A DNA stretch of 64,000 nt from a virus, in IMG/VR virus record IMGVR_UViG_3300030107_006824, positions 1 through 64,000 of that record; one strand, given 5' to 3'. The notes below the pieces were generated by a model that was not told where the DNA came from, did no database searches, and saw only the letters and a program-made list of their open reading frames with translations. Within the stretch, counting starts at the first letter, position 1, and every line of letters begins with the position of its first letter. Shown here piece by piece: positions 1-64,000 of the stretch. The position numbers were made by a program, and so were the translations under genes.

Positions 1-215
1 CTATATTTAACTTGAAAACACAACTACTATTATTATTTACTCTGATAAACTTACTACTGCAAATACCTAATAATCTCCCTATTGCCTTGTTCTTGCCATT
101 CCCAAGGACTGAGCAACCTACTGTTGTTAACAACAATTGAATAACAGCCATCGCCCGCTTTCGCGGGCTTTGGTTCGTTGTGTTCTTTCTTCGGTGAACA
201 CCACGCCGAACAACA
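1..215. other. Left-edge intergenic region
   Basis: No convincing gene is seen here. The region holds a perfect 14-base palindrome (122-135, TGTTGTTAACAACA) and, just after it, a rho-independent terminator. Any open frame on the minus strand here lies antisense to the following gene and shows no family resemblance. The terminator probably ends a plus-strand transcript that begins before the window. Confidence 0.6.
153..173 (+). terminator. Rho-independent terminator
   Basis: A GCCCGC stem, TTTC loop and GCGGGC return stem are followed by a short T-rich tail. Several terminators in this genome share the same TTTC loop (4579, 5598, 8947, 12985, 13396, 28296). Confidence 0.75.
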
Positions 216-791
216 ATGGCTAAAGCCTTCAAAAATTATGCAGACTTCAACACCGTAACGGTGACTGGTCGCATTCATAATGCAGAAATCCCCCAAGGGC
301 GTGATTTTCTTGCAGTGACTGTGATCACAAACTTGGAGACTGAAGGTGGTCAAATGACTGTTACCTTCAATAACTCCAATGGTTTGAAGAGCTTATTTGA
401 AAAAGGCTTTCTCCCTGTAGGTCGAGTAGTTACAGTAACTGGCCGTATTAACGGTGTTACTGAAGTCTATCAAGACAATAACGGCGATCTACTGACCCTT
501 AAGTATCCACGGATTCACCTCACTGGTGTACAAATCCTGGATGGAGGCCTTGGACCTATGCCTGAATCTTCACGTAATGCTTCACGTAAAATTACCTCTA
601 AGGTAATCAGAAGAGAAGCTATGGAGCCTAAGGTAGATCCAACACCGTCCTTAATGGATGATGTTTATTCTGCAGAAATGGAAAGTGCTGAAGAGAATTC
701 AGAGCAATCTGAAACTCTTATGGCTACTCCTCCATCAGTATCTGCAAAAGAAGCTCTTGAAGAGCTAAATCTAGAAGCTGCTCCCTTCTAG
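216..791 (+). CDS. OB-fold single-stranded DNA-binding-like protein
   Basis: This 191-residue protein is probably a single-stranded nucleic acid binding protein. Residues 1-115 alternate beta-strand patterns typical of an OB fold (VTVTGRIHNAEIPQGRDFLAVTV, split here for brevity as a strand-rich core). A low-complexity acidic tail then ends in LEAAPF. Bacterial SSB proteins end in an acidic tail with a terminal PF, which recruits partner proteins, so the tail supports the call. The genome also encodes a second, two-domain SSB-like protein at 20042, so the two may divide tasks between replication and recombination. The start follows a terminator by about 45 bases. The fold is inferred from strand pattern, not from a search. 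Confidence 0.55.
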   Translation: MAKAFKNYADFNTVTVTGRIHNAEIPQGRDFLAVTVITNLETEGGQMTVTFNNSNGLKSLFEKGFLPVGRVVTVTGRINGVTEVYQDNNGDLLTLKYPRIHLTGVQILDGGLGPMPESSRNASRKITSKVIRREAMEPKVDPTPSLMDDVYSAEMESAEENSEQSETLMATPPSVSAKEALEELNLEAAPF

Positions 792-803
792 AATATTTAC
801 AGG

Positions 804-838
804 CCTTGTCTTATGACAAGGTCTTATTTTTATTTTTT
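804..838 (+). terminator. Rho-independent terminator after the OB-fold gene
   Basis: CCTTGTC, a TTAT loop and GACAAGG are followed by a long T-rich run. It closes the transcript of the OB-fold gene. Confidence 0.85.
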
Positions 839-854
839 TGATAGAGGACTTATT

Positions 855-935
855 ATGTTTGAATTTTACATTGCTCTTACTGTAACAATTACCGTAATTG
901 CATATATCACTTGGGGACTTACCAAAAGTGAGTGA
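855..935 (+). CDS. 26-residue single-membrane-span peptide
   Basis: A tiny open frame starts at ATG after a GAGGA ribosome site and encodes one hydrophobic helix (about residues 5-22) with a short polar tail ending in TKSE. Its size and layout resemble the small one-helix subunits of photosynthetic complexes, but I cannot match it to a named one. The stop overlaps the GTG start of the next gene by a few bases, so the two are probably translationally coupled. It is one of several such micropeptides in this phage (10081, 12899). Confidence 0.5.
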   Translation: MFEFYIALTVTITVIAYITWGLTKSE

Positions 936-1122
936 CAAAATAGATACACAAGGCCAATCTATTGAGACTTCATCAAATCCTTTGACTAAGCCGAATATTG
1001 ATCCTTATAATTATCCAATACAGGATGTGCCAGTGCGTACTGTATTTACTCCAAAAGAACGAGAAGAGCTTAAGGCAATCATTAAGGAATGCTTAAGAGA
1101 GTTTCATTATACAACTACTTAA
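928..1122 (+). CDS. Small protein of unknown function
   Basis: This frame encodes 64 residues from a GTG start that overlaps the preceding micropeptide stop. I chose this start over the ATG at 898 because the upstream ATG would place most of its extension inside the previous gene. The first half is polar and probably disordered. The C-terminal 25 residues form a charged amphipathic helix (PKEREELKAIIKECLREF). I recognise no family. Confidence 0.5.
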   Translation: MSDKIDTQGQSIETSSNPLTKPNIDPYNYPIQDVPVRTVFTPKEREELKAIIKECLREFHYTTT

Positions 1123-1132
1123 TTATTTAAAT

Positions 1133-2059
1133 TTAGAATTTACCCATCAATAACTCTCCAGCAAATCTGCCTTTTATTCCTAAATTATTTAATGACTGTT
1201 CAGCTTCTGGACGAACCATAATTAATGGATTATCACGAACATTGCTTCTTTTCTCATTTGGTATAGGAGTCACATTACTGTATGCAAGCTTCATTATTCG
1301 ATTAGCTTCATCTTTAGTTACTCCATATTTCTGTTGTAAAGCATCTCTATTTCTATTAGCAAATGTTACTTGACCTCTACCTGGGGAAATGTCAGTACTG
1401 ACTAAATCATTAACTGGTATTCCTAATAAATCTGCATTTGCTTGCCTAAATGCTACCTCTTGAGGTAAATTATAAGCAATATCAGTAATTTGCTGTGCTG
1501 GTAAAACTATTTGTTCAACAAATCTACCAGAAGCTTGCTTAGGATTTAATCCAATAAGTTCATTTACTTGTTGCCCAAAGTAATCTGGTTGCTTACTTCC
1601 ACTAATAGGATTTATATGTGCATTCATTCCAGGGCTATCTTGATGAGCCATGGCTGATAAAGCAGTAAAATCACCATAATTACTACCAAATGGAACTCTT
1701 TCAGCTACTCGCTGTAGAAATTCCATTCCCTGTTCAATAGGTAATGTTTGAGCATATGCATATGCTGCTTCGATAGGAACATTATGATGACCTTGTACAA
1801 CATAAGGTGCATAGTTAGCACTAGTCTGTCTCTTAACTATCTGATTTTGTAATTGTTCATACCAAGGCTTGAAATACTTCCTAGGATTATCAACTACAGC
1901 TTGACTACCTAAAACTGAGGGAGCAAATGTCATGTCTGGTTGAGAACCAATAGTCCTCATTACACGCTTTGCTTGTTCATCAGAAATTAAGTTTTCTCTA
2001 GCAGCAGCTCTAGTTAAAACTTCAGTTAATACTAAGCTGTCACGATACTCTTGATTCAC
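1133..2059 (-). CDS. Virion-type protein of unknown function
   Basis: A 308-residue soluble protein runs on the minus strand inside a plus-strand region. It appears to start with GTG (2057-2059). It has no membrane segment or signal peptide and is rich in Q, N and A, like many internal or accessory virion proteins. Its last residues, KGRFAGELLMGKF, resemble the N-terminus of the divergently transcribed HAD gene next door (MRKFAGELFVG). No enzymatic motif is visible. Assignment as a virion protein is inference from composition and from its strand, which is that of the structural arm. Confidence 0.55.
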   Translation of the reverse strand: MNQEYRDSLVLTEVLTRAAARENLISDEQAKRVMRTIGSQPDMTFAPSVLGSQAVVDNPRKYFKPWYEQLQNQIVKRQTSANYAPYVVQGHHNVPIEAAYAYAQTLPIEQGMEFLQRVAERVPFGSNYGDFTALSAMAHQDSPGMNAHINPISGSKQPDYFGQQVNELIGLNPKQASGRFVEQIVLPAQQITDIAYNLPQEVAFRQANADLLGIPVNDLVSTDISPGRGQVTFANRNRDALQQKYGVTKDEANRIMKLAYSNVTPIPNEKRSNVRDNPLIMVRPEAEQSLNNLGIKGRFAGELLMGKF

Positions 2060-2181
2060 GCATATAATTAACGCCGGAAATTACCCCGGAGTTCTCAACA
2101 TCATCCCCTTAATCCTATCTAATTCTTAACAACAACTAAAATAGAATTAGCTTACTAACTATCAATTAATTAATTACATTC

Positions 2182-2691
2182 ATGAGAAAGTTTGCCGGTG
2201 AATTATTTGTAGGAATGCAAATGACACCCTCTAATAAAAACCAAGTTGTGCATGCCTTTGATGTAGATGACACACTGACCCGTAAGCCTGAAAATTTTGA
2301 TAACACTGGCTTAACTAAAGATGAATTCTTCGATGCTGCACGTCAATTTCCTGCTGACCCTGCTTTGGTTGAGCTTGCCCAACTTTTACATAGCAAGGGT
2401 GATTCAATCGCTATTGCTACGGCTCGTCCTGCCAATCGCTTATTGGAAACTATTGACTGGCTTAAACGTCATAATGTTCCCTTTGATCAAATTATGTTAT
2501 CAACTGGCAGAGAACCTTCCGGTATAGCTAAGCAAGCAATGCTGCAAAAACTTAAACAGGACTACCGTATGGTAGGAACATTATTTGATGATAGTCCATA
2601 TAACATTAAAGGAGCACAACTCCAAAATATTGACGCTATTCATGCTTACTGGGACGCTAACCCAGAACAAGTATATAAATATATAGCATAA
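2182..2691 (+). CDS. HAD-superfamily phosphatase
   Basis: This 169-residue protein carries haloacid dehalogenase motifs. They are motif I DVDDT (about residues 27-31, with the nucleophile and acid-base Asp pair), a TARP segment around residue 86 corresponding to motif II, and a LFDDSPYN segment near residue 138 corresponding to motif IV. It is likely a small-molecule or nucleotide phosphatase, such as a 5'-nucleotidase or the phosphatase half of a polynucleotide kinase, but the substrate cannot be read from sequence. It begins with MRKFAGELFVG, an extension ahead of the HAD core that resembles the tail of the neighbouring minus-strand protein. Confidence 0.75.
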   Translation: MRKFAGELFVGMQMTPSNKNQVVHAFDVDDTLTRKPENFDNTGLTKDEFFDAARQFPADPALVELAQLLHSKGDSIAIATARPANRLLETIDWLKRHNVPFDQIMLSTGREPSGIAKQAMLQKLKQDYRMVGTLFDDSPYNIKGAQLQNIDAIHAYWDANPEQVYKYIA

Positions 2692-2695
2692 TATT

Positions 2696-2703
2696 TATAA
2701 TAG
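2696..2703 (+). promoter_or_regulatory. Late-type promoter box TATAATAG
   Basis: TATAATAG ends 22 bases before the ATG at 2726. The same box at nearly the same distance precedes many other genes in this window. I see no -35 element. Confidence 0.5.
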
Positions 2704-2725
2704 AATTGTGAGTTAAATATCTATT

Positions 2726-3469
2726 ATGGGTTTTGATTTTGGAGCTATCATATCTCCTGTAGTTACAGGGTTCACTAATACGATCAATCAAAGTGTAACA
2801 ACTGCTCAAAAGGCTAGAGAAGCTGCCCTTACTCATCTTTTTAATATTGATAGTCCAGCTGTTTCTACACCTGAAGCGATCTTTATTGGACCGCCTGAAC
2901 CGCCTTATAATCCACCAGATGATATTGAGGTATTTAATGATATTGCCGATACAGCATCTATACCTGACCGATTTAATATGTCAGAAGCAGATGTAAATGC
3001 ATATGTAAATACAATTGCTAAAGAAGCTTATTTAGGATCACGTCAACCAGATGGCTCTTATAAAGATATTGAAGATATACATTCTGTTGCTGCAAATTTA
3101 TTAACACGACAGATAGATCCTCGTTGGCCTAATACTATGCTTGATGTTACTAAAGATCCAGGTCAATATGAAGCTAATTTTGGACTTACAAAAGACCAAG
3201 TTTCTAGACCTAATATAGTTGGACTTCCTCAAGAGGAATGGAATCGAATAAAAGAAGCAGCATTGGATACAGCAGCTATAACTAAGGCGGCAGAATTAAC
3301 AGATTTCGCAGTAAATTATAGAGGCCTTAGTCCAAAAACTAAACGAGGCGTTAATCCTAAAACAGGTCTACCCGATTATATGCCTGTACCAAACAAAAGT
3401 AATTTCTATTTTTCTCCTGCTCCTGAGCATATAAAGAAATTGTTTCTTAAGAAAGTATTAAACAAATAA
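2726..3469 (+). CDS. Virion-associated-type protein, unknown
   Basis: This 247-residue protein is preceded by a late-type promoter box. The N-terminal 50 residues are a hydrophobic/amphipathic region. A proline-rich linker and a largely alpha-helical, charged domain follow. The last residues are lysine-rich. There is no recognised family. The promoter links it to the structural genes, although it sits in the replication arm. Confidence 0.5.
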   Translation: MGFDFGAIISPVVTGFTNTINQSVTTAQKAREAALTHLFNIDSPAVSTPEAIFIGPPEPPYNPPDDIEVFNDIADTASIPDRFNMSEADVNAYVNTIAKEAYLGSRQPDGSYKDIEDIHSVAANLLTRQIDPRWPNTMLDVTKDPGQYEANFGLTKDQVSRPNIVGLPQEEWNRIKEAALDTAAITKAAELTDFAVNYRGLSPKTKRGVNPKTGLPDYMPVPNKSNFYFSPAPEHIKKLFLKKVLNK

Positions 3470-3478
3470 ATTTAACAG

Positions 3479-3676
3479 ATGCCTGAAGAACAAGATCCTA
3501 TAGTAGTTAATATTCAAGCTGATTTAAATACAATCAGAATGCTCCATGCTGCAACCACTATCTGCCATGAACGTTGGACTGGCACTGAAGCTTATTCTCA
3601 AGAACAGATACTTATGCTTAGAGATAAACTATATGCCTGCCTTATGGATACCTTACTTGAAACAGGAAATATTTAG
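3479..3676 (+). CDS. Small helical protein, unknown
   Basis: A 65-residue acidic protein, largely helical by pattern, starts 9 bases after the preceding gene and so is probably in the same transcript. I recognise no motif. Confidence 0.5.
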   Translation: MPEEQDPIVVNIQADLNTIRMLHAATTICHERWTGTEAYSQEQILMLRDKLYACLMDTLLETGNI

Positions 3677-3825
3677 TGAATATAAATAAACAATATAATA
3701 AACTTAAAAAACTTATAATACGTGCTGACGAATGTGCTAATAGAGAAACAGCTCAAAAAATTATTAAGAAATCTTCCAAGATTCAAAGAAAATTAAACAA
3801 CAATGTTCAAGTCGATACAATGTAA
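3676..3825 (+). CDS. Small basic protein, unknown
   Basis: 49 residues start at a GTG that shares its first base with the stop of the preceding gene. The protein is lysine-rich (KKLIIRADECANRETAQK) and helical, and could bind nucleic acid. The one-base overlap with a shared transcript supports expression, but no family is recognised. Confidence 0.4.
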   Translation: MNINKQYNKLKKLIIRADECANRETAQKIIKKSSKIQRKLNNNVQVDTM

Positions 3826-3848
3826 GATTACTTTGTTAGGATTAAATA

Positions 3849-3942
3849 GCACATAGTCTATTTAAACAATCAATACTGATGGCCTTAGCGCCAATCAACA
3901 TCATCACCCTTAGTGTTGGTTGTTGGCGCCTTGACTATGTGC
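3849..3942 (+). ncRNA. Structured RNA element, unassigned
   Basis: A perfect 10-base-pair stem (GCACATAGTC at 3849-3858 with GACTATGTGC at 3933-3942) encloses an internal hairpin. In that hairpin GCGCCAA (3888-3894) pairs with TTGGCGC (3923-3929) and CAAC (3896-3899) with GTTG (3915-3918). A separate hairpin, CCCATT/AATGGG, follows at 3945-3961. The region has no open frame and lies just upstream of the gene before the tmRNA. It could be a small RNA or a leader controlling the gene at 4001. The pairing is seen directly; the function is unknown. Confidence 0.45.
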
Positions 3943-4000
3943 AACCCATTCACCCAATGGGATTACAATTAATATTATATAGCTTTTACATATATTATTT

Positions 4001-4306
4001 GTGAATTATTGCTTATTTGCTCCAAATGTTAAGGATAAAGGACTTCAATTAAATACTGATGATCATAACGATCTTATTGAAGCACTGCCCGATTACATTG
4101 GTTGCTGGACAACTGCCCAAGATTTGTACTATACTTCTTACTATGAATTAATAGGAGAAGGTCTTATATTTCCAGATGCCAAATTACTAAATGGGTATCT
4201 GAGAGAAATAATAAACAAGCACGGGGATGTTGTCTTAGTGTTCGGTCCTCTTATCGAGTACGAACCATTAGTAGATAATAGCCTTCAATTGTGTCCTCCC
4301 AAATGA
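4001..4306 (+). CDS. Protein of unknown function
   Basis: 101 residues begin at GTG. The protein is acidic and soluble with no recognisable motif. The stop codon lies just before the tmRNA acceptor piece, so the mRNA and the tmRNA precursor may be one transcript. Upstream are a structured RNA element and a separate small hairpin at 3945-3961. Confidence 0.45.
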   Translation: MNYCLFAPNVKDKGLQLNTDDHNDLIEALPDYIGCWTTAQDLYYTSYYELIGEGLIFPDAKLLNGYLREIINKHGDVVLVFGPLIEYEPLVDNSLQLCPPK

Positions 4307-4360
4307 CACTTTAAACTGGGGCGTCTATGTAGGACTCGGGTTCGATTCCCGAATGCTCCA
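4307..4360 (+). ncRNA. ssrA: tmRNA acceptor piece (circularly permuted ssrA)
   Basis: This is the 3' part of a two-piece tmRNA. It holds a T arm (TCGGG 4336-4340, TTCGATT loop, CCCGA 4348-4352), the 3' acceptor strand ATGCTCC (4353-4359) and discriminator A 4360. ATGCTCC pairs with GGGGCAT at 4441-4447 (seven pairs, one G-U). CTATGTAG (4325-4332) pairs with CTGCATAG (4461-4468) to form the long P2 helix. tmRNA rescues stalled ribosomes by acting as tRNA and then mRNA. Marine picocyanobacteria are known to have permuted two-piece ssrA with the acceptor piece upstream, as here. The 5' end of this piece is not defined by sequence; 4307 is the base after the preceding stop codon. Confidence 0.88.
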
Positions 4361-4364
4361 CCTG

Positions 4365-4436
4365 GACCCACTAGTGAAGCGGTTATCACGCCACCCTGTC
4401 ACGGTGGTATCACGAGTTCAAATCTCGTGTGGGTCG
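4365..4436 (+). tRNA. tRNA-Asp (GTC)
   Basis: A complete cloverleaf is present: acceptor GACCCAC (4365-4371) with GTGGGTC (4429-4435), D stem GTGA/TCAC, anticodon stem CCACC/GGTGG with loop CTGTCAC (anticodon GTC), T stem ACGAG/CTCGT and discriminator G 4436. CCA is not fully encoded; CC follows the discriminator. The gene lies between the two pieces of the permuted tmRNA, separated from each by four bases, so its 5' and 3' processing would also cut the tmRNA precursor apart. Confidence 0.95.
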
Positions 4437-4440
4437 CCTT

Positions 4441-4575
4441 GGGGCATCAAAGGTTTTCGACTGCATAGGTGAAACGAGTTAAACGCAAACTCAATCGTTA
4501 AGTTCCAGAGGTCTGCAGTAGCTGTTTGAGCTACGCACACTGACTGACACCAGGCTCTCCAATCCGGTGAGCCTT
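4441..4575 (+). ncRNA. ssrA: tmRNA coding piece with tag reading frame (permuted ssrA)
   Basis: The piece opens with the 5' acceptor strand GGGGCAT and the D-loop analogue ending TTTTCGAC. The P2 5' strand (4461-4468) follows. A resume codon GCA at 4485 begins a tag frame of 14 codons, ANSIVKFQRSAVAV, stopped by TGA at 4527-4529. The ANxIVxFxR core matches the form of cyanobacterial proteolysis tags, but the end is AVAV rather than the usual AA. The downstream part contains GGCTC/GAGCC pairing and then the terminator. The 3' boundary is approximate. Confidence 0.88.
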
Positions 4576-4578
4576 TTC

Positions 4579-4600
4579 GCCAGCTTTCGCTGGCTTTATT
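4579..4600 (+). terminator. Terminator after the tmRNA
   Basis: GCCAGC, TTTC loop and GCTGGC are followed by TTTATT. The same hairpin recurs at 5598 and 13396. Confidence 0.85.
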
Positions 4601-4624
4601 ACTTTGTGTCCCTTATTCACTATC

Positions 4625-4945
4625 ATGGACACCAAAGAACTCAACAAGAAATCATTGCCTCTTTTCAATTTAAATGGCAGTGATCCAGAAACTGTTGCCC
4701 TTGAGTGGCATGAGGCTTACAAGGCTCTACACAAAGCAATTGATTCATTTGCAAGAGCGACACTTCATCCAAGAGACTTTCAATTACAACCTACTGATGT
4801 TTATTTAACAGCACGTACGATACGTGATTCTATGCTTGCTAAATTAAACGAAGTCCAGAATTACACATCTGACCAGTTTGAACATGCCTCGGATTCTAGT
4901 GTAGCTCACAATCAAATAATTATTGAAAAAGAAACACTTACTTGA
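4625..4945 (+). CDS. Small acidic protein, unknown
   Basis: 106 residues start at the ATG at 4625 (MDTKELNKK). An ATG 21 bases further upstream is in frame but sits closer to the terminator and is less likely. The protein is mainly helical and mildly acidic, with a central segment DSFARATLHPRDFQL. No family is recognised. It leads a run of very small genes up to 5934. Confidence 0.45.
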   Translation: MDTKELNKKSLPLFNLNGSDPETVALEWHEAYKALHKAIDSFARATLHPRDFQLQPTDVYLTARTIRDSMLAKLNEVQNYTSDQFEHASDSSVAHNQIIIEKETLT

Positions 4946-4948
4946 CCC

Positions 4949-5131
4949 ATGACACTAACAGAAATTAAACATGCTCTTCGTGAAACACATCATGAAGTTG
5001 TCGCTGCTAACGGCGGCAATGCTCTAACCCCTATCCAAAAATTTCAAGTGTTTGAGCAAGTTTTGACCAACTTGCAGCAACAAGAACACATCACCAAGGC
5101 ACAGCTCAACAAATGGATCAATGTTTATTGA
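4949..5131 (+). CDS. Small helical protein, unknown
   Basis: This 60-residue protein starts three bases after the previous stop, so the two are probably co-translated. It has a helical pattern and a glutamine-rich middle (VLTNLQQQEHITKAQL). No known family. Confidence 0.45.
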   Translation: MTLTEIKHALRETHHEVVAANGGNALTPIQKFQVFEQVLTNLQQQEHITKAQLNKWINVY

Positions 5132-5146
5132 TCACCTGATTGACCC

Positions 5147-5338
5147 ATGGAACACAAACCTCACCTTGAAATGCTGACGGCACGCGAGCAACTGATGGAA
5201 GACATTGATGACATCGTGTGGGAGGTCTTTGACAAGGCATGGAACATGGACGATGACTATCGCACTGAAAAAGACGAGATAGTCCGTAGGTTATGTGATG
5301 CCGTCTGCAAACACTTTCCCATCCCCTCACCTGATTGA
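5147..5338 (+). CDS. Small acidic protein, unknown
   Basis: 63 residues, strongly acidic, with an Asp/Glu-rich middle (EDIDDIVWEVFDKAWNMDDD). The size and charge resemble small phage host-takeover or DNA-mimic proteins. No family is recognised and this is inference only. Confidence 0.45.
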   Translation: MEHKPHLEMLTAREQLMEDIDDIVWEVFDKAWNMDDDYRTEKDEIVRRLCDAVCKHFPIPSPD

Positions 5339-5351
5339 ACAATAATCTGTA

Positions 5352-5385
5352 TATATGAGCCACAACACATTTTGTGGTTCATGTA
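5352..5385 (+). repeat. Long hairpin between small genes
   Basis: TATATGAGCCACAA (5352-5365) pairs with TTGTGGTTCATGTA (5372-5385) over 14 positions with wobbles. There is no T-run after it, so it may be a processing or attenuation site rather than a simple terminator. Confidence 0.5.
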
Positions 5386-5428
5386 TCAACTACAAGTTAT
5401 AGTGTAAATTAGCCAATACATTGATGAT

Positions 5429-5590
5429 ATGTATCTGACAGATAATCCCAAAGATGTAATTAAGCAGATAGAAGACTATTCTGCTTATTACCTCACGACC
5501 AAAGATCAAAAGTTCTGTAAAGCTATCATGACTGACGACTTGGCAGAGTATGAAAGCTATTTACATAACAACCTAATACATGAATGTTAG
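5429..5590 (+). CDS. Small protein, unknown
   Basis: A 53-residue open frame from ATG has a tyrosine-rich helical pattern (QIEDYSAYYLTTKDQKF). It is followed within eight bases by a terminator, which supports a transcribed unit. No family is recognised. Confidence 0.4.
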   Translation: MYLTDNPKDVIKQIEDYSAYYLTTKDQKFCKAIMTDDLAEYESYLHNNLIHEC

Positions 5591-5597
5591 AACCTCT

Positions 5598-5620
5598 GCC
5601 AGCTTTCGCTGGCTTTCTTT
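5598..5620 (+). terminator. Rho-independent terminator
   Basis: GCCAGC, TTTC loop and GCTGGC are followed by TTTCTTT. The stem and loop are identical to the terminator after the tmRNA. Confidence 0.85.
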
Positions 5621-5643
5621 AGGTTGTCCTTTGGTTAAATCCA

Positions 5644-5934
5644 ATGTCTTATTTCTATTCGCATGATGTTACTTGCATGCCTTTAGAACGGATGTTCCAT
5701 ATGGTTCAGCAACGTCTTGCTAAAGCTGTACGGAATGATTACATGGTTCACCCTTACGACCGTATCCTTAGCGATGAACTTGCTGCTCTTATTGAAGAGG
5801 ATCTAGCACCCGTGCTTCAGAAAGTTATCGACTATATTGATAATGAGCCGGAGGATGAAGGACCAGATTACGACCAAGTACTTGCTCTTGAGACCTATCA
5901 AAAGGTTTATCAAGACAAGCAAGCAGTGTCCTAA
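5644..5934 (+). CDS. Protein of unknown function
   Basis: 96 residues, mainly helical, with an acidic stretch near the C-terminus (DYIDNEPEDEGPDYDQV). It has no membrane segment or catalytic motif. It ends 12 bases before tRNA-Leu, so the two may share a transcript. Confidence 0.5.
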   Translation: MSYFYSHDVTCMPLERMFHMVQQRLAKAVRNDYMVHPYDRILSDELAALIEEDLAPVLQKVIDYIDNEPEDEGPDYDQVLALETYQKVYQDKQAVS

Positions 5935-5946
5935 GCCTTCGGGCTT

Positions 5947-6030
5947 GGCGGGTTGGCGAAACAGGTAAACGCAACAGACTTAAAATCTGTCGGTCATTAG
6001 ACCTTGCGGGTTCAATTCCCGCACCCGCTA
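5947..6030 (+). tRNA. tRNA-Leu (TAA)
   Basis: Acceptor GGCGGGT pairs with ACCCGCT (6023-6029, first pair G-U), D stem GCG/CGC, and anticodon stem ACAGA/TCTGT with loop CTTAAAA (anticodon TAA). A long variable arm and T stem GCGGG/CCCGC complete a class II tRNA. TTA codons are frequent in this AT-rich phage, which gives a reason to carry it. Confidence 0.94.
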
Positions 6031-6046
6031 TTCCTATTGTCTTAAT

Positions 6047-6072
6047 TGTCTATAATTTAAATAGTATTACTT
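6047..6072 (+). promoter_or_regulatory. Late-type promoter, extended form
   Basis: A 26-base block runs from TGTCTATAAT to TTACTT. It is repeated almost base for base at 21382-21406, and in both places it ends nine bases before the start codon. The TATAATTT core (6051-6058) lies 23 bases before the ATG at 6082. It belongs to the same family of boxes as those at 2696 and 18541. Confidence 0.55.
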
Positions 6073-6081
6073 TCTATAATA

Positions 6082-7023
6082 ATGGCTAATATACTTACAA
6101 GCTTTGGACAAGGATCTGATTTTGGCCATAAAGACTATACTGAAGCTCGTAAAGCAGGATTTTCTAATGAAGACATCATTAAATGGATGCAAGCTAACCC
6201 TGAGAAATTAATTGGTAAAAATGTTGAAGGTGGCGGCGGACTGTATGATGAAATCCTATCTGAAGGTAGAGGACGTGATTCTAAAGAATCTGACCTTTCT
6301 CAAGTAAATACATCTTATGGTTGGGAAGGTAATCCTAATACTTTTGATCCTGACGCCGCTTATAGAATTAAAAGAGACACAGAAAGGCTAAAAAAATCAC
6401 CAGTTGTTCCTATTACAGACATAATGGAATCTCCTTTCTGGGATGAAGTTGAAGCTATTACTCCACCTGATGAAACTAGAAATGCTGGAGATATAGCTGA
6501 AATAATTAGTGAAGTCGGTAAACTTCGTAAAGATCCTGATCAACCTATTGATCTTAATATTAATTCTAATGAAGTTTTAACTGACCAAACTAATGATTGG
6601 GTAACTGCTATCTCTAATATTGGGGATAATGCTACTGTCGAAGCTCCAGTAACTAATACAAATGTTGGCATTAATCGTAATAGTTTTATACCTGATGGAG
6701 ACTCTCTAAGCCCTTCTACATCAGCAGACATCAACATAAATGATATGGATACTACTCAAAGAAATAAATGGGTTACTTCTGTTAGTGATATAGGAGATGG
6801 AGCTACTATATATTCTCCCGTAACTAATACTAATCTTGGAATTAACGATAATTCTTTTAGAGATAATCCACTCATTCTAGAGGATGACGATAAAATTGAA
6901 ATTGATTTTACTATGCCTGATACATTCATCTCACGCAATAATTACTCAGACGACGTAGAGCCACAAGATGAAACTTATTTAGACAAATACAAACGTCAAC
7001 TATTGGAAAATTTATTTAGGTAA
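6082..7023 (+). CDS. Virion-type protein sharing a domain with the 854-residue virion-type protein
   Basis: 313 residues. The N-terminal 75 residues (GQGSDFGHKDYTEARKAG, then WMQANPEKL, GKNV and GGGGLYDEI) closely match residues in the large protein encoded at 60325-62889. The second half has two copies of a unit of the form W-VT-SxIGDxAT followed by PVTNTNxGIN, about 60 residues apart. A late-type promoter precedes the gene. The shared domain and the promoter suggest a virion or assembly role, but no function is known. Confidence 0.6.
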   Translation: MANILTSFGQGSDFGHKDYTEARKAGFSNEDIIKWMQANPEKLIGKNVEGGGGLYDEILSEGRGRDSKESDLSQVNTSYGWEGNPNTFDPDAAYRIKRDTERLKKSPVVPITDIMESPFWDEVEAITPPDETRNAGDIAEIISEVGKLRKDPDQPIDLNINSNEVLTDQTNDWVTAISNIGDNATVEAPVTNTNVGINRNSFIPDGDSLSPSTSADININDMDTTQRNKWVTSVSDIGDGATIYSPVTNTNLGINDNSFRDNPLILEDDDKIEIDFTMPDTFISRNNYSDDVEPQDETYLDKYKRQLLENLFR

Positions 7024-7042
7024 TAATAAAATATAAATAATC

Positions 7043-7050
7043 TAAAATAT
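7043..7050 (+). promoter_or_regulatory. Possible late-type promoter box TAAAATAT
   Basis: TAAAATAT ends 23 bases before the ATG at 7074. It fits the spacing of the family but is weaker in sequence. Confidence 0.35.
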
Positions 7051-7073
7051 ATGTATACTGATCAGTAATTCTC

Positions 7074-7778
7074 ATGTACAACAATAAAGTAAGGAATCCA
7101 TATTATTCAGAAGAGGAATTAATAGCTAATATGGAAAAAAGGGAGGGAGGCGATGTGTGGTCTCCTGAAGAACTTGCTTATATGAGAGATCTACTTACAG
7201 ATCCTCCTACTTACCTTAAAAAAACAAAACCTTTATCCCTAGCTTCTCGACCTGGCTATAGAAGGCGAGAAGAAGAACTAGTTCCAAATTTTGACCTTTC
7301 TGAGAACCCTCTTGTTCAGCAAGCATTTTGGGAAGGTAAAGATGAGGGTGCTTTCGACTTTAACAAGCCTAACAATGAACGGGAACTAAAAGCAATTTAT
7401 GATTATATGGTAGCTGCCTCAGAAAAAGATGATCCAGCTCCAATTGAAAAGGCTAAATCTTCACCTAAACCTACAGAAGTCCCTGATCAAATAGTTGAAG
7501 CTAATGAATTTATCACTGATTATTATGCAAACGCAGGGGATATGCATAAAGGTATTTTAGGTCCAGGAGCCTCTGGTCATCCTACTAAATCTTGGACTGA
7601 ACTACAAGCATCCGAAGATGGTTCAACAAGTCCTGATTCTACTTGGGTGCCTCCAGAAACTTTCATTAAAGGTGATCCTGAAGGTGAGTCCTTTCTAGCA
7701 AAATATATCATTAAAAATAAGCCTGCTATAGAGGAAGAACTCTTAGCTGAATTAATTGCATCAAAAAGGAATACTTAA
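7074..7778 (+). CDS. Virion-type protein, unknown
   Basis: 234 residues, hydrophilic and acidic, with a central Glu/Lys-rich region and no membrane segment. The pattern SPEELAYMRDLLTDPPTY near residue 42 is followed by a basic patch (PGYRRREEEL). There is no known domain. It follows a gene that shares a domain with the large virion-type protein, so it may belong to the same module. It converges with the minus-strand gene at 7775, overlapping it by four bases. Confidence 0.5.
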   Translation: MYNNKVRNPYYSEEELIANMEKREGGDVWSPEELAYMRDLLTDPPTYLKKTKPLSLASRPGYRRREEELVPNFDLSENPLVQQAFWEGKDEGAFDFNKPNNERELKAIYDYMVAASEKDDPAPIEKAKSSPKPTEVPDQIVEANEFITDYYANAGDMHKGILGPGASGHPTKSWTELQASEDGSTSPDSTWVPPETFIKGDPEGESFLAKYIIKNKPAIEEELLAELIASKRNT

Positions 7779-7999
7779 TCAATATCAACAAACCCATCTT
7801 CTACTTTTAAGAACCCAAAAGCTTCAGCTTCTTTGTCTGAGCGATCCTTATGAGCTAGCTTGCAAACAGTCTCCATCACCTTCAGAGTATCCTCTGTGGA
7901 GCTTTTTGCTGGCATCCTAGTTCTTACTACATCAAATAAAGGGAAAAACTTATCTGCTGCTTTCTCTACTTCAGCAGGTGTAAGAGGTTTCTTGTTCAT
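7775..7999 (-). CDS. Small protein of unknown function
   Basis: 74 residues on the minus strand (MNKKPLTPAEVEKAADKFF). Helical, charged, with an acidic C-terminus (KVEDGFVDID). It lies divergent from the small-protein pair at 8371 and 8690 across a 371-base regulatory-looking gap. No family is recognised. Confidence 0.55.
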   Translation of the reverse strand: MNKKPLTPAEVEKAADKFFPLFDVVRTRMPAKSSTEDTLKVMETVCKLAHKDRSDKEAEAFGFLKVEDGFVDID

Positions 8000-8370
8000 G
8001 TTATATATGCTGTTGCTGATACTCTAGCGAAACTACATAACTACAGTAGCTACGTTCTGTTCTAACTCTTTCTAAATTAATTCAATATAAGAGAGAGTAA
8101 TAAAAAAGAGATATATAAGGGAGATAGGTGGTTTAGCGTAGTTCCCTGTGTGATTTAATGCCACATCCCAGTCATCCCAATAAATTTCAATGCTACATAA
8201 GGGTGACAATTTTTCCTTAATATGTGCGCTCTGATACATCCCGTGCTATCCTTGCAATCCTTAACATTATTCTGTATTAAATTGTTGTATAAATTCATAC
8301 GACCCTGATCCATATAAGTGACCTTGAGCTAACGTGATAATGCTTTTCACTGTTTTGGAGCGCAGCGCAC
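8000..8370. other. Divergent intergenic region
   Basis: 371 bases with no open frame longer than about 30 codons. It separates a minus-strand gene from a plus-strand pair of small ribbon/helix-type proteins. I see short dyads (for example CTACAGTAG near 8043) and an A/G-rich stretch at 8083-8130, but no clear promoter, origin or stable RNA. It probably holds divergent promoters. Confidence 0.5.
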
Positions 8371-8583
8371 TTGAAGCAAATTTCAACCAAATTACAAGAT
8401 GGTTGCCACAAGAACGTGAAAATGTTCTGCGCGAACCATGACATTACTACACAAGAATATATGGTTAAAGCTGCAATGCTGTATTTCAGGACTTATTTAA
8501 ATGAAGTTGATAAGCAGTACATGACTTGTAGTGCCGATATAGATACAGATCCATCTGCACCATTTGACTACCCCTTACAATAA
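8371..8583 (+). CDS. Small paralogous protein A
   Basis: 70 residues from a TTG start placed after a TTGGAGCG ribosome site. It begins KQISTKLQDGCHKNVKMFC and ends with DPSAPFDYPLQ. The gene at 8690 encodes a clear paralogue of the same length. The N-terminal strand followed by two helices resembles ribbon-helix-helix proteins such as CopG, which would make it a DNA-binding regulator, but that is a pattern-based guess. Conserved cysteines are shared by both copies. Confidence 0.55.
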   Translation: MKQISTKLQDGCHKNVKMFCANHDITTQEYMVKAAMLYFRTYLNEVDKQYMTCSADIDTDPSAPFDYPLQ

Positions 8584-8689
8584 AATTGTAATTGATGTAA
8601 CAAATAATCTATATCTGTATCAATCGTATCCAAATACTAGAAGCACGATCTGCTTTAGTTAGGTCAATATGGCAAAAGGAGCCTGATCA

Positions 8690-8902
8690 ATGAAAAGAGC
8701 TACCGTGCAACTTCGTGACGAATGTCACAAGTTAGTAAAGCTTTTCTGCGCTGACTATGGAATCAACCAGCAGGAATTTTACATAAAAGCACAAGCGATG
8801 TATTTACAGAAATATTGTAATGCAGACAATATACCTCTCTGCTCAATATGTAATTCCATTAATCCTGATCCGACAGCACCATTTGACTACCCTTATAGCT
8901 AA
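8690..8902 (+). CDS. Small paralogous protein B
   Basis: 70 residues, paralogue of the gene at 8371. Shared features are the N-terminal pattern (ATVQLRDECHKLVKLFCADYGI), split by one helix turn, a second helix beginning QQEFYIKAQAMYLQKY, and the end DPTAPFDYPYS. It starts at ATG after an AAAGGAG site. The tandem copies suggest duplication of a small regulator. The APFDYP tail is acidic and aromatic, and might be a docking peptide. Confidence 0.6.
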   Translation: MKRATVQLRDECHKLVKLFCADYGINQQEFYIKAQAMYLQKYCNADNIPLCSICNSINPDPTAPFDYPYS

Positions 8903-8946
8903 GGAAGACACTACATATAGCGTTTGACTTCGTATATAAATGTCTC

Positions 8947-8969
8947 GCCACCTTTCGGTGGCTTTTTTC
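8947..8969 (+). terminator. Rho-independent terminator
   Basis: GCCACC, TTTC loop and GGTGGC are followed by six T residues. Confidence 0.9.
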
Positions 8970-8996
8970 ACGATTGTCCTATATGACATTTGAACA

Positions 8997-10013
8997 ATGC
9001 CTGCCTATTTCACAAGCGGTTGGTTCGGAAATAACGAACCTGCATGGCACGGAAAGGGAATTGTTACCCCTGGAACATTGCCAGCATCAGAAGCCTTTGA
9101 AAAGGCCGACGCGCTTTTCAAAGTTGAAAAGAGAGAACTTGTCTATCCAACTCACGTCATCAGTGAAGTTAATGATGGATATCTCCCTGGAAAAGTCGCA
9201 TATCAGCCATCAGGTGCATATGCCGTTGTCCGTTGTGACAACAATGACATCCTCGGAACAGTTACCAAAAGGTACGAGGTTGTTCAGAACGAAAGTCTTT
9301 TACGGATGGCTGAATTCCTCAGAGAAGAGGTTGACTTGGACACCGTCGTCGTTTTACAAAATGGAAGCAAAGTCGCCTTTACCGCCACGATTAAGGGTGC
9401 GGAGGCGCAGATCCTCAATGGTGACTCAGTCAAACGACGTATTGTCGGCTTCTTAGGTCATGATGGAATGACTGGTGTTGGTGCCATGTTCACTAACGTA
9501 AGAGTCGTTTGCTCTAATACCTTCGCCTTAGCTGAGCGAACGTCTACTAATATGATGAATCTACGTCATACCGAAGGCGTCAATACTGAATTCAATAAAT
9601 TGATTTCTAGCATTAACGTGCAACGTCAAGCTTTTGAGAAGGATGTAGATGACATGCGCTTCCTTGCAAGTCGTTCTCTAAATAACGATGACTTCGTCTC
9701 TTACCTAAATGAGCTGTATAAAAAGGAGCTTTATGTTCCTCAAGATCTTAATAACAATATTGAAGAAGGCTATAAGCCTTTGACTGAGTTACGTAAGACG
9801 AAACACATGCTCGATGCTGTTTATAACGGCATTGGAATGCATATTCCTGGAGTAAGAGATACTTGGTGGGCTGCTGTTAATGCAGTCACTGAGGTTGAGA
9901 CAAGTACTCAACGTAAGCGCACAGGTGCTCAATTCTATAAAGCAAACTTTGGCAGTGGACTCACCGCTTCAAAGAAAGCTATGGAACTAGCACTTGAATA
10001 TGCAGCTGCTTGA
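8997..10013 (+). CDS. DUF932 family protein
   Basis: 338 residues matching the phage/plasmid DUF932 family in form. It has an N-terminal FTSGWFGNNEPAWHGKG segment with the conserved WHG, a YAVVRCDNNDILGTVTKRYE core, then the central GAMFTNVRVVCSNTFALA segment and a helical C-terminus. The biochemical role of this family is not established. It is common on phages and plasmids and has been linked to DNA metabolism by context only. It stands alone, between a terminator and a micropeptide gene. Its GC content is a little higher than that of neighbours. Confidence 0.85.
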   Translation: MPAYFTSGWFGNNEPAWHGKGIVTPGTLPASEAFEKADALFKVEKRELVYPTHVISEVNDGYLPGKVAYQPSGAYAVVRCDNNDILGTVTKRYEVVQNESLLRMAEFLREEVDLDTVVVLQNGSKVAFTATIKGAEAQILNGDSVKRRIVGFLGHDGMTGVGAMFTNVRVVCSNTFALAERTSTNMMNLRHTEGVNTEFNKLISSINVQRQAFEKDVDDMRFLASRSLNNDDFVSYLNELYKKELYVPQDLNNNIEEGYKPLTELRKTKHMLDAVYNGIGMHIPGVRDTWWAAVNAVTEVETSTQRKRTGAQFYKANFGSGLTASKKAMELALEYAAA

Positions 10014-10080
10014 TTACTGAAAGCTCATATAAATTGAAGAAATTTGTTAATGTATAACCTGCAACAAGTTCTTAATTAAT

Positions 10081-10170
10081 ATGCACAATGAATTGGTGAT
10101 TGCTTTATTACTTATTGGAATCCCAATTCATTTATTGGTTTTCAAAATATGGAAAGATCTGTTGCAATAA
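10081..10170 (+). CDS. 29-residue single-membrane-span peptide
   Basis: An ATG frame gives [19 protein letters not shown] and then a basic C-terminus (FKIWKDLLQ). One hydrophobic helix is evident. It sits 20 bases before the RlpA-like secreted protein. It is similar in plan to the micropeptides at 855 and 12899. It could be a small holin-like or envelope peptide; no family is recognised. Confidence 0.4.
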
Positions 10171-10189
10171 GTACTTTATTTTATTATTT

Positions 10190-10537
10190 ATGTCTAAATT
10201 TTTGAGCTTATTAGCTATACCTTTTTTGGCCTTGCCAGCTGTTGCTGCTCCGATAAATGCTCAAGCTTCCTGGTATGGTCCTGGCTTCCATGGGAGGACA
10301 ACCGCCAATGGAGAGAGATACAATCAGTGGGGCCTAACTGCCGCCCACAAATCGTTGCCATTCGGGACACGCCTTCGTGTGTGCAATGTGTGGAACAAGC
10401 GGTGCGTCAATGTACGCATCAACGATAGAGGTCCATTTATCCCTGGACGTTCACTAGATCTAAGTCGTGGAGCAGCTGATGCTATTGGTATGGTAAGTGC
10501 AGGTGTAGTCCCTGTTACATATTCATTCATTGATTGA
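10190..10537 (+). CDS. Secreted RlpA-like double-psi beta-barrel protein
   Basis: 115 residues. A signal peptide ([20 protein letters not shown]) is followed by a double-psi beta-barrel domain with the family pattern [27 protein letters not shown] and the active-type [16 protein letters not shown]. In the RlpA/expansin-like family this domain binds or cleaves denuded glycan strands of peptidoglycan. I chose the ATG at 10190 because it gives a clean signal peptide; an upstream start would extend into AT-rich sequence. A phage copy could aid lysis or host envelope remodelling. It is followed by its own terminator. Confidence 0.85.
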
Positions 10538-10549
10538 ATTGATTTCCTA

Positions 10550-10576
10550 AAGTCTCATTAATTTGAGACTTTTTTG
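10550..10576 (+). terminator. Rho-independent terminator
   Basis: AAGTCTCA and TGAGACTT form the stem around a short loop, followed by T residues. It ends the RlpA-like transcript. Confidence 0.9.
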
Positions 10577-10627
10577 CTCACATTTGTTATCAAATACTGA
10601 TATATTGAAATCAATTAAAGGAGGCTT

Positions 10628-10840
10628 ATGTCTAGAACTTACCGTAAAGTTCCTGAAAACCATACTGGTCTACGTCATCCACAAACGCAACAACAGCGGC
10701 GTCAACTTCAGACACTAAAAAAGGACGCTCAGCTTAATAAGCTACATATCTCCCCTGTTAATCGTTTAAATAGGTACATTCCTACGTACTATGACGATCT
10801 AACACCGGCTTCTATTTATGAAGTCGATTACAATAAATAA
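10628..10840 (+). CDS. Small basic protein upstream of psbA, unknown
   Basis: 70 residues from ATG after a strong AAAGGAGG-like ribosome site. The first half is Arg/Gln/His-rich ([17 protein letters not shown]), and the C-terminus is tyrosine-rich and acidic. No family is recognised. It probably precedes psbA in the same region, but a small AGAGT/ACTCT hairpin lies between them. Confidence 0.55.
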
Positions 10841-10899
10841 GTAAGAGTGTCGAAACTCTGATATACATACCCAACACGCAAACTAACTTAACACTTCAA

Positions 10900-11979
10900 A
10901 TGGCTCAATTAACTCTCCAGAGGAATCAATCCTCTACGTGGGATGAGTTTGCCAGCTGGGTAACAAGCACTAACAATCGTCTTTATGTTGGATGGTTCGG
11001 TGTGCTTATGATCCCGTGCTTGCTAACTGCACTCACCTGCTTCATTATCGCCTTTATAGCTGCACCGCCAGTAGACATCGATGGAATTAGAGAACCAGTT
11101 GCAGGAGCCCTCCTGTACGGAAACAACATTATCTCTGGTGCAATCGTGCCCTCTAGCAACGCTATTGGACTGCACTTCTATCCAATTTACGAGGCAGCCA
11201 GCCTCGACGAATGGCTCTACAACGGTGGACCCTACCAACTTATTATCTTCCATTTCCTTATCGGTATCTCAGCTTACTTGGGACGCCAATGGGAACTGTC
11301 TTATAGATTAGGTATGAGGCCCTGGATCTGTGTAGCTTATTCAGCTCCTGTAGCTGCTAGCTTCGCTGTATTCCTGGTCTATCCATTTGGTCAAGGCTCA
11401 TTCTCTGATGGTATGCCATTAGGTATATCAGGCACATTCAATTTTATGTTTGTGTTCCAGGCAGAGCACAACATCCTAATGAACCCACTCCACATGCTTG
11501 GAGTTGCTGGTGTATTTGGAGGTTCTCTATTCTCTGCCATGCATGGTTCACTCGTAACGTCGTCACTCATTAGGGAGACTACTGAAAATGAATCACAAAA
11601 TTATGGATACAAATTCGGACAAGAGGAAGAGACCTATAACATTGTCGCAGCCCATGGATACTTCGGAAGACTTATTTTCCAGTATGCTAGCTTCAACAAT
11701 AGTCGTTCTCTGCACTTTTTCCTTGCTGCATTCCCTGTCATATGTATTTGGGCTACTGCCTTAGGCATCATGACAATGTCGTTTAATTTGAATGGTTTTA
11801 ATTTCAACCAATCAATTATCGATACTGAAGGCAGAGTAATTAACACTTGGGCTGACATTCTTACACGAGCAAACCTCGGGTTTGAAGTCATGCACGAGCG
11901 TAATGCTCATAACTTCCCACTTGATTTAGCAAGTGTAGAGTCAACTCCTGTCGCACTCGTTGCACCTACAATAGGTTAA
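10900..11979 (+). CDS. psbA: Photosystem II D1 protein
   Basis: 359 residues, full length for D1. Five membrane helices are visible, with the donor and acceptor ligands in place, including the PLHMLGVAG segment with His198 and the QB-side [20 protein letters not shown] loop. The C-terminus carries the catalytic cluster region ([13 protein letters not shown]) and then a processable tail. Residue 130 in [11 protein letters not shown] is Gln. Cyanophages are known to express D1 to replace the host protein lost to photodamage, keeping electron transport and energy supply going during infection. No intron or frameshift is present. A terminator follows. GC content is higher than in flanking genes, as in host psbA. 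Confidence 0.99.
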
Positions 11980-11997
11980 CGATTCTTTTTTCGTCAT

Positions 11998-12029
11998 GAA
12001 AGCCTCATATTATTGGGGCTTTCTTTTTT
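11998..12029 (+). terminator. Terminator after psbA
   Basis: GAAAGCC pairs with GGCTTTC across a 12-base loop, followed by T residues that run into the next start codon. Confidence 0.8.
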
Positions 12030-12203
12030 ATGCAATATACACTTGAAAAAAGAACATATAAAGAGATGGAACAGCTAACTACGGATCAAATTCAAATTAT
12101 TATTAAGGCTTTAACTAGTTATCGTAATTTGAATGTTAGTATTATTAGTGATAGGTATAAGGAAATTCAAGAGATCATAAAAATTCTCGATCATTTAAAA
12201 TAA
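12030..12203 (+). CDS. Small helical protein, unknown
   Basis: 57 residues from the ATG directly after the psbA terminator. It is entirely helical and isoleucine-rich (TTDQIQIIIKALTSYRN), compatible with a short coiled coil. It has no ribosome site beyond the A/T-rich terminator tail, so expression is uncertain. Confidence 0.4.
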   Translation: MQYTLEKRTYKEMEQLTTDQIQIIIKALTSYRNLNVSIISDRYKEIQEIIKILDHLK

Positions 12204-12232
12204 AGATTGAGTTCTAATTAATCTCTAGAGTA

Positions 12233-12472
12233 ATGCCTGAAGTCATAGTACCGATAATCATTGCTATGGCAACTGGCTTTGGAGTATTCGGACAAAAAGT
12301 TCACAACCGCATCAGTGATTTGGACAAACGAATTGACGGAATCGAACTGAGAGTGGCTCAGGATTATGTAGCTAAAGCTGATTTAGCAGAAGTAATTGAT
12401 CGGGTTGAACAGCACATGATAAGGATAGAGAACAAACTAGATAGAATAGTCTTGACGAGTTCAAAGTATTAA
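12233..12472 (+). CDS. Membrane-anchored coiled-coil protein
   Basis: 79 residues. An N-terminal membrane helix (residues 4-20, VIVPIIIAMATGFGVFG) is followed by a heptad-patterned coiled coil (ISDLDKRIDGIELRV and onward). This plan fits small lysis or membrane-attachment proteins (holin-like or spanin-like), but sequence alone does not decide. The next gene starts four bases after its stop. Confidence 0.55.
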   Translation: MPEVIVPIIIAMATGFGVFGQKVHNRISDLDKRIDGIELRVAQDYVAKADLAEVIDRVEQHMIRIENKLDRIVLTSSKY

Positions 12473-12475
12473 ACA

Positions 12476-12637
12476 ATGGATATCGCAGAAATCCTTAACA
12501 GTCCAATCTTCTGGGTAGTAGTTGCTTCCGCATCTGAACTTATCGCCCTTAATCCAAAACTAAAAAGTAATTCTGTTGTGCAGTTAATTATGTCTGGGTT
12601 GAAGACTATGAAACCTAAAGGTATCAAGAGACGCTGA
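12476..12637 (+). CDS. Small membrane protein, unknown
   Basis: 53 residues. A moderately hydrophobic segment (SPIFWVVVASASELIAL) lies near the N-terminus, and the C-terminus is strongly basic (KTMKPKGIKRR), the shape of a small holin. It is closely spaced after the membrane coiled-coil gene, so the pair may act together. Confidence 0.45.
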   Translation: MDIAEILNSPIFWVVVASASELIALNPKLKSNSVVQLIMSGLKTMKPKGIKRR

Positions 12638-12707
12638 CTTAACACATAATCTATGGCCATAAGTTGCTAGGATAAGTTTGTTAATGTAAACGTAAACAAA
12701 CTTAACA

Positions 12708-12899
12708 ATGACTGTAACTACTAACGAGCATGGCCAGCAAAATATCTGGGCTAAAGAGCCTCAGGTTCAGCTAACAGATGTAGAGCAGACACAAGGAGAA
12801 CGTGCCGAAAAAGCTAATGGTCGCTGGGCAATGCTTGGCATTATTGCTGCTATGGGCTCTTATGCAGTAAGTGGGCAAATCATTCCAGGTATCTGGTGA
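12708..12899 (+). CDS. hli: High-light-inducible protein
   Basis: 63 residues. It has a polar N-terminal region, then one membrane helix with the chlorophyll-binding motif ERAEKANGRWAMLGIIAAMG (about residues 30-49), diagnostic of Hli/one-helix LHC-like proteins. In cyanobacteria these protect photosystems and hold free chlorophyll under high light. Cyanophages commonly carry them near psbA, as here. The stop codon overlaps the start of a following micropeptide. Confidence 0.97.
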   Translation: MTVTTNEHGQQNIWAKEPQVQLTDVEQTQGERAEKANGRWAMLGIIAAMGSYAVSGQIIPGIW

Positions 12900-12976
12900 T
12901 GGTCAGCTATTTTCTGGCTATATCCTTGATCTCATTATGGGGTGGAACATTAATTTATTTAAGTCGTAGCCAATAG
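12899..12976 (+). CDS. 25-residue single-membrane-span peptide after hli
   Basis: Its ATG overlaps the hli stop (TGATG), so it is likely translated by coupling. The product is one hydrophobic helix, MVSYFLAISLISLWGGTLIY, followed by LSRSQ. It could be a photosystem- or Hli-associated small subunit, by position only. A terminator follows after eight bases, so it is the last gene of the unit. Confidence 0.5.
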   Translation: MVSYFLAISLISLWGGTLIYLSRSQ

Positions 12977-12984
12977 CCCACATC

Positions 12985-13006
12985 ACCACCTTTCGGTGGT
13001 TATATT
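12985..13006 (+). terminator. Terminator of the hli unit
   Basis: ACCACC, TTTC loop and GGTGGT are followed by TATATT, a weak T tail. Confidence 0.7.
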
Positions 13007-13045
13007 AATCGTATGCCCCTAAGGCATCCTTTGAAGAGAGATCTA

Positions 13046-13213
13046 ATGGAAATAACTAGAGACAATTTATCTGAGTTGACAGAGATAACAGAAGATACAG
13101 TTGAATACTTCTGTGACAAGGAGCGTGTTTCCGGGCAACTTGCCTGGACAGTCATCGAATCACTTGCTACTGCAAAGCTTGCAGAATTAGCAGGAGATCT
13201 GGCTGCAGTATGA
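13046..13213 (+). CDS. Small acidic protein, unknown
   Basis: 55 residues from ATG 13046, chosen because GAAGAGAG precedes it; an in-frame ATG at 13013 would add 11 residues. Largely helical and acidic (ELTEITEDTVEYFCDKERV). Its stop overlaps the ATG of the next gene (TATGA). No family is recognised. Confidence 0.5.
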   Translation: MEITRDNLSELTEITEDTVEYFCDKERVSGQLAWTVIESLATAKLAELAGDLAAV

Positions 13214-13389
13214 CAGCAACTGTAAGTGGAGCCTTCCACATTCAAACCATAGTAAAGTCTGGCGTGAACATCATCAGTGAAACTGAAGGTGTATCACCCA
13301 TGATTTTATGGTGTTTGATAAGGCAACAAGCTGACCGTGAACTTGATCTTATTAAACAAGATCTTGAATCGAAGTCTACATCTCTATGA
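13210..13389 (+). CDS. Small protein, unknown
   Basis: 59 residues starting inside the previous stop region (ATGA overlap). Mixed strand and helix pattern. The C-terminal helix is charged (RELDLIKQDLESKSTSL). A terminator follows at 13396. It forms a two-gene unit with the preceding frame. Confidence 0.5.
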   Translation: MTATVSGAFHIQTIVKSGVNIISETEGVSPMILWCLIRQQADRELDLIKQDLESKSTSL

Positions 13390-13395
13390 ATTTAT

Positions 13396-13422
13396 GCCAG
13401 CTTTCGCTGGCTCTATTCTTTA
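13396..13422 (+). terminator. Rho-independent terminator
   Basis: GCCAGC, TTTC loop and GCTGGC, then a T-rich but interrupted tail. The stem is identical to those at 4579 and 5598. Confidence 0.8.
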
Positions 13423-13460
13423 TGTCCTTAGGGGCACTTGTACACCCTGTTTAAATTCAA

Positions 13461-14129
13461 ATGACTGTAACAGAATCATCGTCCAGCATAACAGAAATTA
13501 TTGATGAACTTACTCAAAGCAGTACTTTCGTTGATGCCATGATTGGAGTTGGAGTAGTTAAGGATAGTGAAGCTGTCTTTTTTGAATACATTGGCGAAAA
13601 AGATCATCGTGCCCTGGTTGATCCCAAATCAGGCAAGCCTGTTAAAGCATTCGGTAATGTATGGCTTACCGGCATTTCTGTAGCTGAAGACATTGGCAAG
13701 TTTAAATCAACTAAGTTAAACCTTTACTTGCGTACTGGTTTCGGTAAAACACTTCTTATCACCTCTGGGTTAAATACTATCTGGAGTCAATGCGTTCTTA
13801 CTGGTCTAATGGGTCTACTAAATAACCAGTATCCATTGATTAATCCTATTAGTATTGAAACATGGAAAGGCACTTCTGCAATGAAGCCTTGTTTTGCAGC
13901 TGTTAAAATTAACAATCAAAAATTTAGTGACAATGATATGTATGAGTGTCTGAAAGAAGCACGTGCTGAAAACAATCGAGCTAAAGTGATTGATATCTGC
14001 AGAGATGCTGTCGAAGTTATCAATAATTATATTACTGTAGATGACGTGCTAGCAGAAAGCCAATCCTCTGTAGAAGTTGAGGTGATTGATGAAAATACAA
14101 ATCAGCTTCAAGAACAAGCAGACTTCTAG
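13461..14129 (+). CDS. Protein of unknown function with acidic docking-type tail
   Basis: 222 residues. The first 140 are strand-rich with glycine turns and the last 40 are acidic, ending NQLQEQADF. The ending is one of a group of acidic tails with a final phenylalanine in this genome (20042, 21416, 22153, 28705), reminiscent of SSB-type tails. The body has no motif I can name. A nucleic-acid role is inference from the tail and from the position at the head of the metabolism block. Confidence 0.55.
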   Translation: MTVTESSSSITEIIDELTQSSTFVDAMIGVGVVKDSEAVFFEYIGEKDHRALVDPKSGKPVKAFGNVWLTGISVAEDIGKFKSTKLNLYLRTGFGKTLLITSGLNTIWSQCVLTGLMGLLNNQYPLINPISIETWKGTSAMKPCFAAVKINNQKFSDNDMYECLKEARAENNRAKVIDICRDAVEVINNYITVDDVLAESQSSVEVEVIDENTNQLQEQADF

Positions 14130-14141
14130 CTGTAAATTAAA

Positions 14142-14366
14142 TTGGCAGATGATTTTCTACAAGCTAAGCACCTTAAGCACGTAAGAAAAAATCTAACTTT
14201 ATTCTTACTGCATCTTCCAATAGAACAAGAGCAAACCTCGGTCAAAGCATTGCTAATAATGCTTGACCATTTCTACGAATACCCTGAAGACTACATTGAA
14301 CTAATTAACGACTATTATGATTACAAGAGAAGTCAACCCGAAACAACCAACTATGGAAAAAGCTAA
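14142..14366 (+). CDS. Small helical protein, unknown
   Basis: 74 residues from a TTG start (ADDFLQAKHLKHV). Helical, with an acidic tyrosine-rich C-terminus (YPEDYIELINDYYDYK). It begins a chain of overlapping small genes that runs to IF-1. No family is recognised. Confidence 0.5.
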   Translation: MADDFLQAKHLKHVRKNLTLFLLHLPIEQEQTSVKALLIMLDHFYEYPEDYIELINDYYDYKRSQPETTNYGKS

Positions 14367-14583
14367 GTATGCAAGAGTTTTTGCTGAGGATTTAGTAGAA
14401 ATTGCTTGCCTTTGCTATGCAGCAAATGCTCAGGATTCACCAAATCCTAAACAATTCTATTTAGATCAAATCCTTAATAGAGCTTTTGCATATCTGACGC
14501 CTGATCAACGTCAGCAAGTAGATGAATATCTTGCTGAGAAAAAGTACCTAGCACCTGTGGAGATTATACTTGAAGCGAATTAA
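14353..14583 (+). CDS. Small helical protein, unknown
   Basis: 76 residues from the ATG at 14353 (MEKAKYARVFAEDL), overlapping the previous gene by 14 bases. An in-frame ATG at 14317 is possible but would overlap much more. Helical, with a run of alanines and cysteines (IACLCYAANAQDSP). No family. Confidence 0.5.
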   Translation: MEKAKYARVFAEDLVEIACLCYAANAQDSPNPKQFYLDQILNRAFAYLTPDQRQQVDEYLAEKKYLAPVEIILEAN

Positions 14584-14851
14584 TCCTGATGTTATATACG
14601 AAATGCCTAATCAAGGTAAGGCTCGCACAATGTATGAGACATTGGTAAAGAAACTTGGCCCTCCTCATCAAATGAATGGAAGCCTTTATTCAGCAGAATG
14701 GCTTTATCAGTTAGAGGATGGTACTCCATTCTCTATCCATACTTCACAACCAGATATTCCATACACACTTCATAACTGGATTGTATGTACTTTTTCTCAT
14801 CAAGACTATAAATCAGTACTTAAATTTCTCGATATAGAGGCAATTAAATGA
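14570..14851 (+). CDS. Small protein, unknown
   Basis: 93 residues from a TTG start after GTGGAGA, overlapping the previous stop region by 14 bases. Mixed alpha/beta pattern with tryptophans (SAEWLYQLEDG; HNWIVCTF). No family is recognised. Confidence 0.5.
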   Translation: MKRINPDVIYEMPNQGKARTMYETLVKKLGPPHQMNGSLYSAEWLYQLEDGTPFSIHTSQPDIPYTLHNWIVCTFSHQDYKSVLKFLDIEAIK

Positions 14852-15057
14852 TCAACATGCATATGGTCATCAGTGAACAGGAGCAAAACATTATTTGCAA
14901 TGCTCTTCGTTACTACCAACTAATGCATGATCCAGATTCAAATGAATTGTGTGATGATTCTTTTGAAGATTATGTGCATATGATGTCAAAAGCATTCAAA
15001 GAAGACGGAGCAAACAAAGTTGACAACGTACTCAACAAAATCGCAACACTTGAATGA
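14848..15057 (+). CDS. Small acidic protein, unknown
   Basis: 69 residues, ATGA overlap with the previous gene and again with the next. Acidic and helical. Part of the tightly packed chain before the thioredoxin-fold gene. Confidence 0.5.
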   Translation: MINMHMVISEQEQNIICNALRYYQLMHDPDSNELCDDSFEDYVHMMSKAFKEDGANKVDNVLNKIATLE

Positions 15058-15365
15058 AACCCAAAGTCATGGGCACAATGCCCGCCATTGCAAAGACTAG
15101 AGCAGCAATGCGTCCAGTCATTGAACCAAAATCTGGTGAAACCATAATGCATCTTGCATATAAGGCTGAGATGCAGTATGTTAGGAAGGCCCCCGAAATG
15201 AGGCTTATACTTTGTGAGTCACTAGATGATGTATATATTGATGAGCCCGTGCTTGTCGAATATCACTGTGGTATGAGGTGTTATAAACATACCTCACATG
15301 TTGCTACTTCAAACGAACATAATTGTGTAGGAGACTTTTATTATACCGATGGAACAAGAGCCTAA
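15054..15365 (+). CDS. Protein of unknown function
   Basis: 103 residues, ATGA overlap upstream. The basic N-terminal third (KTRAAMRPVIEPK) is followed by a strand-rich, cysteine- and histidine-containing region (EYHCGMRCYKHTSH, EHNC), which could bind a metal. No family is recognised. It overlaps the thioredoxin-fold gene by 17 bases. Confidence 0.5.
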   Translation: MKPKVMGTMPAIAKTRAAMRPVIEPKSGETIMHLAYKAEMQYVRKAPEMRLILCESLDDVYIDEPVLVEYHCGMRCYKHTSHVATSNEHNCVGDFYYTDGTRA

Positions 15366-15705
15366 TTATACGATTGCTATATTTAGTCAAACCTTATGTG
15401 AACCTTGTATAAAACTCAAGGAAGATGTAAGGAATATGTCTGAGAAGATTCAACGTAAGATTGAATTTTTTCCCATGAAAACTATCACAGGGGATCGCAC
15501 TATGTGGTGTGACTCCCTTGAGGTAGCTATTACACCAACATTGGTAGTAGTAGAAGATGATGATTGCGATAAGCCTATTGAATTTATAGTAGGCCGTAAA
15601 GCAATCTTAAACGAACTCCCAGATATTCTGAAACTTTATTCAGATATTGACCATGAACATATTGATTCTAGTTTTATAAATGTCAAAGAAAGCGAACATC
15701 GTTGA
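15349..15705 (+). CDS. Thioredoxin-fold protein
   Basis: 118 residues. The N-terminal strand YTIAIFSQTLC leads into a CEPC redox motif (CxxC, about residues 18-21). A cis-proline loop follows (AITPTLVVVED). This is the thioredoxin/glutaredoxin layout. The likely role is a thiol reductant, plausibly for the phage ribonucleotide reductase encoded just downstream, whose NrdA has a C-terminal CxxC. The C-terminal 25 residues are an acidic extension. Overlaps IF-1 by 26 bases. Confidence 0.75.
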   Translation: MEQEPNYTIAIFSQTLCEPCIKLKEDVRNMSEKIQRKIEFFPMKTITGDRTMWCDSLEVAITPTLVVVEDDDCDKPIEFIVGRKAILNELPDILKLYSDIDHEHIDSSFINVKESEHR

Positions 15706-15907
15706 AGCGTCTGGTGTAATTTTTAAGGAATCTGGAAACGGATATTTCAATGTTACCCTTGATAAGCCTGAAGGCCACTCATGCCTATGTCGGGCATCTG
15801 GTAAATTAATTACCAGGAAAATACAATTACTTGTGGGCGATCGAGTAACAGTAGAATTATCTCCTTTTGATCTTTCAAGAGGAAGAATTACACTACGAGA
15901 TAATTGA
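15680..15907 (+). CDS. infA: Translation initiation factor IF-1 homologue
   Basis: 75 residues, the usual length of IF-1, with its S1/OB fold. Recognisable segments are the early VEASGVIFKE strand, CRASGKLITRKIQLLVGDRV and the strongly conserved ending TVELSPFDLSRGRITLR, which closely parallels the VTVELTPYDLSKGRI of bacterial IF-1. IF-1 binds the ribosomal A site in the 30S initiation complex. The phage copy could bias initiation toward phage mRNAs or support leaderless/short-leader genes. It is the last gene of the overlapping chain that begins at 14142. Confidence 0.85.
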   Translation: MSKKANIVEASGVIFKESGNGYFNVTLDKPEGHSCLCRASGKLITRKIQLLVGDRVTVELSPFDLSRGRITLRDN

Positions 15908-15948
15908 TTCTACATTTAATTACACTTATTATTACTAACTAAATTATC

Positions 15949-16377
15949 ATGCCAACAATTAGCAAACACACAACAAATGCAATTCATTTTAGAGAAGCTT
16001 ATTCTCAACCAATGAACTTAGATTTTGTTGATTCAGATGGCAACTTCTTTGAAGATCTTATTGATTTACAAGCCAGACTTATCAAAGAAGAAACAATGGA
16101 ATTCATTGAAGCAGTAGAAGATTTATATTTAGATCCTTCTACTGATGGTAAAGCGGCTCTGCTCAAAGAATTAGCAGACATTTTGTTTGTATGTTTCCAG
16201 TTTGCTGCAGCCTTTGATTTGGATTTGGATGAAGCTTCTCAAAGAGTATTCATGTCAAACATGAGTAAACTAGGTAACAACGGTAAACCTATATATCGAG
16301 AAGACGGAAAAGTATTGAAAGGCCCAAATTACACTGAACCTAATTTATTCAATCTTGTACAGGAGACTGTAAAATGA
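15949..16377 (+). CDS. mazG: MazG-like nucleotide pyrophosphohydrolase
   Basis: 142 residues with the MazG all-helical metal-binding pattern: the EETMEF segment (an EExxE-type motif, near residue 46) and KELADILFVCFQFAAAF near residue 74 (KELADxxxV). MazG-type enzymes cleave nucleoside triphosphates to monophosphates, and in cyanophages have been proposed to alter alarmone or nucleotide pools. Its stop overlaps the nrdA start (ATGA), making mazG-nrdA-nrdB a likely operon. Confidence 0.88.
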   Translation: MPTISKHTTNAIHFREAYSQPMNLDFVDSDGNFFEDLIDLQARLIKEETMEFIEAVEDLYLDPSTDGKAALLKELADILFVCFQFAAAFDLDLDEASQRVFMSNMSKLGNNGKPIYREDGKVLKGPNYTEPNLFNLVQETVK

Positions 16378-17792
16378 AAAAAGAAACTGATCACTTTATA
16401 GCTCGTACTGGTCGAGTTCAAGACTGGATTGATAATGCAGAAGACCGTTTACCAGTCAGCTGCACTGTTTATGTAGTGGATGATTCTTGTGAAGGAAATG
16501 ACGGCATTGAAGCTTCTTGGCGTTTCTGTTCTCATGCTTTGCGTAATGGTGCTGGTGTGGCTGTCCACCTATCAAACTTACGTCCAAGAGGTTCTGAAAA
16601 CGGTAGGGGATTAACAGCCTCAGGCCCAGTAAGCTTTGGCAAAATCTATAGTGTTCTTAATGAAGTATTAAGAAGAGGCGGCGTCTTTAAGAACGGTGCT
16701 GTAGTCCTTCATCTTGACATTTGTCATGAAGACATTATTGAGTTCTGTGAAGCTTCAAGAGCTGAACTTCCATGGGCTAAGAAGTGCGTGGACCTTACGC
16801 CAGCAATGTGGAATGACTCATCTGTCGAAACTAAAGCGGCAGTTATTGAAGGAATTAAAAGAGGAGATGTTTGGCTATCTAAAATTAAACACGACAAAAA
16901 AGGTCAACGCATCTACTCAAATGTCTGCCTTGAGGTTTACCTAAAGAGCAGAGGCACTTGTCTCTTAGAGCATGTGAATCTAGGTATTTGTACCGTAGAT
17001 GAGATTCCTGAAGCGTTTAAGGCAGCAATGTCTGAACTGGTAAATCTACATCCCTCAACTGGTGTAAGTAAAACCAATGAGTATCTGCCAACTACTGTTG
17101 ATAAACAGGTGGGTCTAGGGATGCTCGGTTTGGCTAACCTTCTTGCTCTAGAAGGAGTTACGTACAAAGAGTTTGCTGATGCTTTAGATAATTATCTTCA
17201 TCCAGGCACTTCTGTAATAGTGACTCGAAAAGCAGCTAAAATTGTAGAAGCTCTAAACTCAGGAATTTCTGAAGCAGCTCATATTGCAAGATCTCACTTT
17301 ATGGAGAGAGCCTTTGCAATTGCTCCTACAGCTTCTTGTAGTTATCGCTATCAAGACAGAGCAGGCTATACCACTGCCCCCGAGATCGCACCACCGATCG
17401 GGCGCGTTGTGGATAGGGACAGCTCCACATTCGGTGTATCACAATACGACTACGGCAATGTAGAAACTGCTGAAGAAGTTGGTTGGGATAGTTACTTCCG
17501 TGTAGCCAACGGCATCATGGAAATGCTTCAAAGTACAGGATTATGTCACGGTTATTCATTCAATAGCTGGAGTGATGTAGTTACATATGACGAAGAGTTC
17601 ATACAAAGCTGGTTGGATTCTCCCCAGACAAGTATGTATTACTCTTTACAAGTCATGCAAAACACTCAAGCTAAGGATGATGCATTGACTGCCTTAGATG
17701 AGGACTTTAGAGCCCTCTTCGATATGACTGAAACTGAGATAATTGTAGACCAATACAACGGCCCAGGTGAATGCGTGGGTTGTGCTGAGTAA
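16374..17792 (+). CDS. nrdA: Class I ribonucleotide reductase, alpha subunit (short)
   Basis: 472 residues; reduces ribonucleotides to deoxyribonucleotides with NrdB. Visible signatures are an N-terminal PVSCTVY cysteine, NVCLEV (the N-x-C-x-E radical site), GTCLLEHVNLG (second redox cysteine), LGMLGLANLL, PTASCSYRY phosphate loop, the SMYYSLQ tyrosine pair used for radical transfer in class I, and a C-terminal GECVGCAE with CxxC. There is no ATP cone. The protein is much shorter than the usual 700-plus residues, so it is a minimal alpha subunit that probably lacks activity-site regulation. Starts with ATG overlapping mazG. Confidence 0.93.
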   Translation: MKKETDHFIARTGRVQDWIDNAEDRLPVSCTVYVVDDSCEGNDGIEASWRFCSHALRNGAGVAVHLSNLRPRGSENGRGLTASGPVSFGKIYSVLNEVLRRGGVFKNGAVVLHLDICHEDIIEFCEASRAELPWAKKCVDLTPAMWNDSSVETKAAVIEGIKRGDVWLSKIKHDKKGQRIYSNVCLEVYLKSRGTCLLEHVNLGICTVDEIPEAFKAAMSELVNLHPSTGVSKTNEYLPTTVDKQVGLGMLGLANLLALEGVTYKEFADALDNYLHPGTSVIVTRKAAKIVEALNSGISEAAHIARSHFMERAFAIAPTASCSYRYQDRAGYTTAPEIAPPIGRVVDRDSSTFGVSQYDYGNVETAEEVGWDSYFRVANGIMEMLQSTGLCHGYSFNSWSDVVTYDEEFIQSWLDSPQTSMYYSLQVMQNTQAKDDALTALDEDFRALFDMTETEIIVDQYNGPGECVGCAE

Positions 17793-17807
17793 CTCAATGG
17801 ATTTATT

Positions 17808-18539
17808 ATGAAACCTTCAACACCTTACATACAGCTTCACCAACGTAAGCGCACATGGACTCCTGTTCAAATGAGTGCTGGGCAGCTTTTGCCTGGTGGT
17901 GAAGAAGTTGTTCAACGTGCATTAGCACTTCGTATCCTTGAGATACCTGTAGGTGACTTCATTACCAATGCAATGAAAGGCGATCTGCCTGATGCAGAAG
18001 GTGTCAAGGAGCTTTTACTTTCCAATATCAATGATGAAGTCAACCATGATCAAGCCCTTGGGTATGCGGCTGAAGCGCATCCAGTGCCGGATAAAGTACA
18101 GAAGGAAGCAGACTTGGTCGCCAAAACCTGGATCGACTTTGACATCCACCCAGTTCTTAAAGCTGCAGTCCTTGAACGTTCCGTATTCTTTGTGCTCCTG
18201 CCAATCTTTAGGTTTTTGGGGGACACGGGGCTGCGCACAATTTCTGCGGACATCAGCCGAGATGAACAGACCCATGTCGCGGCCCACACCTTAGTTGCTA
18301 AGGAAGTAGGTGCTTCTTCTAATAAAGCTTTAAATGCTTTACGTAGAGCAACTGTTAGTTGGGTCGTAGAACCATTAAATGGAGAAGCTGAAGATAGAAA
18401 TCTATCTGCTAACTACTGGTTAGCACAAAGTGATTCCCTTTATAAGAGTGGCAAAGCCCCTGGATTAGCTGCTACAAGAGCTAGCAGGCAACCTGCATTT
18501 TTTGAAACATCAAACGTCAATCTACCGCAGTACGCCTAG
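17808..18539 (+). CDS. nrdB: Class I ribonucleotide reductase, beta subunit (radical tyrosine replaced)
   Basis: 243 residues, a ferritin-like helical protein that houses the radical cofactor for NrdA. Metal-site segments are NDEVNHDQAL (E-x-x-H), LERSVFF (Glu) and RDEQTHVAAH (E-x-x-H). In the classical enzyme the stable radical tyrosine sits four residues after the first metal histidine; here that position is leucine by hand alignment. Tyrosine-less beta subunits are known from class Ic and other variants that use a different cofactor. The protein is shorter than the usual 320-380 residues. It follows nrdA by 15 bases. Confidence 0.88.
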   Translation: MKPSTPYIQLHQRKRTWTPVQMSAGQLLPGGEEVVQRALALRILEIPVGDFITNAMKGDLPDAEGVKELLLSNINDEVNHDQALGYAAEAHPVPDKVQKEADLVAKTWIDFDIHPVLKAAVLERSVFFVLLPIFRFLGDTGLRTISADISRDEQTHVAAHTLVAKEVGASSNKALNALRRATVSWVVEPLNGEAEDRNLSANYWLAQSDSLYKSGKAPGLAATRASRQPAFFETSNVNLPQYA

Positions 18540-18540
18540 T

Positions 18541-18548
18541 TACAATAG
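18541..18548 (+). promoter_or_regulatory. Late-type promoter box TACAATAG
   Basis: TACAATAG ends 22 bases before the ATG at 18571 and matches the boxes at 38633 and 55573 on the minus strand exactly. Confidence 0.55.
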
Positions 18549-18570
18549 TAATATTGACTAGAGAATACTC

Positions 18571-19023
18571 ATGCCTGCCAATTTTTTAATTGTGAATGAT
18601 CCATTCACCAGGCCTACGCCTACTGGCAGTATGAGTGGTGTCCGGCCTATGGATGCTTCTTCATATGCTGTTAAAGGTATATTTGCAGGACAGCGGCCCG
18701 AAGTACAAGCTCTTGCCGGCCTGTTTGGCGGAGACATTCAAAATTCGCTTGAACTTAATGACCCCACAGGAACGGTGGGTGTCTCTATGAATGGCGGACT
18801 GTCTCTTAAACCGGCACACGGTCATTGGAATGCAGAGATAAATACTCAAGGTGGATACTTCGGATTTGATTCAAGTGGTAACCAGCCTGGCCCTACCAAT
18901 AATATTCAGATTGATGGCTTACCTGAAGAAGAACCTGGATATAGACTTCCTACTGCAAATCATGTTGCTAACCAAATGATCAATACCTACCGGCAGGAAA
19001 CTCCGGGTTGGTGGAGACCTTAG
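18571..19023 (+). CDS. Virion-type protein, unknown
   Basis: 150 residues, glycine- and proline-rich with strand pattern, no signal or membrane segment (for example SGNQPGPTNNIQIDGLPEEE). Preceded by a late-type promoter box, so probably expressed with structural genes even though it lies between nrdB and thyX. No family is recognised. Confidence 0.5.
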   Translation: MPANFLIVNDPFTRPTPTGSMSGVRPMDASSYAVKGIFAGQRPEVQALAGLFGGDIQNSLELNDPTGTVGVSMNGGLSLKPAHGHWNAEINTQGGYFGFDSSGNQPGPTNNIQIDGLPEEEPGYRLPTANHVANQMINTYRQETPGWWRP

Positions 19024-19156
19024 TGCAAACATAAGCACCAGGGGAACCTTGACACACCACATCATTCACTAAAACTTTATTAGATGTTACTAAACTGCTG
19101 CCAACACCACCAAGTAATTGCATGCAACTTAAAGTAGTGCAGAGTACTTGACCCAT
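18980..19156 (-). CDS. Possible small PAAR-like protein
   Basis: A 58-residue minus-strand frame fills the otherwise empty gap and overlaps the plus-strand gene end by 44 bases. It has paired cysteines and a glycine/valine strand pattern (LCTTLSCMQLLGGVGSSLVT, then NDVVCQGSPGAYVC). The pattern recalls PAAR-like spike-tip proteins, which cap contractile tails. There is no promoter box in place, so this is tentative. Confidence 0.3.
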   Translation of the reverse strand: MGQVLCTTLSCMQLLGGVGSSLVTSNKVLVNDVVCQGSPGAYVCTKVSTNPEFPAGRY

Positions 19157-19219
19157 GATTAACCTTCAACTGATATTACTCTAGCCTTAACTTAAACATT
19201 TTACAACTATCTATTACTT

Positions 19220-19858
19220 ATGACACATACAGCTGAACTTGTCTGGATTACACCAGACGCAGAGAAGCTTGTCGGAAAAATTGCTAGGGTATCTAACCCA
19301 GCTAATGAAGATAATCCTGACTACGAAAAACTTCTACGATATTTAATCAAGCACAAGCACTGGTCTCCATTTGAGATGGTTAGTATGTGTGTTGAGATTG
19401 AGACTACTAGAGCTATCTCACCTCAGATACTGAGGCATAGAAGCTTTAGCTTCCAAGAATTTTCACAACGATATGCAGTTGCTGCTGAAGTAGAACTTCC
19501 TACTTTACGTAGACAAGATACCACTAATAGACAAAATTCTATTGATGATTTAGATCTTAGAGTAAAAGGTAATCTTGATGCAATGATAACCCATCATAAT
19601 GCTATGTCTATGAATCTCTATAAACACTTACTTAAACAAGGAGTGGCTAAAGAGTGTGCTCGTGCAGTTCTACCTTTGAATACAAAGACTAGAATGTATA
19701 TGTCCGGTACTATCAGAAGTTGGCTTCATTACTGCGATCTACGTGCTTGGCACGGCACTCAATGGGAGCACACAAAAATTGCGCTTCAAATAATGAATAT
19801 ACTAAAAGAACAAGTTCCAACAATATCCGCAGCAATGTGGCCTACTGAACATGTCTGA
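19220..19858 (+). CDS. thyX: Flavin-dependent thymidylate synthase
   Basis: 212 residues. The ThyX signature RHRSFSFQEFSQRY (RHRxxSxxxxSxRY) begins near residue 73 and is intact, with the supporting KHWSPFEM and the C-terminal LHYCDLRAWHGTQWE region. ThyX converts dUMP to dTMP using methylene-tetrahydrofolate, FAD and NADPH. With NrdAB and MazG it completes a phage nucleotide supply set. The next small gene overlaps its stop by eight bases. Confidence 0.97.
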   Translation: MTHTAELVWITPDAEKLVGKIARVSNPANEDNPDYEKLLRYLIKHKHWSPFEMVSMCVEIETTRAISPQILRHRSFSFQEFSQRYAVAAEVELPTLRRQDTTNRQNSIDDLDLRVKGNLDAMITHHNAMSMNLYKHLLKQGVAKECARAVLPLNTKTRMYMSGTIRSWLHYCDLRAWHGTQWEHTKIALQIMNILKEQVPTISAAMWPTEHV

Positions 19859-20012
19859 ACGTTATGAACGCTACAAAAAAGGATTTGAAGTTGCCAAAAA
19901 ATTTAATAACGCAATGTTTATGGCTAGCATCAACCGTGAGTTACAAATCATGGAAGCAGCTGGTGAAAAATCTGAACCTGAAGATCCCCCAAATGAAGAC
20001 AAACCTGATTAA
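19851..20012 (+). CDS. Small charged protein, unknown
   Basis: 53 residues from ATG overlapping the thyX stop. A lysine/arginine-rich helix (ERYERYKKGFEVAKKF) is followed by an acidic, proline-rich disordered tail (SEPEDPPNEDKPD). Translational coupling to thyX is likely. No family. Confidence 0.5.
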   Translation: MSERYERYKKGFEVAKKFNNAMFMASINRELQIMEAAGEKSEPEDPPNEDKPD

Positions 20013-20041
20013 TATAGTGACTGTACAACGTATCAGTCATA

Positions 20042-20701
20042 ATGAATTTTATATGTGCAACCGTTGAACTCAAATCCTTTGTGGGAGATCCTATTAATGC
20101 CTATGGGCTGGATTATTGCGGTGCTAACGCTTGTGTGCCCGGTAACGGCAGTAGTAGTGAAGTTCGATTCCGACTTCTCTGTTACGACAGACAAGGTCCA
20201 AAACTCCAATCATTCCTTGACTGGAAACCTGGAACAAGGGCACTTATAACAGGCAACCTTATGTTCAATGAGGATACAGCACAACCACTGGATTTAATTG
20301 TCACAACGATTGAGCCGTCTATACCTCAAGAAATGTATTGCAATCAAGTCGTTTTAGGTAACGCTTTCTTTGCTACAGGGGAAATCAAGGAAAGGAAAAA
20401 TGGCATTCAAGCTGTCAAGATTGGTAGTACACTCGACAATTCGGATGTAACTACTTGGCTATTTATGGAAACTAATGAATCAAGGAAAAAGAAACTCAAT
20501 GACAGAATTCGGAAAGGTCGTGCAATTTGCGTCCATGGATATATACGTGAATATCGGAAGGAAGGTGACGAAAGCGCTTACAGGGCTATCGTCGCAAATG
20601 ACTTCACAACTAGAAAAGACTACGAAAGGTCTGGATCAAGTCCACAATCGTCTGGTACGGCAGCGGGCTATGCGGAAGTAGATCCTACTCCTGATTTTTA
20701 A
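20042..20701 (+). CDS. Single-stranded DNA-binding protein with two OB-type domains
   Basis: 219 residues. Two strand-rich domains (about residues 1-95 and 95-185) resemble tandem OB folds, with SSB-like phrases such as EVRFRLLCYDRQGPKLQSF and GRAICVHGYIREYRKE. A disordered linker leads to GYAEVDPTPDF, an acidic tail with final phenylalanine as in bacterial SSB. The linker motif GY-x-EVDP recurs inside the primase-helicase protein (23241), hinting at a shared docking site. It probably coats replication forks. It is followed immediately by psbN. Confidence 0.7.
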   Translation: MNFICATVELKSFVGDPINAYGLDYCGANACVPGNGSSSEVRFRLLCYDRQGPKLQSFLDWKPGTRALITGNLMFNEDTAQPLDLIVTTIEPSIPQEMYCNQVVLGNAFFATGEIKERKNGIQAVKIGSTLDNSDVTTWLFMETNESRKKKLNDRIRKGRAICVHGYIREYRKEGDESAYRAIVANDFTTRKDYERSGSSPQSSGTAAGYAEVDPTPDF

Positions 20702-20706
20702 TATAG

Positions 20707-20826
20707 ATGTTACTGACATTTTGTTTGACTTTTCTATTAATTACTCTGACAGGCTATGGAGTCTGGCTAGGGTTTGGTAAACCAAGCAAACAATTAGAGG
20801 ATCCTTTCGATAATCATGACGATTAA
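20707..20826 (+). CDS. psbN: Photosystem II PsbN protein
   Basis: 39 residues: one membrane helix, then TGYGVWLGFGKPSKQLEDPF and an acidic end NHDD. This matches the PsbN pattern (TGYGxxxxFGxPSxxLxDPF, DDHDD) closely and along its full conserved part. PsbN is a thylakoid one-helix protein needed for efficient photosystem II assembly and repair rather than a core subunit. It starts six bases after the SSB stop and ends before a terminator, so it is expressed with the replication genes, apart from psbA. Confidence 0.9.
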   Translation: MLLTFCLTFLLITLTGYGVWLGFGKPSKQLEDPFDNHDD

Positions 20827-20837
20827 CCAACTCTCTC

Positions 20838-20858
20838 GCCCCATACAGGGGCTTTTTT
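20838..20858 (+). terminator. Terminator after psbN
   Basis: GCCCC, ATACA loop, GGGGC and six T residues. Confidence 0.9.
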
Positions 20859-20859
20859 A

Positions 20860-21087
20860 ATGAAACTAACTGAACTTACTGACGAACAGTACAAAAATTT
20901 TTTGCTAGGTGTAGCAGAAACCGTTGTTGATAACATGGATTTCAAAACAATGATAGCGATTATTTGTGACGAGTTAGTTGCAGACTACGAAACATATAAT
21001 AAAGAAGATTTTGAAATAGAACTATGTGAATGGTTTGAAGAAGCTAAGTTCAATGCCATTCTTAATAAAGTTACACAAAAATCCTAA
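20860..21087 (+). CDS. Small acidic protein, unknown
   Basis: 75 residues starting directly in the terminator tail, acidic and helical (ELVADYETYNKEDFEIEL). It converges with a minus-strand gene, overlapping its end by four bases. No family. Confidence 0.5.
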   Translation: MKLTELTDEQYKNFLLGVAETVVDNMDFKTMIAIICDELVADYETYNKEDFEIELCEWFEEAKFNAILNKVTQKS

Positions 21088-21353
21088 ACTCTGGGTAAAT
21101 TAAGATATTCTTTCAGTAACCTCATATTCTCTAAAACACTTCGGCCAACCTTTGACTTTCGCATTCCCTCATTGTATAAACGTCTTACTGTATCTTTATC
21201 CTGAGGTACGTCCATAAATCTGCCTGGATTAGGGTTTTGTGATATGTGGCCTAATGTTTTATCAGGAAATTCCCAAAGCATTTCAGGTGATCCTTGCCCT
21301 AAAATTGAAACAAGTTTATTTATATCATATTCAGAACCTGCCATTCTTGTCAT
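21084..21353 (-). CDS. Small protein, unknown, on the structural strand
   Basis: Up to 89 residues (start at 21353, or at 21344 giving MAGSEYDINKLV). Charged helical C-terminus (KSKVGRSVLENMRLLKEYL) with a GQGSPEMLWEF segment. The minus strand and a possible TATTATTG box 21 bases before the second start suggest late expression. No family is recognised. Confidence 0.5.
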   Translation of the reverse strand: MTRMAGSEYDINKLVSILGQGSPEMLWEFPDKTLGHISQNPNPGRFMDVPQDKDTVRRLYNEGMRKSKVGRSVLENMRLLKEYLNLPRV

Positions 21354-21381
21354 CTAATTAACCCACAATAATACTTGAATG

Positions 21382-21406
21382 TGTCTATATTTAAATAGTC
21401 TTACTT
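21382..21406 (+). promoter_or_regulatory. Late-type promoter, extended form
   Basis: The 25-base block from TGTCTATATT to TTACTT is nearly identical to 6047-6072 and ends nine bases before the ATG at 21416. Core TATATTTA (21386-21393) lies 22 bases before the start. Confidence 0.55.
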
Positions 21407-21415
21407 ATATGATAC

Positions 21416-22153
21416 ATGGCTTTACAAGTATTACCCCCAGAACTAACACAAGAAAAAGATCGAATTGAAACTAAAGAACCACAACCTTATTGGAAACCAA
21501 GCTCACTTAAAGATGGAGAATCAGAAGAATTCCGATTACTCGGATGCTATGAAACAGGTCACGCCATTGTTGGATGGCAGTATGCCTCAGAAGTTTTGGA
21601 TGATAAATCTGGTGAACTTCGCTTTAATGGCTTTGTCGTCACTAGGTCTCATCCTGGTAATCCCTCTGATATTTCAAGAGAGACCGACTGGTCGAAACCT
21701 GATCGACCAAAAATCGATGGGAGTTTCGTCAAACCCAAGCGTTTCCTTGCGTGGGTTGCAACCAGCGCATCACGCGGGCGATTAGAAGTTTTGTTTATTG
21801 AACAAAAGTCTCTTCGTGAACAACTAACTGAAATCCTACAGGAAGATGAAGACTACACCTGGACCGAAGAAGGTCTCGCTAATTTCTCGATTAAAATCAG
21901 CCGTAAAGGTACGGGCCTTGAGACGTCGTATTCGATCTTACCAAAGGTACGTAAAGTTCCTGAAAAGGTCAAATCCGAATGGGAATCTCAACGAACTAGT
22001 ATATGGCTCCCCAACTTCTTTGAAGGGAAAGATCCTTTTGATGGATCTGCAACTGATGAGAAAGGTTTACCGGCTGGTGGAGTTGACAAAAGAGGAAGCA
22101 CAGTATTACCAAAAAAAGCTACAACAAAAGTAAATGAAACCACTGAATTCTAA
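21416..22153 (+). CDS. Protein of unknown function, possible DNA-binding accessory
   Basis: 245 residues, mixed strand and helix, with a long charged linker at the C-terminus ending KVNETTEF. It contains EEFRLLGCYETGHAIVGWQY near residue 35, which resembles an OB-type strand pair. By position (head of the replication block) and tail it may be a single-stranded DNA-binding or recombination accessory protein. No direct family match. The stop overlaps the next ATG. Confidence 0.5.
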   Translation: MALQVLPPELTQEKDRIETKEPQPYWKPSSLKDGESEEFRLLGCYETGHAIVGWQYASEVLDDKSGELRFNGFVVTRSHPGNPSDISRETDWSKPDRPKIDGSFVKPKRFLAWVATSASRGRLEVLFIEQKSLREQLTEILQEDEDYTWTEEGLANFSIKISRKGTGLETSYSILPKVRKVPEKVKSEWESQRTSIWLPNFFEGKDPFDGSATDEKGLPAGGVDKRGSTVLPKKATTKVNETTEF

Positions 22154-22524
22154 TGCCTAATTCATTCAACAATTTGCCGCCTGAACTTCAGGCACGAATC
22201 ACTAGTATCCTTTCACAGGGTCAAGCTCATTCTTCTGAGCAAGTAATGCCTACAGTTCCAGCTCCATCTGCAGTATCTCCCTCTGAAGAATCATCTTCTG
22301 CTTTAGCTCAAAAAGCTCCATCATTGATGGATCATGTTTGTGCATTGAGGTCTGAAGTAAATGCTTTGTCTAAGCAGATGCATGCATCTGCACAAGTAAC
22401 CGAGGCGGTAGGAAATGCGGTGACTCAACTTTACAATATGTTTCGTGAGCAAACCCAGCCTACAAATTACAGCGCAAATTTCCAAACGCAAAAACCGAGT
22501 TTAAATGATGATGATGACTTCTGA
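22153..22524 (+). CDS. Replication-block protein with acidic phenylalanine tail, unknown
   Basis: 123 residues. A disordered Ser/Pro-rich middle precedes a helical segment SLMDHVCALRSEVNALSKQM with heptad character, and the end is PSLNDDDDF. The tail is a near-ideal SSB-like acidic tip. It overlaps the nuclease gene by about 10-20 bases. Function unknown; perhaps a mediator linking replication proteins. Confidence 0.5.
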   Translation: MPNSFNNLPPELQARITSILSQGQAHSSEQVMPTVPAPSAVSPSEESSSALAQKAPSLMDHVCALRSEVNALSKQMHASAQVTEAVGNAVTQLYNMFREQTQPTNYSANFQTQKPSLNDDDDF

Positions 22525-23287
22525 TATACCTTATCGTATTCAGACACCTTCAGGTTATCGTAAATATCTTTGTTCAGGCTTGTATCTACCATCAGTAACT
22601 ACAGTACTATCTGCTACTGAAACTGAAAAGTCAAAAGCCGGTTTAAAAACATGGCAAGCTAATAATCCTGGTGCATTAGAAGAGGCAAGCGTTAGAGGAT
22701 CTGCTATACATAAATGTTGCGAAAATCACATTAGAGGTCTTCCTATTGATTGTCCTGATGAATATCAGGGATTTTGGAACGGAATGCCCCAATACCTTGA
22801 CTGGTTTGATACCATACATTGGTCAGAGCGACCACTAAGATCTGACTGGTATCACTTACGTAGCGACGATAAGGAGGTTTCATTTGTATGGAGCACTGAA
22901 CATAAATATGCAGGATGCCCTGATCTTATTGGAGAAATTGGTGGTGTAAAAGTTATTGCCGACTTTAAAACCAGCAATGGTCCTTATATGAATAGATTTC
23001 CTGACAAAGGAGATCGTATGGGTTTTGGAGGATTTAGGAAGTATCAAAAATGCGCTCAACAAATGGCAGCTTATAGGTTGGCATTAGAGGAGCGTACAGG
23101 TTATAAATGTGATGTAGCATTAATCATTGTATCTACTGAAAATATCACTCAGGGTATTTTCATTGATAGTGATCAAATGGATTTATATGAATCACGTTTT
23201 CTAAAAAGAGTAAACCAATTCCACGAAACGGAAAAAACGAATGAAAATAAAGATTGCAGTCCACAAAAATTGCAAAAACAAGACTAA
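22514..23287 (+). CDS. RecB/Cas4-type PD-(D/E)XK nuclease
   Basis: 257 residues from ATG 22514, the last of four ATG codons in a row (22505-22516); the earlier ones only add methionines and lie within the GATGATGATGAC tail of the previous gene. Nuclease motifs are GCPDLIGEIGGV with the catalytic Asp, ADFKTS (the D-x-K part) and QMAAYRLAL (motif QxxxY). An N-terminal PSVTTVL segment is typical of the RecB-like exonuclease group. It is likely a phage exonuclease for recombination or host DNA degradation. Overlaps the primase-helicase gene by 47 bases. Confidence 0.8.
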   Translation: MTSDIPYRIQTPSGYRKYLCSGLYLPSVTTVLSATETEKSKAGLKTWQANNPGALEEASVRGSAIHKCCENHIRGLPIDCPDEYQGFWNGMPQYLDWFDTIHWSERPLRSDWYHLRSDDKEVSFVWSTEHKYAGCPDLIGEIGGVKVIADFKTSNGPYMNRFPDKGDRMGFGGFRKYQKCAQQMAAYRLALEERTGYKCDVALIIVSTENITQGIFIDSDQMDLYESRFLKRVNQFHETEKTNENKDCSPQKLQKQD

Positions 23288-25460
23288 CCCACAAAAAGTT
23301 GCTAAAGGTTGGTCAAACATTGTTGAAGATTTAACGTGGCTAGAAGGATGGGTAAAGGCTGGCTATGGCTGGTGTGCTACCCATTTTTTAAATCGTCATC
23401 GTAAATCTGAAAACGCAAGCGGCAGCAACATTATTGTTGTTGATATTGATGGTGATACAACGTTAACAAAGTTCTGGTCTACCACCACTGCTAAAAAATG
23501 GTGTGCTGGTACTTACACCTCGGCTAGTCATAGCGATGAAGAGCATAGGTTCAGAGCTTTATTTCCTCTTGAAATAGCACTAGATACTATCAGCCAACAC
23601 AGAGGGGCATACTGGCTAATTGCTGATAGATTAGTTGCTGAATTAGGTCTTGAGACACTTAAAGATAATTGCGGTCAGAAACCTGAACGACTTTGGTATG
23701 GCAACACTAATGCAGTATTTCAATGGAATAATGAAGCCTGTGTACCTTCATTTCTTCTAGAAGATATTGACTATGAAGAACCAGTCGAATTCAACAAAAG
23801 CGATATATCTGATCAAGATATTGAACGCTGTAAGTGGCTGCTACAGAACTTCCTACGTCCTTCTGAAGACGGTGAGTATGAATCTATGTACGTACCTGTT
23901 ATGGCTGCTTGTGCGGCTATAGGTACCGTTATGTTTGACTCGTGGGTCGAATGGGTATTAAAAGGTCATCACGGAGAAAAAGAAGATAACATTCGTCCGT
24001 ATAAGTGGAAAGGTTTAGGTAACTATAGTGGCCCAGCTAAATTGTATTCTTTAGCTAAAAAGCAAGATATAAATTGGACTAGGAATTTACCCTCCAATCT
24101 TAGTTTTAGAGCTGCAGGAGCTGCTGTAGGTTACACAGAAGTTGATCCAATTGTTGACTTAGATTCTATACTAGATTCTAAACAACCTGATCAATCAGAT
24201 CCAATACCAGAGCCTTTACCTGATGCTCAGCAAGTTAAACGTAAAGGTCGCCCTAAGCGTACAAATGATGATGCCGCTAAAGAACGTGAAAATGACGTTA
24301 AAAAAGTTAAGGAGATTTTAAGTGACCTCCGTAAGAACGAATTAACTGGCGCTATTGAATATACAAGTCCAACTAATGAGACTATAAGTCTACAAGGTAA
24401 CGACCTTGATATCATGACTACTAAGTTAGCTTGTGAACATGGAGTATTTATACCTGAACCCAGAATAAAATCAGCCATTCATTACGCCGCCAGTAAAAAT
24501 ACTTACTGTCCTATCAGGAAATACCTTGATACCTGTAGTGCTCATAGTAAACCTCATCCTGATTGGGAGAGAATTGGGCAAATATTCTTAGGTAATCGTC
24601 ATCATATTGCAACTCTTGCAATGCAAAGAATGATGATCGGTGCTGTTGCCCGTGCATACAATCCAGGTTGCTCAATGTCTTGGCTTCCAATCTTAGTGGG
24701 AGCACAAGGTGTAGGTAAGTCTATGTTTAGTAGGTACTTAGTTCCCGATAAGCTTTTCAGTGAAATAACGATTCCACTGGAAACATTAATGAAAGAACAG
24801 TATCGTTTACATGTAGCGTGGTTACTTGAACTTCCTGAGATTGATAATTATTTCAATGCACGTAATATTGAGAACTTTAAAAATCTAGTAACTACTAGAT
24901 GTGATGAAGTTCGCTTCCCCTATGCATCATTACCTACAAAATTGCATAGAAGGTTTGTTATGATTGGTACTACCAATAGGAATCAATTCCTTGTAGATAG
25001 TACAGGGAATCGTAGGTTTGTTCCTCTTGAAGTAGGTACAGGGTTTCAAGTTCCCTGGAATCGACTGTCTGAAGAACGAGATAGTATCTGGTCAGCAGCA
25101 GTCAAGGCCTACCGTAATGGAGATAGATATGAATTTGATAGCGGTGAAATTGCTGCTATTGCTGAGTACATTCAAGAGTTTGGTGATCCAGATCCTTGGA
25201 TGGAAAAGATAGTTCAATATATCTCTCATAGAGTTGAAGTTACCGCAGCTGAAGTTTTAACAAGTGCTCTTGATATTGATCCTAAACAGCAAGGTCGTAG
25301 AGAGTCTAGACGTGTAGCAGATGTACTACAAACTATGGGTTGGCGTCGTTTAGTTACTAGCCGAAAGGATAAAACTACTGGACGACAAAAGAGTGTACGA
25401 ATCTGGCAACGTCCTAAAGATGATCCCCTGCCTGAAAATCATATCTTAAATGACTTCTAA
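23241..25460 (+). CDS. Bifunctional primase-helicase (VirE/SF3 type)
   Basis: 739 residues. The N-terminal part has VVDIDGD (about residues 67-73) and SHSDEEHRFRALFPLE, the DxD and SxH-like features of archaeo-eukaryotic primases. After a charged linker containing GYTEVDPIVDLD (about residues 295-306) comes a VirE/DUF5906-like helicase domain with Walker A VGAQGVGKS (near 487), Walker B-like LLELPEI (near 527), and a sensor-like segment GTTNRNQFLVD. This would lay primers and unwind DNA for the family A polymerase. The end HILNDF is another acidic-aromatic tail. ATG overlaps the nuclease. Confidence 0.85.
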   Translation: MKIKIAVHKNCKNKTNPQKVAKGWSNIVEDLTWLEGWVKAGYGWCATHFLNRHRKSENASGSNIIVVDIDGDTTLTKFWSTTTAKKWCAGTYTSASHSDEEHRFRALFPLEIALDTISQHRGAYWLIADRLVAELGLETLKDNCGQKPERLWYGNTNAVFQWNNEACVPSFLLEDIDYEEPVEFNKSDISDQDIERCKWLLQNFLRPSEDGEYESMYVPVMAACAAIGTVMFDSWVEWVLKGHHGEKEDNIRPYKWKGLGNYSGPAKLYSLAKKQDINWTRNLPSNLSFRAAGAAVGYTEVDPIVDLDSILDSKQPDQSDPIPEPLPDAQQVKRKGRPKRTNDDAAKERENDVKKVKEILSDLRKNELTGAIEYTSPTNETISLQGNDLDIMTTKLACEHGVFIPEPRIKSAIHYAASKNTYCPIRKYLDTCSAHSKPHPDWERIGQIFLGNRHHIATLAMQRMMIGAVARAYNPGCSMSWLPILVGAQGVGKSMFSRYLVPDKLFSEITIPLETLMKEQYRLHVAWLLELPEIDNYFNARNIENFKNLVTTRCDEVRFPYASLPTKLHRRFVMIGTTNRNQFLVDSTGNRRFVPLEVGTGFQVPWNRLSEERDSIWSAAVKAYRNGDRYEFDSGEIAAIAEYIQEFGDPDPWMEKIVQYISHRVEVTAAEVLTSALDIDPKQQGRRESRRVADVLQTMGWRRLVTSRKDKTTGRQKSVRIWQRPKDDPLPENHILNDF

Positions 25461-25615
25461 TGAATTTTACACCCAAACAATTAGATCTAATTATGTGGTG
25501 TGTAGAACAAGAAGCTTTATATTTCAATGATGATCAACTAACAGTAGCTGAAAGCATCTACGAAATGATAAGCACTTACCACAAGGATATGCGTAAACAT
25601 TACAAAAAGAGCTAA
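25460..25615 (+). CDS. Small protein, unknown
   Basis: 51 residues; ATG overlaps the primase-helicase stop. Acidic first half and basic end (HKDMRKHYKKS). Helical. No family. Confidence 0.5.
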   Translation: MNFTPKQLDLIMWCVEQEALYFNDDQLTVAESIYEMISTYHKDMRKHYKKS

Positions 25616-25620
25616 AAATT

Positions 25621-25857
25621 ATGCTTACTAAAGACATTAAAATTGGGTTACGTGTTAAAGTCTTAACAAATAATATGACTGCATTAGTAGTGGGTGAGCC
25701 CGAATACTACACACCCAAAGCCAAACTAGTTCGGTTAAAGTACGAGAATAGTACACGATTTGAGTATATGATTAATAATCAAATCGAACCTTTATCATTA
25801 AATCAACAGTATCCAGCTCATGGCGGTACTTACGTTAAACCTGAATCCTCTTTCTAA
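25621..25857 (+). CDS. Small beta-rich protein, unknown
   Basis: 78 residues with strand pattern (IKIGLRVKVLTNNMTALVV), perhaps a small SH3- or KOW-like barrel. It ends TYVKPESSF. It follows the previous gene by five bases. No certain family. Confidence 0.5.
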   Translation: MLTKDIKIGLRVKVLTNNMTALVVGEPEYYTPKAKLVRLKYENSTRFEYMINNQIEPLSLNQQYPAHGGTYVKPESSF

Positions 25858-25859
25858 TT

Positions 25860-26009
25860 ATGGAATACAAAGTCACTATGTACATTAAAGCTGTAACTCA
25901 TCCACGAAAGTGGTTAGTTGAAGGTGTTAATGACATGCTCAATGAAGATGAAAGTGAGGATATCCTTGAATGGGAAATTGAGCCTATGGAGTATATTGAC
26001 AATGGCTGA
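25860..26009 (+). CDS. Small acidic protein, unknown
   Basis: 49 residues from ATG, two bases after the previous stop. Strand then acidic helix (VNDMLNEDESEDILEWEIE). Overlaps the next gene by eight bases. No family. Confidence 0.5.
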   Translation: MEYKVTMYIKAVTHPRKWLVEGVNDMLNEDESEDILEWEIEPMEYIDNG

Positions 26010-26805
26010 AGCACAACCTGTTAATAAAGGCCATGCTTATGGCCGAAGACAGAAACAAATTTCTAATACAGCTGAAGAAGGTGAACTTTGTCTTTATATA
26101 GGTCATTCTATTGGCAGGTTCTCTTGTCATTCCATGAGATATGACAGCCATCAAGCCTGTACTAGATGTGTTGCAGCTGCAAGAGAAGGTAGAATGTCAC
26201 TCAATATTGACACTCTATTAAAACGTAATCGCATTAAAGCTCTTAAGTTCTGGAGTCAAGTTGATATCGGCTCACCAGATGAATGTTGGCCATGGAATGG
26301 ATGTATTAATAAACGTACAAAACAACCTCAGTTTGCTTGGAGACGGCATGGCATATCCTCCTCAACACAGCATCATCCCCAAAGAGTGGCTATGTGGTTT
26401 AGTTGGGGTGATCTTGGTTTTGCTGGTGTTAAAACCACATGTGGCAATAAGTATTGCTGTAATCCCTTCCATCTTATTCCTCAGCATCTTGGTGTATTTG
26501 TTGATCAGGAAAGTTATACCGACAATTTTGAAATGGCTTGTCAACTTCATACATTAAAACAACAAGTATCAGAATATGTATTAGAGCAAGCATTATTAGA
26601 ACAGGAGAAAGAGGAGGAATCTAATTTAGATCTACTTCCTGAAAACTATGAAGAATTACTAATGAATCCAGATTCTCCTTTTGCTAAAAAATTTGAAGCA
26701 GTTATTGCTGAAATGTTAACTGGCAATCACGCTACTCAGATAACTTCTAAGGACACTTCATTATCTAATAAACCGATTGATAATTCTGAAGAAGAATCAG
26801 ATTAA
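26002..26805 (+). CDS. HNH-type endonuclease-like protein
   Basis: 267 residues from ATG 26002 (MAEAQPVNKGH); a longer upstream frame is unlikely because it would cover the preceding gene. The central region has CWPWNGCINK, a histidine-rich segment, then TTCGNKYCCNPFHLIPQH, which matches the zinc-stabilised HNH form common in phages (C-x-W-x-G and CCNPxHL). The N-terminal 60 residues contain CHSMRYDSHQACTRC, possibly a second zinc site. The C-terminus is acidic and disordered. It could be a homing nuclease or a DNA-processing enzyme. Confidence 0.75.
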   Translation: MAEAQPVNKGHAYGRRQKQISNTAEEGELCLYIGHSIGRFSCHSMRYDSHQACTRCVAAAREGRMSLNIDTLLKRNRIKALKFWSQVDIGSPDECWPWNGCINKRTKQPQFAWRRHGISSSTQHHPQRVAMWFSWGDLGFAGVKTTCGNKYCCNPFHLIPQHLGVFVDQESYTDNFEMACQLHTLKQQVSEYVLEQALLEQEKEEESNLDLLPENYEELLMNPDSPFAKKFEAVIAEMLTGNHATQITSKDTSLSNKPIDNSEEESD

Positions 26806-26869
26806 TCTTCACGTTAAAGCTCACATTTATAATAAATAACACTTATCCTTGTAAAAGAGTCATTCTATT

Positions 26870-27292
26870 ATGTCTAGACGTACTGATTTAATTCAACAAC
26901 TTATTAGATCTAATAAATTTGGTGAAGAAAAAGAAAATGAGCAGAAGTTTTTAACTGCAACTGCTGAATTAATTCTCACTGATTTAATTAATATAGCTAT
27001 AAAGGGTGTCGAAAAAAATGGTGCTGGTTCACTTGTAATTAATCTCCAAGCCGGATCTTCTGTTTTTATGTCAGGAAACGATATTCAAAAAGATCTAGCT
27101 ACTGCAGAAACTCTAGAAGATACTGATACTATTAAATTTCTAAGACAGCTAATCAATGAAGTCGATCAGAATGACTGGTCTAAAAATGTACTAATTACAT
27201 TATTATCTGAAAATGGAACAAAAACATTTGCAGTCGAAGCTGGTGGGAGCCAAGAGAGCCTCCGAACGCTTGCAGCAGAATTTACAGGATAA
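26870..27292 (+). CDS. Protein of unknown function
   Basis: 140 residues, alpha/beta, acidic, with SLVINLQAGSSVFMSGNDIQK in the middle (split by a turn). No family is recognised. A TATAATAA box lies 34 bases upstream, a longer distance than the main promoter family. It overlaps the next frame by 80 bases. Confidence 0.5.
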   Translation: MSRRTDLIQQLIRSNKFGEEKENEQKFLTATAELILTDLINIAIKGVEKNGAGSLVINLQAGSSVFMSGNDIQKDLATAETLEDTDTIKFLRQLINEVDQNDWSKNVLITLLSENGTKTFAVEAGGSQESLRTLAAEFTG

Positions 27293-27878
27293 GTTAGAAG
27301 CGCAGGGTCTCAAATTACCCTTGTATCCAACCCCTCAAATCATTGAACGTGCTCGTCAAGTCATGGGATCTATTGACTTTGATCCCACTTCTGACCCTGT
27401 TCAACAAGTTCTTGTAGACGCAACAACGGTACCTTCAATAGAAATCAATCCACTACAAGAACATTGGAAAGGAAATGTATTTGTTTCACCTAAAGGTGCA
27501 GTCAGGAATACTCGTATATGGTTAAATAAAACTATTAATGAATACCGTAATGGTTATGTAAAAAGCTTTATATTCTTTACAAGTGCTTCTGAGATACTTC
27601 GCGCATCGCCTGTTTTATGGGATTATCCTATTTGTATCCCCTTTAAACGAGTAAAGCAGCTAAGAGCTACTAAGAATGGATTTGAATCAGTATCTCCCTC
27701 GACTTGGAATTGTATTGCTTATGGTCCTCCATTAGATGTCACACTTAATAATGTAGATCGTATTGCACTTTTCTATAACAATTTTAGGGATATTGGAAGA
27801 GTAATTTACAATGAATATGCTGGAGATAGCTGGTCAAAGGATTTGACATTCTTTGAAGAGCAAAAAGGTAACGTTTAA
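27213..27878 (+). CDS. Dam-like DNA N6-adenine methyltransferase homologue, divergent
   Basis: 221 residues. Resembles the phage DNA N-6-adenine-methyltransferase family: TPQIIERARQVMGSIDFDPT (the S-adenosylmethionine-side DxDP element), EHWKGNVFVSPKG where active members have a W-x-G-x-v-f-x-NPPY core, and later SFIFFTSASEILRASP. The catalytic NPPY-type motif seems replaced by VSPKG, so activity is doubtful; it may bind DNA or S-adenosylmethionine without methylating. The N-terminal 30 residues are charged, overlap the previous gene, and may not all be translated. Confidence 0.6.
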   Translation: MEQKHLQSKLVGAKRASERLQQNLQDKLEAQGLKLPLYPTPQIIERARQVMGSIDFDPTSDPVQQVLVDATTVPSIEINPLQEHWKGNVFVSPKGAVRNTRIWLNKTINEYRNGYVKSFIFFTSASEILRASPVLWDYPICIPFKRVKQLRATKNGFESVSPSTWNCIAYGPPLDVTLNNVDRIALFYNNFRDIGRVIYNEYAGDSWSKDLTFFEEQKGNV

Positions 27879-28291
27879 TGTATAAAAACATATCAAAGGA
27901 ATGTCTGATTACATTGCCTTCAGGTCAAGCAGTTCATCCGTGTAGGCTGATTTGCAGAGATGGCACTTTGATGTGGAAAAACGCTTTATTGCATGATAAT
28001 GAATTTCTTGCTTTACCTCAATCAATGTCAGATGAATCTCATATCATCAAAACTGCACAACGATTGGAAGAACTTAATTCTTGGGCTTCCATTAATATGG
28101 AACCTTGGGAGTCTTTATTCCCTATTTATTGGTATGATCCCAATAATAAAGAAATGAAACACGGTATAAGTGTATATTTTATACATCGTATATTGCCAAT
28201 CAAAGAAACATTTAATAAGCTCATTGACCATATTCAAGAACATGAAGTTCTTGAACTTAAACAAAGCTATATCTTTTTCAAACGTTGTTGA
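27878..28291 (+). CDS. Protein of unknown function
   Basis: 137 residues whose ATG overlaps the previous stop. Strand-rich N-terminus (CLITLPSGQAVHPCRLICRD, 20 residues) and a hydrophobic central part (SVYFIHRILPI), not long enough for a clear membrane helix. A terminator follows after four bases. No family. Confidence 0.5.
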   Translation: MYKNISKECLITLPSGQAVHPCRLICRDGTLMWKNALLHDNEFLALPQSMSDESHIIKTAQRLEELNSWASINMEPWESLFPIYWYDPNNKEMKHGISVYFIHRILPIKETFNKLIDHIQEHEVLELKQSYIFFKRC

Positions 28292-28295
28292 TTCC

Positions 28296-28311
28296 GCCAC
28301 CTTTCGGTGGC
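28296..28311. terminator. Hairpin between convergent genes
   Basis: GCCACC, TTTC loop and GGTGGC lie between convergent plus and minus genes. T-tracts are weak on both sides, so it may act in both directions at low strength. Confidence 0.6.
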
Positions 28312-28315
28312 TTAC

Positions 28316-28642
28316 CTATTCAGTGATCTTATCGATCAACCTCCTTAGGTACCATTCAGCTTTTTTGGCATCTTGTTCAATATTATCTTTATGCCAAAGC
28401 CTAAGAATATATTTTAATACTTGTCCTTGCAGAAAACCTAGTGTAGAATCAGGTGAATCCTTTATTGCATCCTCGATTACATCAATAGCTTCATACTTGC
28501 CTGATGTATAGTGTGCTGGGTTATTAACCAGATCCAATTCTACACAACCCTCGTCTGACCTATGTAATTTTAATTTTGCATCATATACCGATTCCGCTTC
28601 TTTCTTGTAGCGGTTTTTTTCCCATTCAGTTTCCCAATGCAT
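28316..28642 (-). CDS. DUF3310 family protein
   Basis: 108 residues. The C-terminal 55 residues fit DUF3310: NPAHYTSGKYEAIDVIED, then QGQVLKYILRLWHKDN and AKKAEWYLRRLI. In T7 the related gp1.7 region is a nucleotide kinase, but for most DUF3310 proteins the role is not established. The charged N-terminus (EWEKNRYKKEAES) may be a helix. It is on the minus strand, divergent from the deaminase-fold gene. Confidence 0.8.
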   Translation of the reverse strand: MHWETEWEKNRYKKEAESVYDAKLKLHRSDEGCVELDLVNNPAHYTSGKYEAIDVIEDAIKDSPDSTLGFLQGQVLKYILRLWHKDNIEQDAKKAEWYLRRLIDKITE

Positions 28643-28671
28643 ATCTACTCACAATAAACTATTTACCTACC

Positions 28672-28679
28672 TAATATAG
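28672..28679 (+). promoter_or_regulatory. Possible promoter box TAATATAG
   Basis: TAATATAG ends 25 bases before the ATG at 28705. It is a weaker member of the promoter-box family. Confidence 0.3.
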
Positions 28680-28704
28680 GAATAAATGTATGATAATGTG
28701 ACTT

Positions 28705-29268
28705 ATGCCATCTCCTAAAGGCGATCCAACTTATATAAAAAACAAAGATAGATTCTATCTTGAAATATGTAAACTATTAGCAAAAGCTTCCACTCACCCG
28801 ATGGCTCCTGGTGGTTGTGTTATTGTACGCGATCGTGAAATTATAGGAGATGGTCGAAGTCTTTTAGCTAGCTGCAAAGTTGAATTAGATTGCATTTCAT
28901 ATGCAATTGCTACAGCCGCTAAACGTGGTACACCTCTTGTTGGAGCTATTTTATACAGTACTAGATACCCATTTTCTACTGCTGTTTTTCAATGTTATCT
29001 CATGGGCATTAGAAAAATAGTAATACTTGCTCATGACTGGGAGCCTTTTTATAAAGATGAATTTAGACGTGCTGCACGTTTAGCACGAGAACTTGCCATT
29101 TCGATTGAACCATATCATGAAGATGAAGACAAACGTTTTACAGTTAACAAACAACCGGAGAAGAACGATGAACCGGAGGCATGGATCACTTGTAACTCAT
29201 TTGAACAAGACGAATTTGATCCCGAATCTGCAGAAACAATCTATGATGAAGACTCAACTAATTTTTGA
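28705..29268 (+). CDS. Deoxycytidylate deaminase-fold protein lacking the zinc site
   Basis: 187 residues. The core follows the dCMP deaminase fold: GGCVIVRDREIIGDGRS, KVELDCISYAIATAA where active enzymes have an HAE zinc motif, ILYSTRYPFSTAVFQCYLMG where active enzymes have PCxxC, and IRKIVIL. The histidine/glutamate and both cysteine ligands appear to be lost, so it is probably a pseudoenzyme, perhaps an allosteric or binding partner. The C-terminal 45 residues are acidic, ending DEDSTNF. It overlaps the exonuclease gene by 26 bases and so is tied to replication. Confidence 0.65.
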   Translation: MPSPKGDPTYIKNKDRFYLEICKLLAKASTHPMAPGGCVIVRDREIIGDGRSLLASCKVELDCISYAIATAAKRGTPLVGAILYSTRYPFSTAVFQCYLMGIRKIVILAHDWEPFYKDEFRRAARLARELAISIEPYHEDEDKRFTVNKQPEKNDEPEAWITCNSFEQDEFDPESAETIYDEDSTNF

Positions 29269-29788
29269 CTTAGAAAGTACAGGGCTATTACGGCAGGGCT
29301 CTTCAATACATTGTATTGTTTTGCGTAATTTAAATAATGCAGAGTCCCCTGTTATATTCGATCATCAACCAGATCGAGATCTTAATATAGCTATTCAACA
29401 ATTACAATCAGCTGACTTACTTATTGGCCACAATATTATAGGGTTTGACATTCCGTTAATTAAAGAGCAATTCCCTGATTTCAATTTTCAAGGTGAACTC
29501 TTAGATACTCTTGTCTTAAGTAGAACTCTTTATCCTAATATCATTAATCGAGATTATGAAATTAGACCTAAGGATATGCCTCAAAGACTTTACGGGCGTC
29601 ATAGCCTAGAAGCTTGGGGGTATCGTCTTAAATGCTTCAAAGGTGATTTTGGTAAGCACGAAGGAGCTTGGGATACTTATACGCCAGAAATGCTTGATTA
29701 TTGTATTGGAGATACACAAGTAACACTTAAACTTTATGAACGCCTGATGAGAAAAATTAATGAGCACGATGCCCAAATTCACGCCTGA
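29243..29788 (+). CDS. 3'-5' exonuclease part of split family A DNA polymerase
   Basis: 181 residues from ATG 29243 (or the next ATG). DnaQ-like motifs: DLESTG (Exo I), GHNIIGFDIP (Exo II) and YCIGDTQVT (Exo III). This corresponds to the proofreading domain of T7-type polymerase, encoded here as a separate gene. A longer frame upstream lies within the deaminase-fold gene and is unlikely. A 45-residue gene overlaps its end and separates it from the polymerase part. Confidence 0.85.
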   Translation: MMKTQLIFDLESTGLLRQGSSIHCIVLRNLNNAESPVIFDHQPDRDLNIAIQQLQSADLLIGHNIIGFDIPLIKEQFPDFNFQGELLDTLVLSRTLYPNIINRDYEIRPKDMPQRLYGRHSLEAWGYRLKCFKGDFGKHEGAWDTYTPEMLDYCIGDTQVTLKLYERLMRKINEHDAQIHA

Positions 29789-29906
29789 ATTCATTGCTTG
29801 GTTAGATCAATGTCCTTGTAATTGGATGTGGCTCCAACATGAAGAATATAATTGTACCTATAAGTTCTACTTCAAAAATGAGGAAACTGATGACAACGAT
29901 TCCTGA
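29769..29906 (+). CDS. Small protein between exonuclease and polymerase genes
   Basis: 45 residues, overlapping the exonuclease end by 20 bases and the polymerase start by 17. Aromatic- and cysteine-rich (FIAWLDQCPCNWMWLQHEE). It could bridge the two halves of the polymerase or be a metal-binding peptide. No family is recognised. Confidence 0.45.
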   Translation: MPKFTPEFIAWLDQCPCNWMWLQHEEYNCTYKFYFKNEETDDNDS

Positions 29907-31215
29907 TTATGTACATCTTGAAATGCGAATGGCTGAACTTATGTCTCAGCAAGAAGCTTCCGGCTTTAAATTCGATTTACAAGCCGCTGAACGTGTAAGA
30001 AGTGAACTCGCTATAGAGGCTAAAAGTATTGAAGAAAAAATTGCTACTCAATATTTATATGTTCCTGGTAAAGTCTTTACGCCTAAACGTAACGACAAAA
30101 AGAATGGGTATGTGAGCGGATCACCAATGACAAAGCTTATCCCTTTCAATCCAACTTCACGTCAGCATATAGCTTGGGCATTGCAGACTTTTAGAGGTGC
30201 CCGATTCACTAAGCAGACCGATACTGGTAAACCCAAAGTCGATGAAGCTACCTTATCTGAAGTAAGAGATGTAGCATTAACTCAAGACAATAAAGAATTG
30301 TATGAAGAATGTGAAATGTTTATTCGCTTGTTAACTCTACAGAAATGGATGGGTCAACTAAGTGAAGGCACTAACTCCTGGTTTAATACAATCGGACACG
30401 ATGGCTGTATTCATCACACCTGCTCACTAGCCACACAAACAGGGCGTAACGCTCACCGTAACCCCAACCTGGGGCAGGTCGTAAGTGCTCCTTGGGCAAG
30501 AGAATTATTTATTCCTCACTCTGGACATGTAATGGTTGGTAGTGATTTAGAAGGGATAGAATTGAGATGCTTAGGGCATTATTTGTCGGCCTGGGATGAT
30601 GGCAATTTCGCTAACGTTGTGGTCAATGGTGACATACACCAGCAGAATGCTGATCGTATTACTTCTTCTGAATTTCCTGTTACAAGATCGCAAGCCAAGG
30701 TTCTTTCATATGCATTTATTTATGGTGCTGGTGATCTCAAACTTGGCCACAGTTTGGCACCAGAACTATCTGATGCACGTAAAAAGTCTCTCGGAAAAGA
30801 GATAAGAAGGAAGTTTCTTGATGCTATTCCTGGACTTGAACCTTTGATTGATGCTGTTAAACAAAAGGTGCGTGATAAGGGTCAGCTACTTGGTCTAGAT
30901 CGAAGGCCTATACAATGTGACGCAGAGCATAAAAGTTTGAACTTCTTACTCCAAAGTGCTGGGGCAATAATTTCAAAGCGATTTGTAGTCATTGGGCAAG
31001 AGCTAATTGATGAAGCTGGTTTGACATATAATAGTGATTACACTCGATGTGCTTACGTACATGATGAAGTTCAATTATCTGTAGTACCTTCAGAAGCAAA
31101 ACGTGTCAGTGACTTATTAGTTAAAGCTGCACCCTTAGCTGGACAGTATTACAAGTTCAGAGTTCCCATCACAGCTAGTGCATCAGTTGGAAATAACTGG
31201 GCAGAAACCCATTAA
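29890..31215 (+). CDS. DNA polymerase, family A, polymerase domain
   Basis: 441 residues from the preferred ATG 29890 (MTTIPDYVHLEMRMAEL); an in-frame ATG at 29839 would add 17 residues and overlap the small gene. Motifs: GRNAHRNPNLGQVV, motif A GSDLEGIELRCLGHYL, motif B RSQAKVLSYAFIYGAGD, motif C YVHDEVQLSV. This is the T7-like palm and fingers. The exonuclease domain is in a separate upstream gene, so replication fidelity needs the two proteins to associate. The last residues form the usual C-terminal strand. Confidence 0.95.
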   Translation: MTTIPDYVHLEMRMAELMSQQEASGFKFDLQAAERVRSELAIEAKSIEEKIATQYLYVPGKVFTPKRNDKKNGYVSGSPMTKLIPFNPTSRQHIAWALQTFRGARFTKQTDTGKPKVDEATLSEVRDVALTQDNKELYEECEMFIRLLTLQKWMGQLSEGTNSWFNTIGHDGCIHHTCSLATQTGRNAHRNPNLGQVVSAPWARELFIPHSGHVMVGSDLEGIELRCLGHYLSAWDDGNFANVVVNGDIHQQNADRITSSEFPVTRSQAKVLSYAFIYGAGDLKLGHSLAPELSDARKKSLGKEIRRKFLDAIPGLEPLIDAVKQKVRDKGQLLGLDRRPIQCDAEHKSLNFLLQSAGAIISKRFVVIGQELIDEAGLTYNSDYTRCAYVHDEVQLSVVPSEAKRVSDLLVKAAPLAGQYYKFRVPITASASVGNNWAETH

Positions 31216-31219
31216 TATT

Positions 31220-31417
31220 ATGAACGAAAAAGAAGTCCAAGCTTTGATAGATGCAGCCATTACAAGACATAATCGCAATGCCAGCCTTATTAGCTTCGTG
31301 CTTGGCTGGATCATTCTCGCGTTATTTATGGATGGTTTATTCAGACTACTTGGACTTATTCCACCCTTCATGGGAATTGATATAAACCTCTTACCTAAAA
31401 TCGCAGAACTACTATGA
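31220..31417 (+). CDS. Small membrane protein
   Basis: 65 residues with a polar N-terminal helix (EKEVQALIDAAITRHN) and one long hydrophobic segment (SLISFVLGWIILALFMDG). The C-terminus is mildly amphipathic. It starts four bases after the polymerase stop. A holin-like role is possible, but nothing is decisive. Confidence 0.5.
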   Translation: MNEKEVQALIDAAITRHNRNASLISFVLGWIILALFMDGLFRLLGLIPPFMGIDINLLPKIAELL

Positions 31418-31674
31418 ACCAGAAAGATATTGATGCAGTTAATGCTAGCTCAGCAGAGCAAGGGCACAGACTACGGCTAGAAGAAGGCTGCCTAGATCCA
31501 ACAATGCCATCCTCTGAAGTTGCTTATAATAACGAAGAAGAGATGGCTCGTCACATCTTCGGCACACAGCTTCAGAACGTTGCTGATAAAGTCAACGGCA
31601 CAATCATCTACCAGACTATACTTAATAGTAAAGGAGAAGAATCAAAGCGCATCATTATCGAGTATTCAGCTTAA
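31414..31674 (+). CDS. Small protein, unknown
   Basis: 86 residues, ATGA overlap with the previous gene, acidic, mixed pattern. It converges with a minus-strand virion-type gene, overlapping by four bases. No family. Confidence 0.5.
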   Translation: MNQKDIDAVNASSAEQGHRLRLEEGCLDPTMPSSEVAYNNEEEMARHIFGTQLQNVADKVNGTIIYQTILNSKGEESKRIIIEYSA

Positions 31675-32315
31675 TTATATACATGCTGATTAAGGGCATA
31701 AAGCATTGCCTCTTCGTGCTCAGTCATCTTATTCTGTTGGTTAGCTGTACCTGCAGCAAAACCTCCTCCTGCTAATCCTACTGCAGCTGCTAATAATAAT
31801 AATTGATCTAACTCCTTATTGGTTAAATCAAAGTCTACACCAGTTTTTATAGATTCATTATTTAGCAAATCATTAATACTAGCCTGAACGTCATTAGTTA
31901 ATTTAGGATCGACTGTTTCTACATAATCTTGTTTATAATTTTCACCTTTAGTTAATTCTTGCTTAGCAGCTAATCTACTTCTTTGTCTTTCCAATGCAGC
32001 GTCTGCATCTTCAGCCTTTTGTGATACTCCTTGACGAGGCTTTATACCGTAAAACCTACGCATGTCATCACCTACTATTATCATTGGCTCGGTGTTCATC
32101 TCCCACCTGTCGTTTGAATTCCGAGCTGCTGCTATTACTGCTTGATCAGGAAATAAACCCATATCATACATTTCATTTTTTATTAGCATTGCAGCTTTCA
32201 ATGCCTCAAATTCTTGCTCATTAATACTTGGAGTTATCCCCATATATCGGCCATGCATTCTTGCCGTATCATCTAGATCAGCGTTTAATTGTCCACCACG
32301 AAACTTTCTAGCCAT
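31671..32315 (-). CDS. Virion-type protein with C-terminal hydrophobic segment
   Basis: 214 residues. Mostly helical and hydrophilic, with a glycine/alanine-rich hydrophobic segment near the C-terminus (LLLLAAAVGLAGGGFAAG). It starts MARKFRGGQL. A TAAAATAG box lies 21 bases upstream on the minus strand. These features suit an ejected or membrane-interacting virion protein. No family is recognised. Confidence 0.55.
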   Translation of the reverse strand: MARKFRGGQLNADLDDTARMHGRYMGITPSINEQEFEALKAAMLIKNEMYDMGLFPDQAVIAAARNSNDRWEMNTEPMIIVGDDMRRFYGIKPRQGVSQKAEDADAALERQRSRLAAKQELTKGENYKQDYVETVDPKLTNDVQASINDLLNNESIKTGVDFDLTNKELDQLLLLAAAVGLAGGGFAAGTANQQNKMTEHEEAMLYALNQHVYN

Positions 32316-32336
32316 TACATTAATTGCACATATTTT

Positions 32337-32344
32337 CTATTTTA
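32337..32344 (-). promoter_or_regulatory. Late-type promoter box TAAAATAG
   Basis: On the minus strand TAAAATAG ends 21 bases before the start at 32315. Confidence 0.5.
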
Positions 32345-32449
32345 TCGTTACAATAAAAGAGTACGTTCATCAGCATTAGCTGACGCAAGTAGGCTCAAGA
32401 TAGGAGCTGAAGGAACGGGATTATTATCCAAATCTACCGGAGTAATCCA

Positions 32450-32596
32450 ATGTCTTCTGTACAAGTACAAGGCCTTGTGGCCGCACGCAATAAGCAACTT
32501 CGTAGTGAGCGTGAGTTTCATGCTGCTCGCTTGCGTGAACTCAACAAGCACAAAGAAACTACTTTCACCTACAGAGGTGTCCCTTACACTAAATAA
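32450..32596 (+). CDS. Small protein with DUF4278-like end
   Basis: 48 residues from ATG 32450. A basic helix (AARNKQLRSEREFHAARL) is followed by TTFTYRGVPYTK, the Y-R-G-x-x-Y core of DUF4278. Higher GC than the flanks. The family is common in cyanobacteria and their phages; its role is unknown. The 134 bases before it contain no other gene. Confidence 0.7.
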   Translation: MSSVQVQGLVAARNKQLRSEREFHAARLRELNKHKETTFTYRGVPYTK

Positions 32597-32706
32597 TGTG
32601 TTGTTACAACTGAAGTAGTTACACAAGGGGGCTAATAGCTCCCTTATTTGTTAACTATAATAAAGTTTATGCAGGCAATCGGTTTGCATTATATTTATTT
32701 AATAAA

Positions 32707-33102
32707 ATGATTTCTATTCTTTCAAAAACTACCGCACTCTGTATCGCTAGTTTTTTTGTAGCTGGATCAGCAATCGCTGGTACTTCCCCTTATGTGAACA
32801 TTGAAAATAACACAGGCTTTACTGGTCTGGATGAATTCCTTGGTGGTGCTACTGATCTTCACGTCGGCGTTCAAACTGATCTTGGAGACGCAGGGCTTCT
32901 GTACCTACAAGGTGGTCCTCGACTTGATCATGTTAAAGATCAAGATATGGAACAAGAGTACTCAGCTAAATTGGGCGCAAGCATTGATCTTTCTGACCAG
33001 TTCAATCTCTATGGTGAAGTGCTTGCCGTAACGAATGATAAAGAATTCTCTACTGATACATTTGATTTCGGTACAAAGATTGGCGTTAAGTTCGTCTTCT
33101 GA
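32707..33102 (+). CDS. Secreted beta-barrel-type protein
   Basis: 131 residues. A signal peptide (SKTTALCIASFFVAGSAIAG) is followed by alternating strands typical of a small outer-membrane barrel, ending in FGTKIGVKFVF, with the terminal aromatic residue that outer-membrane proteins use for insertion. It may alter the host outer membrane during infection. A strong terminator follows. I recognise no exact family. Confidence 0.6.
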   Translation: MISILSKTTALCIASFFVAGSAIAGTSPYVNIENNTGFTGLDEFLGGATDLHVGVQTDLGDAGLLYLQGGPRLDHVKDQDMEQEYSAKLGASIDLSDQFNLYGEVLAVTNDKEFSTDTFDFGTKIGVKFVF

Positions 33103-33126
33103 TATCAATTAAACAACTAAATCCCC

Positions 33127-33151
33127 CCCCTGCTATCGCAGGGGTTTTTTT
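33127..33151 (+). terminator. Terminator after the beta-barrel gene
   Basis: CCCCTGC, TATC loop and GCAGGGG with seven T residues. The last 21 bases are duplicated at 34130-34150. Confidence 0.95.
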
Positions 33152-33161
33152 ATGTTCTTAC

Positions 33162-33169
33162 TATAATTA
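33162..33169 (+). promoter_or_regulatory. Late-type promoter box TATAATTA
   Basis: TATAATTA ends 25 bases before the ATG at 33195. Confidence 0.45.
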
Positions 33170-33194
33170 ATATATGTAGTAAATAATAATAATA

Positions 33195-33980
33195 ATGGAT
33201 TATATACAAACTAAGCCTGTATTTACTAAAAATGATGATGGTAGCTTCACTCCTACAGAAGAAGCTCACCTTCTAAATGATATATTCTCTATGATTTCTG
33301 GTAAACCTAAAAGTACTATAAGTCCTTTTAGAATTCCAGAAGCAGGCTTTGGCCAGGGTGGTGGCTTTATTACTTATGATGAACCTAATAAAGCGCATGT
33401 TGACCCTTTAAACAAGTCAGGTCACGTACTGGCTCATGAACTTGCTCATATTCATTTGCAAACTGATCTTGATAAAAAGAAGGCTGATGATCATTTAAAC
33501 TCACGCGATCCTATGAAGCCAGGAGATATTCCTCCGCTGCATAATCCTAATAAAGGTGCAGGGCTTAGACATCATTATGAAATGTATATAGCGCCTACTC
33601 TAATTGAAGAGGCTAGTGCTCAAGGTGGAGCATACGCAGCGATGGAGCTTTTGGGGTACGGTAGTCCTGAAATACAGCAAGCAGAGCGGAAAAAAAGAAC
33701 AAAATGGGATACTCCTATAGCATATCCTCAAGATTTTACTAATAAATATATAAACCGGCTAAAAATCACCCCCTTCCATGAAAAATCGCGTAAAGATCCT
33801 GGTTGGCAACAAGAGCTTGATAAGATTAATGAAAATGCAGGTATAAGAGCCAAGCGTCAGTTTGAAAAATCAAGAGACGAAGTTCTAAACTTTATTCCTG
33901 ATGGGGGTGGCGGTCACACACTAAAAGATATATCCTCCGGTATTCGGGGCTTAGCAACTTCTTTAGCAAACAAATTATAA
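33195..33980 (+). CDS. Zincin-type metallopeptidase-like protein
   Basis: 261 residues. The HVLAHELAHIHLQTD segment (near residue 76) carries an HExxH zinc motif (HELAH), and LIEEASAQGG downstream may give the third ligand. Proline- and lysine-rich surroundings. Phage metallopeptidases of this type may process virion or host proteins. No signal peptide. It lies in a 1-kb segment flanked by direct repeats and has its own promoter box. Confidence 0.65.
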   Translation: MDYIQTKPVFTKNDDGSFTPTEEAHLLNDIFSMISGKPKSTISPFRIPEAGFGQGGGFITYDEPNKAHVDPLNKSGHVLAHELAHIHLQTDLDKKKADDHLNSRDPMKPGDIPPLHNPNKGAGLRHHYEMYIAPTLIEEASAQGGAYAAMELLGYGSPEIQQAERKKRTKWDTPIAYPQDFTNKYINRLKITPFHEKSRKDPGWQQELDKINENAGIRAKRQFEKSRDEVLNFIPDGGGGHTLKDISSGIRGLATSLANKL

Positions 33981-33987
33981 TTATTAT

Positions 33988-34129
33988 TTATCGGAATGCC
34001 TGAGTAAAGCTTGGCATATAAGTACCCTCAGACTTTAACTGCCTAGCTCTTGCTAGTTCTGCACCTTTTCTTCGCATTCTTTCTTGTTGAATTGCTATAC
34101 CTCCAGTAAAGCCACCAGTACCTTCTCTT
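33988..34129 (-). pseudogene. Truncated paralogue of the gene at 34149
   Basis: The minus strand here reads GTGGFTGGIAIQQERMRR, continuing to a stop at 33988-33990. It is about half identical to the last 50 residues of the protein at 34149-34466 (GTGGFTGGRRIQQERLRQ). The 5' end is cut off at the terminator remnant, so no complete gene exists. It is most likely the end of a related gene left by recombination. Confidence 0.8.
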
Positions 34130-34150
34130 CTGCTATCGCAGGGGTTTTTT
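34130..34150 (+). repeat. Direct repeat of the terminator at 33130
   Basis: CTGCTATCGCAGGGG plus six T residues, identical to 33130-33150, exactly 1000 bases apart. The left stem arm is incomplete here (TTCTGC instead of CCCCTGC), so it is a partial terminator. The pair brackets the metallopeptidase and the truncated paralogue. Confidence 0.85.
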
Positions 34151-34466
34151 AATTTCTATTAAACTCAGTACGAGCTGTTAGTTCTGGAAGGTATGCAGCT
34201 TCTTGTCTTAAAGCCTTACTTCTAGCGTTATCAGCTCCTATTTGACGCAATCTTTCTTGCTGAATTCTACGACCTCCAGTAAATCCACCTGTCCCTGGTC
34301 TACGTGTTTCTGTTTGAATTTCTCTATTCTCATTCCAAGCAAGTTGGCCTCTTTTTTGTTTAATTCTTCTTATTGCTTTTTCTCTAGCTGCTCCTCTATA
34401 CGCTGCTTTATCAGCTTTAGATAGATATCTTTTATCTATAGGCGTATCTCTAAGATTGACGAACAC
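34149..34466 (-). CDS. Small basic virion-type protein
   Basis: 105 residues from GTG. Very basic and helical (AAREKAIRRIKQKRGQ), with a glycine-rich middle (PGTGGFTGGRR). A TATAATAG box lies 22 bases upstream. Its 3' end is duplicated in the truncated copy at 33988. Could be a DNA-binding or packaged protein. No family. Confidence 0.55.
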   Translation of the reverse strand: MFVNLRDTPIDKRYLSKADKAAYRGAAREKAIRRIKQKRGQLAWNENREIQTETRRPGTGGFTGGRRIQQERLRQIGADNARSKALRQEAAYLPELTARTEFNRN

Positions 34467-34488
34467 TAGATTTCTACATTAGATATAT

Positions 34489-34496
34489 CTATTATA
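34489..34496 (-). promoter_or_regulatory. Late-type promoter box TATAATAG
   Basis: On the minus strand TATAATAG ends 22 bases before the GTG start at 34466. Confidence 0.5.
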
Positions 34497-34498
34497 AT

Positions 34499-34807
34499 TC
34501 AAATTCCAATTGTTTCTTGTACATTTTTTAATGTTTTGGCTACTGGTTGTAATAATGTAATCATTTTTCTTGCTTGGTTTTCATCAAGATCTTTAACAGA
34601 CTGTTCTAAGATAATTAATCTTTCATTTAACGATGAAAAACCTACTTGTTTATTAGACATATCAATGTTTATATTCTTCTGAACCAATGTTTGAGATTCC
34701 AACTCTTTGATTCTACTCAACTGATTATCAGTAATCGTCTTGTTTGTTTTAAGTGAAATCATTAAACCAATAATGGGAAGAATAACTGCCACTGCTAATG
34801 TGTTCAT
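34499..34807 (-). CDS. Small membrane-anchored coiled-coil protein
   Basis: 102 residues from ATG 34807 (MNTLAVAVILPIIGLMISL); a TTG at 34816 would add three residues. One N-terminal membrane helix, then a long coiled coil (LSRIKELESQTLVQKN). The plan is like that of the protein at 12233. Possible lysis or envelope role. No family. Confidence 0.5.
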   Translation of the reverse strand: MNTLAVAVILPIIGLMISLKTNKTITDNQLSRIKELESQTLVQKNINIDMSNKQVGFSSLNERLIILEQSVKDLDENQARKMITLLQPVAKTLKNVQETIGI

Positions 34808-34842
34808 ATCTGTCAATATAACTAAAATTAGTCTAGCTAAAT

Positions 34843-35175
34843 TTATAACAACATAAGGCCATCGTCTTCAAGATCATCATCTTCAAATCCTTCATCCATA
34901 ATATCTGTTGATATTTCATTGTCATCACTTAATTCAAGTAGCTCCACAAATGTCTGTTCACTTATAATTTCTGGCAAACCATGAGATACTTCATCGATTT
35001 TAAATATAATTCCATTTGCATGAAGCATGCTCTGTACCCCGTTCTTCTGCTCCATTCTCGATTTTAGAAGCTTTAATGCAGTCTTTTCTAGGGCTGGTCT
35101 GCTCATTCGTCCAACTTCATACCTAGCACGTTGTAGCGCAAAGCGTTGTTCTATTGATAGAGATGTTTCGTTCAT
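34843..35175 (-). CDS. nblA: NblA-like phycobilisome degradation adaptor
   Basis: 110 residues. The first 55 resemble NblA: LSIEQRFALQRARYEV, then MSRPALEKTALKLLKSRM, matching the LTLEQEFxLRxxExQVxxMSRExAQxxLxxLYRQM plan of the two-helix adaptor that brings phycobilisomes to Clp protease. The C-terminal half is unusual: a strongly acidic tail (EGFEDDDLEDDGLMLL). NblA-like genes have been reported in some cyanophages. Overlaps the HNH gene by 53 bases. Confidence 0.6.
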   Translation of the reverse strand: MNETSLSIEQRFALQRARYEVGRMSRPALEKTALKLLKSRMEQKNGVQSMLHANGIIFKIDEVSHGLPEIISEQTFVELLELSDDNEISTDIMDEGFEDDDLEDDGLMLL

Positions 35176-35518
35176 TTAATTCCTCTGCTTCATAACGTTT
35201 GTTGGCAATCCACTCTTCTATTAATTCTTTTGCAACAACATTGAAGAATTCTTGTTGCTCATACCAGCATAGCCAATTAGTACTTCCTTTTGAGTGATTA
35301 CATTCGTGACAGGCTGGAACAAGGTTAGATCTAAGTGATGAGCCTCCTTTACATCGAGGTTTCAAGTGATCTAATGTTGTAGCTCTTTTATTTCGACAGT
35401 AGGCGCATATACCGCCCCAGGAGTATCGAATGTCTTCTCGGAACTGTTTTTTAGCAGTTCTTTTAGATAGACAGTTGAGGTTGAAAACTAATTCACCCCA
35501 GTCTTCCGCATATGCCAT
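35123..35518 (-). CDS. HNH endonuclease
   Basis: 131 residues. A CAYCRNKRATTLDHLKPRCK segment (C-x-x-C then D-H, the catalytic His) is followed by SNLVPACHECNHSKGS (N, second C-x-x-C). This is the standard HNH fold. The C-terminal helix overlaps the NblA-like start. Could be a homing endonuclease or a nuclease for DNA packaging or host takeover. Confidence 0.88.
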   Translation of the reverse strand: MAYAEDWGELVFNLNCLSKRTAKKQFREDIRYSWGGICAYCRNKRATTLDHLKPRCKGGSSLRSNLVPACHECNHSKGSTNWLCWYEQQEFFNVVAKELIEEWIANKRYEAEELNERNISINRTTLCATTC

Positions 35519-35577
35519 ACAGTTGTTATTAGCAACTCCCTTTAACTATACCTGCTTAATGAATCATAGTATTCATT

Positions 35578-35585
35578 TACAATAA
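35578..35585 (+). promoter_or_regulatory. Late-type promoter box TACAATAA
   Basis: TACAATAA ends 25 bases before the ATG at 35611. Confidence 0.4.
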
Positions 35586-35610
35586 TTATAAGTCATAATT
35601 TTTGTTAGTT

Positions 35611-36240
35611 ATGCCTGGTATATCCATGCCACCTACTATTGAATTACCTGGCGCATTTGATATACCCACACACAACTTAGAATTACCTCAATTTAAAACT
35701 CCAACATGGGTACCTGTACCTATTTATCGTGATGATATTCCAAATATCAATAATGCTACTCCCAAATCATTACCAAAAAAAGAATCTCAACAAGAAACAA
35801 CTTCTAAGAAAACTAAGAAACCTAAACCAGAAACTACTAATGAAACCCCAGTAGAACTACCTCCACCACCGCCTTTAATATTACCAACCCCACCTCCACC
35901 TCCTCAGTTACCTGTAAAGCTTCCTCCTACTCCTCAACCTACTATTGAATTTAAAGAAGTTCAAAAAGTTACTATTCCATTTATAGAAATAGATGTCCCT
36001 TTACCAAGGACAGAAATAGTTGTCACTGCTGTTAGTACAGCAGCTGTCGCTTCCGTAGCATCTGTTGGTGGAACTCTTGTGGCTACCGCAGCATTTAAAC
36101 GAATTATGCAAATATCTAAACCACTCTTTAATGCAATCTTGAAAAAGATAACGAAAGTACGTGGTAAAAAAACATTAACTTGGTCTCGTCAACGTCTTAA
36201 AGATAAACCTATTGAGAAGGTGAAGGGGCCTTTGCAATAG
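35611..36240 (+). CDS. Proline-rich membrane protein
   Basis: 209 residues from ATG 35611 (a TTG nine bases earlier is less likely). A proline-rich stretch (residues about 80-120, PPPPPLILPTPPPPPQL) precedes a membrane helix (AVSTAAVASVASVGGTLVAT) and a basic C-terminus. The long proline segment could span the periplasm. It converges with a minus-strand gene, overlapping its end by 32 bases. No family. Confidence 0.55.
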   Translation: MPGISMPPTIELPGAFDIPTHNLELPQFKTPTWVPVPIYRDDIPNINNATPKSLPKKESQQETTSKKTKKPKPETTNETPVELPPPPPLILPTPPPPPQLPVKLPPTPQPTIEFKEVQKVTIPFIEIDVPLPRTEIVVTAVSTAAVASVASVGGTLVATAAFKRIMQISKPLFNAILKKITKVRGKKTLTWSRQRLKDKPIEKVKGPLQ

Positions 36241-36775
36241 GGATTACATCTGCACATATAAAACTAAACTTTGATTCTGGGTGAATCGTGAATCCACTCT
36301 TCATGATGTTTATACATTCTTTAATCCTCACCAACTCATAATCTAAACGTACTTTTTCTAGTTCACGTTTGGCTAAAGCTTTGCATAATTCTACAGCACT
36401 TCCATCTAAAGGAAATGATACACTAACTTGTCCGCCATAGTTTTTATTTTGTGAATAACTTGTAGCCCTGCTTTCTGTACGTAAAAAATAAGGAGTTATA
36501 CTTAGTACTGGACCGTTGCAGAAATGGCCTACACCAAATGATTGAGTACTTAATGATCCTTGATTAATTTGAACTGCCTGATTAGCTACTGATCCGCTTA
36601 TAGAAGCCTGTGGCTGCGCACTTACAGTCGTAGATTCGTTTGCTTTAACAGGAGATATAAAAATTACTGCGAGAATACTGAGAGCGTATTTGTAATTGTT
36701 TCCGTATCGATTGTTCTGTTTATCGACTCTGTTTCTATTAAACCAGCATCTCGGGTTATGATTTCTAGTTGCCAT
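36209..36775 (-). CDS. Secreted protein, unknown
   Basis: 188 residues. A basic N-terminus (the first 27 residues, up to NNYKY) precedes a hydrophobic segment (ALSILAVIFISPVKA) that looks like a signal peptide. Then comes a Ser/Gln-rich region and a helical C-terminus with three cysteines. It overlaps the upstream secreted gene by about 110 bases in another frame; the true start may be internal, near the hydrophobic segment. Confidence 0.5.
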   Translation of the reverse strand: MATRNHNPRCWFNRNRVDKQNNRYGNNYKYALSILAVIFISPVKANESTTVSAQPQASISGSVANQAVQINQGSLSTQSFGVGHFCNGPVLSITPYFLRTESRATSYSQNKNYGGQVSVSFPLDGSAVELCKALAKRELEKVRLDYELVRIKECINIMKSGFTIHPESKFSFICADVIPIAKAPSPSQ

Positions 36776-37047
36776 GGTAAATCACTGTCAACAACATGAA
36801 ACTGAGTATCAGTCCCTGTAATATCTACAGGTCCAACTAAATTTCCACTACTGTTTGTTTTAATAGCTTTTACGTTATCTCCGTTCCAAGTCTGAACTGT
36901 TCCTCCAAACCTTTCAATTACACTAGTTTCAGTTACTGTCTGAGTTGCACTAGTAGTTTGAGTCATAGAGCCTGTCGTAAAATTCGGTGTTACTGTTTGA
37001 GCAGCTGCAGGAACGCCAATCAGTAATAATAGTAATAGGCTCTTCAT
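36664..37047 (-). CDS. Secreted Ser/Thr-rich protein, unknown
   Basis: 127 residues. Signal peptide KSLLLLLLIGVPAAAQ, then a Thr/Ser-rich strand-forming region (TGSMTQTTSATQTVTETS). No cysteines in the mature part. Likely exported. It forms a pair with the downstream secreted protein. No family. Confidence 0.55.
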   Translation of the reverse strand: MKSLLLLLLIGVPAAAQTVTPNFTTGSMTQTTSATQTVTETSVIERFGGTVQTWNGDNVKAIKTNSSGNLVGPVDITGTDTQFHVVDSDLPWQLEIITRDAGLIETESINRTIDTETITNTLSVFSQ

Positions 37048-37106
37048 TTCTTTACATATAAGTTAAAGTAACTATACCTATTGTATCTGCTTATGATGAG
37101 ATTCTC

Positions 37107-37349
37107 ATGCAGCCTCGCTTTAAAAATGGAATAATTAAAGATTTAATAGCTAACTTTGCGCCAGCAGGGGTGCTTGTTTGGGCTCTTTCAGTACTGACTG
37201 CAAGTTATTTTGGATACGCATCAAACGTGGATGCTGCATTTATCAGCTCTTTAGTTACTACCGTTCTTGCTAGCTATGGCATTACCCGAGTTCAAAAGGA
37301 TGATAAAAAAGAAACGCCATCATCTAATAAGCATGATGACGATTTCTGA
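37107..37349 (+). CDS. Holin-like membrane protein
   Basis: 80 residues with two hydrophobic segments (FAPAGVLVWALSVLTASYFG and AAFISSLVTTVLASYGI) joined by a short turn, then a charged tail ending SNKHDDDF. Size and topology fit a class II holin, but other small membrane proteins share it. Transcribed on the plus strand, toward the integrase on the minus strand. Confidence 0.55.
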   Translation: MQPRFKNGIIKDLIANFAPAGVLVWALSVLTASYFGYASNVDAAFISSLVTTVLASYGITRVQKDDKKETPSSNKHDDDF

Positions 37350-37375
37350 TAACTACCATGCTATACATTACTATC

Positions 37376-38188
37376 TTATTCGATAATCTTATTCACTTTA
37401 CTTAAAGCCTTCTTCTTTGTCTTCAGCTTAACCTTTCCATACTTTGCAGTCATTCCCTCTCCAAGGTGCCCCATCAATGCCATCTGTGTTGAGTATTCAA
37501 TATCTGCATCACTCATCCTTGATCTGAACTGATGTCTGATCGAGTGTGCTGATACTCCTGTGTGATGTTTCAAGGATCGACTGAAGTTATCGCCAGCTCT
37601 AGGGTTCTGATTATCCAGCACTAACTGACCATCAATGACGAACGGTAGATACCCTTTGTAAATAGGGATATCCCGTTTTGAACTATGATTTTTTAAACGC
37701 CTTACGCTGTTATGGCGCAATCTGAAGTAAGGGATCTCTGCATCCAGCACGATCTCCTCACTAGAAATGTTTGCAATCTCACTGACCCTAAAGCCGTGAT
37801 ACCAGATCGCCATAAACAGCGGATGGTCATGGAACTTTGAGAAGTGCGCGAACGGAAGCTCAGGATGTTCCTTAGCCTCAACCTTGATCCGCTTGCCCAT
37901 ATTGGCCCAAGGGTTGAAATCAATACGTCCTTCGTCGATGCCCCAGTTCCAGATGGTGCTGAGGTCTCCTAAGCGGCACTTGAGCGTTCGATCACTGAGC
38001 GTTTCACGCATTAGGCGGCGATGCTTTTGGGCGTCCTCCTTGGTGAACTCTTCCGCAGGGATGTGATCGATGCCTCTGGTGGCATACATCCAATTAAGTT
38101 TTGTTGAAGGCTGGGCCTTAGAGATTGAAGCTACCTCCTTTCGGAGTGTTGAAATCAGCATTGAATTAGGCATATAAATAACAGTCAC
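37376..38188 (-). CDS. int: Tyrosine integrase/recombinase
   Basis: 270 residues. The catalytic set is complete: Arg in WYHGFRVSEIANIS, a Lys-containing turn (HSSKRDIPIYKG), SAHSIRHQFRSR (H-x-x-R), and MGHLGEGMTAKYG (His and the nucleophilic Tyr). The N-terminal 100 residues form a SAM-like core-binding domain. It would allow site-specific integration, so the phage may be temperate or descend from one. GC content is higher than in neighbours, which suggests later acquisition. A tRNA-like fragment lies 86 bases upstream and could be part of attP. Confidence 0.95.
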   Translation of the reverse strand: MTVIYMPNSMLISTLRKEVASISKAQPSTKLNWMYATRGIDHIPAEEFTKEDAQKHRRLMRETLSDRTLKCRLGDLSTIWNWGIDEGRIDFNPWANMGKRIKVEAKEHPELPFAHFSKFHDHPLFMAIWYHGFRVSEIANISSEEIVLDAEIPYFRLRHNSVRRLKNHSSKRDIPIYKGYLPFVIDGQLVLDNQNPRAGDNFSRSLKHHTGVSAHSIRHQFRSRMSDADIEYSTQMALMGHLGEGMTAKYGKVKLKTKKKALSKVNKIIE

Positions 38189-38273
38189 CTGTTGCTAAAC
38201 TTTACCAAAGACATGGTCCTTAGCGTGGGGTTGACGAAAAATCCGCCATGTTTTACGCTTAGGGATTGCCATT

Positions 38274-38300
38274 GCGGGCGTTGTGTAGTGGTAAGAACGC
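38274..38300 (+). other. tRNA 5'-half-like sequence beside the integrase
   Basis: GCGGGCG followed by TTGTGTAGTGGTAAGAACGC resembles the acceptor strand and D arm of a tRNA-Gly. No matching anticodon arm or T arm follows, so it is not a tRNA gene. It could be an attachment-site remnant, as integrases often target tRNA genes. Confidence 0.3.
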
Positions 38301-38339
38301 TGTCAGGGACTGGCTTCTCAGTATATCACGAAGGCTCTC

Positions 38340-38609
38340 TCAACTGTTCGCTGTCAGATGATCCATCTCCGCATGCATGAGATCACTAAGATGCGACACT
38401 TGGCTACACGCACCGATGATTAACCCTCTTTGATTAGGAGTTAAATCTGCACTTTCTGCATCTTCAGATAAGATCTGAGATATATCACCAAGACACATAA
38501 CAATTGCAGGTAGTCCCCATTTCTCTACCAGGGAATGCATTGCAGATAGAAGAGGATCTGAACCACTCTCAACAGCTTGCCAAAAAAGTTTACGTTGTTC
38601 TGAATCCAT
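38340..38609 (-). CDS. Small protein, unknown
   Basis: 89 residues, helical, acidic (KLFWQAVESGSDPLLSAMHS). A TACAATAG box lies 23 bases upstream, so it is likely late. No family. Confidence 0.5.
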   Translation of the reverse strand: MDSEQRKLFWQAVESGSDPLLSAMHSLVEKWGLPAIVMCLGDISQILSEDAESADLTPNQRGLIIGACSQVSHLSDLMHAEMDHLTANS

Positions 38610-38632
38610 GAGCTATCTATTAATTGTTAATA

Positions 38633-38640
38633 CTATTGTA
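38633..38640 (-). promoter_or_regulatory. Late-type promoter box TACAATAG
   Basis: On the minus strand TACAATAG ends 23 bases before the start at 38609. Confidence 0.55.
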
Positions 38641-38665
38641 AAACTTTAGATAACCCAATTATTGC

Positions 38666-38875
38666 TTAAGCAACTTCTACAGAAGCTGGGGTAGCATCCT
38701 CAGTCTCTCCAGGTTGATCTGTTTCTACAAATTCACTAAGAGCAGCAACTGCTCCTTGTAATTGCATGATTTTATTTTTAGCAGCAGTCACCACATCAAA
38801 TGCTTGATTATGCTCTTTGACTGTTTTTTCAAGTTCTGCTTTTAGTTCCTCAAGTCTAGGCTCAATAGAAGGCAT
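38666..38875 (-). CDS. Small coiled-coil protein
   Basis: 69 residues with a clear heptad helix (RLEELKAELEKTVKEHNQAF) and an acidic disordered tail. Could be a tail or assembly accessory. A promoter box lies 24 bases upstream. Confidence 0.55.
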   Translation of the reverse strand: MPSIEPRLEELKAELEKTVKEHNQAFDVVTAAKNKIMQLQGAVAALSEFVETDQPGETEDATPASVEVA

Positions 38876-38899
38876 AAATATAATTGTAATGCTTCCTAA

Positions 38900-38907
38900 T
38901 TATAGTA
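38900..38907 (-). promoter_or_regulatory. Late-type promoter box TACTATAA
   Basis: On the minus strand TACTATAA ends 24 bases before the start at 38875. Confidence 0.35.
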
Positions 38908-38921
38908 CAAATAATTAATAA

Positions 38922-39383
38922 TTAAGGATTGGCTACCCTCGGTTTATCTGGTCTAGCAGAAGACTTTTCGATTGCTTGTTTGTTATACTCTTCGTAAGTC
39001 TCATATCTAACACCGTCTATAACACGAGGGAAGCCACTATCATCTGTTTTTGATGTTGATTCAGATTTTGACACTATCCAAGGTAAACCGTCTCCTGATA
39101 CTGGAGTTTCAAGTAAATCCAATTTATGGATAAGCTCACCCTTTATAATTGTTAATTGCTCCTCAGTAAGAGTATCTTTAGTCCACTGAATTACTATATC
39201 TTCTGTTAATTTATCGTAATCAATGAATTTTCCAGGATCTGGTTCCTGAAAATTAATAATGCCACCCATACTGGTCACTAACTCACCTCGTTTAGCAGTT
39301 TGAGACCATGTAGCGTGTTCAACCAAACCATCAGATAACCGACGATGCAAATTGCTAATAGTCCATGTAAAAGTGTCTGTCAT
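38922..39383 (-). CDS. Virion or assembly protein, unknown
   Basis: 153 residues. The N-terminal pattern TDTFTWTISNLHRRLSDGLV and a following W-containing strand recall a small conserved cyanophage protein group of unknown role. The C-terminal part has a segment SGFPRVIDGVRYETYEEYNK and a disordered end. It lies beside the tail-fibre genes. Confidence 0.5.
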   Translation of the reverse strand: MTDTFTWTISNLHRRLSDGLVEHATWSQTAKRGELVTSMGGIINFQEPDPGKFIDYDKLTEDIVIQWTKDTLTEEQLTIIKGELIHKLDLLETPVSGDGLPWIVSKSESTSKTDDSGFPRVIDGVRYETYEEYNKQAIEKSSARPDKPRVANP

Positions 39384-39424
39384 GATTCTAATAATAATAA
39401 TGATTTAAATTTAGTAATTCCTAG

Positions 39425-40321
39425 CTAGGGAACTACAAAGCTACTACTATACTTTGCTGTTCTATAGCCTCTACAATCTTGAACCCTTGTCCTACTACCA
39501 CCACCTTCAGGGTTGCCATCCCAGTAACTTGAACCAATTGAAAACCTAGTTTCATTAGATCCGCTTGTCGCCCATGATGGAGTCGTAAAAGTAGTATCCA
39601 CCTCTTTGGTTCCATCTACAAATAATTTTAGGTTAGTACCAGAAAATACCACGGCAATATGATGCCAAGTATTATCCCCAAGTGAAACTCCTGCAGTCTC
39701 TTCATCACCACTCGGATAACTTATAAATGTCGGGGCTTTATTCTTTAGTATAACTTCCCAACCCCTATCTCCTCCTGAATAGCCATAAAAAGAAAAAGCA
39801 TAGTTATATCGATAAGAGCTAGGAGCTTCATACGAAACATCATTCCACCTGAACCAGCCTTCAAAAGTTCGATTTAGACCTGAGCCAATTTTAAAATCAG
39901 ACTGTTCTGTATTATTATGGTAAATCCCAGCTTGCCCATCGCCGTCTGTATTAATTAGCCGACAGGAACCATAAAATTTGTCAACTGAACTATTCCCAAC
40001 ATGTGTACCACTCCAGGTACCACTAAGATCTCCAGCAACTTGATCAAAATTACTATTCATAGGCATTGCAAATATCATATTTGCAGTGCTGTCTGTTCTA
40101 AGTCCAGTGCCTGCTGTATCAAAATTATTTACACCAGAAGTATTCCTGATCGGAAGAACATCAAATTTAGTTGTCCCACGTAAATCACTGAATGCAATTG
40201 TCCCACTAGCAGGTATTCCTTCATAACCTATGTAATATTCACTTAAAGAATGCGGAGTTGATCCACCAAATTCTGCAGCTATTTGAGACATGCTCAGTGT
40301 ACCAGAAGCAGGGAGTGTCAT
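39425..40321 (-). CDS. Tail fibre-type protein with LamG-like domain
   Basis: 298 residues. The N-terminal 60 residues (LPASGTLSMSQIAAEFGG and SGTIAFSDLRG) are a repeat common in phage fibre proteins. Residues about 85-290 form a concanavalin/LamG-like jelly roll, with SGLNRTFEGWFRWND, NTWHHIAVVFSGTNLKLFVD and TRFSIGSSYW typical of sugar-binding laminin-G domains. It probably contacts host surface glycans. Its start overlaps the end of the S74 fibre gene upstream by four bases. Confidence 0.8.
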   Translation of the reverse strand: MTLPASGTLSMSQIAAEFGGSTPHSLSEYYIGYEGIPASGTIAFSDLRGTTKFDVLPIRNTSGVNNFDTAGTGLRTDSTANMIFAMPMNSNFDQVAGDLSGTWSGTHVGNSSVDKFYGSCRLINTDGDGQAGIYHNNTEQSDFKIGSGLNRTFEGWFRWNDVSYEAPSSYRYNYAFSFYGYSGGDRGWEVILKNKAPTFISYPSGDEETAGVSLGDNTWHHIAVVFSGTNLKLFVDGTKEVDTTFTTPSWATSGSNETRFSIGSSYWDGNPEGGGSRTRVQDCRGYRTAKYSSSFVVP

Positions 40322-43300
40322 GATCTGCCCTCCTTAAGAGTTTGGATCTCAGCTTTTAGCTCTTTAACTGCTTCAATAAGTAATGCCGTCAAATTACCAT
40401 ATGCAACACTCTTAGTGATTTCGTCTGTTTCTTCTCCATCCTCATCTCTATCTCTATGATTAATGATAACTTCTGGAATGACTTCTTCAACCTCTTGAGC
40501 AATAACACCAATGTTTCTAGGCTTACCGTCTAGATCAATTCGATTGAATTCAACACCTCGTAAACTACAGACCTTATCCAAAGCATTATCAATTGTCTTG
40601 ATGTTATCTTTCAATTTAATATCAGAATATGCAGTGATATTGTCTGTGCATGTAAGGCTTCCTTCAATCCAACTTTGTGTGCAATCTGATAAAAAGATTC
40701 CCCACTTTGTCCCAATCCCTGACCCTTCATAATCTCCATAATAAAGATACCCAGTTGTCAGAGTACCGCCGTCTCTGTCTACTTTTGCATAGAAGGCATA
40801 ACCATTGCCACACGTTCCAATGTCATTCTCAACCTCACCATAGACTCCAATTAAGCTCCCGACTGGATTAGTCCCACTTTGGCTATCATCTATATTATGC
40901 GCTCTGGCATAAACACCGTACATAGTCCCACTATTAGTGAGCCTGCTGCGATAAGCAAGAAAATGTCCACCGTACCCATTCACCGCGCCTGATGCAGCGT
41001 ATGCCTGAGTGTATCCATATACTCCAATTGCAGTCTGAGTTCCTATCCCACTGCCTGCGCCCTCGACTTTACTGAAGCCATAAACTCCGCGCTGATCGAA
41101 GACAAATTCAGTGGCACGCACATCTGAATCAACTCCGTAGTGATAAGCTCGATTGCCGCTGGTGCTAGTTGTCCCAGTTTTTGCAAAATCTGAATCTATC
41201 CTAAATGACCTGAAATACCTGTTTGTTGAGAATGCAGAAGTACCTGACCAGTCTATGTCGAGGATACAAGTAGTGTAGTTTGCGTTATTGCTAGTTTGCC
41301 AAGAATTATCAACAAATAAAACATTATCACTGTAAGAAGTGTTGCTTTCTCCTCTTCCTACGTTGATACCCCTTGAAACCGACAATGCCCCTCTTGTTGA
41401 TAGAGACATAGCACCCGAAGAATCGTTATGTGCTGTATCACGCCACAAGAACCCTCTATCACTTTCGTTGTTCATTGTAAACGTCATGGCCCAATCATTC
41501 AAGTCGCCATGCAACTGTGCAGACTTCATCCCAATTGTGTGGCTGCCATTACCCCAGACTCTGATCTTGTCAAAAGAATCGTCGGTGGTATGAGTTATGA
41601 CTCCAGATGCTATAGTTAGACCGTCTCCAACACTAGTTCCACCTAAGAAGGTCTGACCGTTGTTTGAATGCAGCATTCCTGAGCTTGTGTCGATATAAAA
41701 GGGTCTAAGTGCGTTCCACGATGATGAAGGTGCCGCAGTAGCATCAGCGATTAGAAAATAAAAATCCGCTCCATCGTTTCGTACAATTATCGTTTCAGCA
41801 GTGGTGCCAGGATGCAGCAACAATTGAGTTGCATTGCCAGTTATCTCACTTATTCCGTTGCCGTGGAATTCATCTGCATAAACATTTGCAAATCGTTTTG
41901 ATGTTGAACCTAGATCATAGGTTGAATCAGTTGCAGGAAGCAAATTCATACCATCGTTGAAAACAATGCTGTTCCTCCACGTCATATTTCCGCCGCGATA
42001 AAGCAGCAAATCACTTCTGGTTGTATTAGAACCGTTAGTATCGAATACTCCTATTCCTGCATAATCTGCGGCCATTGAAGAATATAAATGAACACGTTGA
42101 TTCCCATTTGAATCTTCTAATTCAAGAACACACCAGTCTCCAGCACGTGTTACCGTAAAATAACTCTGAACTTTCTGGCCAGCAACATTTTGTTTAACGT
42201 AATTTTGACTATCAATATAACCTTTAGTTGTTAAATGACCTGATGCCGTGGGTGTAGCTGCTGAAACATTACCTGTAAAAGTTGCATCTCCATCTTGATC
42301 TATAGTCAACCTAACTGGAAGGTCCGCACCTGCAGCTGCACCACTAGCTTTTGTTGCAAAACACAGATTACCATAAGATTGTGATCCTAGCCTCTGATGA
42401 ACAATTGCTGCTCCAACGTTTGAACCAGTTGCAGAAACACCAAATCCAATACCTACTCCTTCATTAGTATCATCAGCAGGATTATGTATTTTAAACTGTA
42501 ACTCTGATACATCGATAGTCAGCGGAGATGACCCAGCAATGCCGTCCTTAGTAGTAAGTAACTTTATTGGTCCACTAAAATTAGATGTTGATGTACCTGT
42601 ATAGTTAACTGCAATATCAACTACATCATTAGCAGTGCCAGGACTTAGAGTTGTTGAGCTTCTATTCCAGAAACTTGCTCCTGCTGCGGCAGCATCTACA
42701 TAAGCCTTAGTTGTCAAATGTCCAGAAGCAGTGGGGGTAGCTCCACTTACAGTGCCTCCAAAACTGGATGCTGCTGTACCTGAGTATGCAACAGCAATAT
42801 TGACTACATCATTAGCAGTACTAGGACTTAGAGTTGTTCCAGTTCTAGCCCAGGTATCTTGTGCTGTAATAGCTGCTTGAACAAAAGCGGTTGTAGCAAT
42901 ATTTATTGAGCTATCACTGGCCGTAGTAATAGTTGGCGCAGTAGCTGTTCCTGATAATGCTGCATTATTTTTAGGTGCATAAACACTAGGAATTGTACTG
43001 ATGTCTATACCATCCACGCTACCACTAACTACTATATTCCCTGTTACATCAAGGGGCTTATTGAAGTTCCAGCTATCAGTACCTGATTTATACTCTATTT
43101 TTGCATCTGTATCACTACCACACTCCACAATTAAGCCAGCATTATTGGCATTAGCTGCACTACTAGAATCTTTGGCCACAATGATATGAAGATCCTTAAT
43201 GGCTAAATCATCACTATTAACAGTTGTAGTGGTCCCATCAACTTGTAGATTACCTGCAATAACAACAGTTCCTGTATCATTACCGTGAACTGCTGGATCT

Positions 43301-43677
43301 ATTACAAATGATGCAGGGCCACGTAGATACCCACTTGTTTCAATATTTGTAAGTATACCAACGCTCGTCAATGAACTATTAACAACTGTATTCTTTAATG
43401 TAGTACCTGTTAAAGTACTTGCTGATGGAGTGGAGCTATCAACGTATGCTTTCGTGGCTGCATGTAAATTATTACTAGGAGCACCAGAAAGGGTTATTGG
43501 CCCCGTCATTGTGCCACCACCTAAATTCAAGTAAGCAGTACCACTTGCAACCCAGTTACATCTAGGCGGGCTATTATTATCACAAACATACGTATAAGCA
43601 AAACCTTGACCTGGAGTACCTGAAGGCCAGTAATACTCACCTGCAGTTGCTGAAGGGGGGAAATCTAGAGCGGCCAT
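40318..43677 (-). CDS. Large tail fibre with C-terminal S74 chaperone domain
   Basis: 1119 residues. The N-terminus (LDFPPSATAGEYYWPSGTPG) and many repeats of the form ATPTASGHLTTKGYIDS indicate a trimeric beta-rich fibre shaft. The C-terminal 110 residues are a Peptidase_S74 intramolecular chaperone: YSDIKLKDNIKTIDNALDKV, then GVIAQEVEEVIPEV and a coiled-coil end. The Ser and Lys of SDIKLKD form the self-cleaving pair. The chaperone folds the trimer and is then released. It is a likely host-recognition fibre. Confidence 0.92.
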   Translation of the reverse strand: MAALDFPPSATAGEYYWPSGTPGQGFAYTYVCDNNSPPRCNWVASGTAYLNLGGGTMTGPITLSGAPSNNLHAATKAYVDSSTPSASTLTGTTLKNTVVNSSLTSVGILTNIETSGYLRGPASFVIDPAVHGNDTGTVVIAGNLQVDGTTTTVNSDDLAIKDLHIIVAKDSSSAANANNAGLIVECGSDTDAKIEYKSGTDSWNFNKPLDVTGNIVVSGSVDGIDISTIPSVYAPKNNAALSGTATAPTITTASDSSINIATTAFVQAAITAQDTWARTGTTLSPSTANDVVNIAVAYSGTAASSFGGTVSGATPTASGHLTTKAYVDAAAAGASFWNRSSTTLSPGTANDVVDIAVNYTGTSTSNFSGPIKLLTTKDGIAGSSPLTIDVSELQFKIHNPADDTNEGVGIGFGVSATGSNVGAAIVHQRLGSQSYGNLCFATKASGAAAGADLPVRLTIDQDGDATFTGNVSAATPTASGHLTTKGYIDSQNYVKQNVAGQKVQSYFTVTRAGDWCVLELEDSNGNQRVHLYSSMAADYAGIGVFDTNGSNTTRSDLLLYRGGNMTWRNSIVFNDGMNLLPATDSTYDLGSTSKRFANVYADEFHGNGISEITGNATQLLLHPGTTAETIIVRNDGADFYFLIADATAAPSSSWNALRPFYIDTSSGMLHSNNGQTFLGGTSVGDGLTIASGVITHTTDDSFDKIRVWGNGSHTIGMKSAQLHGDLNDWAMTFTMNNESDRGFLWRDTAHNDSSGAMSLSTRGALSVSRGINVGRGESNTSYSDNVLFVDNSWQTSNNANYTTCILDIDWSGTSAFSTNRYFRSFRIDSDFAKTGTTSTSGNRAYHYGVDSDVRATEFVFDQRGVYGFSKVEGAGSGIGTQTAIGVYGYTQAYAASGAVNGYGGHFLAYRSRLTNSGTMYGVYARAHNIDDSQSGTNPVGSLIGVYGEVENDIGTCGNGYAFYAKVDRDGGTLTTGYLYYGDYEGSGIGTKWGIFLSDCTQSWIEGSLTCTDNITAYSDIKLKDNIKTIDNALDKVCSLRGVEFNRIDLDGKPRNIGVIAQEVEEVIPEVIINHRDRDEDGEETDEITKSVAYGNLTALLIEAVKELKAEIQTLKEGRS

Positions 43678-43784
43678 AATTTAACTTATACTCCAATTCT
43701 TTTAAATTGATTTGTGATAATAACCAAGGCAACCATGATAGTGTCCTCGTAACTACATTTTAACTAGTTTAATTAATAACTAGC

Positions 43785-46778
43785 TTAGCTATTTTCTAGT
43801 GCTGTGACTTTGCCTTTTAGTATCTCTAATTCAGCGATTGTTTCTTGAAGAGCTGCAGTTAATAGAGGGACTAGTTTTGCCTGATCAATACCTTGATATT
43901 CAGGAATAGAACGTGTCCCCATTACAGCTTCCTTTGTATCTGTAGCTGGAGTAACTTCATACTCTTCATCTTTCATTTCATCTTTTACGCCACTAACCGC
44001 TTCTGGAACAATAACTTGTACTTCATGTGCAAGAAACCCATCTCTTATATCATCATCAGGATCAGCAATAAAGTTAAAGCGACAGGGCTTCAACTGCTTT
44101 AAACGAATAATTCCATCTGAAAGTGTTGATACTTTTTCCTTAAGTCTATAATCAGATGTAGTCGTATAGCTAACTGCTGCAGCGCCATTGCGTGTAATTT
44201 TCCCTACTTCAGTACCAGCAAAATTAGCAAACTGAATTAATTTAGTAGTAGTATCAGATCCAGTAGGTCCTGACTTTATTATTAAAAGATCGTATCCAGC
44301 AGTACTTGTCCCGTAAAGCTCTTCTCTCATGCCCTTAATTTTTCCGTCTGACCATACGGTGAATGTCTGATCGGTCGAGGAAAAAGCTCTAATAACTGGA
44401 AAAATTGGAAAAGCTGGAACTTGAAGTACCATGATTCCACCATCTGAAACTTCTACTCCCGAAGCACTACCATTTGATAAATTAACTGCTCCTAATTTTA
44501 TATCACCTGTAGTTACTTTTATATCACCTTGAGGTACTTCTATATCACCAGAATTATCTATAGTTAATACATCCCTTGTGGCTCCTCCTCCACTGCTTTG
44601 GCGCATAACGAAGTGCCCATAAGCCTCAGATCCATTACATTCCCAAATAGATTTATTTAAATTTGGACTGGACTCTGCTTCCATACTCAACTTAGACCAC
44701 CCACTTTCAGTGGAACCTCCAGTTATAGTAAACTGTAATACTGGCAATCCCCCCTTTAGATGTAGTAAGGAGCTTGGAGCACTACTTCCTGTACCAATAC
44801 CAACATTTCCACTACTACTAATAAATAATCTATTGGTTTCATTAGTCTGTAAACCTAAACCTGATGTTGCGCTATTATGACCAAGATAGATTGCATTATT
44901 ATCACAAGTTACGTAGCCTGTATAACTTTGAGCTGCGATCATTATATGACCGTTTCCTACTGAATTCGGAGAAATATTATCAGTATTACCGAACCTTGAC
45001 TGCCCTTTAACAACTAATTTAAAACTAGGTGCAGTATCACCTATACCTAAATTACCTGTAACATTAAAACCTGCAGAAACAGTTTTTGCTTTTAAATTAT
45101 TGTTAAAGTATAACTCTACCGTGCTTGCATCATAGAACTTAGCACATGTTTTATTTGAAGTGCCAATAGTCATCGCACTAGTAAACTGTAAAGTAGAGCC
45201 GTTTGAGGTTGTTCTATGTCCTATAATTAGATCACTATCCGCACCAAATATCGCATATTTTTCATCTCCAAAACTAATATTGCCAGTCATTGTCCCACCA
45301 GAAGTGGACAATTTTGTAGATAAATTACTGTCTACATATCCTTTTGTTGTTAGTGTACCGTCGTTATCCCCACTAACTGTATAACTATTAGAATCGGCTT
45401 GTACCTTACTGGTAATAGTTTGTAAGGTTGTTATATCTCTAAGGACAGTTCTTGAATAATCAAGAGATCCAGCGGATGCCACCAAAGGTACCCAGTAGTC
45501 ATCATAGTAAATGAAACATGAACCTGCATTAGTGCTACTGTCCCACCATAATTGACCTTGTACTAAATCAGTAACGGGAGCACTTTCATTAACTGTTACG
45601 GCCATTTGCGCTGCTTTATCGAAAGCAGCCTTAACTGCTGTAGCTGAAGCTCCTAATACAGAAGAGGTTGTTGTCGTTGCATCTGTTAGTTTGATTACAC
45701 CGTAATTTGCTTCATTAGCACCGGCTTGCTGAACCTTGGAACCAGAGAGCCTATCTCCAGCTGCAGTACTAAACTGAGTATCTGTAAGTGTTTCATCAAC
45801 AATATTTAACTTAGATACACTAACTCCTGTAGGTAACGTTCCTGTAGTAATATAATCAACAGGTAATTGCTGATTACCGCTAAAGGAAATAGTCCCAGCC
45901 ATTGTTTGATTATTAGTATCAGTCTTACTTAATGCGTTTGCTGCTAACGTATGAGTAGCAGCATAGGCTGCTGCTGTTGGCGCAAGAGTTGTTGAACTAC
46001 TACTTGTTGATGCTGTTAATTGTACTATACCTGCATCTGATGTACTGGCACTAGGGAGACGAGAGTCGGGTACTGTACCTGCATTTAGATTACTAGCATT
46101 AAGATAGTAAGATGCCGCCTGACCATTTAATTCTGCAATATCAATATTAGCTGTTCCGTCAAAATTTGTACCACCAATTGTTCTTGCTGTAGCTAATGCT
46201 GTAGCTGTAGCTGCGTTACCACTATTTGAATTATTTAATGTACCTGTAACTTTTGCTGCTGGAAAAGTCTGAGATGTATACCAACCAAGCACTCCTCCCA
46301 TTGTGATGCCACCAGCAATAGGAACTTTTAAGGCATCACCAGCATCTACATATGTTCGATCTGTAAGTGTTAATAACGGATCGCTAGACGTTGTGGCTGT
46401 AGTTAAACTTATTTTGCCTGCAATTTGCTGATTCGTAGATACATCATCTAAAACTGTTCTTGCTAGATTAGCGGTGTTTATATCGTCTACATACTTCTTT
46501 GTTGAAACCATCTCATCAGCATCACCAGATACTGTATTCTCCGTTTTCAGCTTACCTCCAATAACTTGTACGGCAGATGACGCCTTATCAGTAACTACTA
46601 GTGTTGTAACTTTTGGTAAAATTTTTACAATATCGTCTGTATCATTTTTTGTATAAATTACAGGACCAACTCCTGCATCGTAGTTAATGGCTAACTCCCC
46701 ATACTCCATTTGAGCTGAGGTAGGCGGTTTTGGAGCACCATTTTCTACAACATTGCTGCGCTTTAAACGTAATTTCAT
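43785..46778 (-). CDS. Large tail fibre with C-terminal S74 chaperone domain
   Basis: 997 residues. N-terminus LKRSNVVENGAPKPPTSAQM then ELAINYD, typical of fibre attachment ends. The body has repeats such as SGGTMTGNISF and AATATALATARTIGGTNFDG. The S74 domain at the C-terminus (TSDYRLKEKVSTLSDG, then DGFLAHEVQVIVPEAVSG) carries the Ser-Lys pair and ends in a coiled coil. Distinct in sequence from the other S74 fibre, so the phage may have two host-binding fibres. Confidence 0.92.
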   Translation of the reverse strand: MKLRLKRSNVVENGAPKPPTSAQMEYGELAINYDAGVGPVIYTKNDTDDIVKILPKVTTLVVTDKASSAVQVIGGKLKTENTVSGDADEMVSTKKYVDDINTANLARTVLDDVSTNQQIAGKISLTTATTSSDPLLTLTDRTYVDAGDALKVPIAGGITMGGVLGWYTSQTFPAAKVTGTLNNSNSGNAATATALATARTIGGTNFDGTANIDIAELNGQAASYYLNASNLNAGTVPDSRLPSASTSDAGIVQLTASTSSSSTTLAPTAAAYAATHTLAANALSKTDTNNQTMAGTISFSGNQQLPVDYITTGTLPTGVSVSKLNIVDETLTDTQFSTAAGDRLSGSKVQQAGANEANYGVIKLTDATTTTSSVLGASATAVKAAFDKAAQMAVTVNESAPVTDLVQGQLWWDSSTNAGSCFIYYDDYWVPLVASAGSLDYSRTVLRDITTLQTITSKVQADSNSYTVSGDNDGTLTTKGYVDSNLSTKLSTSGGTMTGNISFGDEKYAIFGADSDLIIGHRTTSNGSTLQFTSAMTIGTSNKTCAKFYDASTVELYFNNNLKAKTVSAGFNVTGNLGIGDTAPSFKLVVKGQSRFGNTDNISPNSVGNGHIMIAAQSYTGYVTCDNNAIYLGHNSATSGLGLQTNETNRLFISSSGNVGIGTGSSAPSSLLHLKGGLPVLQFTITGGSTESGWSKLSMEAESSPNLNKSIWECNGSEAYGHFVMRQSSGGGATRDVLTIDNSGDIEVPQGDIKVTTGDIKLGAVNLSNGSASGVEVSDGGIMVLQVPAFPIFPVIRAFSSTDQTFTVWSDGKIKGMREELYGTSTAGYDLLIIKSGPTGSDTTTKLIQFANFAGTEVGKITRNGAAAVSYTTTSDYRLKEKVSTLSDGIIRLKQLKPCRFNFIADPDDDIRDGFLAHEVQVIVPEAVSGVKDEMKDEEYEVTPATDTKEAVMGTRSIPEYQGIDQAKLVPLLTAALQETIAELEILKGKVTALENS

Positions 46779-46842
46779 TGCTAAAAAGCCCTATAGATAG
46801 GAATAAAAATCCTGTCTATATTGTATCAATTGACTTTATAAG

Positions 46843-47061
46843 CTATTTAAATTCTTGTTCCAACCAAGTCTCCATATCTCGTTCAATTACTTCTTTAATT
46901 GTTGATTCTAAAATTACTTGATATCTAGTAACCAAAGTCGCTGTTTCAATTAATATTTCACGAAGTTTCTTTATATCATCACATGAATTAATTTCATCCG
47001 TCATTACCCGTAATTTTAACTGAGTCTCTAAAGGAATTTCAAATGCTTCTTTACTAAACAT
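46843..47061 (-). CDS. Small helical protein, unknown
   Basis: 72 residues, all helical and charged (TLVTRYQVILESTIKEVIER). It lies between a fibre gene and the 612-residue virion gene, and may be a fibre assembly or chaperone protein. A TACAAATAG-like box lies roughly 17-19 bases upstream. Confidence 0.5.
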   Translation of the reverse strand: MFSKEAFEIPLETQLKLRVMTDEINSCDDIKKLREILIETATLVTRYQVILESTIKEVIERDMETWLEQEFK

Positions 47062-47113
47062 AGTAATCTATAATTAAACTATTTGTATCTATCATACATA
47101 GTTTTTATATTGA

Positions 47114-48952
47114 TTAAAACTTGGTTTCAAGTAAAACTGAAGCAGTTTCAACTTCATCTAGATTTAAACCTTCAGACAAAGTATACACTAACTCTAAATT
47201 TGTAAATCCTGTACGCCTAAAGGAGCTATTCCTTTGTGACCAATTCTCTTCCATATCCTTCTCAAGTTTAGCTTCAAAATTTAAACGTGTCTCTAATGAT
47301 GGATAAGTATTTGGCTCCTTGACTTTTAAATTATCATTAAACATTATTGCAATAGTATGCTTACACATTTTAAACCCTGTGCGTTGTTTAAATGATTCCC
47401 AGCTTTGTACAATACCAGCAACATCACTTAATCCTTCATTCTGAAAATCAATCTTACTCATCGCTGTTGGTAAAGGATATCTATATTGTCTATTATTTAT
47501 TTTTGTACCTTCATCAGCTGTCTGCTCTGGTACACGGATAATTGCATGTGTAAAATTAGGACAACTGCAGCAATACACATTTGCAATTGTAAGATTAGGA
47601 CCTGTTGTAAAAACTTCATCCATCCATGGATCTACATCAGTATCTAATCGATACCATGGATTCGGATTAGATGGATCTCCTGGAGTATGATAATCAACCC
47701 CATTATAGGTATCTAATGTTTTGCTTGTAAAGCTATGATCTGTAAATATAAGATAACGATCTGCTGTATCACTAAATAATTTAATATTAGCTTCAAATGG
47801 AATCGATGTAATTTCTAAGTTACTTCCTACAGCTATTACAGAGTTAATAACAAATGGCATTATTGAATATGAATACTTATTGCATTCTCCTGCGACCACA
47901 TCTGCAGTTAAATACTGATTTCCGAAAAATCTTTGATAATACTCCTTGTTAAATTTATAGGTCGGACTAAACTCAAAACTAGCAACTGAAGTCTGATATA
48001 GCTTTGCCATAGCAGAGATATCCAATACTGCTGGAGGTAAGTTTAATGGATTTTCTAAAATCTGAAAGTCTTGATTAGTCTTGGTTATGTCTAAAGTAAT
48101 ATCAAAATCATAATTATGGTCAGTAAAGGTTTCACCAGTGATTGTTTCCTCTGGTGAATAAGCACCTAAGCTACCGATCTGCCCAATCAAGGATTGAATA
48201 TCGCCATTATTATTGATAATAAAATCTGTAGCTAATACTGTATTTAACGGTACTGTGACTTTTACAGTTGACTTATTTGTAGAAGTTGTTGTACCTATAT
48301 ATACTGCAGGGTGTAGCTGATCATTTAGTACATTCTTTAGTGTAGCCTCTGTTCTATTATCACGAATGCGTTCACCTATGCTGTATAAAAGAAGGTCACT
48401 ACTATTTATAGACTTAACCCAAATTTCTTTATGATCATAATTGCTAGACCCACTAATAGTTCTTGTAGGATTAGAGCCTACTGTATAAGTCGTGCTGCTA
48501 TCATTGTAAACTTGATTAACTGTTCCTAAGCTTGGTGTTTGTGTATTTGTACGTTTAACAACATAATGATTACTTGTATCTGTGCTTTGTGCTGCAAATC
48601 TCCATGCACTAAATTTAACGTCAATTTCATAAGAGGTCCCTTGATATAACTTAGAATCTACGAGCACAGTTTCTTTATTACCATTACCGTCTAATACAAC
48701 ATCGCCGTTAGCATCTGTTTTATATAACGTGTACCAATAAGCATTATAGAAAAACTCTAGTCCTTTTCTCCACTTTGTCCAATTACTATCTAAATCATAT
48801 TGTTGAATCACAGTACGTGTTACTGATGATCCAAATCTTCGATTACTAGGATAAATACCTGGAGCAGCTATTTTTCCTGGCTTTAAGCTTTTATCAATGT
48901 TCTTAACAGAGGAAACTTTGAAGTTACCAAAGCCATTCTGTTTCTTGGACAT
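47114..48952 (-). CDS. Large virion/tail protein, unknown
   Basis: 612 residues, strand-rich throughout. A YCCSCPNFTHAIIRVPEQ segment near residue 470 and FKMCKHTIAIMFND near residue 540 together form a C-x-C ... C-x-H arrangement like a SWIM-type zinc site, unusual in a structural protein. It starts at the last base of the preceding small gene's stop. Its size and position suggest a tail or baseplate component. No family is recognised. Confidence 0.55.
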   Translation of the reverse strand: MSKKQNGFGNFKVSSVKNIDKSLKPGKIAAPGIYPSNRRFGSSVTRTVIQQYDLDSNWTKWRKGLEFFYNAYWYTLYKTDANGDVVLDGNGNKETVLVDSKLYQGTSYEIDVKFSAWRFAAQSTDTSNHYVVKRTNTQTPSLGTVNQVYNDSSTTYTVGSNPTRTISGSSNYDHKEIWVKSINSSDLLLYSIGERIRDNRTEATLKNVLNDQLHPAVYIGTTTSTNKSTVKVTVPLNTVLATDFIINNNGDIQSLIGQIGSLGAYSPEETITGETFTDHNYDFDITLDITKTNQDFQILENPLNLPPAVLDISAMAKLYQTSVASFEFSPTYKFNKEYYQRFFGNQYLTADVVAGECNKYSYSIMPFVINSVIAVGSNLEITSIPFEANIKLFSDTADRYLIFTDHSFTSKTLDTYNGVDYHTPGDPSNPNPWYRLDTDVDPWMDEVFTTGPNLTIANVYCCSCPNFTHAIIRVPEQTADEGTKINNRQYRYPLPTAMSKIDFQNEGLSDVAGIVQSWESFKQRTGFKMCKHTIAIMFNDNLKVKEPNTYPSLETRLNFEAKLEKDMEENWSQRNSSFRRTGFTNLELVYTLSEGLNLDEVETASVLLETKF

Positions 48953-49428
48953 TAATACCAGCCGCCAGAAAATCCTACAATAGGACCATCAGTAACGTTA
49001 GCTGCTGATTTACGAGCAACCCATAGACATGTACCTCCAGGTACAAATAATGCCTGATTTCTGGAAACAGTGCCTACATTAGGAACAGGAGCTAATGTAA
49101 ATGGCATATGTTCCCATTCTTTCTTTGTTGGTGTAGCTGCATTATCAGAATTAAATGATCCTATAAATACTGAATCAGTCCTCAAGAAATCAGATTGAGA
49201 ACTAAAATAAAGCATCACGGTATAAACAGTGGTGCCTCTATTTAGTGCATAGATATCTTCAATAATACAGCCATCAGTACCGATTGCATTGACTGCAGCG
49301 ATAGCTGTATTAGTGCCTTGAATGTCAATTAATGTAGCACTGCCTGTAATTGCCTTATCTGTGTTATATACAACATGTAAGGGGCTATCAATTAATAATG
49401 GTTGTTTGTTTGTTGCGGTTGAAGCCAT
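48952..49428 (-). CDS. Virion protein, unknown
   Basis: 158 residues, strand-rich, with VYNTDKAITGSATLIDIQGT and GTVSRNQALFVPGGTCLWVA. Compact beta-sandwich pattern such as is seen in tail-tube, head-completion or decoration proteins. No certain family. Confidence 0.55.
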   Translation of the reverse strand: MASTATNKQPLLIDSPLHVVYNTDKAITGSATLIDIQGTNTAIAAVNAIGTDGCIIEDIYALNRGTTVYTVMLYFSSQSDFLRTDSVFIGSFNSDNAATPTKKEWEHMPFTLAPVPNVGTVSRNQALFVPGGTCLWVARKSAANVTDGPIVGFSGGWY

Positions 49429-49439
49429 TGTAGTTTACC

Positions 49440-50066
49440 TTAAGCTGCTTGTGAACGACGTTGTCCGGTTTTAGTATTCAAGCCAGATTTCTTCGGTTGA
49501 GCGTCCATAGCTGTAGCTGTCTTCGCTACATCAGGAGTACCAGCATTTAATGGGATACTATTACTACTCTGCATAGGCATTTGTAATGGTATCGAACCAG
49601 TCATTGGTGCAGCAGATCCAATCATGCCCATACCACTCATCTGCTGGCCTTGATTAAATTGAGAAGGCTGTACTTTAACATTTAAACCACGTTTAGCTGC
49701 ATCTGCGGATGCTGCCATACCTGTCATATGACTCATATATTCACTAGGAGGCTGTGGTATTGTTCCATATGCGTACCTATTATTTTTTACACCTATTGGC
49801 TTATTCTCTGGAATCTGAGATCTAGCAGCAGCCTGTACAGGTGTAGTCGCCGGAGTAGTTACTTGAAAATCACCATATGGTGTTTTATTTGGTCCATATT
49901 GCTGAACCATCGTACTAGTTACATTAAGAGGGTTTCCTTCAATTTGTCCAGGTAAACCAGTCAAAGTTTTTGCTAACTTAGTACGATTTTCTTGACCAGG
50001 CACCGTGAAGCCGTTATTTTCAGCTTCTGTCTTAGGTTTTCTGTGAGTCCTTGATTTTGAATTCAT
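49440..50066 (-). CDS. Low-complexity virion-associated protein
   Basis: 208 residues, rich in Gln, Pro, Met, Thr and Asn, with little predicted fold, like several proteins of this arm (50069, 57499). Basic at both ends (SKSRTHRKPKTEAE; TKTGQRRSQAA). Could be an assembly or packaged protein. No family. Confidence 0.5.
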   Translation of the reverse strand: MNSKSRTHRKPKTEAENNGFTVPGQENRTKLAKTLTGLPGQIEGNPLNVTSTMVQQYGPNKTPYGDFQVTTPATTPVQAAARSQIPENKPIGVKNNRYAYGTIPQPPSEYMSHMTGMAASADAAKRGLNVKVQPSQFNQGQQMSGMGMIGSAAPMTGSIPLQMPMQSSNSIPLNAGTPDVAKTATAMDAQPKKSGLNTKTGQRRSQAA

Positions 50067-50068
50067 AA

Positions 50069-50392
50069 TTACACGCTATAAACAGAGGATGGATTATTGG
50101 CTGTGTGGCCAGCGGAGTCCTTAATCATTGCAACTCTATTAATTCGTTCTTGCTGAACTGGATCTACTTCAGGATCAGTTGTTGAAGAATTTTGAAAATC
50201 TTGAGATTCTGAAGAGTAATCTTCATCAGAAATGGACATATTTTCTGATGAATCCTGATAAATAGGGCTGGGTCTGCCTACTCCAGATATACTTGGATTC
50301 CAATCTTGCCCTTGAGCAACGTAAGCAGCTTCTTCATCAGTAGGTTTATTCCTACCATGAGTAATTTTAGTCCACCCACTTCCAATAGTCAT
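50069..50392 (-). CDS. Acidic low-complexity protein
   Basis: 107 residues, Ser/Asp/Glu-rich (DSSENMSISDEDYSSESQD), probably disordered. It lies between virion genes. No family. Confidence 0.5.
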   Translation of the reverse strand: MTIGSGWTKITHGRNKPTDEEAAYVAQGQDWNPSISGVGRPSPIYQDSSENMSISDEDYSSESQDFQNSSTTDPEVDPVQQERINRVAMIKDSAGHTANNPSSVYSV

Positions 50393-50423
50393 AGTTTTTA
50401 TTTAATCCTCAATCTAGTCTAAC

Positions 50424-50921
50424 CTATCTCCATGTTTTATTTAATTCCATTCTTGACCCAACTGCTGTATCCGCAGGGCCTGGAACTGCCATGATAAACT
50501 CACCGCCTGATCTTATAAAAGCATTCCTTCTTACTTCAGGTCTTCTATAATTTGCTACATACAAAGTCTCGGCTAAACGATCGCATTCTCTTAAATATAC
50601 TTCTCTAAAATCAGCATCAGCTTTTAAGGGATCAGTCGTTGCAATTGCACGTTGAACATCTCCTGAGATTTGCTCTAATCTAGAGAAATTAAAGTTACCT
50701 GTACCTGATGCATTTGTATAATCGTCTGGGAAAAATGCGCTTGCTTTCCATGCAATATCACATCTTGTTACTTGATATACCACCTCAGTCAACCAGTACT
50801 CATCTGGAACCATTGACATAGCTTCTTCTAAGCGTGCCCGATCACCAGCAGGTAGCTGAGAACCAGAATTATAGCCTAGATGAAATCTAATTTTAGATTT
50901 ATAAAAGTCATCAATAACCAT
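50424..50921 (-). CDS. Head-completion or adaptor-type protein
   Basis: 165 residues, helical in the first two thirds (DRARLEEAMSMVPDEYWLT) with RNAFIRSGGEFIMAVPGPAD near the end. The size and helical plan suit a head-tail adaptor, but this is inferred from size and position. Its start overlaps the previous stop by one base. Confidence 0.5.
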   Translation of the reverse strand: MVIDDFYKSKIRFHLGYNSGSQLPAGDRARLEEAMSMVPDEYWLTEVVYQVTRCDIAWKASAFFPDDYTNASGTGNFNFSRLEQISGDVQRAIATTDPLKADADFREVYLRECDRLAETLYVANYRRPEVRRNAFIRSGGEFIMAVPGPADTAVGSRMELNKTWR

Positions 50922-51325
50922 TATGCTAATCCTCCGTATGTACTAACCATTTCTGTATATACCTCTTCAATATGTTTAGCTTGCTCTGGAGTTACATTAC
51001 CAGTTTTTAGTGCGGCTAATGCTTGTGCTGTTTGAGAAGGAGTAGTTGCTGCAAGGACTGCTCCACCTGAACCTCCCAACATACTGGCTACTAAATTTCT
51101 TGCTACACCTGCTGGCCTAAACCCTGCTCTTCTTACAGGACTAAATCCTTGGTTTCTCATAATAGGATCTTTTATATATCTATCTGCTTGATTATTTAGG
51201 ACATTTCCTCCAGCACTGGCTGTATAGCCTAAGCCTCCTCCTGCTACACTATTTGCAATAAGATCTAATTCTGAATTCACATCTTCAGATTGCAGTTTTA
51301 ATAGTAGTGCCTCTTCAACGGTCAT
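50921..51325 (-). CDS. Virion-associated protein, unknown
   Basis: 134 residues, alanine/glycine-rich middle (MLGGSGGAVLAATTPSQTAQ) between helical ends. May interact with membranes. Boxes of the TACAATAA/AACAATAG type lie 36-43 bases upstream. No family. Confidence 0.5.
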   Translation of the reverse strand: MTVEEALLLKLQSEDVNSELDLIANSVAGGGLGYTASAGGNVLNNQADRYIKDPIMRNQGFSPVRRAGFRPAGVARNLVASMLGGSGGAVLAATTPSQTAQALAALKTGNVTPEQAKHIEEVYTEMVSTYGGLA

Positions 51326-51394
51326 GGTTACATTCCTATTGCTAATTAAGCACTGCTAATACTATTGTTATTGTAACTAATTAAGAAACATTGA

Positions 51395-51838
51395 TTATCC
51401 AATAAAGATTAAATCGTCTTTTATGAATTGTTCCCAATTTACTCTAGGAATATTCTCTAATTGTTTTAAATTATGGAAACGTTCACCTGATAATGACATC
51501 CGCAATTCCACAATCTTTTTTGCAGTAGCGTAACCAACACCTGGCAATCTTTTTTGGATCTGCTCAGCTGTAGCTACATTCATATTTAATCTGAACTCAT
51601 CTATTGGAATAACTCTTTTTGGAGCTTGTTCCTCTTCTGGAGGTTTAAGCTGTGGAGCAGATACTTTAGTTAATCTACCCTTCTCTGCACTATAAGGTAT
51701 TAGGCGTTCACGGCTCACATAAGTTATTGCCCCACCAGAGTCGCGTACTGCGGCAAAGTCTTTATCATGTGTACCTATAAACTCTAATAATTTACCTGTC
51801 TTTGAATCTTGAAAAAGATCTGTTGACTCTTCGGCCAT
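51395..51838 (-). CDS. Protein with ComEA-like helix-hairpin-helix
   Basis: 147 residues from ATG 51838 (MAEESTDLF). The C-terminal 65 residues are a ComEA-type double helix-hairpin-helix: NVATAEQIQKRLPGVGYATA then KKIVELRMSLSGERFHNL. Such domains bind DNA non-specifically. The N-terminal half is a small strand-rich region. A DNA-binding protein among head genes suggests a role at the DNA-filled capsid or portal. A TATAATGA box lies 22 bases upstream. Confidence 0.75.
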   Translation of the reverse strand: MAEESTDLFQDSKTGKLLEFIGTHDKDFAAVRDSGGAITYVSRERLIPYSAEKGRLTKVSAPQLKPPEEEQAPKRVIPIDEFRLNMNVATAEQIQKRLPGVGYATAKKIVELRMSLSGERFHNLKQLENIPRVNWEQFIKDDLIFIG

Positions 51839-51860
51839 ATTAATCAACCTATTACTAGTA

Positions 51861-51868
51861 TCATTATA
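51861..51868 (-). promoter_or_regulatory. Late-type promoter box TATAATGA
   Basis: On the minus strand TATAATGA ends 22 bases before the ATG at 51838. Confidence 0.5.
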
Positions 51869-51870
51869 AG

Positions 51871-51901
51871 CATAAAAAAGGCACTCTGTAGTGAGTGCCT
51901 A
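51871..51901 (-). terminator. Terminator after the capsid transcript
   Basis: On the minus strand GGCACTC, ACTACA loop and GAGTGCC are followed by six T residues. It separates the capsid genes from the HhH gene. Confidence 0.9.
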
Positions 51902-51921
51902 TTTTAGTTTTTAATTGTTTA

Positions 51922-52530
51922 TCATGAAGAACCAGTTTCAGTGATAAAGCTTAAATTAACATCATCCAGACCAGGAGCTGCATGAGGTAAGAAGTAACCG
52001 ATTTCAACAATAACCACAGAATGGTTAGCTGCATCATCGCCTTTACTTAAGACGTTACCTGTTACTTTAGCTGTAATTGCTGTATCACTACCTAAAACAT
52101 TACCTAAATTAGTGTTCAACCTAAAGTCACTAGCTGCGCCGACAGTGAAAGCTCCGCCACCTGCAATATTAGCAGAAGTTTGTGAGCATCCTACATTTGC
52201 TGCCAGGGGTGTGGCAGCAGCACCTGTTCCAGGGGATACGACAGAAGATGCAGTGCCTGTGGTGGCCTTGCAGTTTACAGCGTTGATTGCAGATCTATAG
52301 ATCAAAGCACCTTTAGGTACAGTCATAGTCTTATCTAGACGAGGCTTGTCATCTTGACGAAGATCAGGTGAAGGTACCTTAAGGGTTATTACATCATTAG
52401 GCTGCTGGTCTCCAGTGATGTAAGCTACACCAATTACAGAGTAGAAATCAACACCGGGGAATGCCTCGACACCTTGTGCCTTATAGGCATTCAGTCGGGC
52501 TACAAAATTACCAGGATAAATAATAGACAT
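51922..52530 (-). CDS. Head decoration-type protein
   Basis: 202 residues, strand-rich with glycine/alanine loops (PGTGAAATPLAANVGC). It starts 15 bases after the major capsid protein stop and has similarly high GC. Size and position fit a decoration or capsid-stabilising protein. No family. Confidence 0.6.
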   Translation of the reverse strand: MSIIYPGNFVARLNAYKAQGVEAFPGVDFYSVIGVAYITGDQQPNDVITLKVPSPDLRQDDKPRLDKTMTVPKGALIYRSAINAVNCKATTGTASSVVSPGTGAAATPLAANVGCSQTSANIAGGGAFTVGAASDFRLNTNLGNVLGSDTAITAKVTGNVLSKGDDAANHSVVIVEIGYFLPHAAPGLDDVNLSFITETGSS

Positions 52531-52545
52531 ATCAGTTACCTCCTA

Positions 52546-53676
52546 TTAAGCCAGAACATCTGTAAGGGAGTAAGCAACAGTAATGAAGTCCTTATTAAGG
52601 ATTTCAAAACCAGCAAACAAGGACCAGATCATAATAATGAAACGACTAAAGTCATCGTTGTTATTAAGGAGAATCTGAGCGTTGTTGCCACCAATGCCTA
52701 CGCCTACAGCTTGTGGACCAAAGAAAATCATGGGAGCTGCTACATAAGTATTCTGATTATTGTCAATTGTTGCAAGAGCGTCCTTTTCAGGAAGGTTTGT
52801 AGATTCAAACCAACGAACACCTTCAAACAGGAAGCCTGTAGGCATTACTGGCTGACCAGCAACGAAACCGGCTTGACCATAAGCAGGGCCATTACCCATA
52901 TAGTTAATTGCACTTGGTGCCTGGTTCGGCATCATGGGATTTACCATTCCCTGACCGGGATAGCGTGCAATTTCTCTGAAGGACGAGTCTTGACGGAGAT
53001 GCAACATTGCAGTTGGATCTACAATACAACGGTAATAACCGTCAGCAAATGTAGGAACGTTGCGCTTTCTCATGTCTTTGACAACTGCAAGCAGGTCGTC
53101 AATAACATTGAATTTAGCTGTTGCAGCTGTGTAGCCAGTAAGGCTGCCACGAGCTTTACCGCCTGGATAGTAGTATCCACCTTGGCTACCACTTGCTTGG
53201 CTACCGTCGTCACCTTTCATCAGTTCGTCTGCAAAGACGCGATCACGCCAGCGGCGATAATCGTCAAGCAGGGTGAGGCTACCAATTGACTGGTGGAATA
53301 CGTTTAAGTTACCAGTATCTAGCAGTAGTCTCTGAGCGGTGATGAGGGTTTCACGAGCAACCTTAAAGGTTGAAGGCTGGTCAACATCTTTTGTATCGGC
53401 AGGACCAGTGTATTCACGTAATGTGACCAACACTTTGTCTTTGACGATATTGCGAGCGCTAGCTGTACCAAGAGTTTGATCAGCAGTCCTCTCGCGTGAG
53501 TCCTTAGTGCCAGGGGCTCCCCAGAAGCGGTAACGATCCAGCTGCACGGTTTGGCCGGGCTGCTTAGAGAAATCATGTACAACTACTGGCTCTACTGCCA
53601 TCTCAATGATGTAAGCAGGGTGTGGCCTGTATAGTTCTGCACCAAGGAGCTTCGGAAAATCATTATCAATCCACAT
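52546..53676 (-). CDS. Major capsid protein
   Basis: 376 residues. HK97-type character: an N-terminal arm, TVQLDRYRFWGAPGTKD, VLVTLREYTGPAD, then YRCIVDPTAMLHLRQDSSF in the region of the P-domain and a C-terminal strand block. The order and phrases recall the N4 gp56-like major capsid group. Codon use is unusually GC-rich for this genome, as expected for a highly expressed gene. It is transcribed with the gene at 51922 and ended by a strong terminator. Confidence 0.8.
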   Translation of the reverse strand: MWIDNDFPKLLGAELYRPHPAYIIEMAVEPVVVHDFSKQPGQTVQLDRYRFWGAPGTKDSRERTADQTLGTASARNIVKDKVLVTLREYTGPADTKDVDQPSTFKVARETLITAQRLLLDTGNLNVFHQSIGSLTLLDDYRRWRDRVFADELMKGDDGSQASGSQGGYYYPGGKARGSLTGYTAATAKFNVIDDLLAVVKDMRKRNVPTFADGYYRCIVDPTAMLHLRQDSSFREIARYPGQGMVNPMMPNQAPSAINYMGNGPAYGQAGFVAGQPVMPTGFLFEGVRWFESTNLPEKDALATIDNNQNTYVAAPMIFFGPQAVGVGIGGNNAQILLNNNDDFSRFIIMIWSLFAGFEILNKDFITVAYSLTDVLA

Positions 53677-53788
53677 AGGATTTAATGCTCCATATAGCTA
53701 CAAGGTTTACAAATATGGACATTAACTTGCCCACATATATCGATGATAGTAATTATAATCTAGTTATAAAACCTTTTCCCGAGAATAT

Positions 53789-54154
53789 ATGGAAAAGTTT
53801 ATTGATACAAGTGAGTGGGTTCCTATTCATACTATCCCTGGTTTTGAATGCTGTATTGAATATTACATCAGTAAAGAAGGTGAAGTTAAGAGTACGAAAG
53901 GGAACACTGAACGATTACTTAAGTATAAATTCCACAAAGCTGGATACCCCATGGTTACACTGACGCAACGTATTGGCAGACGTAAACCTATATACGTCTG
54001 TGTCCATAAACTTGTTGCACTAGCCTTTCTACCTTCTCCTACAACACCATATGGAACTAATAAAGGGTCTACAATTATTGAGCATATAGACAATGATAAT
54101 TCTAATTGTCATTGGACAAATCTTCGATGGGCTAAGCGAGTCAAAATGACGTAG
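53789..54154 (+). CDS. HNH homing-type endonuclease (NUMOD4/HNH)
   Basis: 121 residues. The N-terminal region (EWVPIHTIPGFECCIEYYIS) fits a NUMOD4 DNA-binding element and VCVHKLVALAFLP then EHIDNDNSNCHWTNLRWAKR a typical HNH_3 nuclease. It is on the opposite strand just beyond the capsid gene start, a common place for mobile homing genes. It likely spreads by cutting related phage DNA. Confidence 0.88.
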   Translation: MEKFIDTSEWVPIHTIPGFECCIEYYISKEGEVKSTKGNTERLLKYKFHKAGYPMVTLTQRIGRRKPIYVCVHKLVALAFLPSPTTPYGTNKGSTIIEHIDNDNSNCHWTNLRWAKRVKMT

Positions 54155-54159
54155 AATAG
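54152..54159 (+). promoter_or_regulatory. Late-type promoter box TAGAATAG
   Basis: TAGAATAG ends 24 bases before the ATG at 54184 and includes the last bases of the HNH gene. Confidence 0.45.
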
Positions 54160-54183
54160 TTATATCTATTTGTATCGTTAGTA

Positions 54184-54843
54184 ATGTCTGATAGCATCTA
54201 TTTAAAGGGATTCGGTCAAGCTATTCGTGAAGAAGGTGATAGTATAACTCTCACTTCAGGTAAAATAGCCCAACGAGTTACTAAATGGTGGGGATCTGGT
54301 CTAGGGAAAGTATGTGTACCCTCATCAGTGTTTGCTATAACTACAGATGAAGGAACTAAATTAAGTCTAGTTGTTGCTGATCCGGCAGGTTCTAGATTAC
54401 GTATTAAACATGACGGGAAAGGCAATCTTGAATTAAGTGACTTTTTTGGTCTAGAAAGAGCGGGTCTATTTCCAGAAAACAATCTGATCCCTTCCGCTCT
54501 TATTAATGATTATGTTTTCCCAAGTAGTCCTCGTGGAGTAGTGACTTGCATCTCTGTTGGTACTTTACCTAAAGACTCGAAAATTGGTGACGTACTTCTC
54601 AGTGGTAAAGGTATTATTAATATGAGTAAATCGTCTACAGCTTCCTATACCGTAACAGCTACTGGTGATTCAACTGATAACGTAAGTACATTATCAGTCA
54701 CCGATAAAAATGCAAAAATAGATGAAAATAAAATTACATTTTCCAAAGCTGGTACATACACTATAAAGGTATCTGTTTCTAGTGAAACTGCTAGTGACTC
54801 GCCTAAGACTGCGTCTATCTCTGTAACAGTGAAATCATCTTAA
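54184..54843 (+). CDS. Virion protein with C-terminal Ig-like domain
   Basis: 219 residues. The first 135 are strand-rich with no family. The last 75 resemble a bacterial Ig-like fold (STASYTVTATGDSTDN, then FSKAGTYTIKVSVSSETA). Ig-like domains on phage capsids and tails bind surfaces weakly. Encoded on the plus strand, with its own late box, opposite the surrounding minus-strand arm. Confidence 0.6.
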   Translation: MSDSIYLKGFGQAIREEGDSITLTSGKIAQRVTKWWGSGLGKVCVPSSVFAITTDEGTKLSLVVADPAGSRLRIKHDGKGNLELSDFFGLERAGLFPENNLIPSALINDYVFPSSPRGVVTCISVGTLPKDSKIGDVLLSGKGIINMSKSSTASYTVTATGDSTDNVSTLSVTDKNAKIDENKITFSKAGTYTIKVSVSSETASDSPKTASISVTVKSS

Positions 54844-55550
54844 TCTATACCTACTTTAAAGACAGGGGAATAAGTATAATTAGATTTAACAACTTTCATG
54901 CGTTGATCTGGTGTCATTTCTTTAAATGATAATATATCTGTACCTACTGTACATTTGATGTTATAAGGCAAGCGTTTTGTATCTCTAGCATGCACTCCTA
55001 TATAAAACTCATCTTTATAATTAACGTACATTTTATCAAACGGATGCTCTTGTTTATCACGATTATATAATCTAACATCTAAACGAGAGTCTATATACTT
55101 ATTATTTGTTTTAAGATTCTCAAGATTTATCCCTACGTATCCATCAGCATATCTAGGAATAGATGATACTATTATTGCTGGATGGTAATCATTTACTATT
55201 CCTAAATCTAAAGTTGTATCATATATCACTGGGTCATAACCATTTACAGTAGAGTTATCTTCGTATGTTAATGACATGGGATCCCATCCATCTTCTCCTT
55301 TATAGTCAATATAAGTATCGACAATGTCGATATTGAATTTAATGAACCTATTTTCTGCTCCGAATAAACCAATACTATCTGAATAAGTTACAGAATAACC
55401 GGCACAAGTAACACTTTCCTGTGCTGCTGATTGAAGCGAAGAGCCCTTACTGAAATTTAAAGACTTAGAAACACTTACATATTCTTGTTGTGTGCTTCCA
55501 CTTGAACCGTAGCTAATAGTATCATTTAATACCTTTTCAGTGACATCCAT
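54840..55550 (-). CDS. Virion protein, unknown
   Basis: 236 residues, strand-rich, tyrosine- and aspartate-rich (FNIDIVDTYIDYKGEDGWDP). Preceded by a TACAATAG box 22 bases upstream. Converges with the Ig-like protein gene, overlapping by four bases. No family. Confidence 0.55.
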   Translation of the reverse strand: MDVTEKVLNDTISYGSSGSTQQEYVSVSKSLNFSKGSSLQSAAQESVTCAGYSVTYSDSIGLFGAENRFIKFNIDIVDTYIDYKGEDGWDPMSLTYEDNSTVNGYDPVIYDTTLDLGIVNDYHPAIIVSSIPRYADGYVGINLENLKTNNKYIDSRLDVRLYNRDKQEHPFDKMYVNYKDEFYIGVHARDTKRLPYNIKCTVGTDILSFKEMTPDQRMKVVKSNYTYSPVFKVGID

Positions 55551-55572
55551 AATCTCTACACCGTCCTTACTT

Positions 55573-55580
55573 CTATTGTA
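55573..55580 (-). promoter_or_regulatory. Late-type promoter box TACAATAG
   Basis: On the minus strand TACAATAG ends 22 bases before the start at 55550. It is also three bytes of sequence before the end of the sigma factor gene, with which it does not overlap. Confidence 0.55.
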
Positions 55581-55582
55581 GA

Positions 55583-56539
55583 TTACAAGTAATTATCAAT
55601 CATTTCACTTCTACTTCTAAGAGTTTTTAGAGCTTTAGTTTCTAATGTCCTTACACGATCCCTACTCATGTTAAGTATCTGACCAATCGCAGTCATTGAC
55701 ATTGGTTCTAAGACATCTTCTCCAATTCCATACCGCATCCTTACAACTGCACTTTGCATTTCTGGAAGATCATCTATCATGTTTTTTATATCTTCTTTGA
55801 TGTACAATTTTTCAAGTAAACTTTCCGGTGATTGGCTTTCATCTTCTAATAGATCTATTAAGCAAGTGTCTCGATTTTCTCCAATTTTAATTTCCAAAGA
55901 TGTAGGCTGACGAGCTTTACACATTAAATCTTTAATGTCATCTACTTTTAAATTAAGCTCTTCTGAAAGTTGAAATACGTCTGGAATTTTTCCATTAATT
56001 TGTGACAACTCTCTTTGAGCCTTCTTCAATCGATTTAAGTTTTCAGTTACATGGATCGGTAATCGTATTGCACGGGATTTCTCCGCAATGGCACGAGTGA
56101 TCCCTTGACGAATCCACCAATAAGCATAGGTACTAAACTTATACCCACGACCAGGGTCAAACTTTTCCACACCACGGACCAGCCCAATGGTTCCTTCCTG
56201 GATGATGTCAAGCAATTCCATGTTCCTTTTGGTGTACTTTTTGGCCACTGAGACCACCAAACGGAGGTTTGCCGTGACCATCTTCTCTTTTGCTTTAGCA
56301 CCATCGCGTAACTCTCTTCGTAGGTCTTTGTAATCAATGCTTAGCTCTTTAGCTAATTCTTTGTCTGTTAGTTTGACGCCATCACAAGATTCACATGCAT
56401 TACGTGTATCTTCTAATTCCATCATTCTTTGTACTTGACGCCCTAAGAGTATTTCCTCATCATGCTCTAACAAAGGTACTCTTCCAATATCCCGTAAGTA
56501 TGAACGTACGGAATCTCCTGATGCTTTTTGTTGCGGCAT
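55583..56539 (-). CDS. RNA polymerase sigma-70 factor (group 1/2 type)
   Basis: 318 residues, the size of cyanobacterial group 2 sigma factors. Region 1.2 (VRSYLRDIGRVPLLEHDEEI), region 2 (ANLRLVVSVAKKYTKRNMEL, then DIIQEGTIGLVRGVEKFDP and FSTYAYWWIRQGITRAIAEK), region 3 (LPIHVTENLNRLKK) and region 4.2 (MSRDRVRTLETKALKTLRS) are all present. It would redirect host RNA polymerase to phage promoters, plausibly to the TAnAATAG boxes. Region 2.4 appears intact, so it should read a TATAAT-like -10. Confidence 0.95.
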   Translation of the reverse strand: MPQQKASGDSVRSYLRDIGRVPLLEHDEEILLGRQVQRMMELEDTRNACESCDGVKLTDKELAKELSIDYKDLRRELRDGAKAKEKMVTANLRLVVSVAKKYTKRNMELLDIIQEGTIGLVRGVEKFDPGRGYKFSTYAYWWIRQGITRAIAEKSRAIRLPIHVTENLNRLKKAQRELSQINGKIPDVFQLSEELNLKVDDIKDLMCKARQPTSLEIKIGENRDTCLIDLLEDESQSPESLLEKLYIKEDIKNMIDDLPEMQSAVVRMRYGIGEDVLEPMSMTAIGQILNMSRDRVRTLETKALKTLRSRSEMIDNYL

Positions 56540-56559
56540 ATTATTATCTTTATCTGTAA

Positions 56560-56919
56560 TTACTCTAGCATCTCACGCATGTTTAAGCAATCCATAATTG
56601 CACTTTCTGGACTACATCCTCCCTCTACTACTTCTCCAACACATCTTGCAAATCTTAGACTTTCTTTGGGCTCTTTTTGCTTACCTTCCATTGTCTCAAC
56701 AGCCATTGCTTGAGCAGCGTGCTCTTCATATCCTTTTGATTTATAGTTCTCCCATAACCTCATAAATCGTTCTACAGAGGAATCTACATCTGTTCCATGA
56801 TGGAACATTTCAGCTGTAATCATGTTTGCAGCTTCACTTGGCACACCATCTGATTTCAGATGTTGCCACATAGCTTCAAATAATTCTGGATCTTCTACCA
56901 GCTTTCCTGCAAAATGCAC
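56560..56919 (-). CDS. Protein of unknown function
   Basis: 119 residues, helical, acidic. It begins MHFAGKLVEDPELFE; the FAG-x-L pattern resembles those at 2182 and the end of 1133-2059. A TACAATTA box lies 22 bases upstream. It precedes the sigma factor gene in the same direction, so they may be co-expressed. Confidence 0.5.
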   Translation of the reverse strand: MHFAGKLVEDPELFEAMWQHLKSDGVPSEAANMITAEMFHHGTDVDSSVERFMRLWENYKSKGYEEHAAQAMAVETMEGKQKEPKESLRFARCVGEVVEGGCSPESAIMDCLNMREMLE

Positions 56920-56941
56920 GATATTAAAGACTATACTTATT

Positions 56942-56949
56942 TAATTGTA
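56942..56949 (-). promoter_or_regulatory. Late-type promoter box TACAATTA
   Basis: On the minus strand TACAATTA ends 22 bases before the start at 56919. It would drive this gene and possibly the sigma factor. Confidence 0.5.
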
Positions 56950-56955
56950 CAACTT

Positions 56956-57426
56956 CTAAATATATAGCTGAGTATCGACGTTGTAGTAAGTATCAGCATC
57001 ATTAGTAACTGTGCCTAGTTCTGGATTACCTCTTGATGCATTGAGTAAATTAGCCTTTTCAACTGTTTTACCCATGCTATTTAAGGCAAGCCCTTGAACA
57101 TCAGGAGCTGTACTTGTCAATATCAAAGCCATGTAATCATTGGCATACTTTATTTGCTCAGCAGTCCGCCTATTATTCTCAGTGATCTTTAAAGTAGTGC
57201 TGTTGATTGCTTGTGTCGCTTGACCAGCACGAGTCATTCCAGCCTTAACTGCATTATCACTAGATGCTAATGCTGCATTTGTATAAGGTTGATTATTCCC
57301 TGCTGGGTTTGTTATCGGTGAACCGTCATTCATGTTAGAAGTTCTAGGGCCTGTCCTCATGCCTAACTGTCCGGCTGAACCGGCTAAGTAATTCTGAGTA
57401 ATGTTTCTAGGATTTTGATTGGCCAT
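56956..57426 (-). CDS. Virion-associated protein, unknown
   Basis: 156 residues, polar, rich in Asn, Thr and Ala (LKITENNRRTAEQIKYANDY), with a helical centre. It follows the scaffold-type gene in transcription order. No family. Confidence 0.5.
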   Translation of the reverse strand: MANQNPRNITQNYLAGSAGQLGMRTGPRTSNMNDGSPITNPAGNNQPYTNAALASSDNAVKAGMTRAGQATQAINSTTLKITENNRRTAEQIKYANDYMALILTSTAPDVQGLALNSMGKTVEKANLLNASRGNPELGTVTNDADTYYNVDTQLYI

Positions 57427-57469
57427 TTCAATTAAAACGTGATTAATAATAATAATAATAATATACTAA

Positions 57470-57489
57470 GGGACTGAATACTCAGCCCC
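57470..57489 (-). terminator. Possible terminator after the scaffold-type gene
   Basis: On the minus strand GGGGCTGA and TCAGTCCC form a stem with one mismatch, followed by an A/T-rich stretch. Confidence 0.5.
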
Positions 57490-57498
57490 TAAGTTTAA

Positions 57499-58512
57499 TC
57501 ACATATCATTTACAAGCAACTTACTTTGTAAAGCGCCTTGCGGAGCTGAAGATAAGTATTGCCATGCATTTTCAGGACTCTGATCCATTATTTGGCTAAA
57601 GCTATTCCAGAAATTATCTGTTCTAGCTTGTGCTCCTTGTGAACGACCTGGGGTAGGCATTGCCATCTGAGGTCTTTGGAAGTTAGGAGGAACACTTCTA
57701 TTCTTTTCCTGATACCTAATTTCTTTAGCAAAATTCTGCTGAGCACGCTGCTTCTTCATTTGAGCCTGTTCTTCTCTTGTAGGCGTTGGATAAGGACCTT
57801 TAGGACCATAGAATCCATTCACGTAATCAGCAAGAACGTCTGGATGAGTGAGAATCAGATTCATTGCCTGCCTTTCTTCACCAGCTGCTCTGAGCATGGT
57901 GCCCATTTGTTGACCCTGCTTGACTTGTTGGACAAGTGCATCTTCAACAGCACATGCGTACTTATTTAGAAGATTGGGGGCTTCAGCTCCGAAGTGTTGA
58001 AGAACTTCAAGACTTTCGTTGCTTACCTGACTTAGATACCCGTCTTGAGCCTGGCTTGCTCCTTGCTGGTGCGCCTTCGTTACCAGGCTTTTGACCTGAT
58101 CCCGCGAGAAGGCTTGGGTTGAAGCTTGGGGCTGATATGTCGGGGCTGCCGAATACTGGGCTTGCTGCTGTTGTGTTTGAGAAGCCCAAGCTGCTGGGGT
58201 ATTGGCCTGAGGCGTTGGTGTCTGGTAAGCCGAGTATTGTACCGGGGCCTGGGATTGACTTGGCGTATTCAGGGACTGGCTTAGAGCCTGGAACGCGGCC
58301 TGCCATGGATTGCCCTGTGCCGCCGAACCCTGCTGGGCCGGAGCCTGCTGGTAGGTTGGAGCCGGAGCTGTCTGTTGGTAAGTCGGTCCCGATACCTGCG
58401 AGATTGATTGTGGGCTCGTCGCGTATTGGGCGGCCGAGTTTGGAGCGGACGCGGTCGGCATCGCTGAGGGTGTTGGGGCCGGAATTGTCGCCGCTTGGTT
58501 TGTAACTTCCAC
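57499..58512 (-). CDS. Scaffold- or assembly-type Gln/Pro-rich protein overlapping the portal gene
   Basis: 337 residues. The first 130 are low-complexity Gln, Pro, Ala and Ser (for example APTYQQAPAQQGSAAQGN). A helical charged middle follows (RDQVKSLVTKAHQQGASQ), then a Lys/Arg-rich helix (EEQAQMKKQRAQQNFAKEI). Composition and position next to the portal suggest a scaffolding protein. Remarkably, its first 506 bases overlap the last 506 of the portal gene in a different frame. Local GC is clearly higher there. Confidence 0.55.
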   Translation of the reverse strand: MEVTNQAATIPAPTPSAMPTASAPNSAAQYATSPQSISQVSGPTYQQTAPAPTYQQAPAQQGSAAQGNPWQAAFQALSQSLNTPSQSQAPVQYSAYQTPTPQANTPAAWASQTQQQQAQYSAAPTYQPQASTQAFSRDQVKSLVTKAHQQGASQAQDGYLSQVSNESLEVLQHFGAEAPNLLNKYACAVEDALVQQVKQGQQMGTMLRAAGEERQAMNLILTHPDVLADYVNGFYGPKGPYPTPTREEQAQMKKQRAQQNFAKEIRYQEKNRSVPPNFQRPQMAMPTPGRSQGAQARTDNFWNSFSQIMDQSPENAWQYLSSAPQGALQSKLLVNDM

Positions 58513-60277
58513 TGTAACTTAACTCCTTACGTAAAAATTCAAGTGATCTATATAAGAATCCTGTGATATCAAGATTCGGGTCAGACGCAAGAGGTAAATC
58601 TGGTGTCTGAGGATGTGGCAACTGATAAAGTTGCCCTAATAATCCAATGAAGCTGCTTAAAGACTGTTGTGTTTGTTGGACCATTCTAAACGGATAACCG
58701 CTTAACATTGCCGCTCTTTCTTCATCAGTTTTACCTGGGAATAAATATTTAAGAGCCTCAATAGAATCAACGCCAAGTTCTTGTAGGTTACGTACGACGA
58801 TACTGTTATTTAAAATATCGTCAGGACTTGCTTCAAAAACTTCGCCTTGCCAACGCCATGCAACTTTTGTGCTGCCGTCAGGAATAAGACCAACTACACC
58901 TGGAGGAATATTTCCTGTTTCCAGTGTATCACGAATTAATTGTGACCTTGTTTCTGCATATAGTTTTATGCTTTTTTTATACTCTTCTTGAGCAACTTCT
59001 AATGCTGCTTCCTTTCCTTCAAAATCTTCAGGTAAAGGAATGTCAGGCTTCTCTAAACCTACAGCTTGTGCAAACGATTCTTTAAATAAATATTCCTCAT
59101 GCTTTAGGATCATTGCAAATATTTTGCATAATCCATATGTAAATAATGATTTCGCTTTCTTCTCTGCTGTAGCGGCTACACGTCCATATAGCGTTTTAAT
59201 TTCGTATGCCGTTGATGCCAAATTAATATCTATATCATCAACACCGCCAAGTGCTAAACGTATTTCTGAACGATATTGTTTAACGTACATATTTTGATCT
59301 CCTGAAACACTGTCAGGCGTCATGTACGATATACGATCAGTTGGTTCAATGTTTGCTATGACACGGGGGACTTTGATCTGACCATCTATTGCAGACGGTG
59401 CCCCAAAAGGTTGATTTGTACGTGTGCCAGGACGATCAGCAGAGTAAAAACCAGCCATAGAGCTAATCGTTGGCCGGAATGTGCTATCTTCTCCAGATTC
59501 AATTAAATCATGCTTAGGACGGCTTGAAATTAATGTAGGATTTCCAAAGAACTTTAGATTTTTTCTAATATTTCTAACCAATTCATCGTGATACAAAATT
59601 TGATTTGCTAACCAGTCAAATTCTCCATTACCTGTAGCTTCCCCAGTACAGTCCATATAATTATAGACTTCAACGGCAGGGATGAATCCAAGACTATTTA
59701 CAAGAGTTTCAGTCTTGCCTTGTTGATTCATTGCAAAATTTGACATCTGATTATTGAATTCAATCTTTTCATCAGAAATCGTTTGCTCAATTTTATCCTT
59801 ATACACTTTAATCCTTATATACTTCTTTTTCCCTTTCCTAGGATCTACTATTCCATAGTTATCCACAGGATTATTATCTTTTACATTGAAATCATATACA
59901 AATTCAACACTATCTAAATCTCCATTTTGATCACGGTACGCACGATAGGCTTCTTTCGGGAAGTATAAAATCTGATAACTATCTCCTGAAGGTCTAAAAT
60001 AAAACAATCCTTGTCCATCACATAAGAAATAATCAACAATGCTTTCTAACTTCATTTCTAACATGTTCTCTTCGCATACTTGAGCGATCAATTCTTTACG
60101 CATACCAAATGAATCTTGCTCAGCAAAGAATTCAATGCCACGTCGTAGCATGAACATTCTCATCTGAGCTAAATGAGATGAGACAATCATAGAATCTACC
60201 GCCATGTCTCCACGACGTTCTTTTGCAGCTTCTAGTATCTGTTGAAATTGATTGTTAGTTGTTGATTGATTATTCAT
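58007..60277 (-). CDS. Portal protein
   Basis: 756 residues. The N-terminal 400 have the portal-type alternation of strands and helices with DYFLCDGQGLFYFRPSGDSY, SRPKHDLIESG and a long helix region (AATAEKKAKSLFTYGLCKIF). The portal forms the DNA gate of the capsid and docks terminase. The last 168 residues are proline/glycine/serine-rich and lie in the overlap with the scaffold-type gene; typical portals lack such a tail. It sits between the scaffold-type gene and the large repetitive virion-type gene, with terminase beyond. Confidence 0.75.
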   Translation of the reverse strand: MNNQSTTNNQFQQILEAAKERRGDMAVDSMIVSSHLAQMRMFMLRRGIEFFAEQDSFGMRKELIAQVCEENMLEMKLESIVDYFLCDGQGLFYFRPSGDSYQILYFPKEAYRAYRDQNGDLDSVEFVYDFNVKDNNPVDNYGIVDPRKGKKKYIRIKVYKDKIEQTISDEKIEFNNQMSNFAMNQQGKTETLVNSLGFIPAVEVYNYMDCTGEATGNGEFDWLANQILYHDELVRNIRKNLKFFGNPTLISSRPKHDLIESGEDSTFRPTISSMAGFYSADRPGTRTNQPFGAPSAIDGQIKVPRVIANIEPTDRISYMTPDSVSGDQNMYVKQYRSEIRLALGGVDDIDINLASTAYEIKTLYGRVAATAEKKAKSLFTYGLCKIFAMILKHEEYLFKESFAQAVGLEKPDIPLPEDFEGKEAALEVAQEEYKKSIKLYAETRSQLIRDTLETGNIPPGVVGLIPDGSTKVAWRWQGEVFEASPDDILNNSIVVRNLQELGVDSIEALKYLFPGKTDEERAAMLSGYPFRMVQQTQQSLSSFIGLLGQLYQLPHPQTPDLPLASDPNLDITGFLYRSLEFLRKELSYSGSYKPSGDNSGPNTLSDADRVRSKLGRPIRDEPTINLAGIGTDLPTDSSGSNLPAGSGPAGFGGTGQSMAGRVPGSKPVPEYAKSIPGPGTILGLPDTNASGQYPSSLGFSNTTAASPVFGSPDISAPSFNPSLLAGSGQKPGNEGAPARSKPGSRRVSKSGKQRKS

Positions 60278-60324
60278 CTATTACCTTTGTTTTCTATAGT
60301 TTAGCTAAAGAGCTTAAGGTCGGA

Positions 60325-62889
60325 TTATTCTGTCTTAGATGTATTTGGATTACCAAAATTAAAATTAAATCCATCTAATCCTAATCCCATCCTCCCGAGC
60401 AATTTGAATTTATTAAATCTATTCTGCTGGTCAAATAAACTAGTCATTTGTCCTAGTGCTCCAGCTAGATCTTGTTGATTAATCGGGGAACTCGTTAATG
60501 CTCTGTCAGCAGCACCCTCTGAAATTCTTGCTCCTGCATTAGAAGATTGATCCATTAAATCAGCATAAGCATCTGTTTTCATTAAAGTTTCCCAAATACC
60601 AGGATCGTCACCGCCACCTGCATTGTAGTTACGTACAGATTGATCTATATAGGCATTAGCACCGCTTACACCACTAATCAAAGACAGCCAATCATTATCT
60701 TGAGTGGTATCATTATCTTCATAATTTAGATCGAGGCTATTATCATCTGCTGAACTATAATCGTCACCCCTATCATATAAATAATCAAGAACAGCATTTC
60801 TATTCCCGATTACTACATCATCACCGGCTTCTATGTCTGAAACGTCCTTAATATTACCTTCATTTATCTTAGTGTCTATATTTAGTAACGAGCTGTTATC
60901 TCCAGTAGCTTGTGAGCCTTCTCCAGATGCTGTAACGATACTGTTACCAGCAGAACCATCACCACTAACTAGATCCTCTCCGGCTTTACCGCCTGTAACA
61001 ATTTCTGAGAAATCTCCAGCCGTTTGAGCGGTACTATCTTTCCCGCTTGCAGATGAAACAAGCATATCCTCTCCAGCTACCGCACTGTCCTTAATGACAT
61101 CCCCTTCACCTGTAGCCATACTGTCATCACCAGATGCTGAAACAATATCCCCTTCATATGTAGCCAGACTGTCATCACCATATGCTCCAACATTATCCCC
61201 TTCATATGTTGCTTGACTTTCATCACCATATGCTGAAACATTATCCCCTTCATATGTTGCTTGACTACCGTCTCCACTTGCTTCTTGTCCTGTATTAGCA
61301 TCTGGTCCTACAATATCTTGTCCAGCTGCAAAAGCACCTCCCATATTTCCATCACCCGATTGACTAGGAGTTAAGTCATAGCCAACTTCTGCTAGAAGAT
61401 CCTGCGATTCTTGATCTAATATCGCTCGCATATCAATTTCAGCTAGCTCCCGTGCTCTCTCTTCTGCTCTTAATTCTCGCCTTGCTTCTCGCCTTGCTTC
61501 TCGATTTGCTTCTTGCCTTTCTTCTTTAGCCTGCTGCTTTAATGACTGCCTCTCTGCTCTAGCATCTTGCTTCTGTTGTCTATTTAACTGTTTTTCTGCC
61601 CTAGCATCTTGCCTCAATTGTCTATTTAACTGGTTTTCTGCTTGTCTATCTGCTCTACCAGCTAATCTTTCTTCTCTATTTAGCATGTTATCTAGAATTT
61701 TCTGAGCATGCGGCTTTATAGCACGAGGGTCTGCTTGATCAAATCTTCCTCTAATATAATCACTGGATTCGTCCGCTCTCCAGCCCTTAACATCCTTTCC
61801 TCTAATGTAATCACCTAAATATTTATCTGCTTCTTCTACTAATGGTCCTTTTCCTGGGAATGACTCTTCTCCAAGGGCGTTTGATAAATTTCCTTGATCA
61901 AAGCCAGCTCCTGTTTGACCAGGCATCACAGGTCCTGTAGCTGGGGATTCTGCTCCTGGGCCTTCAAAGGTAATTGAATCTTTATAAGCAGCTTCATTAT
62001 AAGCAGCTTCTTCATCTGCTCTAGTTTGTCTTTCAAGAATACGATTAGCTTTCTTATCTGCTCTCTTATCTGCTCTAGCTTGTTCTTTAAGAAGAGCCTT
62101 AGCAGCTTGCTTCTGCTGTCTGGCATAAGCGTTAGCTTCTTTCCGCTCATCTTTTGCAGCTCTTTTATCTGTCCTTAATTCTTTAATTTCACTTCGATTA
62201 TCAGTAAAATCATCTTTTAATCCCTGCAGTGTTGAGGTATAAGTATTCGTATACGAACCAATATTAGGGTTAAAAGTATTAGGATTACCTGACCAGCCAC
62301 GCTCATCCTGTGTGCCTATATCAGTGCCTGTCATATCACGAGCACGTCCTTCACTAGTGATTTCATCATATAGACCACCTCCTCCTGGAACATTCTTACC
62401 AACTAATTTATTTGGATTCTTATTCATCCAATTAATGATTTCTTGAGTGGAATATCCAGCGTCAACTGCTGCCCTATAATCAGCATGTCCAAAGTCAGAT
62501 CCTTGTCCATAGTTTGAACGAATAATAGGCCCCTTATCTTCAAGCTTGCTTATCTGACCTTTAAGGATTCCTTGTTGACCTTTAAGTTCCTTTAATCGTT
62601 GACGCTCTTCAGGTGTAAATTCAGCTTGTACAGCAGCCTTAACGTTCCCTCCTCCTGCATTATTATTTTTATTCCATCTATTCTGAACACCTTTACTTAC
62701 TGTCGTACCCGACTTATTTAAGCGGTTTTCTAATTGGTTTCTATTAAATTTCAAGCCCTGCTGATTCATGCTAGACTTTAACGCTTTTAAATCCTTACCG
62801 CTAAGATCACCGTCTGTTAAATTACCCTTAATGTAATTATCTAACCATTGCTTAGACGCTCTCGTCTTCCCACTATTATTGCTAGCCAT
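60325..62889 (-). CDS. Large repetitive virion-type protein
   Basis: 854 residues. Residues about 1-100 are basic and helical. About 110-200 carry the domain shared with the protein at 6082 (YGQGSDFGHADYRAAVDAG, WMNKNPNKLVGKNV, GGGGLYDEI). About 230-480 are a very long Arg/Gln/Ala coiled coil (RQEANREARREARRELRAEE). About 530-680 are Gly/Asp/Ser repeats with units like SQATYEGDNVSAYGDE. The C-terminus contains FNFNFGNPN. It is likely an internal, scaffolding or ejection protein encoded between terminase and portal. No known family covers the whole. Confidence 0.6.
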   Translation of the reverse strand: MASNNSGKTRASKQWLDNYIKGNLTDGDLSGKDLKALKSSMNQQGLKFNRNQLENRLNKSGTTVSKGVQNRWNKNNNAGGGNVKAAVQAEFTPEERQRLKELKGQQGILKGQISKLEDKGPIIRSNYGQGSDFGHADYRAAVDAGYSTQEIINWMNKNPNKLVGKNVPGGGGLYDEITSEGRARDMTGTDIGTQDERGWSGNPNTFNPNIGSYTNTYTSTLQGLKDDFTDNRSEIKELRTDKRAAKDERKEANAYARQQKQAAKALLKEQARADKRADKKANRILERQTRADEEAAYNEAAYKDSITFEGPGAESPATGPVMPGQTGAGFDQGNLSNALGEESFPGKGPLVEEADKYLGDYIRGKDVKGWRADESSDYIRGRFDQADPRAIKPHAQKILDNMLNREERLAGRADRQAENQLNRQLRQDARAEKQLNRQQKQDARAERQSLKQQAKEERQEANREARREARRELRAEERARELAEIDMRAILDQESQDLLAEVGYDLTPSQSGDGNMGGAFAAGQDIVGPDANTGQEASGDGSQATYEGDNVSAYGDESQATYEGDNVGAYGDDSLATYEGDIVSASGDDSMATGEGDVIKDSAVAGEDMLVSSASGKDSTAQTAGDFSEIVTGGKAGEDLVSGDGSAGNSIVTASGEGSQATGDNSSLLNIDTKINEGNIKDVSDIEAGDDVVIGNRNAVLDYLYDRGDDYSSADDNSLDLNYEDNDTTQDNDWLSLISGVSGANAYIDQSVRNYNAGGGDDPGIWETLMKTDAYADLMDQSSNAGARISEGAADRALTSSPINQQDLAGALGQMTSLFDQQNRFNKFKLLGRMGLGLDGFNFNFGNPNTSKTE
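61080..61300 (-). repeat. Tandem 54-base coding repeats
   Basis: About four units of roughly 54 bases encode 18-residue repeats of the form GDxSxATYEGDxVxAx within the 854-residue protein. The DNA copies are close to identical in places, so the array could expand or contract. Confidence 0.75.
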
Positions 62890-62938
62890 TGAATTACCTT
62901 AAGTGTTATTATTTTTATTTTAACTAATTTTATTTATT

Positions 62939-64000
62939 TTATAATTCAAATGAATCTGCACTGTAATCCAACTGAATTGATCCTCTTCTCATCAATCCTC
63001 CTATAGTCAATACCATAGAATCAACGGCATCATCATGTGATGCATGTCCAAAATTTAATAGCTCATCTTCTAATACATCCCATTTACGCCATTTATTCCA
63101 CACAATTTTTTTGTGCTCATACAATCCAAGTACACCTCGTAATCTTGCTAACTTATCTCCTTTAAATCCTTTAACAGGTGAGCAGGATAGATTATAAAGG
63201 GCTCGATCCTCAAACATAATTCTTTTAAAATCACCTTCAAACGAGGTCTGATAGGCAACAGCTTCGGGCCAAATAATGCAAGGAGACATTGTTGGAAAAT
63301 ATTGGCTCTCATCGTTTTCTAATAATATATTCCAATCAGCTAACATCTCACATAATATATCCATTTTTTCGATATTTCCCATCGATCTTATTCTTCTCTG
63401 ATCGATTAAATAAATTTTCCCTTCTTTTATGCCAGCTAATGTGAATACTGTCCAGTCATTCTTTTCATTTAATCCAGCACTTAAATCAATGCCTACCCCT
63501 AAACAGTCATAGTCATCTGGAACTTCCGCCTTAACTATTAATTCTGGTGATATTCCTACGTCTGTTGATTGTACAGCTGTATTTAAATACTGATAAGCAA
63601 AAGCTATTCTATCTTCTACCTTTCGTTCGTTTAAATATTTCATTGACCAGAACTCAGGCCAGTATGAACGTTGCCTACCGTCTGCATCTGTTATAACTGC
63701 TTTTTGAACAATCTGCTTCCAATTATTCTTTGGTATGAACAACGTAGCGTGAACGTCGTCAAAGTGAAAACGTGTCCCGAGACAAATAGCACGAGCGCCT
63801 TGGAACATCGTTGGAGCGATAACGTTAGACCATGTTTGCTCCATTTCACGGCGGATATCTGGGTTATTAATTGAAATTGCCGATTTGATTGGGTCATCAA
63901 TAAGGACCAACTGTGACCGCTTTGACGTGATAGCACCTTTTAGGCCTCCACATGCAACAGTAAATGCTTCCTCTCCTGCAGTGTCTACTCCTGCAAACTC
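62939..64000 (-). CDS. terL: Terminase large subunit (5' end outside window)
   Basis: At least 353 residues in frame to the window edge. The frame continues upstream of any start codon in view (SKRSQLVLIDDPIKS). QLVLIDD is Walker B with the catalytic acidic pair; the Walker A site lies outside. The C-terminal half is an RNase H-like nuclease (GVGIDLSAGLNEKNDWTVF, the first metal-binding Asp; then HDDAVDSMV with the last acidic residues). It cuts and packages the genome. It is preceded on the same strand by nothing visible in this window. Confidence 0.93.
   Translation of the reverse strand, partial: EFAGVDTAGEEAFTVACGGLKGAITSKRSQLVLIDDPIKSAISINNPDIRREMEQTWSNVIAPTMFQGARAICLGTRFHFDDVHATLFIPKNNWKQIVQKAVITDADGRQRSYWPEFWSMKYLNERKVEDRIAFAYQYLNTAVQSTDVGISPELIVKAEVPDDYDCLGVGIDLSAGLNEKNDWTVFTLAGIKEGKIYLIDQRRIRSMGNIEKMDILCEMLADWNILLENDESQYFPTMSPCIIWPEAVAYQTSFEGDFKRIMFEDRALYNLSCSPVKGFKGDKLARLRGVLGLYEHKKIVWNKWRKWDVLEDELLNFGHASHDDAVDSMVLTIGGLMRRGSIQLDYSADSFEL

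Follow-up and report, generated by a model that had tools for sequence, protein, structure and literature searches.

A tRNA-Asp gene within the intervening segment of a putative permuted tmRNA gene of a marine cyanophage

From the transcripts of permuted tmRNA genes, tRNA-processing enzymes make two pieces, which remain paired (PMC11915505, PMC9004378). Two-piece tmRNAs are encoded also by marine phages, including Melnitz (PMC9004378). Nawrocki, Petrov and Williams (2025) reported that the intervening sequence of a single permuted tmRNA, that of GCA-2688965__sp002688965.2, a nominally archaeal metagenome-assembled genome, contains a tRNA-Ala; the case was given one sentence and was called unique (PMC11915505). 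No further report of a tRNA nested in a permuted tmRNA was found in the open-licence papers. The original prediction for the locus studied here knew of no described case, and in this point it is corrected by the above precedent. The locus is very probably a functional-looking permuted two-piece ssrA gene of a phage, in which a tRNA-Asp fills the short segment that must be removed, and its transcript would give both a tmRNA and a tRNA-Asp.

Source phage and anatomy of the locus

The window, a stretch of 64,000 nucleotides, is a part of the 70,254 bp virus record IMGVR_UViG_3300030107_006824. The genes of the record include psbA, ribonucleotide reductase, DNA polymerase, tail, capsid and terminase, and this set with psbA identifies the source as a cyanophage. 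The capsid protein shared 69% identity with its counterpart in Synechococcus phage S-EIV1, the sole isolate match; the contig belongs to an S-EIV1-like lineage of psbA-carrying marine cyanophages. In S-EIV1, the sole isolate relative, neither a tmRNA nor a tRNA was detected with ARAGORN and motif searches. Elsewhere in the same phage, a glutamine riboswitch (RF01739, 49.8 bits) was found at 32362-32421 of the window and a long intergenic inverted repeat, CACATAGTC...GACTATGTG, whose inner arms are rich in GGCGCC, at 3849-3945.

The features of the locus are presented in Table 1. The predicted coordinates of the acceptor piece, the spacers, the tRNA-Asp and the coding piece were reproduced to the base, and all the predicted pairs between the two tmRNA pieces, 7/7 in the acceptor stem (GGGGCAT/ATGCTCC) and 8/8 in P2, were intact. 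The tRNA-Asp is complete with respect to the model and has a full cloverleaf, the anticodon GTC and G73 (Rfam 62.6 bits; ARAGORN). The mature acceptor piece may start upstream of 4325, near a hairpin at 4291-4309. No promoter could be assigned with confidence to the tmRNA locus. In the 2.8 kb scanned for terminators, 1.8 terminator-like matches were expected by chance; a stem-loop with a T run stands directly 3' of the coding piece of the sister phage L121 (see below), as it does in the window. The 16-base terminator-like stem-loop GCCAGCTTTCGCTGGC occurs twice in the window, at 4579-4594 and 5598-5613, about 1 kb apart.

Table 1. Features of the nested tmRNA/tRNA-Asp locus (positions in the window).
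Feature	Position	Strand	Evidence
P2 3' strand CTATGTAG, tmRNA acceptor piece	4325-4332	+	8/8 pairs with 4461-4468; MFE fold; covariation in relatives
tmRNA T-arm	4336-4352 (within 4333-4360)	+	RF04321 tmRNA_permuted alignment; fold
Acceptor 3' strand ATGCTCC	4353-4359	+	RF04321 alignment; fold
Discriminator A4360, end of acceptor piece	4360	+	CCA not encoded
Spacer CCTG, 4 bases	4361-4364	+	Sequence
Complete tRNA-Asp(GTC) inside the intervening segment	4365-4436	+	ARAGORN; RF00005, 62.6 bits
Spacer CCTT, 4 bases	4437-4440	+	Sequence
Coding piece, 5' part	4441-4484	+	RF04321 alignment; fold; pair counts
Acceptor 5' strand GGGGCAT with G3.U70	4441-4447	+	RF04321 alignment; fold; followed by TTCGAC
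P2 5' strand CTGCATAG	4461-4468	+	Pairs with 4325-4332
Tag reading frame ANSIVKFQRSAVAV and stop	4485-4529	+	Tag of sister phage L121, ANSIVKFERTAVAV
Hairpin GTAGCT-GTTTG-AGCTAC containing the tag stop codon	4518-4534	+	MFE fold
Possible H-type pseudoknot CACC/GGTG + GGCT/AGCC, end of coding piece	4548-4573	+	Read from the sequence only
Stem-loop and T-rich tail resembling an intrinsic terminator	4579-4600	+	Consensus scan, weak

Identity of the flanking pieces

The Rfam model RF04321 (tmRNA_permuted) aligned both pieces across the tRNA-Asp with 43 bits and an E-value of 2.5e-7, the gathering score being 47 and the obtained score including the cost of the 76-base insert. In the search of the whole record, the E-value of the match was 8.1e-9. 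No tmRNA was called at the locus by ARAGORN, and at the Rfam gathering threshold only the tRNA was listed there. The cyanobacterial tmRNA model RF01851, with the gathering threshold of 70 bits, gave no listed match in the window because the coding piece is short. The locus is classed as a permuted tmRNA with a cyanobacterial-type tag and not as a member of RF01851. Standard tools miss nested tmRNA genes of this sort, and since both ARAGORN and the Rfam gathering thresholds did so here, more such loci probably exist than are counted.

The G3.U70 wobble and A73 are identity elements of AlaRS and mark an RNA for charging with alanine. Both are present in the acceptor stem of the tmRNA, the T-arm is preceded by GGAC, and the coding piece contains TTCGAC. 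The tag frame GCA...TGA, which follows the resume codon, encodes ANSIVKFQRSAVAV of the cyanobacterial ANxIVxF type; the tag ends with AV instead of the usual AA. In the unconstrained MFE fold of 4280-4606, the cloverleaf was enclosed by the acceptor stem, T-arm and P2 of the tmRNA; the fold had a z value of -4.34 and none of the 100 shuffles was equally stable.

The covariation of the helices was determined over 36 distinct permuted tmRNAs gathered by motif. In the three helices, 96% of the cells were paired, and the pairing collapsed when the partner strands were slid by 1-3 columns. Compensatory changes in relatives, the absence of which was named in the original prediction as a refuting outcome, were present: 123 double-changed cells were observed in comparison with 30 in shuffles. 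The acceptor strands were partly preset by the motif search, and the T-stem was restricted in some of its patterns, therefore the counts of P2, with double changes in 6/8 columns over the 36 sequences, are the fairest test of covariation. Two such helices, loosely placed, were obtained also in 4.4% of the trials with shuffled flanks, and the pairing statistics were for this reason rejected as the sole proof of a tmRNA. The case for a tmRNA is strong because of the canonical positions, GGAC/TTCGAC, G3.U70, the tag frame and the relatives.

Slot contents in the sister phage and in other phages

The sister phage L121 (IMGVR_UViG_3300007346_000050, a contig of 45,432 bases) has many structural genes in common with the phage of the window, its terminase and capsid proteins being 86% and 80% identical, respectively. 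It carries the same two tmRNA pieces with the tag ANSIVKFERTAVAV, in which 7 codons are changed compared to the window, 5/7 of them synonymously. The slot of L121, i.e. the segment between the two pieces, is 403 nt long and has no tRNA. It holds a frame of 149 aa (13117-13575) with the LAGLIDADG-like start GIIDGEGS, which extends into the coding piece. The Pfam score of this frame with LAGLIDADG_3 was 19.9 (cut-off 22.5), so its possible identity as a homing endonuclease serves as a lead. No earlier description of an endonuclease frame in a tmRNA slot was found in the open-licence papers. The comparison of L121 with the window indicates that the content of the slot changes while the tmRNA stays. 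About 100 further records of the lineage gave no convincing tmRNA, many of them being fragments and the scans being weak for long slots. As these records gave none and no gene with the coding-piece signature was found in cellular genomes with the pattern used, the tmRNA is a rare accessory gene in the S-EIV1-like lineage. Searches of phage isolates with the coding piece, searches with the neighbouring ORF 4604-4945 and two viral patterns that followed the window sequence too closely gave no useful match.

The same kind of tmRNA with a slot of 4-5 nt was found in the isolates S-SSM7 (L425), Sf-FS3 (L426) and S-CAM1 (L427). These slots are naturally unoccupied, and in comparison with them the tRNA stands out as a clean insertion. 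The tmRNAs of these isolates score above the RF01851 cut-off; the records leave them unannotated and place hypothetical proteins over some of their length. In a sample of tmRNAs gathered by their tags and not selected for tRNAs, the cyanophage slots were mostly 4-8 nt long and a tRNA was present only in L166, which indicates that a tRNA-filled slot is uncommon. The tags of L373, L378 and S-SSM7 were unusually long, about 31-32 residues, with an apparent added ANNIVAFSR block after the first A-N/K start. Phage tags of the cyanobacterial type (surveyed in L096, L100, L101, L103, L106, L117, L119, L120, L135 and the window, 4485-4529, among others) were mostly valine-ended (ALV, SLV, TLV, AVAV), with 14 of the 24 distinct tags departing in this way from the usual Ala-Ala end; this suggests that the degradation signal is altered.

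The conservation of the order in other contigs, proposed originally as a check, was borne out: a tRNA occupied the slot in L166, L370, L320/L373/L378 and L316, and all their tmRNA scores were above the permuted-tmRNA cut-off. These cases were collected with a pattern of an acceptor piece followed by a D-arm, which selects tRNA-like slots and gives no frequency. Besides the tRNA-Asp of the window, three phage groups had tRNA-Asn and one had tRNA-Ala. The tRNA-Asn of L166 is adjoined by psbA. In L370, the tmRNA with its tRNA-Asn stands in a row between tRNA-Thr and tRNA-Arg; L320/L373/L378 also hold tRNA-Asn. The tRNA-Ala was detected in L316, with baseplate wedge and DNA ligase genes nearby. 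Baseplate hub genes (phrog_1922) identify L370, L320 and L378 as contractile-tailed phages. In most of the nested cases the spacers were 3-5 nt long, as between clustered tRNAs.

The slot tRNA-Asn of L370 was 94% identical to the free-standing tRNA-Asn of Sf-FS3 and 83-85% identical to the other slot tRNA-Asn genes, while that of L166 was 97% identical to the free-standing tRNA-Asn of Marine virus AG-345-F15. The resemblance to different free-standing genes suggests that tRNA-Asn was captured at least twice, in addition to the captures of Asp and Ala. The slot seems to offer a cheap site for insertion and to have been used repeatedly: it is empty or holds a tRNA (Asp, Asn, Ala) or an endonuclease-like frame. 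The slot of a beta-type permuted tmRNA in L418 / L424 (10720-10850) folds as a degenerate tRNA-like cloverleaf and is possibly a decayed captured tRNA. L310 and L317, where a standard tmRNA end is followed by an ordinary tRNA, and L304, a run of tRNAs, were rejected as nested cases.

It is unlikely that the tmRNA of the window is a decaying remnant which was split by the inserted tRNA-Asp and that only the tRNA is used. The Rfam score below the threshold, the lack of a tmRNA in most relatives and the AV end of the tag would agree with such decay. However, every acceptor (7) and P2 (8) pair is retained with changes compensated, the tag frame is open and conserved at the protein level with L121, the insert sits exactly in the segment outside the mature RNA, and the same site is occupied in other phages with high-scoring tmRNAs. 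About as improbable is a used tmRNA in which the tRNA-Asp is a mere processing spacer without decoding. The pieces would be forced apart by whichever RNase P/Z substrate the slot contained, and the degenerate fold of L418 could be read in this sense, whereas the 62.6 bits, intact GTC anticodon and G73 of the tRNA-Asp, together with slots of 4-8 nt that suffice in other phages, argue against it.

A chance or assembly artefact, i.e. a run of tRNAs (the 3' half of a tRNA-Tyr and the tRNA-Asp) misread as a tmRNA, or a chimeric contig, is hardly credible. By blastn, 4339-4436 matched S-PM2 and S-CREM1 at their tRNA-Tyr/tRNA-Asp tandem, and the frequency of loose helices in shuffled flanks also speaks for chance. 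In contrast, the upstream half has a P2 strand in place of a tRNA-Tyr body, the coding piece, tag and G3.U70 are specific to tmRNA, L121 has both pieces without any tRNA, and the arrangement is repeated in other contigs. The predicted phage permuted tmRNA that has tRNA-Asp as its intervening segment is supported by the covariance model and the structure, by the tag frame, and by the sister phage and other phages whose slots hold tRNAs.

Proposed maturation and comparison with known systems

In the transcript of a nested permuted tmRNA gene, the two tmRNA pieces would pair by the acceptor stem and P2 around the tRNA cloverleaf. RNase P would cut at 4364/4365, in front of the tRNA-Asp, and at 4440/4441, in front of the coding piece, and the nucleases of tRNA 3' maturation would trim the transcript back to A4360 and to G4436. 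A host enzyme would add CCA to both 3' ends, since neither CCA is encoded. The cut sites for freeing the tRNA-Asp are four bases away from the sites that the tmRNA requires. These steps would give a tRNA-Asp and a two-piece tmRNA, which would be charged with alanine and would work during infection with the SmpB of the host, assumed because no SmpB gene is present in the 70,254 bp record. Judged from the anatomy of the locus, one transcript would yield three stable RNAs, in line with the known maturation of permuted tmRNAs and tRNAs.

The part of a permuted RNA gene that is thrown away may accordingly hold a further stable RNA, which the same cuts would set free, and the natural empty and filled slots of phages make the maturation of permuted tmRNA directly testable. 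It seems somewhat probable that the phage tmRNA slot is a general cargo site that tRNAs of several isotypes and homing-endonuclease-like genes have entered repeatedly, and that the host tRNA enzymes cut the transcript into two tmRNA pieces and a working tRNA, by which ribosome rescue would be coupled with decoding supply in the course of infection.

The locus shares the piece order, the acceptor stem with G3.U70, P2 and the ANxIVxF-type tag with permuted tmRNA (RF04321; cyanobacterial RF01851), but its intervening segment is a complete tRNA and its coding piece is short. A phage-encoded permuted ssrA is common to this locus and the two-piece tmRNAs of Melnitz, S-CAM1, S-SSM7 and Sf-FS3, whereas the 4-5 nt slots of the latter three isolates have no tRNA inside. 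In the intron-form tmRNA, a mature tmRNA is likewise obtained after an internal segment is removed; there a group I intron interrupts the T-loop, which splicing rejoins, while the segment of the present locus has a natural RNA end on either side and no rejoining follows its removal. GCA-2688965__sp002688965.2 likewise has an intact tRNA between the two pieces of a permuted tmRNA. That single case holds tRNA-Ala; the phages have tRNA-Asp, tRNA-Asn and one tRNA-Ala in several cases, together with empty-site relatives. Given the slot tRNA-Ala of phage L316, a possible phage origin of the GCA-2688965__sp002688965.2 contig is worth testing. The basic idea already has this one precedent; what is new is the occurrence in phages, the tRNA-Asp and tRNA-Asn forms, the recurrence and the comparison with empty sites.
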